Source: Actinomycetes bacterium
GTDB lineage: Bacteria > Actinomycetota > Acidimicrobiia > Acidimicrobiales > RAAP-2
Assembly (NCBI GenBank): GCA_021818025.1
Contig: JAKAFH010000004.1
Location: 1-47,839, forward strand
Reading direction: 5' to 3'
Length of the DNA stretch: 47,839 nt
A program made the position numbers and the translations under genes. Each line of letters starts with the position of its first letter. The first letter of the stretch is position 1. A model generated the notes under the pieces. It was not told the origin of the DNA. It worked only from the letters and a program-made list of their open reading frames with translations, and searched no databases. Shown here piece after piece: positions 1-47,839 of the stretch.

Positions 1-1
1 A

Positions 2-2737
2 GCCATCGTCACGTCGCGCGAATGGCTGGCCGGGCCCGGGACCCGCGAGCGCGCCCGACGCCTCGCGACCGAGCAGCCCTGGGGTGCCACGGTGTTCGAC
101 CGGATCGCGGCGGGGGAGTCCTTTGACGGGATGGAGGGGTGGATGCCCCTCTTTGCCGACGAGCGACGGACCCTGCTCGACGAGCTCGACGACGCGTCGG
201 TCTTCGTGGTCGAGCCCACGCGCGTCGAGCACCGTCTCGCCGAGCTGCTCGAGGAGGAGCGCGAGCTCACCGACACGGTGGCGGCCACGTGGCGCGCGAG
301 CGAGGCCGTGGCCCTGCTGCACGAGGACTGGGCGCGGCTCACCCGCCAACCCGTGGTCGCCTTCGGCGACGGACCCGGTGCCGGCGAGTTGCTCGTCGTC
401 TCGCCGCCGGTCGTCCAGGGCGATCCCGCCCGCATTGCTGCGCACGTGCGGGGCTGGTCGGCCAAGCGCCGCGGCGTCGTCCTGACGGCCAACGCCGCCG
501 CGGTCGAGCGGATGGCCGAGCAGCTGCGCGCCGAAGGACTCGAGGTCACGACCGATCCTCGGCGAGCCCTCGACGTGCGCATCACCGTGCTGCACAGCCT
601 CCTGCCGGCGGGGTTCGCGATGGACGATCCGGAGGTCGTGGTCTGGAGCGAGACCGACCTCACCGGCCGGCGCACGGTGCACCGCGCGGCTCGGGTTCGC
701 ACGCGCACCACCGACGGGTTCTTCGACGACCTCGCCGTGGGCAGCTACGTGGTGCACCGTCACCACGGGGTGGCCAGATTCTCGGGCACCACCACGCGCG
801 CCATCAACGGGACGGTGCGCGACTACCTGATCCTCGAGTTCAAGGACGGCCGCAGCTACTGGCCGACCGAACAGATCGACGTGCTCACGCCCTACACCGG
901 TGGGGACTCGCCGTCGCTCTCGCGCATGGGCGGCGCCGAGTGGCAGAAGACCCGCGCGAAGGCTCGCGCCGCCGCCTACCTCGTCGCCCAGGAGCTGGTC
1001 GATCTCTACCGCCAGCGCTCGGTCGCCGTCGGCCACGCCTTCGCCGCCGACTCCGCCTGGCAGCACGAGGTCGAGGACCTCTTCCCCTTCACGCTCACAC
1101 CGGACCAGGCCCAGGCGATCGAGGACGTGAAGGCCGACATGGAGCGCGAACGCCCGATGGACCGTCTGGTCTGTGCCGACGTGGGATTCGGCAAGACCGA
1201 GATCGCGGTTCGCGCGATCTTCAAGGCCGTCCAGGACAACCGCCAAGCCGCCGTGCTCGTGCCCACCACCTTGCTCGCGAGCCAGCACTTCGCCACCCTG
1301 ACCGAGCGCTTCGCGGGCTTTCCCGTGCGCGTGGCGCTGCTCAGCCGCTTCGTCGAGGACGCCGACGCCCGCGAGACGCTCCGGGGGCTCGAGGACGGGT
1401 CGATCGACGTGGTCGTGGGTACGCACCGGCTGCTCGGGGACGCCGTGCGCTTCAAGCAGCTCGGCCTACTGGTTGTCGACGAGGAACAGCGATTCGGCGT
1501 GGGACATAAGGAGGCGATCAAGGCCCGCTCGGTCGGCGTGGACGTGCTCACCTTGTCAGCGAGCCCGATCCCGCGCACCCTGGAGATGGCCTTCGCCGGG
1601 ATTCGGGACCTCTCGATGGTCACGACGCCGCCAGCCGACCGACGCCCGATCCTCACCCACGTGGGCGAGTACGACGAGGCCGCCGTGGTCGAGGCCGTGC
1701 GCCGCGAGCTGCTGCGCGAGGGACAGGTCTTCTTCGTGCACAACCGGGTGTCGGACATCGACGAGGTCGCCCGGCGCCTCGGCCAGCTGGTTCCCGACGC
1801 GCGCATCGCCGTCGCCCACGGCCAGATGGACGAGGGCACCCTCGAGCGCATCATGGTGAACTTCTGGGAGCGTCAGTACGACGTGCTGGTGTGCACCACC
1901 ATCGTCGAGTCGGGCATCGACCTGCCCTCGGTCAACACCCTCATCGTCGACCGCGCCGAGCGCCTGGGACTCGGCCAGCTGCACCAGCTGCGCGGTCGGG
2001 TCGGGCGGTCGGGCCAGCGGGCCTACGCCTACCTGTTCCACGCCGCGGGCCAGACGCTGTCCGAGACCGCCTTCGAGCGGCTGCGCACGATCGGGGACAA
2101 CACGGCCCTCGGCAGCGGCTTCAAGATCGCGATGCGCGACCTCGAGATTCGCGGCGCGGGCAACCTGCTCGGCCACGACCAGTCCGGCCCGGTCGCGGCC
2201 GTGGGTTACGACCTGTACGTCCAGCTGGTCGCCGAGGCCGTCGCCGAGGCCAAGGGGATCGTCGCGCCCGACGTGGTGACGATCACGCTCGACGTGCCCG
2301 GTGAGGCGCACCTGCCCAAGGACTACGTCGAGGCCGACGACGCGCGCCTCGAGGCCTACCGGCGCCTCGCGACGGTGTCGAGCCCCGAGTCGCTCGCCGA
2401 CCTGCGCGACGAGTGGGTCGACCGCTACGGCCCGTTGCCGCGCGCGGCCCAGGGACTGCTGGACCTCGCCGAGCTGCGCCTGGCCTGCCTCGAGGCCGGG
2501 GCGAATCAGCTCACCGTGCTGCCGGCCAAGGTCGGCGTGCGCTCCACGCCGGTGGTGCGCTTCGGGCCGGTGAAGCTCTCGCTCAGCCAGCAGATGCGCC
2601 TGCGCCGGCGCCACGGCTCGCGCGCCTACGACGAGTCGACCGGTGAGGTTCGCCTCGAGGTGCCGGTGTCGGCAACGAGCCCGGCGGCGCTGCGCGACCT
2701 GGTGCGCGCCACGACCGCGACCTCGTTGGCCGAGTGA
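2..2737 (+). CDS. mfd: Transcription-repair coupling factor Mfd, 5'-truncated by the window edge
   Basis: Mfd is an ATP-dependent DNA translocase that pushes stalled RNA polymerase off damaged DNA and recruits the UvrA excision machinery. The reading frame is open from base 2 with no stop, so the true start lies outside the window; about 911 residues are visible of a family that usually has 1100-1200, and the UvrB-like N-terminus is mostly missing. Visible in order: the RNA-polymerase interaction region (VGSYVVHRHHGVARF, about 737-782), a Walker A (ADVGFGKTE, about 1172-1201), the DEEQ box (about 1478-1489), helicase motif VI (RGRVGRSGQ, about 1990-2020), the RGAGNLLG segment and the C-terminal regulatory domain. 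The stop lies inside a hairpin at 2730-2745 that abuts the promoter of the next gene. Placement ahead of mazG and eno agrees with the conserved actinobacterial order. Confidence 0.97.
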   Translation, partial: AIVTSREWLAGPGTRERARRLATEQPWGATVFDRIAAGESFDGMEGWMPLFADERRTLLDELDDASVFVVEPTRVEHRLAELLEEERELTDTVAATWRASEAVALLHEDWARLTRQPVVAFGDGPGAGELLVVSPPVVQGDPARIAAHVRGWSAKRRGVVLTANAAAVERMAEQLRAEGLEVTTDPRRALDVRITVLHSLLPAGFAMDDPEVVVWSETDLTGRRTVHRAARVRTRTTDGFFDDLAVGSYVVHRHHGVARFSGTTTRAINGTVRDYLILEFKDGRSYWPTEQIDVLTPYTGGDSPSLSRMGGAEWQKTRAKARAAAYLVAQELVDLYRQRSVAVGHAFAADSAWQHEVEDLFPFTLTPDQAQAIEDVKADMERERPMDRLVCADVGFGKTEIAVRAIFKAVQDNRQAAVLVPTTLLASQHFATLTERFAGFPVRVALLSRFVEDADARETLRGLEDGSIDVVVGTHRLLGDAVRFKQLGLLVVDEEQRFGVGHKEAIKARSVGVDVLTLSASPIPRTLEMAFAGIRDLSMVTTPPADRRPILTHVGEYDEAAVVEAVRRELLREGQVFFVHNRVSDIDEVARRLGQLVPDARIAVAHGQMDEGTLERIMVNFWERQYDVLVCTTIVESGIDLPSVNTLIVDRAERLGLGQLHQLRGRVGRSGQRAYAYLFHAAGQTLSETAFERLRTIGDNTALGSGFKIAMRDLEIRGAGNLLGHDQSGPVAAVGYDLYVQLVAEAVAEAKGIVAPDVVTITLDVPGEAHLPKDYVEADDARLEAYRRLATVSSPESLADLRDEWVDRYGPLPRAAQGLLDLAELRLACLEAGANQLTVLPAKVGVRSTPVVRFGPVKLSLSQQMRLRRRHGSRAYDESTGEVRLEVPVSATSPAALRDLVRATTATSLAE

Positions 2738-2745
2738 CGACTCGG
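2730..2745. other. Perfect 6-bp inverted repeat spanning the mfd stop codon
   Basis: CCGAGT and ACTCGG flank a GACG loop; the mfd TGA lies within it. No T-run follows, so it is a weak candidate for a Rho-independent terminator. It directly touches the -10 box of the next gene (2746-2751), so an operator role is equally possible. Confidence 0.4.
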
Positions 2746-2751
2746 TAGGCT
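2746..2751 (+). promoter_or_regulatory. Putative -10 box (TAGGCT) for a leaderless transcript
   Basis: TAGGCT ends 6 nt before the GTG at 2758, the spacing expected when transcription begins at the start codon. There is no Shine-Dalgarno sequence. The same arrangement recurs in front of about eleven other ORFs in the window. Confidence 0.5.
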
Positions 2752-2757
2752 GTCAAG

Positions 2758-3840
2758 GTGCGTCGAATCACTGCCCTCTTCGTCATCGCCCTCGTCCTCG
2801 CGGTTCTGGTGGGCCGCTCGAGCATCTCCACGGGGGTGAGCGTCAACGGATCCACCATCTCCACGACCGAGCTGCGCGCCGAGCTGAGCGCCATCACCGA
2901 CTCACCGACGTTGCAGTGCTACCTCACCGCGATCGCCCCGGCGAGCTTCGCCGCCGGCGGCGGCTCCTCGACGATGGCCGCCTCGGGTGTCGCCGCGTGG
3001 TCCAATCTGCGCGTCGAGGGCATGGCGATCGACCAGTACGTGCGCGGCCGCCTGCACTACGTGCCCACTTCGGACCTCGTGAAGGCCAAGGCGTCGCTCG
3101 AGCTCGAGATGACCCAGGCTGCGGCGTCCAACTCGCTCAACTGCCCCGGCACGGCCGCCCAGGCCCTGGCGGCCATGACCCCGACGATGCGCGACGCCGA
3201 AGTTCTCGCCCAGGCCGAGTCGCTCTTTCTCGTGAGCAAGCTGAACTCGACGATCCCGCTGACGGCGAGTGCCCTGCGCACCTACTACGACGCCCACCGT
3301 TCGAGCTATGACACGGTCTGCATCAGTGTCGCCGAGGTGCCGGTCTCGAAGGTCTCGGCCTTCGCCGCGGCCCAGGCTAAGGGCGCGACGGTCGCGGCGC
3401 TCGCGAAGCAGTTCTCCGTCGACGCCTCCGCGTCGCGCGGCGGCGCCTACGGCTGCTACGGCCCGAGCTCGGTGTACTACGCCGCCGTTCGCGCGGACTC
3501 GATCGCGACCGCGCTCGGCACCTTCCCCAAGTCCCCGCTCACGACGACGAGCAACGGCGTCACCTACGCCCTCTACGTCGCGCCGACCAAGCGGACCCCG
3601 ACCCCCTTCGCCCAGGCCGAGGCGACCGTGCTCGCCGACGTGCGCACGCTGAACGCGACGGCCGCCAACACGGTGAAGAACACGATCCTCGATCGCGCGG
3701 TGGTCGCCGTCGACCCCGCTCTGGGCCGGTGGGGGCTCGGGACGAGCGGACTCACCGTCGTCGCGCCGGCCCTGCCGTCAGCGTCTGAGGTCACCGGTTC
3801 GACGACGCTGACCGCTCCGAGCGCGCTCAGTTATCAGTGA
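2758..3840 (+). CDS. Secreted SurA/PpiC-type peptidyl-prolyl isomerase-like protein
   Basis: A 360-aa protein with an N-terminal hydrophobic segment (about residues 4-20) and no lipobox Cys, so probably exported or membrane-anchored. The N-terminal half is helical and SurA-like; residues about 187-280 fit a parvulin rotamase domain, with the AxLAKQFSxD and RGGxYGCYGP segments in the places of the family's 'FxxLAxxxSxD...GGxLG' pattern. Proteins of this type help exported polypeptides fold by isomerising prolyl bonds; isomerase activity here is inferred. The start is GTG with a leaderless-type -10 box. It ends by overlapping the next gene's GTG, so the two are translationally coupled. In Mycobacterium the matching slot between mfd and eno holds a lipoprotein gene, so this placement is lineage-specific. 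Confidence 0.8.
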   Translation: MRRITALFVIALVLAVLVGRSSISTGVSVNGSTISTTELRAELSAITDSPTLQCYLTAIAPASFAAGGGSSTMAASGVAAWSNLRVEGMAIDQYVRGRLHYVPTSDLVKAKASLELEMTQAAASNSLNCPGTAAQALAAMTPTMRDAEVLAQAESLFLVSKLNSTIPLTASALRTYYDAHRSSYDTVCISVAEVPVSKVSAFAAAQAKGATVAALAKQFSVDASASRGGAYGCYGPSSVYYAAVRADSIATALGTFPKSPLTTTSNGVTYALYVAPTKRTPTPFAQAEATVLADVRTLNATAANTVKNTILDRAVVAVDPALGRWGLGTSGLTVVAPALPSASEVTGSTTLTAPSALSYQ

Positions 3841-5222
3841 CCCAGGCGACGGTCCGGGTAGTCGGACTGGGGCCGGCTGATCGCGGACTGGTCACCGACG
3901 ACGCGTGGCGACTGATCACGTCCTCGCCGGTCGTGCGCCTGCGCACCCGTCGTCACCCCGCCGCGTCGACGCTCGACGCGATCGCGAGCTACGACGAGTG
4001 GTACGACACGGCGGAGTCCTTTGACGAGCTCTACCGCGCCATCGCCGACGACCTCGCGCGCCTGGCCGCCGAGGCCGGCGAAGTGGTCTACGCCGTACCG
4101 GGCTCGCCGGTCGTCGCCGAGCGCACCGTCGAGTTGCTCTACGAGCGGCCCGTCCGGGTGATCTGTGAACCGGCCGTCTCGGTCATCGACGTCGCCTGCG
4201 GGGCGCTCGGCCAGGACCCGATGGCGGTCGGACTGCGCGTCGTGGACGCGCTCGGCTCGACCGAACCCCTGGCGGGACCCGGGCCGCTGCTCGTGCTCCA
4301 GACCTATTCCGCGCCGGTGCTGGCGTCGCTCGCCGACCGGCTGGCACCTGACACGCCGGTGACGGTGCTGCACCACCTGGGCCTCGCCGACCAGGTCATC
4401 GAGGTTCGAGCGGCCCGGGAGCTGGCGGGCTTCGCCGCCGACCACCTGACCTCGCTGTGGGTCGACGAGCTGCGCACCGTGGGTCCCGCGATGGAGGACC
4501 TCGTGACCCTGATGCGCACCTTGCGTCACCGCTGTCCGTGGGACCAGGAGCAGACCCACGCCTCGCTCACGCGCCACCTGCTCGAAGAGGCCTACGAGGC
4601 CCTCGACGCGCTCGAGGGCCTGGTGCGCGCCGAACCCGAGCCGACCGCCGCCCAGATCGCCCACGTCCAAGAGGAGCTCGGCGACCTGCTCTTCCAGATC
4701 GTCTTTCACGCCGAGCTCGGTGACGAACTCGATCGGTTCGACCTCGCCTCGATCGCCGACGCGGTGCGAATCAAGCTCGTCGGGCGTCACCCGCACGTCT
4801 TCGCCGACGTGGCGGTGCGCGACGCCGACGAGGTCGCCGCGCGCTGGGAGGTCATCAAGCAGGCCGAGAAGGGTCGCGACTCGGTGCTCGACGGGATCGC
4901 CTGGCAACTGCCCGCACTCACGCTCTACACCAAGCTGCTGCGCAAGGCGACCTCGGTCGGCGTCGAGCACGACGAACTGGCCGAGTCGATCGCCGCGGCC
5001 GCGGCCGCGCTGGCCGGCGTGCCGGCCGTCCCGGCGGCCTCTGACGCCAGCTCGACCTCGGACGCCGACGCGGCCTGGGGTGACGCGATCGAGACGCTCG
5101 CGCGGGCCGCCTACGGCGCGGGCGTGGACCTCGAGGGCGTGCTGCGCGACCGGGCCCGTCGCGTCGCCGACGAGGTGCGCGCGCGCGAGTCGCAGTCTGA
5201 GCCGTCCGGCGACCTCAACTAG
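3837..5222 (+). CDS. mazG: MazG nucleoside-triphosphate pyrophosphohydrolase with N-terminal tetrapyrrole-methylase-like domain
   Basis: 461 aa, two domains, like Bacillus YabN. Residues 1-210 form a tetrapyrrole (corrin/porphyrin) methylase-like fold beginning VRVVGLGPAD, with the GSPVVAERT segment. Residues about 225-450 are MazG: CPWDQEQTH (about 233), LLEEAYEALDAL and EELGDLLFQIVFHAEL (about 279), the last two supplying the metal-binding acidic residues. MazG proteins hydrolyse (d)NTPs to monophosphates and pyrophosphate, a house-cleaning role in the cytosol; the methylase-like domain has no assigned role that I know of. The GTG start overlaps the previous stop by 4 nt. An Ala/Asp/Ser-rich linker of about 45 residues near residue 390 looks disordered. 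Confidence 0.93.
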   Translation: MTQATVRVVGLGPADRGLVTDDAWRLITSSPVVRLRTRRHPAASTLDAIASYDEWYDTAESFDELYRAIADDLARLAAEAGEVVYAVPGSPVVAERTVELLYERPVRVICEPAVSVIDVACGALGQDPMAVGLRVVDALGSTEPLAGPGPLLVLQTYSAPVLASLADRLAPDTPVTVLHHLGLADQVIEVRAARELAGFAADHLTSLWVDELRTVGPAMEDLVTLMRTLRHRCPWDQEQTHASLTRHLLEEAYEALDALEGLVRAEPEPTAAQIAHVQEELGDLLFQIVFHAELGDELDRFDLASIADAVRIKLVGRHPHVFADVAVRDADEVAARWEVIKQAEKGRDSVLDGIAWQLPALTLYTKLLRKATSVGVEHDELAESIAAAAAALAGVPAVPAASDASSTSDADAAWGDAIETLARAAYGAGVDLEGVLRDRARRVADEVRARESQSEPSGDLN

Positions 5223-6977
<1,755 letters not shown>

Positions 6978-6981
<4 letters not shown>

Positions 6982-7463
6982 GCACCTTTCGCGACGCGTC
7001 GAGCGCTGACCTTCTCGCCGTGCAGGAGCTGCTCGGCCGACCCCTCGCGGGGCGCTTCGCCGTTATCGTGCGCCGCCTCGACGGCCGACCCGTCGTCATC
7101 GAGAACGAGCCGCACCTGCGCGACGGCACGCCGATGCCGACGCTCTACTGGCTCGTGGACCGTGAGCTGCACGCCGCGGTGAGCCGCTTGGAGGGCGCCA
7201 ACGGCGTGCACCGCTTCGAGGCGCTCGTCGACCCCGCGTCCCTCGCCGCGACCCACGACGACTATGCGAGACGTCGCGACGCCGCGATCGTGCAGCGAGA
7301 CGCCGTCGCCCCCACGGGGGGCGTCGGCGGGACCAGGGTAGGAGTGAAGTGCCTGCACGCGCACCTCGCGAACTTCCTCTGCGGTGCGAACGACCCGGTG
7401 GGCGCGCTCGTGGCCGAGGCTGTCGGACTGCCGGCACTGCGCCTCGAGGACGTGCGTGACTGA
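6978..7463 (+). CDS. DUF501 family protein
   Basis: 161 aa, cytosolic, no membrane segment. The family signature VGVKCLHAHLANFLCGANDPVG is visible near residue 120-140, together with an N-terminal block GRFAVIVRRLDGRPVVIENEP. Function is unknown; the family sits between ftsB and ppx in many actinobacteria. I chose the TTG at 6978 because it overlaps the FtsB-like stop by 4 nt and gives the family's usual length; longer upstream readings of this frame overlap eno and ftsB and show no homology. Confidence 0.88.
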
Positions 7464-8427
7464 GCCGGTCGCCGTCATCGACTGCGGATCGAACTCGACG
7501 CGCCTGCTCGTCGTGGATGGATCGGGTCGCGCGCTCGAGCGCGCGATGCGCATCACCCGACTGAGCGCCGGCGTGGACGCGACGCGCCGGCTGGCACCCG
7601 ACGCCCTGGTACGCACCTTCGACGCGATTCGCGACTACCGGGGGCTCATGGATCGCCACGGCGTGGGCGCGGGGATGGTGGTCGGCACGTCGGCGATCCG
7701 CGACGCCGCCAATCGCGACGAGTTCGTCGAGGGCGCGCGACGCCTGAGTGGCGTCGAGGTGCGCGTGCTCGACGGGCGCGCCGAGGCCGAGTTCTCCTAC
7801 GACGGCGCCACGGCCGGGCTGGCGAGCGACGGCCGGGCCCCGATGATCGTGGACGTCGGCGGGGGCAGCACCGAGCTCGCCGTGCGACTCGACGGGACGA
7901 TGCACGCGGTGTCGATGCAGCTGGGCTGCGTGCGCGTCACCGAGCGAGCCCTCGGGCGCGAGGCGGTGACCGAGGAGCGGCGCGCGGCCGCCGCGGCGAT
8001 GATCGCCGAGGCGCTCGAGCGCGCCATGGCCGCCGATCCCGTGCTCGCGTCGGTGCCGGGCGGGGTGCGCCTGGTCGGCCTGGCTGGAACGGTCGCGACG
8101 CTCGTCCAGCTCGACCGAGGGGTGGCGACCTATCAGCGCGACGAGGTCCACCACCGCCTGGTGACCCGGACCGCCGTGCAGTACTGGCGCGATCGGCTGG
8201 GCGCTGAGTCACCCGCGCAGCGACTCGGACACGCCGGGATGGTGCCGGGCCGCGAGGACGTGCTCGTCGCCGGTCTGATGGTGCTCGACGCCGTGATGGA
8301 GCGCGTCGGGGCCACCGAACTGCTCAGTTCCGAGAGCGACATCCTCGACGGCGTCGCGGCGTGGCTGCTCGCGAATCCGAGCACCCCGTCAACCTGGCAC
8401 GATGGAGGGGTGAGGTGGCCACGGTGA
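7456..8427 (+). CDS. Exopolyphosphatase/guanosine-pentaphosphate phosphatase (Ppx/GppA family)
   Basis: 323 aa, single ASKHA-fold catalytic module. N-terminal phosphate-1 motif AVIDCGSNSTRLLV (residues 6-19), TSAIRDAANRDEF, and the phosphate-2 motif DVGGGSTEL (about 133-141), which bind the polyphosphate or pppGpp phosphates. The protein is the short, two-domain form typical of actinobacteria (mycobacterial Ppx1/Ppx2) and lacks the extra C-terminal domains of E. coli Ppx. Which substrate it uses cannot be told from sequence. GTG start overlaps the DUF501 gene by 8 nt. Confidence 0.92.
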   Translation: MTEPVAVIDCGSNSTRLLVVDGSGRALERAMRITRLSAGVDATRRLAPDALVRTFDAIRDYRGLMDRHGVGAGMVVGTSAIRDAANRDEFVEGARRLSGVEVRVLDGRAEAEFSYDGATAGLASDGRAPMIVDVGGGSTELAVRLDGTMHAVSMQLGCVRVTERALGREAVTEERRAAAAAMIAEALERAMAADPVLASVPGGVRLVGLAGTVATLVQLDRGVATYQRDEVHHRLVTRTAVQYWRDRLGAESPAQRLGHAGMVPGREDVLVAGLMVLDAVMERVGATELLSSESDILDGVAAWLLANPSTPSTWHDGGVRWPR

Positions 8428-9050
8428 GCGCGCGCGGAACGCTCTATTCGCCCGTGACCCTGCACGGGCGGCGCGTGGTCCTGCGCACCCTCAACGAGCA
8501 CGACTACGACGGCTGGCTCGAGGTGCGCACGCGCTGTCACGACTGGTTGGTCAAGTGGGAGCCGCGCTCGGCCCACTCGTCGCACCTCGCCGAGGACCAG
8601 CGCAGCTTCGAGAGTCGCTGCGCGCTTCGCGAGCGCGAGCGCCAGCTGGGCAGCGGGTACGGGTTCGGCATCTTCTACGACAACCGCTTCGTGGGCGAGC
8701 TGACGCTCTCGTCGATCCAGCGCGGCCCCCTGCAGTCGGCCTTCATCGGCTACTGGATCGACGAGGCGGTCGCCGGACGCGGCCTCATGCCCGAGTCGGT
8801 CGTGGTCGTGCTGCAGTTCGCCTTCGAGACGCTGCGCCTGCACCGCATCGAGATCAACATCATCCCGCGCAATCGCGCGTCGCGCCGGGTCGTCGAGAAG
8901 CTGGGCCTGCGCTTCGAGGGCGTCGCCGAGCGCTACCTCGAGATCGACGGCGCCTGGGAGGACCACGGCCGCTACGCGATCACCGCCGAGGAGTGGGCCG
9001 ATCGCGCACCCCAACTCGTCGCCGACTGGCTGCTGCCCCAGGCCGACTGA
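8415..9050 (+). CDS. GNAT-family N-acetyltransferase, RimJ/RimL-like
   Basis: 211 aa. GNAT core with the YWIDEAVAGRGLMPESV acetyl-CoA loop (about residues 116-132) and the RimJ/RimL-like ending IEINIIPRNRASRRVVEKLGLRFEGVAE. This subfamily acetylates N-terminal residues of ribosomal proteins or small amine substrates; the substrate here is not predictable. GTG 8415 was chosen because GGAGGGG lies four nt upstream; GTG 8424 is an alternative. The start sits inside the end of ppx, so it belongs to the same operon. It converges with the next gene with 1 nt between stops. Confidence 0.85.
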   Translation: MATVSARGTLYSPVTLHGRRVVLRTLNEHDYDGWLEVRTRCHDWLVKWEPRSAHSSHLAEDQRSFESRCALRERERQLGSGYGFGIFYDNRFVGELTLSSIQRGPLQSAFIGYWIDEAVAGRGLMPESVVVVLQFAFETLRLHRIEINIIPRNRASRRVVEKLGLRFEGVAERYLEIDGAWEDHGRYAITAEEWADRAPQLVADWLLPQAD

Positions 9051-9051
9051 C

Positions 9052-10005
9052 TCAGACGGCCTCGAAGGCGCGTCCGGCGAGTTCGGCGACGTCCGTGGTT
9101 CGCAGCGTCGCGCCGATCGACGCGGCGACGGCCGTCGCGCCGATCGCGCCGTCGCGCGCAAAGACGATCAGTGCGTCCTCGGGGCCGCGAGCGATCACGA
9201 GGCCCTGGACCCGCGCCGCGCGCGCGGCGTCGCCCACGGCCTCGCGCGAGACGTCCCGGTCGGCGACGACGACGGGATTGACGTGCTTCGTGCGCGGCAG
9301 CGCGCGCAGGTCCGCGATCATGGCGGGGGGTGCCGAGCGCAGGTGGACCGAGGAGCCGCCGACGTCCTCCCAGGTCACCGGGTGTGCGAGTACCGAAAAG
9401 CCGAGCTGGCGCGCGAGCAGGAAGAACTCCGCGTCGTAGGCGAAGCCGTCGACCAGGCCGAGCAGGCCGAGCACCCGGGCGGGACCGCGCCGGAAGGCCT
9501 TGGCGCCGCACTGGGTGTCCGCGAGCTCCACGCCCGTGTAGTGGCGCACGAGCCGGTTGAAGACCCGGCCGGCCACGGTGCGCGGGAGCGACTGGTAGCG
9601 GATGCGCCCGTTGCGCGCGCGCGAGCCCGCGACGAGGTCGGCCCGCTCGAGCTCGTCGAGCATCGGGCGGTAGTGGTGCGGGTCGATGGCCATGTCGGCG
9701 TCGACCGCGAGGATCCGCTCGCCGCGCGCCACCGAGACGCCGAGGCGCACGGCCGCGCCCTTGCCCCGGTTCGACGGCTGGCGCACGACGAGGCGATGGG
9801 GGAGCTCGCCGTAGACGACCAGCGCCTGGCGAGCGGTGTCGTCGGCCGAGCCGTCGTCGACGATCACGAACTCGGTGTGCTCGACGTCGAGCTCGTCCAA
9901 GACGGGTTCGAGGCGCGCGAAGCCGCGGCCCAGGCGCGCCGCCTCGTTGTACGCCGGCACGACGATGGTGGTGGTGATGGCGGGGTCGCTAGGGTCGGGC
10001 GGCAC
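9052..10005 (-). CDS. Family 2 glycosyltransferase, ALG5-like (dolichyl/polyprenyl-phosphate sugar synthase type), with C-terminal extension
   Basis: 317 aa. Residues 10-235 are a GT2 domain: TTIVVPAYNEAARL, EFVIVDDGSADDT, the DAD metal motif in ILAVDADMAIDP and the DTQCGAKAF segment characteristic of ALG5-type enzymes, which move a sugar from a nucleotide donor to a polyprenyl phosphate on the cytosolic membrane face. No transmembrane helices are evident. About 85 residues after the GT2 core (from RALPRTKHVNP on) do not match the family as I know it. The start overlaps the end of the upstream NlpC/P60 gene by 17 nt. Confidence 0.85.
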   Translation of the reverse strand: MPPDPSDPAITTTIVVPAYNEAARLGRGFARLEPVLDELDVEHTEFVIVDDGSADDTARQALVVYGELPHRLVVRQPSNRGKGAAVRLGVSVARGERILAVDADMAIDPHHYRPMLDELERADLVAGSRARNGRIRYQSLPRTVAGRVFNRLVRHYTGVELADTQCGAKAFRRGPARVLGLLGLVDGFAYDAEFFLLARQLGFSVLAHPVTWEDVGGSSVHLRSAPPAMIADLRALPRTKHVNPVVVADRDVSREAVGDAARAARVQGLVIARGPEDALIVFARDGAIGATAVAASIGATLRTTDVAELAGRAFEAV

Positions 10006-11182
10006 CGACGAGTCCGAACGTGAAGAGGGGCGCGAAGCTGATCCGCGTGCCGGCGCTCGCGGCCGCGATGATGGTGTTGGTGCCCCACGGACCGCTGCCG
10101 GCGTACATCACCACGTGGTCGACGAGGTGGTCGCCGTCGAGGTTGTAGTAGAAGAGCAGGTCGCCGGGCTGGAGCTGGCTGAGCGGGACGTGGCGCAGCG
10201 CCGGCCACTGGGTCTCGGTCGTGCGCGGGATCGTGAAGCCGGCGCGCGCCCAGGCCCACTGGACGAGGCCCGAGCAGTCAAAGCCCTGTCCGGGCGTCTC
10301 GCCGCCCCAGACGTAGGGCACGCCGATCTGGGAGACCGCGGCGGCGAGGGCCGCGCGGCCGGCGGCCGATCCGGCGGTGGTGCCCGTGACGGTCACCACG
10401 GGCGGCGTCGCGGCCTGGATCGCGGCGAGCACCAGGTTCGCCGCGCTCTGGCCGCCGACGGCAGACGCCGCGGCGACGGCGGACTGCTCCTGGGCGACGT
10501 CGCGAACCTTCGCGGCCGCCGTGCCCACCTGGATCTCGTAGGCGATGATCTGCTTCTTGAGCGACTGGGTCACGGCGGTCAGCGTCGCCTGGGTCTGGGC
10601 CTCGTTGCGGATGTTTTGGTGCAGGAGGTCACGCATGGTGTTCTCCTGGTGGTGGGCTTGAATCCGCTGTGCGGCGAGCTGGGCGATCGTCGAGTCGAGC
10701 GAGCGCTTCTCGTCTTGGAGCCGTTTCCGGATCTTGGTCAGGTTGCCGATGGCCTGGTTCTCGTAGATCGTGCGGGCGTCGCTCGAGGTCACGGGATGGT
10801 CGAAGAGGAAGATCGTCTGGGCCGCCGCCGCGCCGAGCACGTAAGCGCGCACGACCGCCGTGACCAGCTGCTGGGAGGTGACGCCGATCGACGCGCGCTT
10901 GCGCTTCTCGTAGCGCTCGAGGCGCTTGGCGTTGGCGGTGATCGTGGCGAGTTGGACCTGGGCCGCGTCATAGGCGTTGGCCGTGGTCTCGCTGGTGCGC
11001 TGCTGCTGGGCGAGGGTCGCCGACAGCGCGGCGATCTCGGCGCGCGTCTGGGCAATCGTCTGGGCGCCCGAGGTTCCCGGCAGCGTCGTGAGCGTTGTCA
11101 GGGTCATCGCCACGACCAACGCCGCGGCGGTCAATCGAGTCCTTGGTGAACGGGCCGTGCCCCGACTACGCACGTGGTTCAT
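9989..11182 (-). CDS. Secreted NlpC/P60 peptidoglycan endopeptidase, RipA-like
   Basis: 397 aa. An N-terminal Arg-rich start and hydrophobic stretch with an AQT cleavage-like site (about residues 18-41) form a signal peptide. Residues about 45-250 form a long coiled coil, as in mycobacterial RipA. The C-terminal NlpC/P60 domain shows GVPYVWGGETPGQGFDCSGL (catalytic Cys about 303) and DHVVMYAG (His about 356). Such enzymes cut the D-Glu-mDAP bond in peptide stems during cell separation. The coiled coil probably keeps the hydrolase inactive or docks it to a partner; this is inference. The ATG has a leaderless-type -10 box 6 nt upstream and no Shine-Dalgarno sequence. Confidence 0.93.
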   Translation of the reverse strand: MNHVRSRGTARSPRTRLTAAALVVAMTLTTLTTLPGTSGAQTIAQTRAEIAALSATLAQQQRTSETTANAYDAAQVQLATITANAKRLERYEKRKRASIGVTSQQLVTAVVRAYVLGAAAAQTIFLFDHPVTSSDARTIYENQAIGNLTKIRKRLQDEKRSLDSTIAQLAAQRIQAHHQENTMRDLLHQNIRNEAQTQATLTAVTQSLKKQIIAYEIQVGTAAAKVRDVAQEQSAVAAASAVGGQSAANLVLAAIQAATPPVVTVTGTTAGSAAGRAALAAAVSQIGVPYVWGGETPGQGFDCSGLVQWAWARAGFTIPRTTETQWPALRHVPLSQLQPGDLLFYYNLDGDHLVDHVVMYAGSGPWGTNTIIAAASAGTRISFAPLFTFGLVGAARP

Positions 11183-11188
11183 TGTTTC

Positions 11189-11194
11189 AGCCTA
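11189..11194 (-). promoter_or_regulatory. Putative -10 box (TAGGCT) of the NlpC/P60 gene
   Basis: On the minus strand TAGGCT is followed by GAAACA and then the ATG at 11182. Spacing of 6 nt and absence of a ribosome-binding site point to a leaderless mRNA. Confidence 0.5.
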
Positions 11195-11276
11195 GACAGG
11201 TCCGACGGCGCGGTGAACCAACCCGGGGTTGCTCGTACGCGGCGCCGATGGGTTACGGTGTCAAGAACGAACGCGA

Positions 11277-11350
11277 GGGGGCGTAGCCCAATTGGCAGAG
11301 GCAGGGCGCTTAAACCGCCTCCAGTGAGGGTTCGAGTCCCTTCGCCCCTA
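11277..11350 (+). tRNA. tRNA with UAA anticodon (predicted Leu), short variable loop
   Basis: A full cloverleaf can be drawn: acceptor GGGGGCG (11277-11283) with CGCCCCT (11343-11349, first pair G-U), D arm GCC/GGC around CAATTGGCAGA, anticodon stem GGGCG/CGCCT around the loop CTTAAAC (anticodon TAA at 11111-offset positions 11111-11113 of the loop, i.e. bases 34-36 of the tRNA), variable loop of five bases, and T arm GAGGG-TTCGAGT-CCCTT, discriminator A. CCA is not encoded. A UAA anticodon reads UUA, hence leucine, but leucine tRNAs normally carry a long variable arm, so the identity is uncertain. A possible promoter is TTGCTC (11229) with TACGGT (11254), 19 nt apart. Confidence 0.8.
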
Positions 11351-11378
11351 CGCGCTCGGTCGGTCCGTGTATTTTTAG

Positions 11379-11384
11379 TAGCGT
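11379..11384 (+). promoter_or_regulatory. Putative -10 box (TAGCGT) for a leaderless transcript
   Basis: TAGCGT ends 7 nt before GTG 11392; the intervening bases TGCCCCC contain no ribosome-binding site. A T-run just upstream (11372-11376) could also aid termination of the tRNA transcript. Confidence 0.45.
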
Positions 11385-11391
11385 TGCCCCC

Positions 11392-12186
11392 GTGGCTAAG
11401 AGCGCAGCGGGTAAATGGGTCAGTCGGGTCGGGTCGTCGGGTGGCGGCCGGTCCTACAAGAAGGCGAGGCCGTCCAACTTCTACGGTGCGCTGGTCGTGA
11501 TCGTGGTGCTCGGGCTCGCCGCAACGGTGCTCGCTCGCTACGAGTACCAGAATCCGAGCTCGGGGACGCCGTCGACGCCGCCGACGATCGGCACGACGTG
11601 GTACGCGGCGCTGTCGATCGACAACTGCGGCACGCCGGCCGCGAGCCTCGCGCCTGATCCCAAGACCACCGGCGGCTTCACCGTCGAGGCCAACAACGTG
11701 ATCAAGGTGAGCCCGGTGACCAAGGCCGACGCCGGCAACAACGCGACGCTCGCGCAGTTCTCACGCGAGTACACCGGACTCCTCGCGACCTCCACCGAGC
11801 TGAGCTACCCCGACGCCAAGGGCACGACGACGCTGAAGAACGGCGACACGTGCGCACCCAAGACCAAGTACGCCGGCAAGGTCGGTGAGGTCTCCTACGC
11901 CTACTGGTCCTCGCTCGCCCAGAAGAAGCCCACGGTCACGACCGACCCGAGCACGATCAAGTTCTCACAGTACCTGCGAGTGACGATGGCCTTCCTGCCG
12001 AGCGGCATCACCCCGGCGGCGCCGTCCAAGTCGACGGTCACGGCGATGGTCAAGACGGCCATCACCCCGGTGACAACCACCACGGTGGCACCGGTGACGA
12101 CGACGACGGCCGGGACCGGCACGACAACGACAACGACCGCCACCACGTCCACGTCCACGTCCACGACGACGACACCAAAGGGATAA
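11392..12186 (+). CDS. Membrane-anchored protein of unknown function with Thr-rich C-terminal tail
   Basis: 264 aa. A basic, Ser/Gly-rich N-terminus (about 30 residues), one transmembrane helix (about residues 32-49, ALVVIVVLGLAATVLA), then an extracellular domain of about 150 residues with two cysteines (in DNCGTP and DTCAPK) that could form a disulfide, and finally about 45 residues almost entirely Thr, Val, Ser and Ala. The tail looks like a flexible or glycosylated stalk. I do not recognise the domain. It is followed after one base by the nucleotidyltransferase gene, which suggests co-transcription and perhaps a role in cell-envelope assembly. Confidence 0.75.
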   Translation: MAKSAAGKWVSRVGSSGGGRSYKKARPSNFYGALVVIVVLGLAATVLARYEYQNPSSGTPSTPPTIGTTWYAALSIDNCGTPAASLAPDPKTTGGFTVEANNVIKVSPVTKADAGNNATLAQFSREYTGLLATSTELSYPDAKGTTTLKNGDTCAPKTKYAGKVGEVSYAYWSSLAQKKPTVTTDPSTIKFSQYLRVTMAFLPSGITPAAPSKSTVTAMVKTAITPVTTTTVAPVTTTTAGTGTTTTTTATTSTSTSTTTTPKG

Positions 12187-12187
12187 C

Positions 12188-13210
12188 TTGCAGGCGGTCA
12201 TCCTCGTTGGCGGCATGGGGACGCGTCTGCGTCCGCTGACCTACGAGACGCCAAAGCAGATGCTGCCGCTCGTCGGCGTGCCGATGATCGAGTGCGCCCT
12301 GGAGAACCTGGCCCGCCACGGGGTCACCGACGTCGTGCTCTCGCTCGGGTACCTTCCCGACCGCTTCATCGAGGCCTACCCCGACGACGTGATCGCGGGC
12401 ATCAACGTCACCTACGCCGTCGAGTCCGAACCGCTCGACACCGCCGGCGCCATCCGCTACGCGGCCGCCGAGGCGGGCATCGCTGAGACGTTCATCGTGG
12501 TCAACGGCGACGTCGTCACCGACCTCGACCTTACGGCCCTGCTGGCCTTTCACCGCGAGCGCGGGGCCGAGGCCTCTATCGCACTGCACCCGGTCGTGGA
12601 CCCCTCGCTCTTTGGCGTCGTGCCGACGGCGCCCGACGGACGGGTCCTCGCCTTCGTCGAGAAGCCCCCGCGTGACGAGGCGCCCACCAATCTGATCAAC
12701 GCCGGCACCTACGTCATGGAGCCGTCGGTCCTCGACCGCATCGCTGCCACCGGGCGGGTGAGCGTGGAGCGCGAGACCTTCCCGTCACTGGCCGCCGACG
12801 GGACGCTCTACGCGATGGCCGACCACGCCTACTGGCTCGACACCGGTACGCCCCACGCCTACCTGCAGGCCAACGTCGACATCCTGCGCGGGCGCGACGG
12901 CCGCAACGTCCCCGAGATTCGCGACGGCTCCTGGGTGCACGCCTCGAGCCGAGTTGACGCGTCGGCGACGCTGCGCAACGCCGTGGTCGACCGGGACTGC
13001 CAAGTGGGCGCGGGTACCATCCTCGAGCGCGCCGTGCTCTTGCCCGGGGCCGTCGTCGGTGAGGGCGCGGTCGTGCGGTGGTCGATCATTGGCCCCGGTG
13101 CCTTCATCGGCGAGTGCGCCGAGCTGGGTCCCACGTGCGTCGTCGGGGCCAAGGAGCATGTCGCGGCGGGATCGGTCCTGAGTGGCGACGTCCGACTGGG
13201 TGGGGTCTGA
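12188..13210 (+). CDS. Sugar-1-phosphate nucleotidyltransferase, ManC/GDP-mannose pyrophosphorylase-like
   Basis: 340 aa. N-terminal nucleotidyltransferase domain with the signature GGMGTRLRPLTYETPKQMLP (residues 7-26), the VNGDVVTD metal site (about 103-110) and VEKPP (about 157). Residues about 245-335 have the I/V-G-hexapeptide rhythm of a left-handed beta helix, as in GCD1-type mannose-1-phosphate guanylyltransferases and glucose-1-phosphate thymidylyl- or uridylyltransferases. It activates a sugar 1-phosphate for glycosyltransfer in the cytosol. Its mycobacterial counterpart ManC lies near fbiA/fbiB, just as this gene lies beside cofE/cofD, which favours GDP-mannose. The start is TTG, 1 nt after the previous stop. 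Confidence 0.82.
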   Translation: MQAVILVGGMGTRLRPLTYETPKQMLPLVGVPMIECALENLARHGVTDVVLSLGYLPDRFIEAYPDDVIAGINVTYAVESEPLDTAGAIRYAAAEAGIAETFIVVNGDVVTDLDLTALLAFHRERGAEASIALHPVVDPSLFGVVPTAPDGRVLAFVEKPPRDEAPTNLINAGTYVMEPSVLDRIAATGRVSVERETFPSLAADGTLYAMADHAYWLDTGTPHAYLQANVDILRGRDGRNVPEIRDGSWVHASSRVDASATLRNAVVDRDCQVGAGTILERAVLLPGAVVGEGAVVRWSIIGPGAFIGECAELGPTCVVGAKEHVAAGSVLSGDVRLGGV

Positions 13211-13211
13211 C

Positions 13212-13919
13212 CTAGCGGAAGAGGTCGCCGTTGACCGGGCGAATGATGTCGCTCGCGACCGAACCGCGACCGAAGTAGGTCGGATCGAGCCCGCGCAGGC
13301 GCGCGAACGGCGTGCCGGCGGCCTTGCCGAGCACGAGGTTCGCGGCCCCGGCGATCTCGTCGGCGATGGCGACCTCGGTCGCCTCGAGCGTGCGTCCCGT
13401 CGCGTCGAGGGTGCCGCGCAGGTCCAGCACCGCCCGCAACCCGGCGGCCCCGATGGCCACGTCGGTGACCCCGTGGCGCCACGCCCGACCGAAGGTGTCG
13501 GTGACGACGACGCCCACGTCGACGCCGCGGCGCCGGTGCAGGGCCGAGCGAAGTCGCCGCGCCGATCGGTCCGGATTCACCGGCAGCAGCACCGCGGTCC
13601 CGGGCTCGGTGTTGGACAGGTCGACCCCGGCGTTGGCGTTGACGAAGCCGTGGTGCGTCTCGGTGATCCGCAGGGTGCCGCGACGGCGCAGGATGCGCCG
13701 GGACTCGGCCTCGATGAGGGCGAGCTTGGCCTCATCGGTTCCGTCGAAGGGCACCACGCGTCCCTCGGCCTTCGCGACGACCTTGCTCGTGACGACGATG
13801 ACGTCGCCGTCGAGGATTGTCTCGTCGAGCTCGTCCATCGCCTCGAGCAACAGCGCCGCGAGGTTGGCGCCGGCCGTCACGGCGCCGGTGATCGCGATCG
13901 GCGTGACGAGCAGGCTCAC
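13212..13919 (-). CDS. cofE: Coenzyme F420-0:L-glutamate ligase (CofE), stand-alone
   Basis: 235 aa. CofE adds glutamates to F420-0 using GTP. Visible blocks: DGDVIVVTSKVVAKAEGRVV, RRRGTLRITETHHGFVNANAGVDLSN (split across residues about 80-107), VVVTDTFGRAWRHGVTDVAIG and the ending LDPTYFGRGS. Many actinobacteria carry FbiB, a fusion of CofE with a nitroreductase-like dehydro-F420 reductase domain; this protein ends after the CofE domain, so the reductase must be encoded elsewhere. GTG 13919 overlaps the cofD stop in a GTGA arrangement. It converges with the nucleotidyltransferase gene, 1 nt apart. Confidence 0.92.
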   Translation of the reverse strand: MSLLVTPIAITGAVTAGANLAALLLEAMDELDETILDGDVIVVTSKVVAKAEGRVVPFDGTDEAKLALIEAESRRILRRRGTLRITETHHGFVNANAGVDLSNTEPGTAVLLPVNPDRSARRLRSALHRRRGVDVGVVVTDTFGRAWRHGVTDVAIGAAGLRAVLDLRGTLDATGRTLEATEVAIADEIAGAANLVLGKAAGTPFARLRGLDPTYFGRGSVASDIIRPVNGDLFR

Positions 13920-14827
13920 GACAGCACCGCCGCGGCGAGGGCCGCATCGCGGCTCGAGTCGCCCATGATCGTGGTCGTGACGCGCACGGCGAAGCCCCGC
14001 TCGCGCAGCGCCGTCGCGTGGTGCGCGTCGGTCTCGTCGATGACCCAAGTGCCCACGAGGTCGCCGTAGAAGTCGGCGACCCCGACGCAGCTCACCTCGT
14101 GGCCGAGTTCGCGCAGCAGTCGGTCGGCGGGTCCCTTGAGGGCCGCGCCGTCGACGATGGGCGAGACGGCGACGACGTCGTCGCGCCGCCGCCGTATTGC
14201 CTCGCGGACGCCGGGAACCCGCAGGATCGGGTCGATCGAGATGATCGGGTTGGATGGCGCGATCACGATGCGCGCCGCGTCGTGAATCGCCGACAGTGCC
14301 GCCGCGGTCGGCCGCGCGTCGGCGGCGCCCACGACGTCGACCCCCGAGACCACGATGTCGTGGTGGTGGCGCACGAAGTACTCCTGGAACGAGAGCCGCC
14401 CGAGCGCCGTCGAAAAGACCGTCGAGATCGGGTCGTCAGAGACCGGCAGGAGTGCGACCGTTACGCCGAGCGCGCGGGCGAGCTCGGCGCTGACCATGGT
14501 CTTGGTGGCCCCGGCGGCCAGGCGCTGACTGCGATAGAGGTGAGTCGCGAGGTCTCGGTCACCGAGCCGGAACCAGGACTCACCACCGAGTGCCTCGAGC
14601 TCGCTCATGACTCGCCAGCTCTCGCCCGCGAGCCCCCAGCCGGTCTGATCGTTGTTGAGCCCGGCGAGCGTGTAGAGGATCGTGTCGAGGTCGGGGCAGA
14701 TGGTCAGGCCGTGCAGGACGAGGTCGTCGCCCACGTTCACGACCGCGCGCGTCTCGGTCGGGTCCGAGGCGCGCAGGGCTCGCAGCAGACGAGCGGCTCC
14801 CACGCCACCACTGAGAACGGTGATCAT
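13916..14827 (-). CDS. cofD: 2-phospho-L-lactate (or phosphoenolpyruvate) transferase CofD/FbiA
   Basis: 303 aa. Transfers a phospholactyl or phosphoenolpyruvyl group to the deazaflavin Fo, making F420-0 or its dehydro form. The N-terminus TVLSGGVGAARLLRAL (residues 3-18), NVGDDLVLHGLTICPDLDTILYTL, GWGLAGESWRVM, FRLGDRDLATHLYR and IVIAPSNPIISIDPIL are family blocks. The ATG at 14827 was chosen because the protein then begins at the conserved beta strand, and a -10 box (TAAGGT) sits 7 nt upstream. The longer open frame to 14983 overlaps the divergent promoter and gene and is rejected. Confidence 0.93.
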   Translation of the reverse strand: MITVLSGGVGAARLLRALRASDPTETRAVVNVGDDLVLHGLTICPDLDTILYTLAGLNNDQTGWGLAGESWRVMSELEALGGESWFRLGDRDLATHLYRSQRLAAGATKTMVSAELARALGVTVALLPVSDDPISTVFSTALGRLSFQEYFVRHHHDIVVSGVDVVGAADARPTAAALSAIHDAARIVIAPSNPIISIDPILRVPGVREAIRRRRDDVVAVSPIVDGAALKGPADRLLRELGHEVSCVGVADFYGDLVGTWVIDETDAHHATALRERGFAVRVTTTIMGDSSRDAALAAAVLS

Positions 14828-14834
14828 CCTCGAA

Positions 14835-14856
14835 ACCTTACGTGGCCTTCTAACAT
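14835..14856. promoter_or_regulatory. Compact divergent promoter pair between cofD and the polysaccharide operon
   Basis: Only 35 nt separate the two start codons. Minus strand: TAAGGT (14840-14835), 7 nt before cofD ATG. Plus strand: TAACAT (14851-14856), 6 nt before GTG 14863. Both would give leaderless mRNAs, and the two -10 boxes are just 10 nt apart, so polymerases could hardly bind both at once. Confidence 0.5.
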
Positions 14857-14862
14857 CGATCC

Positions 14863-15675
14863 GTGGAAACGTCGTCGCTCTGCGCGGGTTGGCCCGGTTC
14901 ACCGGCCGTCGGGGTGCTACGACTGGTGGACGGGATCGTGGAAGTGGTCGGCGCCGAGGGCGACCTGGACGACCGTCGGCCATGGGCCTCGGTCTCCAAG
15001 CTCGTGGTCGCGATGGCCGTCGGCGTCGAGGTCGACTGGGGCCTGCACCGCTACGAGGAGCCGCTCGGCCCAGCGGGAGCGACCCTGGCCCACCACCTCT
15101 CCCACAGCGCCGGCTACGGCCTCGAGGCGGGCGACGCCACGAGGCCGGTGGGTTCGAGGCGCGTGTACTCCAACGTGGCCGTGGATCGTGCGGTCGAGGC
15201 GGTGGTGGGCGACGAGTCGCCCGCGACCTGGCTCGACGACCGGGTCTTCGGTGGTCTCGGCATGGTCGACACCGTGCTCGAGGGTCGGCCGGCCGCGGGC
15301 GTCGTCGGTTCGACGAGGGACTTGATGACCTTCGCTGGCGCGTGGCTTCGCGCCGACGGCCTCGCCGTGGCGACGCGCGACCGGATTGTGACGCCGTTCC
15401 TCGGCGAGCTCGACGGGATCGTCCCCGGCTTTGGACGATTCCGCCCGTGCCCCTGGGGTCTCGGCCCCGAAGTCCGTGGCGACAAACGGCACTGGATGGG
15501 GGAGTGGCCGAGCGACAGCGGCGGTCACTTCGGCCAGAGTGGCGCCCTCGTGCTGTTCAACGTGCGCGAGCGCATCGCCGTGGTCGCCACGAGCACCGTC
15601 GAGTTCGGACCCTGGGCCGTCGCGCACTGGCCGGGCTGGATCGACACGATGCGCACGCTCGCGCTGACGTCGTGA
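14863..15675 (+). CDS. Serine hydrolase of the beta-lactamase/DD-peptidase-like superfamily
   Basis: 270 aa, smaller than usual class C-type proteins. It keeps an SVSK tetrad (S-x-x-K, about residues 45-48) and a YSN triad (about 103-105), with HLSHSAGYG and GHFGQSGA further on, in the order typical of penicillin-binding/esterase-type serine hydrolases. No signal peptide is visible, so it may act in the cytosol as an esterase or amidase. It opens the polysaccharide operon and overlaps the next gene by 4 nt, which suggests a role in trimming or de-acylating an intermediate; that is inference. GTG start, leaderless-type promoter. Confidence 0.75.
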   Translation: METSSLCAGWPGSPAVGVLRLVDGIVEVVGAEGDLDDRRPWASVSKLVVAMAVGVEVDWGLHRYEEPLGPAGATLAHHLSHSAGYGLEAGDATRPVGSRRVYSNVAVDRAVEAVVGDESPATWLDDRVFGGLGMVDTVLEGRPAAGVVGSTRDLMTFAGAWLRADGLAVATRDRIVTPFLGELDGIVPGFGRFRPCPWGLGPEVRGDKRHWMGEWPSDSGGHFGQSGALVLFNVRERIAVVATSTVEFGPWAVAHWPGWIDTMRTLALTS

Positions 15676-16679
15676 CTGCGGCCCCGCTGCGCGTCGGCCT
15701 CGACCTCGACGGTTCACTGGAGTCACTCGGCGACTCGATGACCGACCTCGCCGACGCGCTCGCCAGCGCTGGTGGGTGCACCCTCGTGCGCTTTCGATCA
15801 CGGACCCGGGCCCTGGTCGGTGACGCGCCCCTCGCGTCGCGGCTCTGGTGGTCGCCGTGGTGGCGGCGCGGCATGGGGCGCTCCATCGACCGGCTGCTGC
15901 CGCCGGTTGACGTGGTGCACGTGGCCGGCGTCGCCACGCCGCCCACCCGCGACGTCCCCGAGATCGTCTCGGTCGATGACCTGCGCGCCCTGCGCGAGGA
16001 GGCGCGCACGAGCCAGCGCGCGACCCAGCTGCGCCGGGTGGTCGCTCGTGGGGCGGTCGTCGTGGCGTCGAGTCAGGTCGCGCGCGACGAGGTCCTGCGC
16101 AACCTCGGCGTGGCGCGCGACCGGGTGGTCGTCGTGCCACCGGCGGTGCCCAACGTGGACCTGACGATCGACGGGGACGCGCTCGTCGTGAACGTCACCG
16201 GCGCGGTCGAGCACTTCATCCGTCTGGCCCCATCCCTGTGCGGCGCGGCCGACCGGATGGGCGCACGGGTCATAGCCCTGACGAGCGCCGCGGCGGCCCA
16301 GCGTGTGCGCCAGCGCGGCGTCGACGTGGACCTCGTCGCGCGTCGCGACGCGAGGAGGGCGCTCAGTCGGGCCCGGGTCGTCGTGCACGTGTCCGACGGC
16401 GCGCGCTTCCCCTCGTTCGCGATCGCCGCGCTCGAGGCGGGTGTGCCGACGATCGCGAGCTCGACGCCCATCAATCGAGAGCTGCTCGTTGGGGCGAGCG
16501 AGCTCGCCGACACCGACGCGGGCATCGTCGAGCAGGTCGAGGACCTCTGGTCCAACGAGCCGCGCCGCGCCCTCGCCCGGGCCGCGGGGTGGGCCCGGGC
16601 GGCGGACTTCGCGCCGTCGAGCGCGGCCACGGCGTACCTCGGCCTGTACGGCGACGTCGTGCGAGGCTGGGGCTCGTGA
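15672..16679 (+). CDS. GT4-like glycosyltransferase lacking the EX7E motif (possible non-catalytic protein)
   Basis: 335 aa. Two Rossmann-like halves, with VDVVHVAGVATPP and VVVASSQVARDEVL in the N-terminal domain, a linker VVVPPAVPNVDL, and a C-terminal domain ending in HVSDGARFPSFAIAALEAG (about residues 239-257). In GT4 enzymes this last block normally contains E-x7-E (EGFGLPVLE); by eye the aligned residues here are ARFPSFAIA, so both glutamates are replaced. The nucleotide-sugar grip may be lost or changed. Neighbouring GT4 genes keep the motif. It could be a regulatory partner of the next two enzymes or use a different chemistry. The start GTG overlaps the previous stop by 4 nt. Confidence 0.72.
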   Translation: MTAAPLRVGLDLDGSLESLGDSMTDLADALASAGGCTLVRFRSRTRALVGDAPLASRLWWSPWWRRGMGRSIDRLLPPVDVVHVAGVATPPTRDVPEIVSVDDLRALREEARTSQRATQLRRVVARGAVVVASSQVARDEVLRNLGVARDRVVVVPPAVPNVDLTIDGDALVVNVTGAVEHFIRLAPSLCGAADRMGARVIALTSAAAAQRVRQRGVDVDLVARRDARRALSRARVVVHVSDGARFPSFAIAALEAGVPTIASSTPINRELLVGASELADTDAGIVEQVEDLWSNEPRRALARAAGWARAADFAPSSAATAYLGLYGDVVRGWGS

Positions 16680-17743
16680 TGATCACCATCTCGCTCGACC
16701 AACTCTCGCGACCCCAGCCCGGCGGGATCGCCACCTACGTCCGCGGACTCGTGAACGCGCTGGCGTCGCTCGACGCGGGCCCGTTGGTCGGCCTGGTGCC
16801 GTCGGACTCGGTCGACTTCGGCGAGCTCGCGATCACGCCACACCAGGTCGGCGTGCCGCTGGCCGCGCTCACCAAACTGTGGTCGCGCTGGCCCCTCGGC
16901 GTACCGCGCGAGTCCGACGTGGTGCACGCGGCTTCGCTCGCGGGTCCCTTCGGCGGCGGTCAGGCGGCGGCCGTGCACTCGGTCGCCGTGCACGACCTGC
17001 TGTGGCGCGACGAGCCCGACGCCACCACGCCACGCGGCCGGCGGTTCCACGAGCAGCGCCTGGCACTCCTGCGGCGCCGGCCCGACGTGCGAGTCTTCAC
17101 CTCCTCGCCCGGACTCGACGAGCGACTGGTGGCGGACGGCTTCGACCGCGCTCGCCTGCACCGTATCCACCTCGGCGTCGACGACGACGTCACGCCCGCG
17201 CCCCTTGATGAGGTGACGCGCCGGCTCAGCCTCGCGGGCGTTTCCGGACCCTTCACGTTGTACGCGGGAACTCGCGAGCCCCGCAAGAACATCGAGCGCC
17301 TGCTCGCCGCCCACGCCCAGGCCCGGATTGCGGCGCCGGAGCTCGGCCCCCTCGTCGTCGTCGGACCGAGTGGGTGGGGGTCGATGACCCTTGACGGCGC
17401 CGTCGTGCTCGGTCGCGTGTCGCGTGAACTGCTGCGCGGGCTCTACCGCGACGCCGCGGTGGTCGCCTACGTGCCGCGCAATGAGGGTTGGGGGCTGCCA
17501 CCGGTCGAGGCGCTCGCTCAAGGAACGCGCGTCGTCGCGAGCACGACGACGCCGAGCGTGCTCGCCAACCCCGAGGTCGACCTCGCTGACCCGCTCGACG
17601 TCGACGCCATCGCCGAAGCGCTCGGGCGCTCCCTCGAGCGAGCGAACACCGAGGACGCGCGTTCGGCGCGGCGGGCCTCGGTCGCTGCGCTCACGTGGCG
17701 CCAGTGCGCTCTCGACCACCTGGCGGGCTGGCGATGCGAGTAG
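16676..17743 (+). CDS. Family 4 glycosyltransferase
   Basis: 355 aa. N-terminal acceptor-side domain begins ITISLDQLSRPQPGGIATYV with the Gly-rich loop; the C-terminal GT-B donor domain shows FTLYAGTREPRKNIERLL (about 200) and the NEGWGLPPVEALAQG block with intact E-x7-E (about 270-278). Retaining transfer from a nucleotide sugar, probably GDP-mannose given the neighbouring pathway genes. Two in-frame starts are possible, GTG 16676 and ATG 16679; both overlap the previous stop. It overlaps the next gene by 10 nt. Confidence 0.88.
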   Translation: MMITISLDQLSRPQPGGIATYVRGLVNALASLDAGPLVGLVPSDSVDFGELAITPHQVGVPLAALTKLWSRWPLGVPRESDVVHAASLAGPFGGGQAAAVHSVAVHDLLWRDEPDATTPRGRRFHEQRLALLRRRPDVRVFTSSPGLDERLVADGFDRARLHRIHLGVDDDVTPAPLDEVTRRLSLAGVSGPFTLYAGTREPRKNIERLLAAHAQARIAAPELGPLVVVGPSGWGSMTLDGAVVLGRVSRELLRGLYRDAAVVAYVPRNEGWGLPPVEALAQGTRVVASTTTPSVLANPEVDLADPLDVDAIAEALGRSLERANTEDARSARRASVAALTWRQCALDHLAGWRCE

Positions 17744-18831
17744 CGCTCGACGTCTCGGCGGTTCCCCCCAAGGTTGCGGGCGCGGGCCGCTACGTGGTCG
17801 AGATCGCCCGGCGTCTGCCGGGGGCGGGGGTCGACCTCACGCTCGTGAGTCGCCGCGACGACGCGGATCGGTGGCGGACGTGGTCGCCCGACGCGTCGGT
17901 CGAGCCGCTCGTGCCCGTGGGGCGCGCCGCTCGGCTGGTCTTCGAGGCGTGGCGCCTGGGCGCCACGCCGGTCGCGCGGGCCGCCACGGTCTGGCACGGC
18001 CCGCACTACACGATGCCCCGCCGCGGCGCCACACCCACGGTCGTGACGATTCACGACCTCACGTTCTTTACGCACCCGCAGTACCACGAGCCGACCAAGG
18101 CGGCCTTCTTTCGTCGCGCGATCCGCTACGCGTCGGCCCACGCCCGGGTCCTCGTGTGCGTGAGCGAGTTCACGGCGCGCCAGCTGGACCAGATCGTGAC
18201 CGACCACCCGCCGATCGTCGTCGCCGCGCACGGCGTCGACCTCGAGCGCTTCCGGCCCGAGACGCCGTCACCGCTCGAGGGGGCCGAACCGCCGTATCTG
18301 CTGTTCCTCGGCACCATCGAACCGCGCAAGGGGCTCGACACGCTGCTCGAAGCCTTTGCCGCGCTGTCGCGCGAGGTGCCCGAGCTCGAGCTCTGGCTGG
18401 CTGGGCAAGCGGGGTGGGCCGACGAGTCCGTGGGCCATCTCGTCGACGAGCACCCGGCGCGATCGCGAATCCGACGACTCGGGTTCGTCGACGACGCGTC
18501 CCTCCCGTCACTGCTCGCGCGCGCCCGCGCGGTCGTCTACCCGTCTCGCGTCGAGGGCTTCGGGCTCCCGGTGCTCGAGGCGATGGCCTGCGGCTCGACC
18601 GTGGTGACCTCGAGTGGCACCGTGATGGAGGAGATCGCCGACGGCGCGGCCCTCGTGTGCCCGCCGGGCGACCCGACCGAGCTCGCCGCGACGATCCAGC
18701 GGGCGATCGGTCTGGACGCCGCCACGCGGCTCGACCTGGGACATCGAGCACGCGAGCGCGCGGAGACCTTCACCTGGGCGTCGTCAGTGGACCGCCACCT
18801 CGAGGCCTACGACCTGGCGGTGCGATCGTGA
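17734..18831 (+). CDS. Family 4 glycosyltransferase (mannosyl-/rhamnosyltransferase-like)
   Basis: 365 aa. GT-B enzyme: MRVALDVSAVPPKVAGAGRYV at the N-terminus, VVTIHDLTFFTHPQYH (the HD motif common in GT4), LLFLGTIEPRKGLDTLLEAF and VEGFGLPVLEAMACG with E-x7-E (about 274-282). It closely resembles mannosyltransferases of O-antigen and lipooligosaccharide clusters. Starts inside the preceding gene, and the following reductase gene starts inside its last codons, so these enzymes are very likely made together. The acceptor is unknown. Confidence 0.9.
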   Translation: MRVALDVSAVPPKVAGAGRYVVEIARRLPGAGVDLTLVSRRDDADRWRTWSPDASVEPLVPVGRAARLVFEAWRLGATPVARAATVWHGPHYTMPRRGATPTVVTIHDLTFFTHPQYHEPTKAAFFRRAIRYASAHARVLVCVSEFTARQLDQIVTDHPPIVVAAHGVDLERFRPETPSPLEGAEPPYLLFLGTIEPRKGLDTLLEAFAALSREVPELELWLAGQAGWADESVGHLVDEHPARSRIRRLGFVDDASLPSLLARARAVVYPSRVEGFGLPVLEAMACGSTVVTSSGTVMEEIADGAALVCPPGDPTELAATIQRAIGLDAATRLDLGHRARERAETFTWASSVDRHLEAYDLAVRS

Positions 18832-19727
18832 CGCGCTCGCTCGTCACCGGCGCCGGTGGCTTCGTCGGGCGCCACCTGATGGCCCACCTGGCGTCGTGCG
18901 GTGACGAGGTCGTCGGCGTCGATCGCGAGGTCGACGTGACGGACCCCGATGCGCTCGAGGCCGCGATCGCCGCCGCGGCGCCCCAGGTCGTGTACCACCT
19001 GGCCGCGATGACCCACGTCGGCGAGTCCTGGGCGCGGCCCGAGGCCTTCACGCGCGTGAACGTCCTAGGCACGAGCAACCTGCTCGAGGCCGCGCGCCGC
19101 GCCGCGCCCGAGGCTGTCGTGCTCATCGTGAGCTCGGCCGACGTCTACGGCGTGGTCGACGCCATAGACCTGCCGCTCGACGAGGGCCACGTCACGCGGC
19201 CCGCTAGTCCGTACGCCCAGTCCAAGATCGAGGCGGAGCGGGTGGCGCGCGAGGCCGCCCACCGGGGCCAGCGCGTGGTGATCGTGCGGCCCTTCAACCA
19301 CATCGGGCCGGGACAGGCGCCGACCTTCGTGGTGCCCGCGCTCGCGTCGCGGCTGCTCGAGGCGCGCGACGCGGGCGCGACCAGCGTGCCCGTGGGCGAC
19401 CTGTCGGCGCGCCGCGACTTCTGCGACGTGCGCGACGTGGTGCGCGCGTACCGGCTGCTCGGCTCCTTCGGCGCAGCGGGCGAGGTCTACAACGTGGCCT
19501 CCGGCCACGACGTCGCCATCGCCGACGTGGCGACCTGGCTCGTGGCGCGGATCGCGCCGCACGTCGAGCTCATCCGGTCCGAGGCGCTGCTGCGGCCCGT
19601 CGAGGTCCCCGTCTCGCGTGGCAGTTTCGCGAAGCTCCAGCGGGTCACGGGATGGGAGCCGCGAATTGCCCTTCGCGCGTCCCTCGAGGACGTGGTGGCC
19701 GAGCTCGAGGCCGGTCGCGCGAGGTAA
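18828..19727 (+). CDS. NAD(P)-dependent epimerase/reductase, GDP-4-keto-6-deoxymannose reductase (Rmd)-like
   Basis: 299 aa, extended SDR. Nucleotide-binding TGAGGFVG (residues 7-14), SSADVYG (about 98-104) and the catalytic YAQSK (Tyr about 129, Lys 133). RPFNHIGPGQAPTFVVPA (about 154-171) is typical of Rmd, which reduces GDP-4-keto-6-deoxy-D-mannose to GDP-D-rhamnose. The partner GDP-mannose 4,6-dehydratase (Gmd) is not in the window, so the product could also be another deoxysugar. Being the last gene of the glycosyltransferase run, it suggests that the polymer made here contains a 6-deoxyhexose. Confidence 0.82.
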   Translation: MTRSLVTGAGGFVGRHLMAHLASCGDEVVGVDREVDVTDPDALEAAIAAAAPQVVYHLAAMTHVGESWARPEAFTRVNVLGTSNLLEAARRAAPEAVVLIVSSADVYGVVDAIDLPLDEGHVTRPASPYAQSKIEAERVAREAAHRGQRVVIVRPFNHIGPGQAPTFVVPALASRLLEARDAGATSVPVGDLSARRDFCDVRDVVRAYRLLGSFGAAGEVYNVASGHDVAIADVATWLVARIAPHVELIRSEALLRPVEVPVSRGSFAKLQRVTGWEPRIALRASLEDVVAELEAGRAR

Positions 19728-19806
19728 CAAACCTGATCACAAGCGCTAACACCCGATGGGTGCGTACCGATTCCGCCGATGTCGGCCAACTAGCCTGGAG
19801 TACTTG

Positions 19807-22800
19807 ATGGATGTTCGTGCACCGGCGGTCGTCGCCGTCGTCGTTACTACGGGCCCCGGCCCGGGCCTCGAGGCCACGCTCGCGTCACTGGTCGCCCAGG
19901 ACTACGCCGAGCTCAGCCTGCTCGTCGTGGCCAACGGCGAGAGCGAGCACGCCGCCGCTCGGGTGGCCGCCGTCGCCCCCGACGCGTTCGTGCGGGTACT
20001 CGCCGAGAACCGCGGGTACGCGGCCGCCTGCAATGAGGCGGTACTCGCCGTCGAGGGCGCGACGTTCTTCCTGTTCTGTCACGACGACGTGCGCCTCGAT
20101 CCCGACGCGGTGCACCGCCTCGTCGAGGCGGCTTTCCGCATGAACGCCGGGGTGCTCACGCCCAAGGTCGTCGCCTACGACGACCCGCTGACCCTGCTGC
20201 ACGTGGGACAGACCTGTGACCGCTTCGGCGTGGTCCAAGAGCGCGTCGAGCCCGGCGAGATCGACCACGGCCAGCAGGACCTCGAGCGCGACGTCTTCGT
20301 GGCGCCCGGCGGGGTCACGTTGATCCGCGCCGACCTCTTCGTGACGCTGCACGGGTTCGACCCCCTGATCCCGGCGCTCGGCGAGGACCTCGACTTCTGC
20401 TGGCGTGCCCAGCTCGCCGGGGCGCGCATCGTGGTCGCGCCCTCGGCGCGCGTCGCGCATCGCCAGACGATCGCGAGTGGGGAGCGAGCAATCACCGCGG
20501 CCGGGACGCGCAAGGCCAGCCGTCAGGACTTGCAGCGGCGACACCGACTGCTCGTCGTCGCCACGGGCTGGGGGCGCTGGACGGCTCTGAGCACGCTCGC
20601 CATGCTCCTCGTGCTCGACGTCGTCGAGCTGGTGGTCGCCATCGCGGGCCGTGACGGCGACCGCGCCGGCGCCATCCTGGGCTCGTGGCGCTGGCTGCTC
20701 GGCCACCGACGGCTGGTTCGCGAGCGCCGGCGCCACCGGCGAGTCTTCACCGTGCTGACCGACGACGAGCTGCGGCGCCTCCAGGTCGGGGGCGCCACGC
20801 GCTTGCGCAAGTTCATCGCGACCCTGCTGCGCGACGGGCTGGACCGCGCCCGCGGGATCCTGCCGCCCGACGAGCCCCCGGCCGAGCCCGACATCGACGC
20901 GGGCGTCGGCTTCGCCGCGGCCTTCGCCGAGGTCGACGCCTTCGACGACATCCCCGAGCGACCGGACTTCGCCGTGAGCCGGCCGTCGCGGTTCCTCACC
21001 AGCTTCCGCGCCCAGGCGTTCGCGATCGCCCTCGTCGCCGTGCTCTGGCTGATCGGCTCGCGCAACCTCGTCGCCATGCACCTGCCGCTCATCGGGCGGC
21101 TCGCTCCGCTCGACTCGTGGTGGTCGACCTGGCGGCACTTCTTCGCGTCGTGGTCGCCCAATGGTCTGGGCACGGGCACGCCCGGCATGCCCGGCTACGG
21201 CGTCTTGGCCTTCGCGGGCACCTTCGTGCTCGGCCGGATGGGCGTGCTGCCGCGCGTCGCGCTGATCTTCGCCGTGCCGGTGGGCGCCTTCGGCGTGGGC
21301 CGGCTCCTGCGGGGCCGGGTGTCGAACCGCGCGAGGCTGGTCGCAGTGCTCGCCTACGTGGCCGCGCCGATCGCCCTGAACATGATCAGCCAGGGTCGCA
21401 TCGACGTGCTGATGGTGAGCGCCGGCCTGCCCTTCGTGACGCGGCGGCTCTTCGAGCTGCTCGGTGTCCCGGGATTCCGCGACGTCGCGTACCCGCCCGC
21501 CGTGCCCTTCGGGAACCGCGGCTGGCCCGCGACCCGCTCGGGTCAGCGGATGGTCGTCGTCATGGAGACCGCCATCTTGAGCGCGTTGGCGCCAGCGACG
21601 ATCGTGGCCGTCGTACTCGTCGTGCTCGGCGTCGTGATCGCCCGGTGGTTCGAGCCCGACGCGGGTCAGGGTCACCCGTGGCGACTGCTCGGAGCGGTGC
21701 TCGGCGGCGTCGCGGTCTTCCTCGCCCCCATGACCGTGGACGTGGCGCTGGCCGGACGCCGAGCCCTCGAGGTCTTCGGGCTCGAGCGGGGCCCCTGGTC
21801 CGCGCCGTCGCTCGCCATGCTCGCCCGGGGCGCCGACGGCGGGTTCGGCGCTTCCTGGTGGGGATGGCTCCTACCCGGCGCGGCGGTCATCGGGCTCCTG
21901 CTCACCCGGGGCGATCGGCGCGTCATCGCCGGCAAGATGGCGACCATCGCCACGCTCGCGTTGGTGCTCGCGTCCCTGGTCGCGCGCCACTGGCTCGGGG
22001 CCTTCGCCCCCGACATCGACGTGATCCTGACGCTCTACGCGATCGCGATCGCCGCACTCGTCGGGCTGGGCGTGGCCGCACTCGAGTCAGACCTTCGCCA
22101 GGCCGGCTTCGGGTGGCGCCAGAGCGCCGCCGCGCTCTTTGTCGTGGCGATCGTGATCTCGGCCATCCCGCTGCTCGGTGACTTCGCGAGCGGTCGGTTC
22201 AACCTGCCCGTGACGAGCGTCGCTGAGTCCATGAGCGCGGCCGAGCCAGTGAGTGCCGGTGGCTATCGGATCCTGTGGCTCGGCGACCCATCGGTGCTGC
22301 CGATCGCGGGCTGGTCGGTGGCGCCGGGCCTCGCCGCGGCGACCTCGACCAATGGCCTGCCCGGCGGCTCGACCCTCTTCGCGCCACCGGACTCGGGAAC
22401 CTCGGACGTCCTGCTCGAGGACATCAACCTCGCCCTCCTGGGTCGCACCGTGCACCTGGGCTCGCTGCTCGCCCAGGCCGGTGTCGCGACGGTCGTGGTG
22501 ATGAACGCGCCGACCCCCGACTACGCCGGCGCCCAGGACGTGCCCACGCGTCCCGTGCCCGCCGCACTGGACGCCACGCTGGCGCGCCAGACCGACCTCG
22601 CCCTGCAGCTGCAGTCGCGCTCGGTGACGATCTACGCCAACGCCGACTTCCACGGACTGCTCGCCCAGTCGTCGCGCACGACGCCGACGGGCTGGACGCC
22701 ACTGACGGGCAACACCTTCGGGACCGGTCCGGTCACCTCGGGGGCGACGGTCGTGGCAGGGCTGGCCCCGGCGAGCGCCTTCGCCCTTGACGTCAACGGG

Positions 22801-23040
22801 GCCGCCGCGACGCGGCGCACCGCCTTCGGCTGGGCGCCGACCTACCTCGTCAATCACTATTCGGGCCCGGTCACCGCCCAGCTCGTGCTGCACCAGTTCC
22901 CCCTCAATGGACTGCTCGCGCTGTTCACCCTGGGGCTCTGGGCCATCGTCTGGCTCGGCATCGGATCGGTCCAGCGGATCGAATGGCTCTTCGCGCGCCG
23001 TCGGCGGACGGTGCGCGCGGTGCACGAGGACCGGTCGTGA
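19807..23040 (+). CDS. Large fusion: family 2 glycosyltransferase plus multi-pass membrane domain
   Basis: 1077 aa. Residues 1-300: GT2 domain with VVAVVVTTGPGPGLEATLASL, ENRGYAAACNEA, the metal motif FCHDDVRLDPDA (about 90) and GEDLDFCWRAQLAG (about 192), resembling rhamnosyl- and galactofuranosyltransferases. A charged linker (about 300-400) leads to a domain with about 12 hydrophobic helices (about 405-800), then a mostly extracellular beta-rich region and a last helix (about 1045). Large two-part proteins like this occur in actinobacteria next to DUF5719 and are thought to assemble envelope polysaccharides. ATG 19807 has GGAG six nt upstream and a TAGCCT box at 19791. DUF5719 follows with a 4-nt overlap. 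Confidence 0.85.
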   Translation: MDVRAPAVVAVVVTTGPGPGLEATLASLVAQDYAELSLLVVANGESEHAAARVAAVAPDAFVRVLAENRGYAAACNEAVLAVEGATFFLFCHDDVRLDPDAVHRLVEAAFRMNAGVLTPKVVAYDDPLTLLHVGQTCDRFGVVQERVEPGEIDHGQQDLERDVFVAPGGVTLIRADLFVTLHGFDPLIPALGEDLDFCWRAQLAGARIVVAPSARVAHRQTIASGERAITAAGTRKASRQDLQRRHRLLVVATGWGRWTALSTLAMLLVLDVVELVVAIAGRDGDRAGAILGSWRWLLGHRRLVRERRRHRRVFTVLTDDELRRLQVGGATRLRKFIATLLRDGLDRARGILPPDEPPAEPDIDAGVGFAAAFAEVDAFDDIPERPDFAVSRPSRFLTSFRAQAFAIALVAVLWLIGSRNLVAMHLPLIGRLAPLDSWWSTWRHFFASWSPNGLGTGTPGMPGYGVLAFAGTFVLGRMGVLPRVALIFAVPVGAFGVGRLLRGRVSNRARLVAVLAYVAAPIALNMISQGRIDVLMVSAGLPFVTRRLFELLGVPGFRDVAYPPAVPFGNRGWPATRSGQRMVVVMETAILSALAPATIVAVVLVVLGVVIARWFEPDAGQGHPWRLLGAVLGGVAVFLAPMTVDVALAGRRALEVFGLERGPWSAPSLAMLARGADGGFGASWWGWLLPGAAVIGLLLTRGDRRVIAGKMATIATLALVLASLVARHWLGAFAPDIDVILTLYAIAIAALVGLGVAALESDLRQAGFGWRQSAAALFVVAIVISAIPLLGDFASGRFNLPVTSVAESMSAAEPVSAGGYRILWLGDPSVLPIAGWSVAPGLAAATSTNGLPGGSTLFAPPDSGTSDVLLEDINLALLGRTVHLGSLLAQAGVATVVVMNAPTPDYAGAQDVPTRPVPAALDATLARQTDLALQLQSRSVTIYANADFHGLLAQSSRTTPTGWTPLTGNTFGTGPVTSGATVVAGLAPASAFALDVNGAAATRRTAFGWAPTYLVNHYSGPVTAQLVLHQFPLNGLLALFTLGLWAIVWLGIGSVQRIEWLFARRRRTVRAVHEDRS

Positions 23041-24350
23041 GTCGCCGACCCCTCGTCCTCGCCCTCGCGGTCGTGATCGCCGCGACGGCCGCCGCGACGA
23101 GCTCGCTGCACGCGTCCAATCCGACCGAGTCCGCCGCGAGCCTCTCCACGGGACCGGTCGAATCCACTGCCCTCTACTGCGCCGGGCTCGGGGCGTCGGG
23201 CTCGCCCGCCGGCCATGTCGTCGTGCTCAACACCGCCGACCACGCTCGTGACGTCGCCGTCGAGGTCGACACCGACACCGGCGCCAGGTCGATGAGCCAC
23301 CTGCGGATCGCGGCGCACGCCTCGGCCTCGGTGGCGACGCCGGCCGCCGGCCACTGGTTCGGTGTGTCGCTCGTCGTCAACGGCCGCGGCGTGGTCGCCG
23401 ACGAGCTCAACGCCGCCGGCACCGCCCAGACCCCGTGCCTCGACGCGGGAACCACCAACTGGTTCGCGAGTGGCCTTGACACCAAGGTCGGCTCGAAGGC
23501 CTACCTCGTGCTCTACAACCCGTCGTCCACCGCCGCCGTCGTGAACGTCACCGTCGAGACCGCGGCGGGCTTCTCGGCGCCGGCGCCCTACCAGGGCGTG
23601 GCGATCGCGGCGCACCGGGTCGTCGCCCTCGACCTCGGGGTCCGCGTCGTGGACCAGGCGAACGTGGGGGTGCACGTGCGCGTCATCCGCGGCGGGGTGG
23701 TGACCACCGCGGTCCAGCAGTCCGGGACGTTCACCTCCTTCAACGCGGGCTCGGCCTCGCTCGGACGGACGTGGTGGTTCCCGCGCGTGACCACGGTGAG
23801 CGGCTCCTTCGCCCAGCTCTACCTCACCAATCCCTCCGACGCGAGCGCGTCGGTCACGGCGACGATCGGGCTCGCGCCCTTCACCGTGGCCCCCCAGCAG
23901 GTCACCGTGGCGCCCTTCTCGACTGGTTCGATCCTGATCACGCCCAACTCCGCGGTGCCCGCCCACGGCTACGCCACGGTGCGGCTGCGCTCGAGCGTGC
24001 CGATCGCGGCGAGCCTGGCGACGGGCACGCTGAGCGGGGTGTCGCTCTCGGTGCCGGCCACGCCGTCCAATCTCTACCTCGTCAGTGACTTCTCGGGCCA
24101 CGGCTTCGACGCGCTGAGCGCCACCAACGTCGGTTCTCGGCCGCTGGCGGTGACCGTGACGGTGCTCGGGACGATCGCGACGAGCCGAGTGGTGACGGTC
24201 GCGCCGGGCGCGACGGTCGACCTGCGCGGCCGCGACGGCCTGCCCACGACCTTGCGCGGACGCTCGTTCCTGATCGCCGCCGACCGGCCCGACCTCATCG
24301 TGGCGACGACGCTGCCAACGACCCCGGCGGGGATCGTCGTGGTGTCCGCG

Positions 24351-24365
<15 letters not shown>
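23037..24365 (+). CDS. DUF5719 family secreted/anchored protein
   Basis: 442 aa. An N-terminal hydrophobic segment (about residues 5-22) serves as signal peptide or anchor. The body is rich in Val, Thr, Ala and Ser with repeated beta-strand patterns (YCAGLGASGSPAGHVVVLN near the start, then several 'VxxTNPSxxxAxVxV' units), as if made of tandem immunoglobulin-like domains. Function is unknown. The gene follows the glycosyltransferase fusion with a GTGA overlap, an arrangement I recall from other actinobacteria, so it probably works with that enzyme outside the membrane. The 3' ends of this gene and ftsH overlap by 15 nt on opposite strands. Confidence 0.78.
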
Positions 24366-26366
<2,001 letters not shown>

Positions 26367-26372
26367 CATTCC

Positions 26373-26434
26373 AATCTAGAGGTCTACGTGCGACACGAGG
26401 CCCGCACGGGGCCAATCGGGTGACGCGTTAGCGT
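26373..26434. promoter_or_regulatory. Divergent promoters of ftsH and the CPBP protease gene
   Basis: Minus strand: TAGATT (26378-26373), 6 nt before GTG 26366. Plus strand: TAGCGT (26429-26434), 8 nt before GTG 26443, although AGGGG at 26435 could instead act as a short ribosome-binding site. No strong -35 hexamers were found. Confidence 0.4.
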
Positions 26435-26442
26435 AGGGGCCT

Positions 26443-27183
26443 GTGGACAACGCGCCCGACGTCGATCGATCGGTGCGGCCCGGCGCCGTGCTCGTCGCGG
26501 CCGTTGCGGGGTTCGTCATCGGCGAATTGTTCGCCTCGGCGCTGGTGGGCACGGCGGCGACGCTCGCGCACTATCCCGGTGGCTTCGCCGGCCTCGCCGC
26601 TGCCCGTGAAAATCCCTGGTGGGCGAGTTCACTGAGTCTCGTCGGTCTCTGGGTCGGCTTCATCGTGGCCATCGTGGCCGCGACACGCGTGGGTGGGCTG
26701 CGGCCGTGGCCCCACCAGTGGCGCTTCACCCTGGGGGACCTCTGGTTCGTGGCGCTCGGCGTCGGGGCCCAGATCGTCGTGGGGGTGCTCTATCGGCCCT
26801 TCCATCTCCGGCACCTGAACGCACCCGTCGACAAGCTCTTCGGCGCCGCCCACGGCGCCGGCTTCGTGCTCCTCGTGGTCCTTACGACCTTCGGCGCGCC
26901 CATCGTCGAGGAGTGGTTCTTCCGCGGCGTCGTGTTTCGCGGCATCGCCGCGCTCGCCGCGCCGCGCTCGCCGCGCCTGGCCGTCGCCATCGCGGTCGTG
27001 CTGAGCGCCCTAATCTTTGCTGGCGTGCACGGCGAGGCCCGCCAGTTCGCCGGGCTCGCCGGACTCGGCGTCGTGCTCGCCATCGTGGCGTGGCGCACCA
27101 AGCGGCTGTTGCCGAGCACGCTGACTCACGTGTCCTTTAACGCGGTCGCGATGGCGTCGGTCATCGCGCATCGGGTGCACTGA
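26443..27183 (+). CDS. CPBP-family (Abi/CAAX protease-like) intramembrane metalloprotease
   Basis: 246 aa with about seven hydrophobic helices. The CPBP signature is intact: EEWFFRGVVFRG (motif 1, E-E-x3-R, about 156-167), FAGVHGE (motif 2, F-x3-H, about 192) and HVSFNAVA (motif 3, about 230). Family members are intramembrane glutamic/metallo-proteases used in protein processing, bacteriocin immunity or other roles; no substrate is evident. Its stop overlaps the ATG of the next gene (ATGA-type), so it is co-translated with a large membrane protein. Confidence 0.87.
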   Translation: MDNAPDVDRSVRPGAVLVAAVAGFVIGELFASALVGTAATLAHYPGGFAGLAAARENPWWASSLSLVGLWVGFIVAIVAATRVGGLRPWPHQWRFTLGDLWFVALGVGAQIVVGVLYRPFHLRHLNAPVDKLFGAAHGAGFVLLVVLTTFGAPIVEEWFFRGVVFRGIAALAAPRSPRLAVAIAVVLSALIFAGVHGEARQFAGLAGLGVVLAIVAWRTKRLLPSTLTHVSFNAVAMASVIAHRVH

Positions 27184-29588
27184 TGCGCCGGTCCACGGGA
27201 GCGTGGCTCGACGCCTTCGTCATCGGGTCGGTGATCGCGGTCACGCTGTGGTCGCTACACCCGAACCTCGTCTTCTCGACGAGCACCATCACCGGCGGTG
27301 ACACCGGTGCGCACCTCGCGCTGCCGGCCTACCTGCGAAGCATCGGCAACCCGTTCGACCTGACACCGTGGTACCCGGGCTGGTTCGCCGGGATGCCCGC
27401 GTACACGTACTACTTCATCCTGCCCGACCTGCTGGCGACGCTCGCGAGCTACGTGATCAACGCGGCGCTCGCCTTCAAGCTGGCGACAATCCTCGGCTCG
27501 GTGCTCATGCCGATCGGCGCCTACCTGCTCGGGCGACTGATGCGCGCGCCGCGGCCCATCCCCGCCGCCCTGGCCGCGGCGACCCTGCCCTTCCTCTTTG
27601 ACGCGTCCTTCACCATCGACGGGGGGAACCTCTTCTCGACGATGGCCGGCGAGTACGCGTTCTCGCTGTCCCTGGCGCTCGCGCTTCTGACCATCGGGCT
27701 CTTCGCGCGCGGCATGCGCACCGGGCGCGGCTACTGGTGGGCGGCCATCGGCCTCGCCCTGACGCTCTTTGCGCACGTGCTGCCGTTCTTCTTCGTGGTC
27801 GGGGTCGTCGGGGTGCTACTCGTCTTTGAGATCCTGGCGCGCCACGGCTGGGGTGATCGTCGCGATCCCGTCGTGCCCGGCGACGCGGCACGGCCGTTCC
27901 GCTTCGCCCTGGGCGCTGGCCTGTTGACGGCGGGACTCGGCGCGTGGTGGCTCCTGCCGTTCGGGTTCAGCCAGCAGCTCACCAACTCGATGGGCTACAC
28001 GAACGACAACGTCTCGAACCTGCACGCCATCTTCACGACGCTGGGCTGGTACACCTCGACCGGCGCCGCCGCGGGGGACCGGTGGGTGATCGCGATGGCC
28101 GCCGCCGCAGTGATCCTCGCCTTCATCGTGCGCGACTACCTGGGCATGGTGCTCGCCACGGTCACCGTGGTGACCCTCGCGGCCTTCGTTGCCGACCCCC
28201 AGGGCGTCATCTGGAACGAGCGTCTCGTGCCCTTCTGGTTCATCGCCATCCACCTCGCCGCCGGCTGGCTCGTCGGCTACCCACTGGCGCGGTGGTCCGA
28301 GCACGTGCGACTCGAGGGCCAGTCCGCGACCGCCGACGTGGGCCAGGGACCCGCCGTCGAGAGGCCGCAACCGGCCGACGCGGCGACGGGCGCGACTGAC
28401 GTGACACCGATCGAGACGACGCCCGCCGCCACTATCCCCGTGCTTCAGCGAGACGACGACGCGGTGCGCGCGCATCGCGCTCGGCGCGCGCTCGTCGCCA
28501 CGGTGCTCGTGGGTCTGGCCGGGCTCGCGTCGACGGTTCCCGGGCTCATCCCCGCGTCGGCCTCGGCCCTCGGCCTCTCGACGAGCGGCAACCAGGTCTC
28601 GAGCTGGGCGGCGTGGAACTACTCGGGTTACCAGGGCAAGCCAGCGTGGCCCGAATACCACGACCTCATGACGACGATGGCGCGCGTCGGGGCCCGATAC
28701 GGCTGTGGCCGGGCCATGTGGGAGTACTCGCCCAGTGAGAATCGCTTCGGGACGACCATGGCGTTGATGCTCCTGCCGTACTGGACGAACAACTGCATCG
28801 ACTCGATGGAGGGGCTCTTCTTCGAATCCTCGGCGACCACGCCGTACCACTTCCTCGACCAGGCCGAGCTGAGCAGCCAGCCAAGTAACCCGCAGGTCGG
28901 TCTGCCCTACGGCCCGCTCAACGTCGCCGAGGGCGTGACGCACCTGCAGATGCTCGGGGTTCGCTACTACATCGCCTTCTCGCCCCTGGCCGTCGCCGAG
29001 GCCAACGGCGACCGCGAGCTGCACCTGGTCGCCCAGACCCGCGCCTGGCCGTCGCCCGGGGTTCGCTGGCGCATCTACCGTATCGACTCGAGCCCGCTGG
29101 TCCAGGGACTCACCACCGATCCCAACGTCGTCGCCGGCCTCGCGAGCCGCGTCGCGTGGCTCAGGGCGAACACGAAGTGGTGGCTCGACCCGGCGAAGTG
29201 GTCGGTGCTCGCCGCGGCGAGCGGTCCGTCCTCGTGGCCGCGCGTGTCCTCGATCAACGACCTGCACGGCAGCGTCCACCTAGCCCACGAGACGGTGACC
29301 CACGTCGTCGTCGGCCTGCAACGCCTCTCGTTCCACGTCGACCGGTTGGGTGTGCCCACCCTCGTGAAGGTCTCGTTCTACCCCCGCTGGCACGCGGTCG
29401 GGGCCACGGGACCCTTCCGGGTGAGCCCGAACCTTATGGTGGTCGTGCCCACCAGCCACGAGGTCACGCTGAGCTACGGGTCCACGCCGGCGACCACCAT
29501 TGGCAACTGGGTGACCGACGTCACAGTCGGGCTCGGCATCGTCGTCGCGTGGTTCGCTCGCCGGAGGCGTCGACGGTCCCGGGGGTAG
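27183..29588 (+). CDS. Large multi-pass membrane protein, GT-C-like (6-pyruvoyl-tetrahydropterin-synthase-related family)
   Basis: 801 aa. About 10-12 transmembrane helices in the first 450 residues, a cytosolic or charged insert (about 380-430), and a C-terminal globular region of about 330 residues ending in one helix and a basic tail. The first extracellular loop has TGGDTGAHL (about residues 36-44); an Asp-x-x-x-His at this place is reminiscent of GT-C glycosyltransferases that use lipid-linked sugars. I link it to the 'PTPS-related' membrane family by overall layout and this motif, from memory. It lies just before phosphomannomutase, so a role as a polyprenyl-phosphate-sugar-dependent transferase is plausible but inferred. 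Confidence 0.7.
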   Translation: MRRSTGAWLDAFVIGSVIAVTLWSLHPNLVFSTSTITGGDTGAHLALPAYLRSIGNPFDLTPWYPGWFAGMPAYTYYFILPDLLATLASYVINAALAFKLATILGSVLMPIGAYLLGRLMRAPRPIPAALAAATLPFLFDASFTIDGGNLFSTMAGEYAFSLSLALALLTIGLFARGMRTGRGYWWAAIGLALTLFAHVLPFFFVVGVVGVLLVFEILARHGWGDRRDPVVPGDAARPFRFALGAGLLTAGLGAWWLLPFGFSQQLTNSMGYTNDNVSNLHAIFTTLGWYTSTGAAAGDRWVIAMAAAAVILAFIVRDYLGMVLATVTVVTLAAFVADPQGVIWNERLVPFWFIAIHLAAGWLVGYPLARWSEHVRLEGQSATADVGQGPAVERPQPADAATGATDVTPIETTPAATIPVLQRDDDAVRAHRARRALVATVLVGLAGLASTVPGLIPASASALGLSTSGNQVSSWAAWNYSGYQGKPAWPEYHDLMTTMARVGARYGCGRAMWEYSPSENRFGTTMALMLLPYWTNNCIDSMEGLFFESSATTPYHFLDQAELSSQPSNPQVGLPYGPLNVAEGVTHLQMLGVRYYIAFSPLAVAEANGDRELHLVAQTRAWPSPGVRWRIYRIDSSPLVQGLTTDPNVVAGLASRVAWLRANTKWWLDPAKWSVLAAASGPSSWPRVSSINDLHGSVHLAHETVTHVVVGLQRLSFHVDRLGVPTLVKVSFYPRWHAVGATGPFRVSPNLMVVVPTSHEVTLSYGSTPATTIGNWVTDVTVGLGIVVAWFARRRRRRSRG

Positions 29589-29591
29589 CAT
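29586..29591 (+). promoter_or_regulatory. Putative -10 box (TAGCAT) before phosphomannomutase
   Basis: TAGCAT overlaps the upstream stop codon and the annotated ATG, and lies 7 nt before an in-frame GTG at 29599. This fits a leaderless transcript starting at that GTG. Confidence 0.4.
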
Positions 29592-30942
29592 GACCAGCGT
29601 GGATACCGACGCCATCTTCAAGGCCTACGACGTGCGCGGCACGTATCCCGACCAGCTCGACGAGGTCGTGGCCCGGGCCGTCGGTGCCGCCTTCGCCCGA
29701 TTCGCCCAGTCTCCGAGGCTCGTGATCGGTCGCGACATGCGCGAGTCGGGCGTCTCACTCAGTGCTGCCTTTAGTGACGGCGCGCGAGGCGAGGGCGTTG
29801 AGGTCGTCGACCTCGGCCTCGTCTCGACGGACCTGCTCTACTTCGCCTCGGGGTTCCTCGAATCGCCCGGCGCCATGTTCACCGCCTCGCACAACCCGGC
29901 GCGCTACAACGGCATCAAGCTCTGCCTCGCGGGGGCACGGCCGGTCGGGGTGGAGTCGGGACTGCTCGACATCGCCGCGGACGCCGAGCGCCTGCTCGGG
30001 GTCCAGGCGCCTCCACGGGCAGACCGGATCGAGCGGGACCTCTGGCCCGACTGGATCAGCCACGTGCACTCCTTCATCGACGTCACGGCCCTGCGGCCGC
30101 TGCGCATCGTCGCCGACGCCGCCAACGGCATGGGGGGCCTCGTGGCCCCGCGGGTCTTCGCGGGGCTGCCCGTCGAGCTCGAGGTGCTCTACCCCGACCT
30201 CGATGGCACCTTCCCGAACCACCCGGCCGACCCGCTCAACCCGGCGAACCTCGTCGACCTGCAGCGCCGGGTGCTCGAGACCGGGGCCGACATCGGGCTC
30301 GCCTTTGACGGCGACGCCGACCGGGTGTTCGTCGTCGACGAGCGCGCCGAACCGGTGTCAGGCTCGACGACGACCGCGATGGTCGCGGCCACCCTGCTCG
30401 ACCGCAACCCCGGCGCGACCGTGCTCTACAACCTCATCTGCTCCAAGTCCGTGCCCGAGGTCATCGCCGAGCACGGCGGCGTCGGGGTGCGCACGCGAGT
30501 CGGCCACAGCTACATCAAGCAGGTCATGGCCGAGACCGGCGCCGTCTTCGGCGGCGAGCACTCGGGCCACTACTACTACCGCGACAACTACCGCGCGGAC
30601 TCGGGCGTCATCACGGCACTCATCGTGCTCGAGCTGCTGAGCCGCTCGAGCGAACCGCTCTCGGCACTGCAGGCGCCCTTGCGGCGCTACGCCTCCTCGG
30701 GGGAGCGCAACACCGAGGTGGCCGATCCGGCCGCCACGGTCCGGGCCGTCGCCCGGCGCCTCGTCGCCGAGGGCGTCGCGGTCGACGAGCTCGACGGGCT
30801 GAGCGCCGACTACGGCTCGTGGTGGTTCAACCTGCGACCGTCCAACACCGAGCCGCTGCTGCGGCTCAACGTGGAGGCGGCCGACGACTCGAGCTGCGCG
30901 CGTCACGTCGAGGAGGTCCTCGCCATGATCAAGGAGGCGTGA
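29590..30942 (+). CDS. manB: Phosphomannomutase/phosphoglucomutase
   Basis: 450 aa. Alpha-D-phosphohexomutase with all four active-site loops: FKAYDVRGT at the N-terminus, the phosphoserine loop TASHNPARYNG (about 98-108), metal-binding FDGDADRVF (about 238-246), sugar-binding GGEHSGHYYYRD and the C-terminal phosphate-binding RPSNTEPLLRLN. It interconverts mannose-6-phosphate and mannose-1-phosphate, feeding the GDP-mannose route, perhaps through the nucleotidyltransferase at 12188. ATG 29590 is reported, but GTG 29599 is a strong alternative because a TAGCAT box stands 7 nt ahead of it and the protein would still begin right at the conserved domain. Overlaps the next gene by 1 nt. Confidence 0.93.
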   Translation: MTSVDTDAIFKAYDVRGTYPDQLDEVVARAVGAAFARFAQSPRLVIGRDMRESGVSLSAAFSDGARGEGVEVVDLGLVSTDLLYFASGFLESPGAMFTASHNPARYNGIKLCLAGARPVGVESGLLDIAADAERLLGVQAPPRADRIERDLWPDWISHVHSFIDVTALRPLRIVADAANGMGGLVAPRVFAGLPVELEVLYPDLDGTFPNHPADPLNPANLVDLQRRVLETGADIGLAFDGDADRVFVVDERAEPVSGSTTTAMVAATLLDRNPGATVLYNLICSKSVPEVIAEHGGVGVRTRVGHSYIKQVMAETGAVFGGEHSGHYYYRDNYRADSGVITALIVLELLSRSSEPLSALQAPLRRYASSGERNTEVADPAATVRAVARRLVAEGVAVDELDGLSADYGSWWFNLRPSNTEPLLRLNVEAADDSSCARHVEEVLAMIKEA

Positions 30943-31175
30943 TGGCTCTCGACTCGTTCCTGCTCGAACTGCTCGAGGACCCGGTCGACCACGGGCCGCT
31001 GCTGTACCTCGAGAGCGCGAGCGTGCTCTACAACCCGCGCCGTGGCGTCGCCTACGAGGTCCGCGGTTCGATCCCGGTGCTCTTGCCCAACGAGGCGCGG
31101 GCCGTCACGGACGAGGAGCGAGACCAGTACGGCGCGGATCCCGCGGCCCGTTCGACGGGTCGGCCGTCTAGCTGA
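30942..31175 (+). CDS. Trm112-like small protein
   Basis: 77 aa. SFLLELLEDPVDHGPL followed by YNPRRGVAYEVRGSIPVLLPNEARAV matches the Trm112/UPF0434 family ending 'yPIrdGIPvML..EAr'. The Cys pair that binds zinc in many members is absent (no cysteine at all). In actinobacteria such a gene follows manB, before a sugar isomerase; here it ends the operon. Role unknown. Its 3' end overlaps the convergent thiolase gene by 8 nt. Confidence 0.8.
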   Translation: MALDSFLLELLEDPVDHGPLLYLESASVLYNPRRGVAYEVRGSIPVLLPNEARAVTDEERDQYGADPAARSTGRPSS

Positions 31176-32376
31176 GCCGCTCGACGATCATGGCCATGCC
31201 CTGGCCGCCGCCGACACACATCGTCTCGAGCCCGTAGCGCGCGCCGCGGTCCTCGAGGCCGTTGAGCAGCGTGGTCATGATCCGAGCACCGGTCATGCCG
31301 AAGGGGTGCCCGAGCGCGATGGCCCCGCCGTTCACGTTGAGCTTGTCCCAGCTGATGCCCAGGTGCTTGGCCGAGGGGATCACCTGGGCGGCGAAGGCCT
31401 CGTTGATCTCGACCAGGTCGATGTCGTCGATGGTCAGGCCGGCGCGCGCGAGAGCCTGACGGCTCGCCTCGACCGGGCCCAGGCCCATGATCTCAGGGTT
31501 GAGCGCACTCACGCCGCTCGAGACGATGCGCGCGAGGGGCGTGAGACCGAGCGCCTTGGCGCGGGTGTCACTCATGACGATGACGGCGGCCGCCCCGTCG
31601 TTGAGCGGGCAGGCGTTGCCGGCCGTGACCGTGCCGCCCTCGCGAAAGACCGGGGCGAGGGCGGCGAGCTTCTCGAGCGTGGTACCGGCGCGCGGGCCGT
31701 CGTCGGTGCTGATCACGCGACCGTCGGGCAGGGTCACGGGGATGATCTCGCGCTCGAAGAAGCCGTTGTGCTGGCTGGCGACGGCGAGCTCTTGGCTGCG
31801 TAAGGCGAACTCGTCCATCTCGGCGCGCGAGACGTGCTCGTACTCGGCCACGTTCTCGGCGGTCTGGCCCATGGCGATGTAGACGTCGGCGAGTCCCGCG
31901 CTCGGGGCCCAGGGGTCCCCGACGCGCTCCGAGCGCGAGGCCGTCCGGGCAACCGCGTCGGCGAAGAGCGGGTTCATGGCCTTGGCGATGTCCGAGGCCC
32001 CGTTGCCAAAGCGCGACACCGTCTCCACGCCCGCGGCGATGAACACGTCGCCCTCGCCGGCCTTGATGGCGTGGGCGGCCATGCGGATCGTCTGCAGCGA
32101 GGAGGAGCAGTACCGGTTCACGGTCACCCCGGGCACGGTGTCCAGGCCCGCCAGGATGGCCACGACGCGCCCGAGGTTGAACCCGGATTCGCCCGCGGGC
32201 TGACCGCAGCCCATGATGAGGTCGTCGATCGTCGTGGGGTCCAGCTGGGGGACCTTGGCCAGCACCTCGGCGACGACGTGCGCGGCGAGGTCGTCGGGGC
32301 GCATGTCGACGAGCGAGCCCTTGAAGGCCCGGCCGATGGGCGTGCGGCCGGTAGCGACGATGACGGCTTCTGGCAT
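31168..32376 (-). CDS. Acetyl-CoA acyltransferase (thiolase)
   Basis: 402 aa. Thiolase fold: nucleophilic Cys in NRYCSSSLQT (about residue 88), NEAFAAQ (about 325), GHPFGMTGAR (catalytic His about 357) and the second active-site Cys in METMCVGGGQGMA (about 388). It cleaves 3-ketoacyl-CoA in beta-oxidation or condenses acetyl-CoA; sequence does not decide which, though the FadA-like NRYCSSS block leans to degradation. A Shine-Dalgarno GAGGAG is six nt before the ATG. Two AGTTAC repeats 32 nt apart lie upstream. It may be co-transcribed with the riboflavin-synthase-like gene 70 nt upstream. Confidence 0.93.
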   Translation of the reverse strand: MPEAVIVATGRTPIGRAFKGSLVDMRPDDLAAHVVAEVLAKVPQLDPTTIDDLIMGCGQPAGESGFNLGRVVAILAGLDTVPGVTVNRYCSSSLQTIRMAAHAIKAGEGDVFIAAGVETVSRFGNGASDIAKAMNPLFADAVARTASRSERVGDPWAPSAGLADVYIAMGQTAENVAEYEHVSRAEMDEFALRSQELAVASQHNGFFEREIIPVTLPDGRVISTDDGPRAGTTLEKLAALAPVFREGGTVTAGNACPLNDGAAAVIVMSDTRAKALGLTPLARIVSSGVSALNPEIMGLGPVEASRQALARAGLTIDDIDLVEINEAFAAQVIPSAKHLGISWDKLNVNGGAIALGHPFGMTGARIMTTLLNGLEDRGARYGLETMCVGGGQGMAMIVERLS

Positions 32377-32389
32377 TGGCTTCTCCTCA

Positions 32390-32427
32390 GTAACTAAGCA
32401 ATCTCGAGAGCATACTCATTGGTAACT
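32390..32427. promoter_or_regulatory. Direct repeats upstream of the thiolase gene
   Basis: GTAACT occurs at 32390-32395 and 32422-32427 (AGTTAC on the coding strand), 32 nt or about three helical turns apart, with a CTCGAG palindrome between them. They could bind a regulator; a chance match is not excluded. Confidence 0.25.
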
Positions 32428-32446
32428 GCGGTGTTGGTTGACGCCG

Positions 32447-32956
32447 TCAGCCCAGGTCGAGGGGGCCGGCGTCGTCAAATCCCTGGCGAATGCCCTGGCC
32501 GGCTCGTCGGGCCAGCTGCTCGGGTTCAAAGAGCATCCAGTAGGCGTTTCGCGCGTGCTTGCGCGAGCGGTTCTCAAAGACCGACGCCAGGACGGCCGGG
32601 TCGTCGGCCTCGTCCTCGTGGACGAAGACCTCGAGGATGGGCGTCGAGGTGAGCAGCTGGGCCTGCATGATGCCCAGCGCCGCCTCGTGCGCGCACTGCT
32701 TGTCGATGGGAGCCTTGCCGGGCATGCCCAGCGCGACGACGATCGAGCAGCCGTCGCGCTCGATGAGGTTCTTCGCCGCCACCGCCAGGTCCTTGAAGCC
32801 GGGGACCGTTCGCGAGACGACGGTGAATCGGCTGTCGAAGCCCGGACACTCGGCCAGCTCGGCGCGCGCCGCGGCTCCCATGTCGTAGCGGGCGAACATC
32901 GTGTCCACCACCCCGATGCGTACCGGGTCGTGGGCTGTGGAATCCTTCGTAGACAT
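32447..32956 (-). CDS. ribC: Archaeal-type riboflavin synthase (RibC)-like protein
   Basis: 169 aa. It resembles the riboflavin synthase of methanogens rather than the bacterial trimeric RibE: IGVVDTMFARYDMGAAA at the start, SRTVPGFKDLAVAAKNLI, IVVALGMPGK, CAHEAALGIMQAQLLT and VFVHEDEA, then WMLFEPEQLARRAGQGIRQGFDDAG near the end. The archaeal enzyme is a pentamer related to lumazine synthase and dismutates 6,7-dimethyl-8-ribityllumazine into riboflavin. The start ATG has GGAGG five nt upstream. No other rib gene and no FMN riboswitch is nearby. An IS607 element ends within 41 nt of the start, so its native promoter was probably displaced. Family assignment comes from memory of the archaeal sequence. 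Confidence 0.82.
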   Translation of the reverse strand: MSTKDSTAHDPVRIGVVDTMFARYDMGAAARAELAECPGFDSRFTVVSRTVPGFKDLAVAAKNLIERDGCSIVVALGMPGKAPIDKQCAHEAALGIMQAQLLTSTPILEVFVHEDEADDPAVLASVFENRSRKHARNAYWMLFEPEQLARRAGQGIRQGFDDAGPLDLG

Positions 32957-32969
32957 CGCTACCTCCGTT

Positions 32970-33150
32970 GCAACTGAGTGCACTCTAGTGAGTCCACTCA
33001 TGCTGCACTCCTCACGGAGTTGCTCGGCCCGACAGGTGCCGGACCTCCCTTTCGCGTGTCTTCGCCAGCCGCTGAGTGAGACCCAGTCTGACGCTCGGCT
33101 CCACGCTTCACCGGGGCTCTGACTGAGCCCAGGCTCGCCCAGCGGGCGAG
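32970..33150 (-). ncRNA. Expected omega-RNA (reRNA) region of the tnpB gene
   Basis: In IS607 and IS200/605 elements the guide RNA scaffold overlaps the 3' end of tnpB and the right end, with the guide copied from flanking DNA. Here that would put the scaffold across the last 45 or so codons, which encode a low-complexity tail after the last RuvC block, and the guide at the ribC 5' flank. Position and existence are inferred; no fold was computed. Confidence 0.35.
32975..33000. repeat. Two near-palindromic 11-mers at the tnpB-ribC junction
   Basis: TGAGTGCACTC (32975-32985, containing a perfect 10-bp palindrome) and TGAGTCCACTC (32989-32999) differ by one base and start 14 nt apart; the second overlaps the tnpB stop codon. 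They may be transposase-binding sites of the right end or an operator for ribC. Confidence 0.5.
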
Positions 33151-34362
33151 ATTGATGGCGGCGTTGTCGTCGCGCTGGTGCGACGAGGAGCACTCCTCAC
33201 AGGTCCAGTGCTCCAACCAGCCAATGTCTTGGACATGGCCACAGGCGTGGCACGTCTTTGATGAGGGAAAGAACCGGTCGGCTTCGATCAACTGCGACCC
33301 GTACCAGGGGCACTTGTAGCGAAGCTGACGACGGATTTCTCCGAGTGCCGCGTCGGAGAGCCCCCGTCGGCGCGAATGCGCACCGGGTAGTCCCTTCTGT
33401 CGCAGCAGCGACGCCGCGTCCAGGCCTTCGACCACCACCACGCCGTGGGTCTTGGCGAGGTGGGTGGTGAAGACGTGGATGGTGTGACGGCGAACGTGGG
33501 CGACCTGTGTGTGGAGTCGCGTGATCTTCGTGGCGCTCTGTCGATACTGTCGCGAACCACGGGTGCGCCTGGCCCGTTGGCGCTGGAGCCGACGCAGTTC
33601 GCCGAGGCGATGTTCGAGGGCTCGGGGGTTCTCGAGCCCGCCGATCACCTCGTTGGTGGTAGCGACGGTCGCGAGACGCCGCACGCCCACGTCAATACCG
33701 ATCACCGAGTCGGGTTGGGCAACGCCCGTGCGTTGGGGACGAGTGACACTCACTCGCACCGCCGCACTAATGCGCTCGCCTTGGCGTGAGACCGCGACGC
33801 CGAGGATCTTGGCTCGATTCAGTGCGATGAGCCGCTCGATGCGTCGGGTGTTCTCGTGGGTGCGGATGGTGCCGAGCACCGGGAGGGTCAGGTGGCGACG
33901 ATCGGCTTCCAGCCTCATGGTGCCAGTAGTAAAGGAAAATCGATCCCGGTCACGGCCACGCTTCTTGAACCGGGGAAAGCCGACTGGGCGGCCCCTGACC
34001 ACGCCCGTGCGCGACTGCTGCCAGCGCCAGTAGGCGTCGGTGGCGCCACGCACGCCGTCGGCGAAGACCTCCTTGGAGACCTCGGGCCACCAGACCTCAC
34101 CGGTCGCGGCGTCGACACAGACTTCGTCCTTCTGTGCGTTCCAGCGCTTGCGCAAGGCGTAGAAGGAGGGCGGGGTGCTTGACTCGCCGGTGTCGCGATA
34201 GTGCTCGAGGTCGGCTTTGATCTTCGCGAGCGTCCAGTTGAAGGACTTGCGGCGAGCGCCGAAGAACCGCGCGATCTGGACGGACTGTTCGGCGGTGGGA
34301 TCGAGCGCGAAGGCGAAGGCCTGGATGATCTGGCCATCGGGTGGGCAGTATCTAGGCGGCAT
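32998..34362 (-). CDS. tnpB: TnpB RNA-guided nuclease of the IS607 element
   Basis: 454 aa, apparently complete. N-terminal helix-turn-helix/wedge region with FFGARRKSFNWTLAKIKADL, then RuvC-like blocks: IGIDVGVRRLA (catalytic Asp about 222), VVVVEGLDA (Glu about 311), a zinc finger CHACG...CEEC (about 368-388) and RDDNAAINLARW (Asp about 396). TnpB proteins are omega-RNA-guided DNA nucleases that help the element persist at donor sites. All three catalytic acids and four zinc ligands are present, so activity is plausible. The tail of 45 residues after INLARW is probably non-catalytic and overlaps the guide-RNA scaffold. Overlaps tnpA by 11 nt. Confidence 0.93.
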   Translation of the reverse strand: MPPRYCPPDGQIIQAFAFALDPTAEQSVQIARFFGARRKSFNWTLAKIKADLEHYRDTGESSTPPSFYALRKRWNAQKDEVCVDAATGEVWWPEVSKEVFADGVRGATDAYWRWQQSRTGVVRGRPVGFPRFKKRGRDRDRFSFTTGTMRLEADRRHLTLPVLGTIRTHENTRRIERLIALNRAKILGVAVSRQGERISAAVRVSVTRPQRTGVAQPDSVIGIDVGVRRLATVATTNEVIGGLENPRALEHRLGELRRLQRQRARRTRGSRQYRQSATKITRLHTQVAHVRRHTIHVFTTHLAKTHGVVVVEGLDAASLLRQKGLPGAHSRRRGLSDAALGEIRRQLRYKCPWYGSQLIEADRFFPSSKTCHACGHVQDIGWLEHWTCEECSSSHQRDDNAAINLARWASLGSVRAPVKRGAERQTGSHSAAGEDTRKGGPAPVGPSNSVRSAA

Positions 34363-34930
34363 CAGCTTCTTCCTGACCTGCCGAAAGGACTTTCGCCGCT
34401 CGGTGTGCGGCCGCGCGTTTGCCGTAGAGGCGAGCGCAGAAGGAGGTCAGCACCTCGGTCATGTCGCGCACGAGGTCGTCGTCGACTTCCGCGTCGTCGA
34501 CCACGAGACGTCGGCCATTGGCCTGAAGCGTGGCAGCGACATACTCGGAGCCGAATCTAGCGAGGCGGTCCCGGTGTTCGACGATGATGGTCGTGACCGT
34601 CGCGTCGGAGAGGAGCCCGAGGAACTTGCGGCGCTGGCCATTGAGACCGGACCCGATCTCGGTCACGACACGGTCAATCGAATGGCCGTTCGTTGTCGCC
34701 CACGTGGTGACCCGCGCAACTTGGCGGTCGAGGTCTTCTCGTTGGTCGGCTGAGGAGACCCGCGCATAACTGACGGTCGACCCACTGTGGGGTGTTGCGG
34801 TTTCGAGATCGCCGACGAGAATCAAGCGCCCGACCTGACGCGCAGGCACCGGCAGCGTCCCTTCACGGAACCACCGATAGGCGGTCTGGGGATGGATCCC
34901 CTGCATGTCCGCCCACTCACTCACGTTCAT
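34352..34930 (-). CDS. tnpA: IS607-type serine recombinase transposase (TnpA)
   Basis: 192 aa. Residues 1-50: MerR-like helix-turn-helix (SEWADMQGIHPQTAYRWFREG). Residues 55-190: resolvase catalytic domain, with VSYARVSSADQREDL giving the nucleophilic Ser (about 57-58), EIGSGLNGQRRKF, and the IIVEHRDRLARFG block. The reversed order, DNA-binding domain first, is the hallmark of IS607 transposases, which move the element through a circular intermediate with little target preference. No Shine-Dalgarno sequence is seen; a hairpin lies right against the start codon. Confidence 0.93.
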   Translation of the reverse strand: MNVSEWADMQGIHPQTAYRWFREGTLPVPARQVGRLILVGDLETATPHSGSTVSYARVSSADQREDLDRQVARVTTWATTNGHSIDRVVTEIGSGLNGQRRKFLGLLSDATVTTIIVEHRDRLARFGSEYVAATLQANGRRLVVDDAEVDDDLVRDMTEVLTSFCARLYGKRAAAHRAAKVLSAGQEEADAA

Positions 34931-34931
34931 T

Positions 34932-34951
34932 GCTACGAAGTCTTGCGTAGC
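34932..34951. other. Inverted repeat abutting the tnpA start codon
   Basis: GCTACG and CGTAGC flank an 8-nt centre, 1 nt upstream of the tnpA ATG. It covers the place where a ribosome-binding site would lie, so it may be the left-end recombinase site, an autoregulatory operator, or an mRNA hairpin that limits translation. Confidence 0.45.
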
Positions 34952-34994
34952 GGTGTCACATCAGATGGCAGCCCCCGCCAGTGTAGGGATTCGC

Positions 34995-35948
34995 TCAGCG
35001 AGGAGCGAGGCCGAGAATCGCCTCCTCGAGGGTGACGCCCACCGGCACGATCGCGATGGTCGGCACCGCCACGCCCGCGTCGACGTAGCGCGCGACGTGG
35101 TCGCGGCACGCGTCATAGGACCCGTGGATGATCAGCGCGTCCACGACCTCGTCGGGGATCGCCGCGTTGGCGAGCTTGCGGTCGCCGGCGGCCCAGGCCT
35201 CCCACATCGGGCCGAGCTGCTCGGCGCGTCCGAGCCACCGGTGGAACTCGGCGTAGGCCCTGACCGTGAGGTACGAGGAGATCATCCGGCGCCCGACGGT
35301 GCGCGCGAGGTCGGCGTCGGGCGTGGGCACGACGAACAGACGGGCCGCGATGGTCTTGTCGAGGCCCACCTCGGCGCGACAGGTCGCCACGTCCTCGGCG
35401 GCGAGCCAGTTAAGGATCGCCCCGTCGGCCTCGGCGCCGGCGAGTCGGAGCATGGTCGGGCGCAGCGCGCCGAGCAGGATCGTCGGGCGCTGGGTCACCG
35501 GGCGCGAGAGCTTAAAGCCGTGGATGGCGAAGGTGTCGAATTCCTCGTCGATCTTCTCGCCGGCGAGCGCCCGATTCACGAAGCGAAGGACGTCGCGGGT
35601 GCGTGCGAAGGGCCGCTCGTAGGCGATGCCGTTCCAGCGCTCGACGACCGGCTGGCTCGAAGCGCCGAGGCCGACGATGAGCCGGTCGCCGGCGACCTCG
35701 GCCAGCGCCGCGATCGTCATGGCGAGCAGGCCCGGCCCGCGGGTGAAGGTCGGCGCCACCGCGAGCCCGAGGTTGAGCCGCGGCTCCCACGCCGCGGCGA
35801 GGGCGAGTGGCGTGAACCCGTCGGTGCCATCGACCTCGGCGGACCAGACGTCGGTGTAGCCGAGGTCCACGAGGCGCGTGTACCACGCGCGGTGCTCGGC
35901 CAGCGTGACGCCGTCGAAGGGGATCGTGATGCCGTAGCGCGAGGTCAT
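34995..35948 (-). CDS. Luciferase-like oxidoreductase, probably F420-dependent
   Basis: 317 aa, bacterial luciferase-like TIM barrel. Begins YGITIPFDGVTLAEHRAW with LGYTDVWSAEVDGTDGFTPLALAA, AVAPTFTRGPGLLAM, DRLIVGLGASSQPVVERWNG (the glycine-rich phosphate loop) and the ending GSYDACRDHVARYVDAGV. Family members oxidise or reduce small organic substrates with F420 or FMN; the F420 genes in the same window favour F420. Substrate unknown. The stop lies 64 nt from tnpA on the same strand. Confidence 0.88.
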   Translation of the reverse strand: MTSRYGITIPFDGVTLAEHRAWYTRLVDLGYTDVWSAEVDGTDGFTPLALAAAWEPRLNLGLAVAPTFTRGPGLLAMTIAALAEVAGDRLIVGLGASSQPVVERWNGIAYERPFARTRDVLRFVNRALAGEKIDEEFDTFAIHGFKLSRPVTQRPTILLGALRPTMLRLAGAEADGAILNWLAAEDVATCRAEVGLDKTIAARLFVVPTPDADLARTVGRRMISSYLTVRAYAEFHRWLGRAEQLGPMWEAWAAGDRKLANAAIPDEVVDALIIHGSYDACRDHVARYVDAGVAVPTIAIVPVGVTLEEAILGLAPR

Positions 35949-35969
35949 GCCCCAGTGTGCCAGAACTGG

Positions 35970-36752
35970 CTAGTGCAGGTAGTCATCGCCGCGCGCGGGC
36001 GGCACGGTGAAGCCGCGACGCTCGAGGTCTCGTTCCCAGCGATCGATCACCGTCTCGAGCACCGCCACCCGGGCGTAGTGCTTGTCCTCGGCGGCGATCA
36101 GGTCCCAGTGCGCGTGGGCGTGGTCGGTCCAGTCGAGCAGGTCGGACAGCGCGTCGAGGTAGGCAGGGCGCAGGCCGCGGTTGCGCCAGTCGTCCGGGGT
36201 CAGCTTCCAGTGCTTGAGCGGGTCCTTGGCGCGAACGTTGAAGCGCGACAGCTGCTCGTCGTCCGAGATGTGCAGCCACAGCTTGACGATCGTGACCCCG
36301 TCGTTGACCAGGGATCGCTCGAACTCGACGATCTCCTCGGCCGAACGCTTCACGGTGTCGTGGTCGATCAGCTCCTCGACCCGCTCGACCAGGAGCCGGC
36401 CGTACCAGGACCGGTCAAAGACCGTCATCTCGCCCCAGCCGGGCAGGTGCGGCCAGAACCGCCAGAGGAAGTGGTGACGCCGCTCCTCGTCGGTGGGAAC
36501 GCTGATCGGGATCACCCGCACGTGGCGCGGGTCGAGTGCACCGGTGAGCCGACGGATCGCGCCGCCCTTGCCGGCGGCGTCGAAGCCCTCGAAGAGCACG
36601 ATGAGCCCGGGACCGGTCTGGTGGGGCTCGAGCAGCCCCGCGGTCAAGAGGCGCAGGTGCACCAGCCGGCGCTGGGCGGCGAGGATGCGCACCTCGGATT
36701 CCTCGCGCGAGAGCTTGGCGGTGAGGTCGATTCCGTCGATGGCTTTGCTCAT
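35970..36752 (-). CDS. Polyphosphate kinase 2 family enzyme (PPK2)
   Basis: 260 aa. Single PPK2 domain: Walker A LFEGFDAAGKGGAIRRL (about 51-67), RHHFLWRFWPHLP, Walker B-like TVFDRSWYGRLLVERVE (about 109-125), then the lid and FNVRAKDPLKHWKLTPDDW. PPK2 enzymes use polyphosphate to phosphorylate nucleoside mono- or diphosphates, or run in reverse. I chose ATG 36752, with GGGAGG three nt upstream; ATG 36767 is possible. It is 21 nt ahead of the oxidoreductase gene, so the two are probably co-transcribed. Together with Ppx it indicates active polyphosphate turnover. Confidence 0.93.
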   Translation of the reverse strand: MSKAIDGIDLTAKLSREESEVRILAAQRRLVHLRLLTAGLLEPHQTGPGLIVLFEGFDAAGKGGAIRRLTGALDPRHVRVIPISVPTDEERRHHFLWRFWPHLPGWGEMTVFDRSWYGRLLVERVEELIDHDTVKRSAEEIVEFERSLVNDGVTIVKLWLHISDDEQLSRFNVRAKDPLKHWKLTPDDWRNRGLRPAYLDALSDLLDWTDHAHAHWDLIAAEDKHYARVAVLETVIDRWERDLERRGFTVPPARGDDYLH

Positions 36753-36811
36753 CACCCTCCCAGTCATGGTCACGGTATCGCACGTGGTCGTGCTCGTCAG
36801 GTCGCGTTTCG

Positions 36812-36817
36812 TAGGAT
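36812..36817 (+). promoter_or_regulatory. Putative -10 box (TAGGAT) for the surface-protein operon
   Basis: TAGGAT is 17 nt before ATG 36835, leaving room for a short leader with a GGGAGGG ribosome-binding site. It stands back to back with the PPK2 start region. Confidence 0.4.
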
Positions 36818-36834
36818 TGGGCGAGGGAGGGTTG

Positions 36835-37767
36835 ATGCGCGCGAGACTCTGGGTGGCGGCGATCGCCGCACTCGCGCTGCTCCCAGTCACGCTGGGTGCC
36901 GCGGCACCGCTCAGTCAGCCACGGCCCGTTTGCCTTCGGGGTTTGACGCCGAGCTCGCCCGGACCGGGGGCGATCTGTTCGCACTGGCGGCGACTCGACC
37001 CGTGGTCGCGGGTGCCGACCGTCTACGCCACGACCTTTCGACCCGATCCCCACGGCGCGACGATCGTGTACGCGACCTGGCTGCGTAGTTCGGCCTCGAT
37101 CCTGGCGCTCTATCCCGGTTACCTCGGCCCGGGCGCGACCACGCTGGCCCGAGGCCCCGAAGAGGTGCCCCCGACGGCGCGGGGCCGGCTGCTCGCGACC
37201 TTCAACGCCGGCTTCTACGAGGCCGACAGCGCCGGGGGGTTCTACGTGAATCGCACGCTCTACTTCCCGATGCTGCGCGGGCTCGCCACGGTCGTGCGCT
37301 ATCGCACGGGCGCCGTGGACGTCGTGAGCTGGGCCGGCGGGCCCCGCCCGGGGGCGAACGTGGTCATGGCCCGACAGAACCTGTCGCTACTCGTGGCGAA
37401 CGGGCGCCCGACGGCGCTCGCCGCTGATAACGCGGCGTGGGGACTCACCTTGCACGGCGTGCCCGCCGTGTGGCGAACGGCGCTCGGGATCGACGCGGCC
37501 GGCAACCTGATCTACGCCGCGGCCCCGGCCCAGACGGCGGCGAGCCTCGCCCAGGTGATGGTGGACCTGCACTGCGTGCGCGCCATGGAGCTCGACATCA
37601 ACCCCGAGTGGCCGATCTTCGTCGCCTACGGCCGTCCGGGCGCGGGCCAGGCGTCCCTCGTCGTGCCCAACCCGAACCAGATCCCGGGCCGTTTCCTCTA
37701 CCCGAGCACCAAGGACTTCTTCGCGCTGTTCCAGACCACGACGCCCGGTGAAGCCCAGCCGTGGTAG
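36835..37767 (+). CDS. Secreted phosphodiester-glycosidase-family (NAGPA-like) protein
   Basis: 310 aa. Signal peptide in residues 1-23 (MRARLWVAAIAALALLPV start, cleavage near GAAAP). Residues about 115-300 resemble the NAGPA domain: LLATFNAGFYEADSAGGFYV, the LSLLVANGRP strand and MELDINPEWP in place of the family's 'LDGGGS'. NAGPA proteins cleave sugar-phosphodiester links, for example capping sugars on phosphorylated glycans. Being exported and directly ahead of CapA, it may act on a surface polymer. RBS GGGAGGG four nt before the ATG. Function is inferred from the fold. Confidence 0.75.
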   Translation: MRARLWVAAIAALALLPVTLGAAAPLSQPRPVCLRGLTPSSPGPGAICSHWRRLDPWSRVPTVYATTFRPDPHGATIVYATWLRSSASILALYPGYLGPGATTLARGPEEVPPTARGRLLATFNAGFYEADSAGGFYVNRTLYFPMLRGLATVVRYRTGAVDVVSWAGGPRPGANVVMARQNLSLLVANGRPTALAADNAAWGLTLHGVPAVWRTALGIDAAGNLIYAAAPAQTAASLAQVMVDLHCVRAMELDINPEWPIFVAYGRPGAGQASLVVPNPNQIPGRFLYPSTKDFFALFQTTTPGEAQPW

Positions 37768-38894
37768 GCCGCCACGCGACGAGGTCGGGACGTCGGGGCT
37801 GGGTCGTGGTGGCCAGCGTCGGGGCGGCCGCACTCGTGGTGACTGGCGTCACGATTGTCGCGACGCAGTCCTCACCGCCGCCCACGACGACGACAACGAC
37901 CACGGTCACGACGGTGCCTCCCACGACCACGACCACGGCGCCCCCGACGGTCACCATCGACGCCGTTGGCGACACCGAGCTCGGCAATACGCCCACGCTG
38001 CCGTCCGATCCGTCGGCCTACCTCGCGCCGCTGCACCAGTACCTCGAGGCGCCGATCGTCTTTGGCAACCTCGAGGGCACGATGACCTCGGCCACGCGCT
38101 CCAAGTGCGTGGCGACGCCGAAGTTCTGCTACGCGTTCAAGGTGCCGACGAGCTACGCGCGCGACTACCGGGCCGCGGGATTCACCGTGCTCAACAGCGC
38201 GAACAACCACGCCTACGACTACGGCGCGGCCGGGGTCGCCTCGACGTCACGGGCGCTCGCTGGGGCCGGGATCGTGCAGGCGGGACTGCCCGGCCAGATC
38301 GGGGTGGTGCGCGACGGCCCCGTCCGGGTCGCCTTCGTAGACTTCGCGCCCTACTACAACACCAACAACATGCTCGACTTCGCCCAGGCGGCGACGCTGA
38401 TCGCCGCCGCGCACCGCCAAGCCCAGGTCGTCGTGGTCTACATGCACGCCGGCGCCGAGGGCCCCGCGGCCGCGCACGTGACGCGACGGACCGAGACCTT
38501 CGTGGGCGAGAACCGGGGGAACCCCTACGCCTTCGCCCACGCCGCCATCGACGACGGTGCGGACTTGGTCATCGCGAGCGGCCCGCACGTGCTGCGCGGC
38601 CTGCAGTGGTACCGCGGCCACCTCATCGACTACAGCCTCGGGGACTTCGTGAACTACTACGACTTCGCGACCGTCGGGCCGCTCAAGTACTCGGCGGTGC
38701 TGCGCGTGACGCTACGCGCCAACGGGTCCTTCGTCGCGGGACACTTCACGTCCTTCGTGCTCAGTCCGGTCGGCCTGCCCCAGTTCGACCCGTCGGGCGC
38801 GGCGGCTACCTTCGTCAATCAGCTCTCGGCGAGCGACTTCGGCTCGAGTGCGGCCGAAATCGGCCCGACCGGGGCCATCGCGCCGGTCCGTTAG
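37761..38894 (+). CDS. CapA family protein (PGA_cap, calcineurin-like phosphoesterase fold)
   Basis: 377 aa. Basic N-terminus, one transmembrane helix (about 13-34), a Thr/Pro-rich linker (about 36-55), then a CapA domain: VTIDAVGDTELG (metal-binding GD), FGNLEGTM, SANNHAYDYG (NNHxxD/G), VVVYMHAGAEG and IASGPHVLRGLQWY near 275. CapA proteins take part in poly-gamma-glutamate and related capsule production and act at the outer membrane face; some are only distant homologues with unknown roles. The start overlaps the preceding gene by 7 nt. Converges with the next gene, sharing four bases of stop codons. Confidence 0.85.
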   Translation: MVGRHATRSGRRGWVVVASVGAAALVVTGVTIVATQSSPPPTTTTTTTVTTVPPTTTTTAPPTVTIDAVGDTELGNTPTLPSDPSAYLAPLHQYLEAPIVFGNLEGTMTSATRSKCVATPKFCYAFKVPTSYARDYRAAGFTVLNSANNHAYDYGAAGVASTSRALAGAGIVQAGLPGQIGVVRDGPVRVAFVDFAPYYNTNNMLDFAQAATLIAAAHRQAQVVVVYMHAGAEGPAAAHVTRRTETFVGENRGNPYAFAHAAIDDGADLVIASGPHVLRGLQWYRGHLIDYSLGDFVNYYDFATVGPLKYSAVLRVTLRANGSFVAGHFTSFVLSPVGLPQFDPSGAAATFVNQLSASDFGSSAAEIGPTGAIAPVR

Positions 38895-39487
38895 CAGCCG
38901 CCCCCACCGGGCACGCCCGCGCCCAGGGCCGGCGCATCCACGGTGCCGACGTTCGACGGTCGCGGATTGGGTCCGAGGTGCACGACGTACCACACGCCCC
39001 GCCAGGAGATGTACGAGAAGACCCCCACGGAGCGGACGGTGCCACCCTCGTGGTAGAGCAGTCGCACGCCGGGCAGGTGCCAGTACCCGATGCGGTTCTC
39101 GCAGGCGCCCGGCGGGATCCAGCTGATGTCGGCCGTGTCCACGCGTATCCCGATGAACGAGCCGGCGTCGATCGTGGCCGCGTGATAGGCGGCGAGGTCG
39201 AGCCGGTAGAAGGCCCACAGCCGGTCACGGAAGTCCGCGGCCGGGTCGTAGACCGCCTTCAGCTGGACGTAAGCGGCGAGGGGGAAGAACAGGGCGCCGG
39301 CCTGGGCTACGTCGTTCGTGCGAATCGCGTGCCAGAGCTCGGATACGCGGATCGTCAGCGACTTGCCCGTGTAGGGCCTCGTCGTTTGGGGCAGGAGTCG
39401 GTGATGGCCCGAGGCCCCGGCCGCGGTAGGCGCCATCGACAGCGCGACTACGAGGGTGAAGGCGCCGAGGCGTCGCATCGGGCTCAC
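38891..39487 (-). CDS. Secreted protein of unknown function
   Basis: 198 aa. Signal peptide in residues 1-25 (LGAFTLVVALSMAPTAAGASG). The mature part contains a helix-strand pattern around ELWHAIRTNDVAQAGALFFP and DIQ-like strands, with one Cys pair candidate (in ACENR and the C-terminal GGGC, where Cys is the last residue). The FFPLAAYVQLKAV segment recalls NTF2-like domains, but I would not assign it. GTG 39487 overlaps the upstream stop; ATG 39478 is an alternative. It belongs to the same operon as the YfhO-like gene. Confidence 0.65.
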   Translation of the reverse strand: MSPMRRLGAFTLVVALSMAPTAAGASGHHRLLPQTTRPYTGKSLTIRVSELWHAIRTNDVAQAGALFFPLAAYVQLKAVYDPAADFRDRLWAFYRLDLAAYHAATIDAGSFIGIRVDTADISWIPPGACENRIGYWHLPGVRLLYHEGGTVRSVGVFSYISWRGVWYVVHLGPNPRPSNVGTVDAPALGAGVPGGGGC

Positions 39488-41724
39488 GGGCGGGCGTGTC
39501 GCCCGCGTCGACGCCTCGTCCAGGCCGGCACGAGGAACAGCGCCAGCACCCCGATCGCGAAGCCGGCGAGCGCCGCCTCCTCGTGCGGTGGCAGGAACGA
39601 ATAGGTGATGGTCGAGGTGCCGCTGGGCAGCGCCACCGTCTGGTACACCCCGTCGGTCGTCGTGATCGGCACCGAGTGACCGTTGACCGAGGCGTGCCAG
39701 CCGGGCATCATGAGCTCACTGCGCACCAGGGTCCCGGCGCTCGAACAGGTCGCGGTCGCCAGGTCGACGGCGGTGCTCGAGACGCGACAGCCCGAGGTCG
39801 GCGAGGAGAAGAAGGGCGTGGTCGTCGGCAGCTCGTAGATGTGGGCGCGGAAGTCGGCGAACACGAGCTTGATCCCGAGGTGCACGAGCGCCTTGCTCGG
39901 CGGCGCGACGGTGGGGAAGAGCAGGTAGCGCACGCCCGTGGCCTCGTAGGCGGCGAGGTGCGTGACAAAGGCGTGCTCTTGCTCGCGCACCCCCGCCATG
40001 CCGCCGGAGACCATGAACTGGCGCGCGGGCACGAGGGTGGGATTGAGCTCGGTCGAGATCAGGTTCGCGAAGGCCGCGGGGAAGGGCAGGTCGATGGCGC
40101 TCAGCGAGTTGAGGCTGTACTGCGAGCCCCAGTTGGGATAGAGCACGGCGAAGTCGAGGAACCGCGACTCGCCCAGGTGCTGCTGGAGATAGGTGATGGG
40201 CGCCTGGTCGACGGTGACTACCTTGGCCGCCTCAGCGGTCGGCACGAAGAAGAACACGAGCGCTTCGCCAGCGAGCACGATCGCGAAGAGCGTCGGCGCG
40301 ATGCGGTGCGAGGAGAAGAACCCGACGATCAGGATCAGCCCGATGGCGATGAAGGGCAGGGCGTCGAGTCCCATGAAGATGATGCGGGTCCGGTGCGCGA
40401 GCACGACACCGGCGTTGTTCGGCGCGGCCGCCAGGGCCGACCAGATCGTGAGCGCGAGTCCGACGCCCGTGGTGACAAAGAAGAGCCGACGTGCGGCCCC
40501 ACTGGTGGCGAGGTCGGTGATGGCGAGTCCCGCGAGCACGACCACGACCATCTCCAGGCTCGGCATCATGTAGCGCGACACCGCGATCTGCTTGACGTAG
40601 GGGATGAGGTTCCAGAGGGGGCGCACGTGGGCGACGTTGAACATCGCCAGTCCACCGAGGAGCATCCAGGACCCCAGCGCGATGCGAAGCGGCCGGAGTC
40701 GACGCCCGAAGAGCCCGAGGATCGCCAGGGTAGACGAGCCCGCGAGCAGGTAGCCCCCGATGCTGCCCCACGCGTTGACCACGTTGTGGTTGCTGAGGAT
40801 CGTGCCGTAGACGTAGGGATCGAGGAACATCGGCAGCGCCTGGTTCGGCAGGACCGCCGTGCCGTCGACGGCGCCGACGTGACTGCCGATGTTGGCGACG
40901 TGCAGGAAATCGGCGAAGGCGACCACGATGGGCAGCGAGAGCAGGATGCCCACGCCACCGCCGAGCGCCAGGCGCCGCACGGCGAGCAGCCGGCGCTCAC
41001 GTTGCACCGAGGCGAGACGCACGGCCGCCCAGACGAGCGCGAGCAGTCCGTCGAGAAAGGCGGTCTCGGGGAAGCCGGCGTAGAGCGACAGCGCCAGGGC
41101 GAAGGCCACGACGTACCACCCACCACGAGCCCGATCGGCCACGCCGTCGTAGATCATCTCGATCCCGAGCAGGAGCATCGGCAGGAACGGCACCGGGTTG
41201 AGCGTCGCGTTCCCGAGCCAGGCGAAGGTGCCGTTCAGCGCGAAGACCACGCCGATGCCGGTGGCGACGCTCGGGGCCATGCCGAGGCGACGGCCGAGGA
41301 AGTAGGTCGAGATCCCGGCGATGATCTCGAGGCCCACGTGGAAGAGGTAGAGCCCGTTGGGCAGGGCGAACACGAGGGTGAGGGGGAACAGTGACGCCGC
41401 CTGCATCTCGCCGGCGAGCGGCTGGCCGAGGCCCTCGAAGTAGTTCCACCACGGCACGTGGCCGTGCAGGATGTCCATGGCCGAGAGATGGCCGAGCGGC
41501 TGGGTGATGTAGCCGACGTTGGGGTCGATCATCGGGCGACCACAGGTGATGCGACAGAGCGAGTGCGCGATGCCACTCGTCCAGGCGATGGGGTTGTTGT
41601 TGGCCAGGCCCGTCGTGTACATCGCGTTGCCCGCGAGCACGGCGACGACGATGATGACCAGCGGCCACGTCCACGAGGGCAGTCGTCGATTGGCGGCCAC
41701 TACTCGGCTACGCAGCGAATTCAC
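39484..41724 (-). CDS. YfhO-like multi-pass membrane protein (putative lipid-linked sugar transferase)
   Basis: 746 aa with about 12-14 transmembrane helices, then an extracellular C-terminal region of about 230 residues and a final helix with an Arg-rich tail. The C-terminal block MMPGWHASVNGHSVPITTTDGVYQTVALPSGTSTI (split here for reading: PGWHASVNG, then VALPSGT) is the signature of YfhO/PF09586 proteins, which decorate teichoic acids or other glycans in some bacteria. Long extracellular first loop contains RPMIDPNVGY. GTG start with a TAGCCT box 6 nt upstream. The following gene starts inside its stop. Confidence 0.8.
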   Translation of the reverse strand: MNSLRSRVVAANRRLPSWTWPLVIIVVAVLAGNAMYTTGLANNNPIAWTSGIAHSLCRITCGRPMIDPNVGYITQPLGHLSAMDILHGHVPWWNYFEGLGQPLAGEMQAASLFPLTLVFALPNGLYLFHVGLEIIAGISTYFLGRRLGMAPSVATGIGVVFALNGTFAWLGNATLNPVPFLPMLLLGIEMIYDGVADRARGGWYVVAFALALSLYAGFPETAFLDGLLALVWAAVRLASVQRERRLLAVRRLALGGGVGILLSLPIVVAFADFLHVANIGSHVGAVDGTAVLPNQALPMFLDPYVYGTILSNHNVVNAWGSIGGYLLAGSSTLAILGLFGRRLRPLRIALGSWMLLGGLAMFNVAHVRPLWNLIPYVKQIAVSRYMMPSLEMVVVVLAGLAITDLATSGAARRLFFVTTGVGLALTIWSALAAAPNNAGVVLAHRTRIIFMGLDALPFIAIGLILIVGFFSSHRIAPTLFAIVLAGEALVFFFVPTAEAAKVVTVDQAPITYLQQHLGESRFLDFAVLYPNWGSQYSLNSLSAIDLPFPAAFANLISTELNPTLVPARQFMVSGGMAGVREQEHAFVTHLAAYEATGVRYLLFPTVAPPSKALVHLGIKLVFADFRAHIYELPTTTPFFSSPTSGCRVSSTAVDLATATCSSAGTLVRSELMMPGWHASVNGHSVPITTTDGVYQTVALPSGTSTITYSFLPPHEEAALAGFAIGVLALFLVPAWTRRRRGRHARP

Positions 41725-41730
41725 CAGGCC

Positions 41731-41736
41731 AGGCTA
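41731..41736 (-). promoter_or_regulatory. Putative -10 box (TAGCCT) of the YfhO-like gene
   Basis: On the minus strand TAGCCT is followed by GGCCTG and the GTG at 41724, a 6-nt spacer with no ribosome-binding site. Confidence 0.5.
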
Positions 41737-41784
41737 CAAGAGGTGCCGTGGCGCGGCCGGCGGCCCAAGCTTCGATTGGCCCAA

Positions 41785-43497
41785 TCAGCGGAAGCGGTAG
41801 TACATCGTCTCGCCGAGCAGCAGGAGCGACTCGGGGAAGTACGGATCCGCGAAGGTGCCAAAGATGTCCCAGCGGCGGATGAACCGGTTTCGGTCGTCGA
41901 GCGGGTCGAGGGTGCCGCGCGAGGAGCTGACGTGGTGATACAGCTGCACGTCGGGGGTATAGACGACGTAGCGGCCCGCCACGTGGCTGCGCAGGCAGAT
42001 GTCGACGTCGTTCATCACGACCTTCAGCTGCTCGTCCATGCCACCGAGCTCGTTCCACCAGGTGCGCTCGACCATCTGGACGGCTCCGGTGACGGCGGCG
42101 ACGTCGCGCGTGGCGTTGACGAAGCTGTCGGCGTGCCAGTAGTTCGAGTCGGTTCGCAGGTGCTGGGGGTACGGCGAGATCACGATGCTCTCGTGCTCGC
42201 GTCGGCCATCCTGGTCGAGGAGGCACGCCCCGACGAAGCCCACGTCGGGCAGTGCCGCCAGCGAGACCAGCCGCTCGAGCCAGTCCGGCGTGACCACGAT
42301 CGTGTCGTTGTTGAGCGTGACCACGAAGTCGGCGCTCGAGTGGGCGACCCCACGGTTGACGATGTGGGCGTAGTTGAAGGGCCCCGGGCACGGCACGACC
42401 TGGTAGGGGCAGTCGCGAAAGTAGGCGAGGGTCTCGGGATCGACCGAGTCGTTGTCCAAGATGATGATGTTGTAGTTCGGGTAGGTCGACTTCTCGGTGA
42501 TCGCGGTGATGCACTGGCGCATCAGGTCCACCCGGTCGCGCGTCGGAATCACGATGTCGATCGACGGCGCGGGCGACGGGACGGCCACGCGCCACGTGAC
42601 GAGTCCGGCGAACGCCCCCGGCTCGACGGAGCCGATCCACCCGCGCCGATCGAGCGCGGCCTTCACGACGCGCATCGTGTCGGCGTCGAGGTGCGACCGG
42701 TCAAAGGACGACGTGCGCCGACCGCCCAAGAGGAGCTCGGCGACGTGGTGGAATGTCGCGTCGATCTCGCTGAGACGCAAGAAGAGGTCGTGCTCGTAGG
42801 CCCACCCGGCCTCCTTGGAGAAGCCGCCGACTCGCTGGATCGTCGCGATGCGGATCAGCGCCGGTCGGCCCACCACGTTATAGCTGAGGAGGGTGTGCGG
42901 ACCCACGGCGGGACTCTTCAGGGTCGGCGCGTGCGGCGTCGGGCCATACTCGTCGGCGAACACGACGTCGTCGTCGTCGCGGGCGTGGGTGCGAAGGACC
43001 TCGCGGGCCAACGTCGCGTCTCCGGCCGGATCCGCCGAGTCGGCGATCAGCAGCCACGTCGTCGTTGCCCGGGACACCACGTCGTTCAACGTCGTGATGA
43101 ACTCGTCGGGACTCGAGGCGCTCTCGTCGACGCGGACGATGGTGACGTCGGTGGCCGCGATGCCCTCATCAGACCGGTAGGGCTGGTCCAGGAGGTGGGG
43201 TCGGTAGTTGATAGGGAAGAACACCTCGTCGGGTGCCTCGACGACGAGCTTGGTCGTCGGCTCGGGCTTGGTGGTGCCGCGCACCGCGCGGATGACCTTC
43301 AACAAGGGCCGGCCGAAGAAGCGCGCGACGTGGTAGCGCCGTGTGTCCTCGCCGAGCATCCGACCGATGGTGCGACGAAGTCGATTGCCCGAGACCATGT
43401 GGATGTTCCCGTGGAATTGGGCCCACCGGCGACGCAGTTCGTCGTCGGTGATCACCGGTTTCGCCTCGTCTACGTCAAACTGACGGATCTCGAACAT
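41785..43497 (-). CDS. Family 2 glycosyltransferase with an N-terminal degenerate second GT2-like half
   Basis: 570 aa. The C-terminal part (about 310-540) is a complete GT2: SIDIVIPTRDRVDLMRQCI, YNIIILDNDSVDPET, the metal motif LNNDTIVVTPDW (about 394) and VVMNDVDICLRSHVAGRYVVYTP. The N-terminal part (about 85-290) follows the same plan (FFPINYRPHLLDQP, TTWLLIADSADPAG, RRTSSFDRSHL), but no clear DxD is seen. Double-GT2 proteins of this shape often make O-antigen or capsule with two different linkages. A ribosome-binding site GAGG is seven nt upstream of the ATG. Confidence 0.87.
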   Translation of the reverse strand: MFEIRQFDVDEAKPVITDDELRRRWAQFHGNIHMVSGNRLRRTIGRMLGEDTRRYHVARFFGRPLLKVIRAVRGTTKPEPTTKLVVEAPDEVFFPINYRPHLLDQPYRSDEGIAATDVTIVRVDESASSPDEFITTLNDVVSRATTTWLLIADSADPAGDATLAREVLRTHARDDDDVVFADEYGPTPHAPTLKSPAVGPHTLLSYNVVGRPALIRIATIQRVGGFSKEAGWAYEHDLFLRLSEIDATFHHVAELLLGGRRTSSFDRSHLDADTMRVVKAALDRRGWIGSVEPGAFAGLVTWRVAVPSPAPSIDIVIPTRDRVDLMRQCITAITEKSTYPNYNIIILDNDSVDPETLAYFRDCPYQVVPCPGPFNYAHIVNRGVAHSSADFVVTLNNDTIVVTPDWLERLVSLAALPDVGFVGACLLDQDGRREHESIVISPYPQHLRTDSNYWHADSFVNATRDVAAVTGAVQMVERTWWNELGGMDEQLKVVMNDVDICLRSHVAGRYVVYTPDVQLYHHVSSSRGTLDPLDDRNRFIRRWDIFGTFADPYFPESLLLLGETMYYRFR

Positions 43498-43599
43498 CAG
43501 CCATCCTCAAAAGTACCCGCCTCGCGCGTGAAAATCATCGTCCACGCTACCGGAGTCGGCCTGGACCAACCGAAGGACCCGAGCCGGTGGCCCGTGGGG

Positions 43600-44079
43600 T
43601 CAGGTGAGGGGCTTGCGCATCTGTAGCGAGGTCACCTCATACCCGCTGCTCTCGTAGAGACGGCGCGCGATGCGGTTGTCGCCAAAGACGTTGAGCGCGA
43701 GTGAGGCGGCGCCGAGCCGCTGGGCCTCTACCTCGGCCGCGTCGAGCAGCCGGTGGCCGACGCCGCGCCCGCGCCAGTCCGACTCCACCTCGATCGCGTA
43801 GAGCCAGGCCGCCCCGGCTCGAGGATCCGACGGTTCGGTCGCGAGCCAGAGGTAGCCCACGACCTGATTGGCCGCCGTGCGCGCCACGTACCAGTGCATT
43901 CCCGGGGTGGCGAAGCCTCGTGGCAGGAGTCGCCGCTGTTCGAGCTGTGCGAGTTCGTCGGCGTCGGCCGAGCCCCAGTTGCCGGCTCGTATCTGCTCGG
44001 CCACGTAGGCGTGCATGAGTGACGGCAGGCGATCGTCGAACTCCGCCACGGTCATGGGGTCGAGCCGCACTTCGTCCAC
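43600..44079 (-). CDS. GNAT-family N-acetyltransferase
   Basis: 159 aa. GNAT fold with WLYAIEVESDWRGRGVGHRLLDAAEVEAQRLGA (split: VESDWRGRGVGHRLL is the acetyl-CoA loop) and LNVFGDNRIARRLYESSGYEV at the end. Substrate unknown. GTG 44079 is the chosen start: it gives family length and has TACAGT 6 nt upstream. The longer open frame to 44181 would run through the PHO-box-like repeats of the divergent gene and is rejected. Confidence 0.85.
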   Translation of the reverse strand: MDEVRLDPMTVAEFDDRLPSLMHAYVAEQIRAGNWGSADADELAQLEQRRLLPRGFATPGMHWYVARTAANQVVGYLWLATEPSDPRAGAAWLYAIEVESDWRGRGVGHRLLDAAEVEAQRLGAASLALNVFGDNRIARRLYESSGYEVTSLQMRKPLT

Positions 44080-44085
44080 GCGGCA

Positions 44086-44091
44086 ACTGTA
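44086..44091 (-). promoter_or_regulatory. Putative -10 box (TACAGT) of the GNAT gene
   Basis: TACAGT on the minus strand, then TGCCGC and GTG 44079: a 6-nt spacer, no ribosome-binding site, again a leaderless pattern. Confidence 0.5.
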
Positions 44092-44131
44092 ACCGTCGCT
44101 CCCCGGCGGCTTCAGAACCCGCGCGCATCCA

Positions 44132-44160
44132 GTTAACCAAAAGTTCACCAGTTGATTGAC
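44132..44160 (+). promoter_or_regulatory. PHO-box-like array of 11-nt direct repeats
   Basis: GTTAACC (44132), GTTCACC (44143) and GATTGAC (44154) recur every 11 nt with 4-nt gaps, as in the direct-repeat units bound by PhoP in Streptomyces (core GTTCACC). The array lies about 80-105 nt upstream of a PHS-type transporter gene. A possible -10 is TAACAA at 44167. Confidence 0.6.
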
Positions 44161-44238
44161 TGCTCGTAACAACCGGGACATTCACTCGTCACGTCACGGG
44201 ACAACACTCGATTTTCGGGGTCATGTGGGAAGGATGCC

Positions 44239-45678
44239 GTGAGCGTTTCAAACTCAGAACGAGCCGGAGCAGACGCAGGCGGCGCCCCTGATCCGATGGC
44301 TCGAACCGTCGGGGAGATCCTGGACGACGCGCCAACGAGTCCGTTCCACCGTCGGGCCGTCGTGATCTCGGGCATGGGCTTCTTCACCGACGCGTACGAC
44401 CTGTTCGTGATCGGTACGGTCGCTGCGCTCGTGCAGTCGCAGTGGTCGCTCTCGACGACGATGACGAGCTGGGTGACCGGCTCGGCCATTCTCGGCGCCT
44501 TCATCGGCGCGATGGTCTTCGGTCGGATCGCCGACAAGATCGGACGCAAGTCCGTGTACACGGCGGTCGCGGCGATCATGGTCGTCGGCGCGATCGGCTC
44601 GTCCTTCGCGCCCAACGTGCTGTCCCTGGTGATCGCGCGCTTCGTGCTCGGCCTCGGCATCGGTGGGGACTACCCGGTGTCGGCCGTTCTCATGAGCGAA
44701 TACGCCAACCGCAACGACCGCGGACGACTCGTGGGCCTCGTCTTCTCGATGCAGGCCGTGGGCCTCATCGTTGGCCCACTCGTCGGCCTCGGCCTGCTCT
44801 CGTCGGGACTGTCCGAGAGCCTCACGTGGCGTCTGCTGCTCGGGCTGGGCGCGATCCCCGCGGCCGCGGTCATCTACCTGCGTGCGCGCATGCCCGAGTC
44901 GCCGCGGTTCCAGGCCCACGTGCAGAAGCAGAGCGAGCGAGCGGCGGCCGAGCTGCACCAATTCGCCAATGGTGCCGTGGACGCCACCACGGTGAGGGCC
45001 AACACGACGACCCTGATGGCCCCGCGTCAGTTCTTCGCCAATCGTCGCATGTGGTTGCTGATCATCGGCACGGCGGGGAGCTGGTTCCTCTTTGACTACG
45101 CCTACTACGGCAACACGCTATCCCTGCCGAGCATCTTGCTCGAGGTCTCGCCGAACGCGACGATCAAGGTGAAGCTGCTGCTCACCCTGGCCATGTTCGT
45201 GGTGTTCGCGCTACCGGGCTACATCCTCGCGGTGACCAAGATCGATCGAATCGGTCACCGCAAACTGCAGTCGATCGGCTTTGCGGTGATGGCCGGGTGC
45301 TTCTTGCTGCTCGCGGCCGTGCCACGCTTCACCACGATGGTCGTTCCCTTCATCGTGATCTTCGGGTTCAGCTACCTGTTCACTGAGTTTGGGCCGAACA
45401 CGACGACCTTCATCCTGCCCTCGGAGGTCTTTCCCGTGGAGATGCGAACGACCGGTCACGGGATCGCGGCCGGGATCGGCAAGTTCGGGGCCTTCGTCGG
45501 GGTCTTCATGGTGCCGCGCCTTCAGGCGTCGATCGGTCTGCGGGGGCTGCTACTGGTCGCTGGCATCTCGGCGATCGCGGGTCTCGCCACGACGGCGCTG
45601 CTGCCCGAGCCCGCCCTCACGTCACTGGAGGACTCGGCACATCACTCGGCGAGCCAGACGACCAACCAAGCGGCCTAG
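44239..45678 (+). CDS. MFS transporter of the phosphate:H+ symporter (PHS) type
   Basis: 479 aa, 12 transmembrane helices with a central cytosolic loop (about 225-265). SGMGFFTDAYDLFVIG (about 43-58) and LGIGGDYPVSAVLMSEY (about 135-151) are hallmarks of the PHS family that imports inorganic phosphate with protons; the loop-2 motif GRIADKIGRKS is canonical MFS. Some family members carry other anions or organic phosphates. A PHO-box-like array upstream supports phosphate control. GTG start with GGAAGGA four nt upstream. The SDR gene follows after 24 nt but has its own promoter. Confidence 0.87.
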   Translation: MSVSNSERAGADAGGAPDPMARTVGEILDDAPTSPFHRRAVVISGMGFFTDAYDLFVIGTVAALVQSQWSLSTTMTSWVTGSAILGAFIGAMVFGRIADKIGRKSVYTAVAAIMVVGAIGSSFAPNVLSLVIARFVLGLGIGGDYPVSAVLMSEYANRNDRGRLVGLVFSMQAVGLIVGPLVGLGLLSSGLSESLTWRLLLGLGAIPAAAVIYLRARMPESPRFQAHVQKQSERAAAELHQFANGAVDATTVRANTTTLMAPRQFFANRRMWLLIIGTAGSWFLFDYAYYGNTLSLPSILLEVSPNATIKVKLLLTLAMFVVFALPGYILAVTKIDRIGHRKLQSIGFAVMAGCFLLLAAVPRFTTMVVPFIVIFGFSYLFTEFGPNTTTFILPSEVFPVEMRTTGHGIAAGIGKFGAFVGVFMVPRLQASIGLRGLLLVAGISAIAGLATTALLPEPALTSLEDSAHHSASQTTNQAA

Positions 45679-45690
45679 CGCCGACCTCCC

Positions 45691-45696
45691 TACAAT
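45691..45696 (+). promoter_or_regulatory. -10 box (TACAAT) of the SDR gene
   Basis: TACAAT is followed by GGGCCC and ATG 45703 (6-nt spacer). It is the closest match to a consensus -10 in the window and fits a leaderless mRNA. Confidence 0.6.
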
Positions 45697-45702
45697 GGGC
45701 CC

Positions 45703-46470
45703 ATGGACCTGGGACTTGGTGACCGCGTCGTCCTGATCACGGGCGGCACCGACGGACTCGGGCTGGCGCTCGCGAAGAACCTGGTCGCCGAGGGCGCCCG
45801 GGTCGCCGTTTGCGGCCGTGACGCCGCCCGACTCGAACGCGCGCAGGAACTACTCGGCAGTGAGGCGCTCTGCGTCGAAGCCGACGTCACCAACGCGAGC
45901 GACCGCGAGGCGTTCGTCGCGGACTCGCGGAGCCGATTCGGCCGGATCGACGCGCTGGTGAACAACGCGGGACGCTCGGCGGCGACGCTCGTGGCGAATT
46001 CTGACGACGATGAGTGGCGCGCGGACTACGAGCTCAAGGTCGTGTCGGCGCTGCACCTCGCCCGGCTCGTGCTGGATGATCTCGCGGTGTCAGGTGGCGT
46101 CGTGCTCAACGTGCTCGCCATTTCGGCGCGCGCGCCGGGTGCTGGCTCGACGCCGACCGCCGCGTCGCGCGCCGCGGGCCTGGCCATGACCAAGGCGCTG
46201 GCCAACGAAGTCGGCCCGCGCGGCGTTCGCGCGCTCGCGATCCTGATCGGTCTTATCGAGTCGGGACAGTGGGAGCGCCGTGCGGCCCAGTCGGGCGTGT
46301 CGGTCACCTCGATCTATCAGGATCTCGCTCGAAACGCCCGTGTTCCGCTGGGCCGCGTGGGTCGGGCCGAGGAGTTCGCGAACCTCGCCACCTTCCTCGT
46401 GTCGCCGCGCGCGAGCTACGTGACCGGCGTCGGCGTGAGCCTCGACGGCGGCCTGTCACCCGTCATTTGA
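45703..46470 (+). CDS. Short-chain dehydrogenase/reductase-family protein lacking the YxxxK motif
   Basis: 255 aa, classical SDR length. The cofactor loop TGGTDGLG (12-19) and the DVTNASD, VNNAGRS and NVLAISA strands are normal, and the C-terminus ends in YVTGVGVSLDGGLSPV. At the catalytic position the expected Y-x-x-x-K reads TAASR, with Thr152 and Arg156 in place of Tyr and Lys, by eye alignment. I recall a group of bacterial SDR-like proteins with the same 'TxxxRAAG' segment, so the change may be ancestral rather than a local defect. It may bind NAD(P) without the usual redox chemistry. Confidence 0.82.
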   Translation: MDLGLGDRVVLITGGTDGLGLALAKNLVAEGARVAVCGRDAARLERAQELLGSEALCVEADVTNASDREAFVADSRSRFGRIDALVNNAGRSAATLVANSDDDEWRADYELKVVSALHLARLVLDDLAVSGGVVLNVLAISARAPGAGSTPTAASRAAGLAMTKALANEVGPRGVRALAILIGLIESGQWERRAAQSGVSVTSIYQDLARNARVPLGRVGRAEEFANLATFLVSPRASYVTGVGVSLDGGLSPVI

Positions 46471-46514
46471 CACGGCCGAACGATCGGCTCTGAAAGCGTG
46501 TGCCGTCATGGGTC

Positions 46515-46520
46515 TAGGGT
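46515..46520 (+). promoter_or_regulatory. Putative -10 box (TAGGGT) of the uORF/CopD-like unit
   Basis: TAGGGT is followed by GTCCAG and GTG 46527, a 6-nt spacer. It would start a leaderless mRNA whose first codons form a 26-codon upstream ORF. Confidence 0.5.
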
Positions 46521-46526
46521 GTCCAG

Positions 46527-46607
46527 GTGCCCGTGACCAGCCGACGTGACTCGAGCCGCGTCCAAGGCGTCAACCGGGACAGCGTGGGAGTTGGGGTGCC
46601 GCGATGA
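46527..46607 (+). CDS. Putative 26-aa leaderless upstream ORF
   Basis: GTG start, Arg/Val/Ser-rich peptide (MPVTSRRDSSRVQGVNRDSV at its start), ending in TGA that overlaps the ATG of the next gene (ATGA). The -10 box spacing equals that of other leaderless genes here. It could be a regulatory leader peptide or simply an element that ensures translation of the downstream gene, which has only a weak GGAG further upstream. Not homologous to anything I recognise. Confidence 0.4.
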   Translation: MPVTSRRDSSRVQGVNRDSVGVGVPR

Positions 46608-47053
46608 CCGTGCTCTGGTCGCTGGTGCTGTTCCTTCACGTCACGGCAGCGGCGTTCTGGGTCGGGGGTCAACTGATGTTGTCCTTCGTCGTCATGCCCG
46701 CTCTGCGACGCGACTCGCCACCCGAAACGATTCGTGCCATCGCCCAGTCGGCGGGACGCCGGTTCACCGCCGTGACCAATCACGTCCTGCTTCCGGCGTT
46801 GTTGATCACCGGACCGTTGCTCGCCTGGCACGACGGGGCTCGGTGGTCCAATCTCGTGACGACGGCCTTCGGGCACCTGTTGATCGTCAAGGTGGCCCTC
46901 GTGGTGGTGGTCTTTACGATGGCTTCGTTCCACGGTTTCGTCGCGCGCCGCACGTCGCGGCGCGGTGTGCGTATCTACGCGATCATTACCGTCATCGCTT
47001 CGGTCGGCGTGCTCGCGTTGGCGGCCTTTCTCGCGATGGCGCCCGGTCCCTAG
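46604..47053 (+). CDS. CopD-like small four-helix membrane protein
   Basis: 149 aa, four transmembrane helices (about 3-25, 50-72, 82-105, 125-147). The start TVLWSLVLFLHVTAAAFWVGGQLMLS has the His in helix 1 typical of CopD/DUF2269-type proteins; a second His occurs in the helix 2 region (TNHVLLP) and others in GHLLIVK and SFHGF, as in families that bind copper or haem. Function is likely in copper or haem handling but unproven. Overlaps the upstream ORF. Confidence 0.72.
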   Translation: MTVLWSLVLFLHVTAAAFWVGGQLMLSFVVMPALRRDSPPETIRAIAQSAGRRFTAVTNHVLLPALLITGPLLAWHDGARWSNLVTTAFGHLLIVKVALVVVVFTMASFHGFVARRTSRRGVRIYAIITVIASVGVLALAAFLAMAPGP

Positions 47054-47119
47054 CGCGCGATTCGTCACGTGCAACGACGCGAGCATCGATTTCGTCGACG
47101 CGCCACCTCAACGCGGGGC

Positions 47120-47269
47120 TTAGTTCTGTGAGGACGGGTGTTCGGACTTGGCGGGCTGGTACGTCGGGAAAAAGTCCGGGTCCTTCTCGTAGAGGAAGCC
47201 GTAGACGCTGTGAGCGGCGCGACGAATCACCGTTGACATCGTCCGATGGGTTTGAGTCTCGTGCTCCAT
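47120..47269 (-). CDS. 49-aa protein of unknown function
   Basis: Short gene with good translation signals: GGGAG seven nt before ATG 47269. The sequence has a basic N-terminal half (TVIRRAAHSVYGFLYEK) followed by an aromatic/acidic stretch (DPDFFPTYQ) and a hydrophilic tail; no membrane helix or cysteine. Two candidate -10 boxes lie upstream, TATCGA (47292-47287) and TACGCT (47338-47333); the latter stands about 40 nt from a DosR-type palindrome. I know no homologue. Codon usage is less GC-biased than in neighbours, so a transferred origin is possible. Confidence 0.5.
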   Translation of the reverse strand: MEHETQTHRTMSTVIRRAAHSVYGFLYEKDPDFFPTYQPAKSEHPSSQN

Positions 47270-47369
47270 CGATAGTCTCCCAATTCTCGATAGACGTCAA
47301 TCACCAGTGACTCGCTACCGCGATTCAGCCCCAGCGTACGGTGGGGCCCTTGAGATGACAGCTCGCCGC

Positions 47370-47389
47370 ACCGGGACTAAAGTCCCGAA
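47370..47389. promoter_or_regulatory. DosR/DevR-type binding palindrome
   Basis: The core GGGACTAAAGTCCC is a perfect palindromic match to the dormancy-regulon motif TTSGGGACTWWAGTCCCSAA; 18 of 20 positions agree, only the first two differ. In mycobacteria this site drives hypoxia and nitric-oxide response genes. The nearest gene with a suitable direction is the 49-aa ORF on the minus strand. Confidence 0.65.
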
Positions 47390-47734
47390 ATCCGTTCGTT
47401 GGTGCGACGGCCCAATCGGTTATCGCGAGTAGCGGGTCGCCATCGGGTGCGGGCGCGTAAAATTGCCACTTGCACGAACTATGCGAAGAGAAGGTGTCGG
47501 CGTGCTCACTCGATACATAGGTCGTCCCCTCGCGCCATCGCGCGGGTCGGCTCCTCGAGCGCACCGGCGTCGCCGGTCGGGGTGCGCACGTTCCTACGAC
47601 ATCGAGGTTTGCCAAGGTCAGCTGGGGTGAGGCGACTGCATCCTACGCGCGACGACGTGCGTGCGGCGACGCGCGTCACGGTATCGGTCGTGGTGCCGAT
47701 GGTGGTCCTGCGACTCGCCTGTCGGCAACGCTCG

Positions 47735-47768
47735 AAAACTGAACACTTTCGACGGTGAAAAGTGGACA
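47735..47768 (+). repeat. Subterminal direct repeats of an IS21-like left end
   Basis: AAAACTGAACA (47735-47745) and AAAAGTGGACA (47758-47768) repeat with 23-nt spacing, the kind of multiple subterminal repeat found in IS21-family ends, just upstream of the transposase start. The outer tip may be the TGTCGG at 47720. Confidence 0.5.
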
Positions 47769-47782
47769 CCTGAAAATGGAGG

Positions 47783-47839
47783 GTGATCACTTTGGAAGAC
47801 TGGGCACTGATTCGCAGATTGGCGGCGGAGGGCATCCCC
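47783..47839 (+). CDS. IS21-family transposase (IstA), first codons only
   Basis: The last 57 bases read VITLEDWALIRRLAAEGIP in frame to the window edge; the EDWALIRRLAAEG opening is typical of IstA in actinobacteria, the start of the N-terminal helix-turn-helix. GGAGG precedes; either GTG 47783 or TTG 47792 may be used (the TTG has the better spacing, nine nt). IstA is a DDE transposase that works with the ATPase IstB. Only the first 19 codons are visible, so whether it is intact is unknown. Confidence 0.65.
   Translation, partial: MITLEDWALIRRLAAEGIP

Follow-up and report, generated by a model that had tools for sequence, protein, structure and literature searches.

An archaeal-type riboflavin synthase apparently replaces RibE in a lineage of Actinomycetota

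We conclude, with high confidence, that the ribC gene on the 47,839-nucleotide stretch of DNA analyzed here (the window) encodes an archaeal-type riboflavin synthase, that this enzyme is the only riboflavin synthase of its bacterium, and that the gene was acquired, most likely horizontally, in an ancestor within the order, with ribE being lost and inheritance being mainly vertical thereafter. The observations behind this reading are of several kinds: the protein belongs to the family and is predicted to adopt its fold, no RibE is detectable in the genome, the rib operon lacks ribE, the two types of synthase have a near-complementary distribution, and the gene is under purifying selection. The reaction and products of the archaeal riboflavin synthase family are well established. 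The features of the window that bear on this gene are as follows:

29590..30942, plus strand: phosphomannomutase/phosphoglucomutase, beyond the thiolase (NF007088, 604.4 bits, just below the cut-off of 618)
31168..32376, minus strand: thiolase, acetyl-CoA C-acetyltransferase, a conserved neighbor downstream of ribC (NF005890; NCBIfam, Pfam)
32447..32956, minus strand: ribC, archaeal-type riboflavin synthase, 169 aa (TIGR01506, PDB 2b98, AF2/Foldseek, dN/dS)
32957..32966, minus strand: Shine-Dalgarno segment of ribC, GGAGGTAGCG, kept beside the IS607 insertion (sequence, comparison with relative L072)
32967..34971, minus strand: IS607 element, ~2.0 kb, at a GG in the spacer between the LLM-class oxidoreductase and ribC (blastn breakpoints against the empty site of L072)
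32998..34362, minus strand: IS607-family TnpB, RNA-guided endonuclease, 454 aa (NF038280, 559.6 bits, cut-off 350)
34352..34930, minus strand: IS607-family transposase TnpA, serine recombinase, 192 aa (NF033518, 208.1 bits, cut-off 110)
34995..35948, minus strand: LLM-class F420-dependent oxidoreductase (TIGR03841, 279.7 bits, cut-off 213.65)
35970..36890, minus strand: PPK2-family polyphosphate kinase, a conserved neighbor (PF03976)

The ribC start is an ATG preceded by a GGAGG ribosome-binding segment, both of which are shared by a 97% identical relative (L072); the mechanically called open reading frame over the gene is longer, beginning at a GTG at 33193 and encoding 248 aa. The 169-aa protein matched the NCBIfam profile TIGR01506 (ribC_arch) with an E-value of 1.5e-52 and 177.5 bits, against a curated equivalog cut-off of 100.55, and the alignment covered essentially the full profile (positions 2-151 of 151). 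In Pfam, it matched the lumazine-synthase-fold family PF00885 (54.2 bits) and gave no match to PF00677, the two lumazine-binding repeats of bacterial RibE, while its score against the NCBIfam lumazine synthase profile TIGR00114 was 26.8 bits, under the cut-off of 84.6. An earlier note, made from the DNA sequence, had called the product an archaeal-type riboflavin synthase devoid of RibE-type repeats on the strength of six motif blocks; the profile results bear out both parts of this call, and all six blocks are readable in the translation.

A sequence search of the PDB returned 2b98 as the best solved match (E 5.2e-51), and the solved sequence relatives were the riboflavin synthase 2b98/2b99, which we take to be that of Methanocaldococcus jannaschii, together with three of its designed or fused derivatives. 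An AF2 monomer model (mean pLDDT 88.4) likewise found 2b98_C as its best Foldseek match (E 2.1e-19, 55% identity, rmsd 1.3, TM-score 0.85/0.94, 0.85 by query), an entry titled as archaeal and pentameric, with lumazine synthases trailing from E 9e-9 onward. As modeled, the protein would have the fold of the solved archaeal enzyme and not a duplicated lumazine-binding barrel. Together, the TIGR01506, Pfam and Foldseek results rule out a lumazine synthase or an unrelated family as the best match.

Compared with archaeal RibC (2b98/2b99), the window protein shares the family, the predicted fold, 55-56% identity over about 150 residues and the conserved blocks, including CAHEA and VFVHEDEA; it differs in being bacterial, with a RibD-RibBA-RibH operon in its genome, and in carrying about 9 extra N-terminal residues. 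Lumazine synthase RibH (PF00885, TIGR00114) shares its fold superfamily with RibC (Foldseek E between about 1e-8 and 1e-5), yet RibC fails the TIGR00114 cut-off, and the genome has separate RibH genes. Bacterial RibE (PF00677), in turn, catalyzes the same reaction at the same place in the pathway with an unrelated sequence. An alignment of 11 RibC sequences, including the 2b98 stretch, contained 56 invariant columns, and dN/dS values of 0.09, 0.11 and 0.07 against three relatives place ribC under purifying selection. Archaeal contamination was ruled out: the same ribC flanks recur in many relatives, the window has 70% GC overall, and the third-position GC of ribC is 0.89.

Searching the bacterium's own genome (97.5% complete) with PF00677, as the earlier note had advised, revealed no RibE, and the same search was positive in 11 of 14 control genomes. 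Profile searches and operon reading established that the genome encodes RibH, RibD and RibBA, and a ribD-ribBA-ribH operon without ribE was read on two contigs, so that ribC is indeed unlinked to the rib operon, as first noticed. The two operons of this assembly (L154 on contig C133 and L155 on contig C24) encode proteins that are 87, 96 and 91% identical, reflecting either operon duplication or the presence of a sister species in the bin. At Rfam gathering thresholds, no FMN riboswitch was found on ribC in the window; among 11 rib-operon loci scanned, one was found in 2 of 5 loci of RibE-positive genomes and in 0 of 6 loci of RibC-positive genomes.

To place this gene among its relatives, we compared the occurrence of the two synthases across genomes. 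In a sample of 296 genomes of the class, TIGR01506 exceeded its cut-off in 21 and PF00677 in 224; the two were never over the cut-off together (0/296), and 51 genomes had neither. The hypergeometric probability of this lack of overlap, 1e-14, ignores kinship and is overstated, related genomes not being independent. RibH and RibD were over their cut-offs in all 21 RibC-positive genomes, one of which (G106) gave a sub-threshold PF00677 match (E 1.8e-4). A sample of the order (397 genomes) contained 56 RibC-positive genomes distributed over 11 family codes (f1, f5, f13, f23, f24, f25, f122, f125, f140, f143 and f152). PF00677 was positive in two (G901 and G833) of the 36 further RibC-positive genomes that this sample supplied; thus, 55 of the 57 RibC-positive genomes of the class and order samples were without RibE. 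A sample of the phylum (396 genomes) yielded nine RibC-positive genomes, all in f1 and f5 of the same order, and no RibC over the cut-off was found outside this order among the 296 class and 396 phylum genomes.

A scan of GTDB genomes with the window protein confirmed at least 570 relatives. The best 80 of these are close relatives, all titled as MAGs, 77 as Actinomycetota or Acidimicrobiales/-aceae and three as Acidobacteria (L080, L087 and L116); at 79-90% identity, we took the last three titles to be wrong. No relative was confirmed in viral contigs and no phage match was obtained, excluding phage or viral carriage of ribC.

Some genomes of the order lack both enzymes. Three of the 14 genomes of the bacterium's own genus had neither RibE nor RibC, and two of these (G102, locus L165, and G235, locus L166), reduced genomes of 1.5 Mb that share a very long RpoB branch, keep the ribE-less ribD-ribBA-ribH operon, implying either a riboflavin pathway with no recognizable last enzyme or gaps in both assemblies. 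Four nearly complete genomes (G002, G019, G051 and G267) had no RibE, RibC, RibH or over-threshold RibD and are probable riboflavin auxotrophs. In G075, RibD was present, and RibE, RibC and RibH were not found.

The rib operon itself was surveyed by reading ribD, ribE, ribBA and ribH with tblastn in 51 operon stretches, 36 of which came from 32 of the 57 RibC-positive genomes or from the two ribC-less members of the own genus. Among the readable operons of RibC-positive genomes, 30 of 32 (the 30 coming from 29 genomes) had ribD directly before ribBA with no ribE; ribE was present in the remaining two, one from G833 and one on contig C321 of G901. Two further rows from RibC-positive genomes were unreadable: L300 (a G716 ribBA without ribD, a second G716 ribBA being unread) and L311 (at a contig end). 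By comparison, ribE stood directly before ribBA in all 15 operons of RibE-only genomes, only one of which (G148) is outside the order, and ribD preceded ribE in 14 of 17 ribE operons, counting G833 and G901, the other three having no ribD on the stretch. Since nearly all readable operons of RibC-positive genomes join ribD to ribBA where RibE-only operons hold ribE, it appears that ribE was lost and that ribC took over. The simplest reading of these gene orders is an ancestral ribD-ribE-ribBA-ribH operon that would have lost ribE, with an unlinked ribC doing its work.

The two genomes that carry both enzymes provide no clean intermediate of this swap. G901 has a ribE-less operon on contig C266, whose RibBA is sister to those of G173 and G840 of f13. 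Its other operon includes ribE and lies on a 9.4-kb contig; the RibBA encoded there groups with G285 (f16) and with G261 (SH-aLRT 91), the latter being an f13 genome with RibE only. This ribE operon of G901 could be a product of misbinning or a genuine second operon of f13. The rib operon stretch of G261 (L280, contig C52), which keeps ribE, has 42.5% GC, as opposed to 69-74% in ribC or rib stretches of the f13 relatives G901, G943 and G840, and a second ribB match lies on contig C49. In G833, a separate gene pair (L278, 5495-6462) accompanies a full ribD-ribE-ribBA-ribH operon; the pair consists of an NF009084-type lumazine synthase gene directly followed by a divergent ribC in which CAHEA reads CAGDA, and is a candidate for a specialized flavin or lumazine function.

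In an RpoB tree of 58 rows, a clade of 28 (SH-aLRT 86) contained all 21 RibC-positive genomes of the class sample, the remainder being four RibE-only rows (G261 of f13 and three f3 rows) and three own-genus rows with neither enzyme. Similarly, all ribE-less rows of the RibBA tree fell within one clade of 36 (SH-aLRT 98) that also contains three RibE rows (one from f22 and two from f3), whereas the unreadable L300 and the f3 row G014 are outside it. Because the RpoB clade includes four RibE-only rows, a single swap is unproven: the trees are compatible with one early swap that had reversals or exceptions, and also with a few swaps. The RibC tree, in which the 2b98 stretch is the sole archaeal sequence, broadly follows families, and RibC and RpoB distances were correlated across 21 genomes (Spearman 0.56, a value reached by 0 of 2000 permutations). 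It conflicts with the RpoB tree in that G047, G106 and G118 nest in the own genus and G231 groups with f23. In one tree, the divergent copy from G833 was the sister of the Streptomyces RibC, which, with G833 left out, stood among the sequences of the order with weak support. Going by these trees, inheritance of ribC within the order looks mainly vertical, with no recent import by this strain. The earlier note had suggested a horizontally acquired replacement. The replacement holds, given the missing RibE, the ribE-less operon and the near mutual exclusion of the two enzymes; horizontal acquisition is a natural inference, as ribC_arch was restricted to the order in our samples and ribE occupies that place in RibE-only operons.

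The surroundings of ribC are conserved as well. PPK2, the LLM oxidoreductase, ribC, the thiolase and the opposite-strand phosphomannomutase recur together in closer relatives, and across the loci of the best 80 of at least 570 relatives, many of them cut by contig ends, we counted the LLM oxidoreductase in 52, the thiolase in 49, PPK2 in 45 and the phosphomannomutase in 40 (identity floors, 35% for LLM and 45% for the thiolase). In the closest relative, L072, the LLM oxidoreductase is directly upstream of ribC, with 30 bp from its stop to the ribC start. In the window, the thiolase adjoins ribC as previously described, whereas the F420-type oxidoreductase, also described as a neighbor, is separated from it by the IS607 element, whose ends were deduced by reference to the empty site of L072. 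No IS607 TnpA or TnpB was matched in the ribC loci of the best 80 of the at least 570 relatives. The element also separates the ribC Shine-Dalgarno segment from a TACACT motif, present in L072-L075 as well, which we read as a putative -10 element; the only riboflavin synthase gene has perhaps been parted from its promoter.

Could RibC instead be a paralogue recruited to another lumazine, pteridine or specialized flavin pathway, an auxiliary enzyme like the RibE2 of roseoflavin clusters, with RibE merely missing from the assemblies? A homologue in Streptomyces camelliae, 63.6% identical, does belong to a rosB cluster, where riboflavin transport genes adjoin it, and G833 has its lumazine synthase-ribC pair besides a full operon. 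We nonetheless consider recruitment very unlikely, as RibE is absent from 55 of 57 RibC-positive genomes, ribD and ribBA adjoin each other on a single contig, with no ribE between them, in 30 of 32 readable operons, and the neighbors of ribC, recurring in many relatives, resemble central metabolism and form no biosynthetic cluster. The earlier suggestion of recruitment to another pteridine or lumazine reaction thus found no support, since without ribC an otherwise complete upstream pathway would lack its last step.

The timing of the acquisition can be questioned from two sides. An ancient vertical inheritance, with ribC_arch present in the ancestor of Actinomycetota and lost elsewhere, would agree with the spread of ribC through the order (56/397 genomes, 11 family codes) and with a tree broadly arranged by family, yet it is about as improbable as recruitment: RibC was over the cut-off in this order alone among 296 class genomes, all nine RibC-positive genomes among the 396 of the phylum belong to f1 or f5 of the order, and ribE precedes ribBA in 15 of 15 RibE-only operons, although only that of G148 is from outside the order. 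At the other extreme, the TnpA-TnpB pair immediately upstream of ribC might suggest a recent, strain-level import with the IS607 element. This we regard as almost certainly wrong, given that ribC lies between the same LLM oxidoreductase and thiolase in element-free relatives (L072-L075 and others), and that the element interrupts a short spacer that is intact in L072; this empty site refutes an IS607-borne import.

Taken together, these results favor acquisition within the order, for which we propose the following course. An unlinked ribC would have been acquired, most likely by horizontal transfer, in an ancestor within the order (the relatives' NCBI titles being Acidimicrobiaceae/Acidimicrobiales), ribE would have been lost from between ribD and ribBA, and the resulting arrangement would since have been passed on mainly vertically; an archaeal donor and this order of events are what we infer. 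In the present-day cell, RibD, RibBA and RibH of the same genome would make 6,7-dimethyl-8-ribityllumazine, and RibC, with its lumazine-synthase fold and expected homopentameric state, would act as the sole riboflavin synthase, dismutating two 6,7-dimethyl-8-ribityllumazine molecules into riboflavin and 5-amino-6-ribitylaminouracil, an activity deduced from the completeness of the pathway.

Of note, archaeal-type synthases have a precedent in the phylum. As described in the accessible part of one study (PMC11039241), the roseoflavin-producing Streptomyces davaonensis and S. berlinensis have an archaeal-type RibE2, encoded by an extra gene in the rosB cluster, which its authors attribute to horizontal transfer. 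We found that the S. camelliae plasmid copy of RibE2, seen in a rosB cluster, passes the TIGR01506 cut-off (163.2 bits). RibE2 and the window protein are thus both archaeal-type riboflavin synthases in Actinomycetota; they differ in that RibE2 is an extra gene of an antibiotic cluster, whereas the window ribC encodes the only detectable synthase and stands among genes of central metabolism. In the open-licence literature, we found no published report of a bacterial group whose sole synthase is an archaeal-type RibC. The enzyme family and the Streptomyces precedent are known, and the sole reliance of a bacterial lineage on this enzyme was not found in that literature.

The portions available of a review (PMC10366380) describe archaeal riboflavin synthase as homopentameric, in contrast to the trimer of bacteria, and those of a second article (PMC13376624) state that in some bacteria a C-terminal signal targets RibE to the inside of RibH cages. 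A bolder idea, which we think unlikely, is that this lineage now uses a single pentameric fold for both riboflavin synthase and lumazine synthase, the trimeric RibE guest with its C-terminal cage signal being gone and pentamers of RibC possibly pairing or co-assembling with those of RibH, and that the swap may be reversible, ribC and ribE having traded places several times in the order. If true, RibC-RibH pairing or co-assembly would give the two final steps of vitamin B2 synthesis a new architecture.

These findings describe what looks like a clear case of non-orthologous replacement, widespread in a large and mostly uncultured lineage of actinobacteria, in which an essential vitamin enzyme has given way to a type best known from archaea. 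The route of this replacement can be traced through the operon scar that joins ribD to ribBA, the ribE operons of relatives and the mixed family f13. Annotation or metabolic modeling that seeks RibE alone would label RibC-only organisms as riboflavin auxotrophs, and inhibitors directed against the trimeric enzyme might miss the RibC type.
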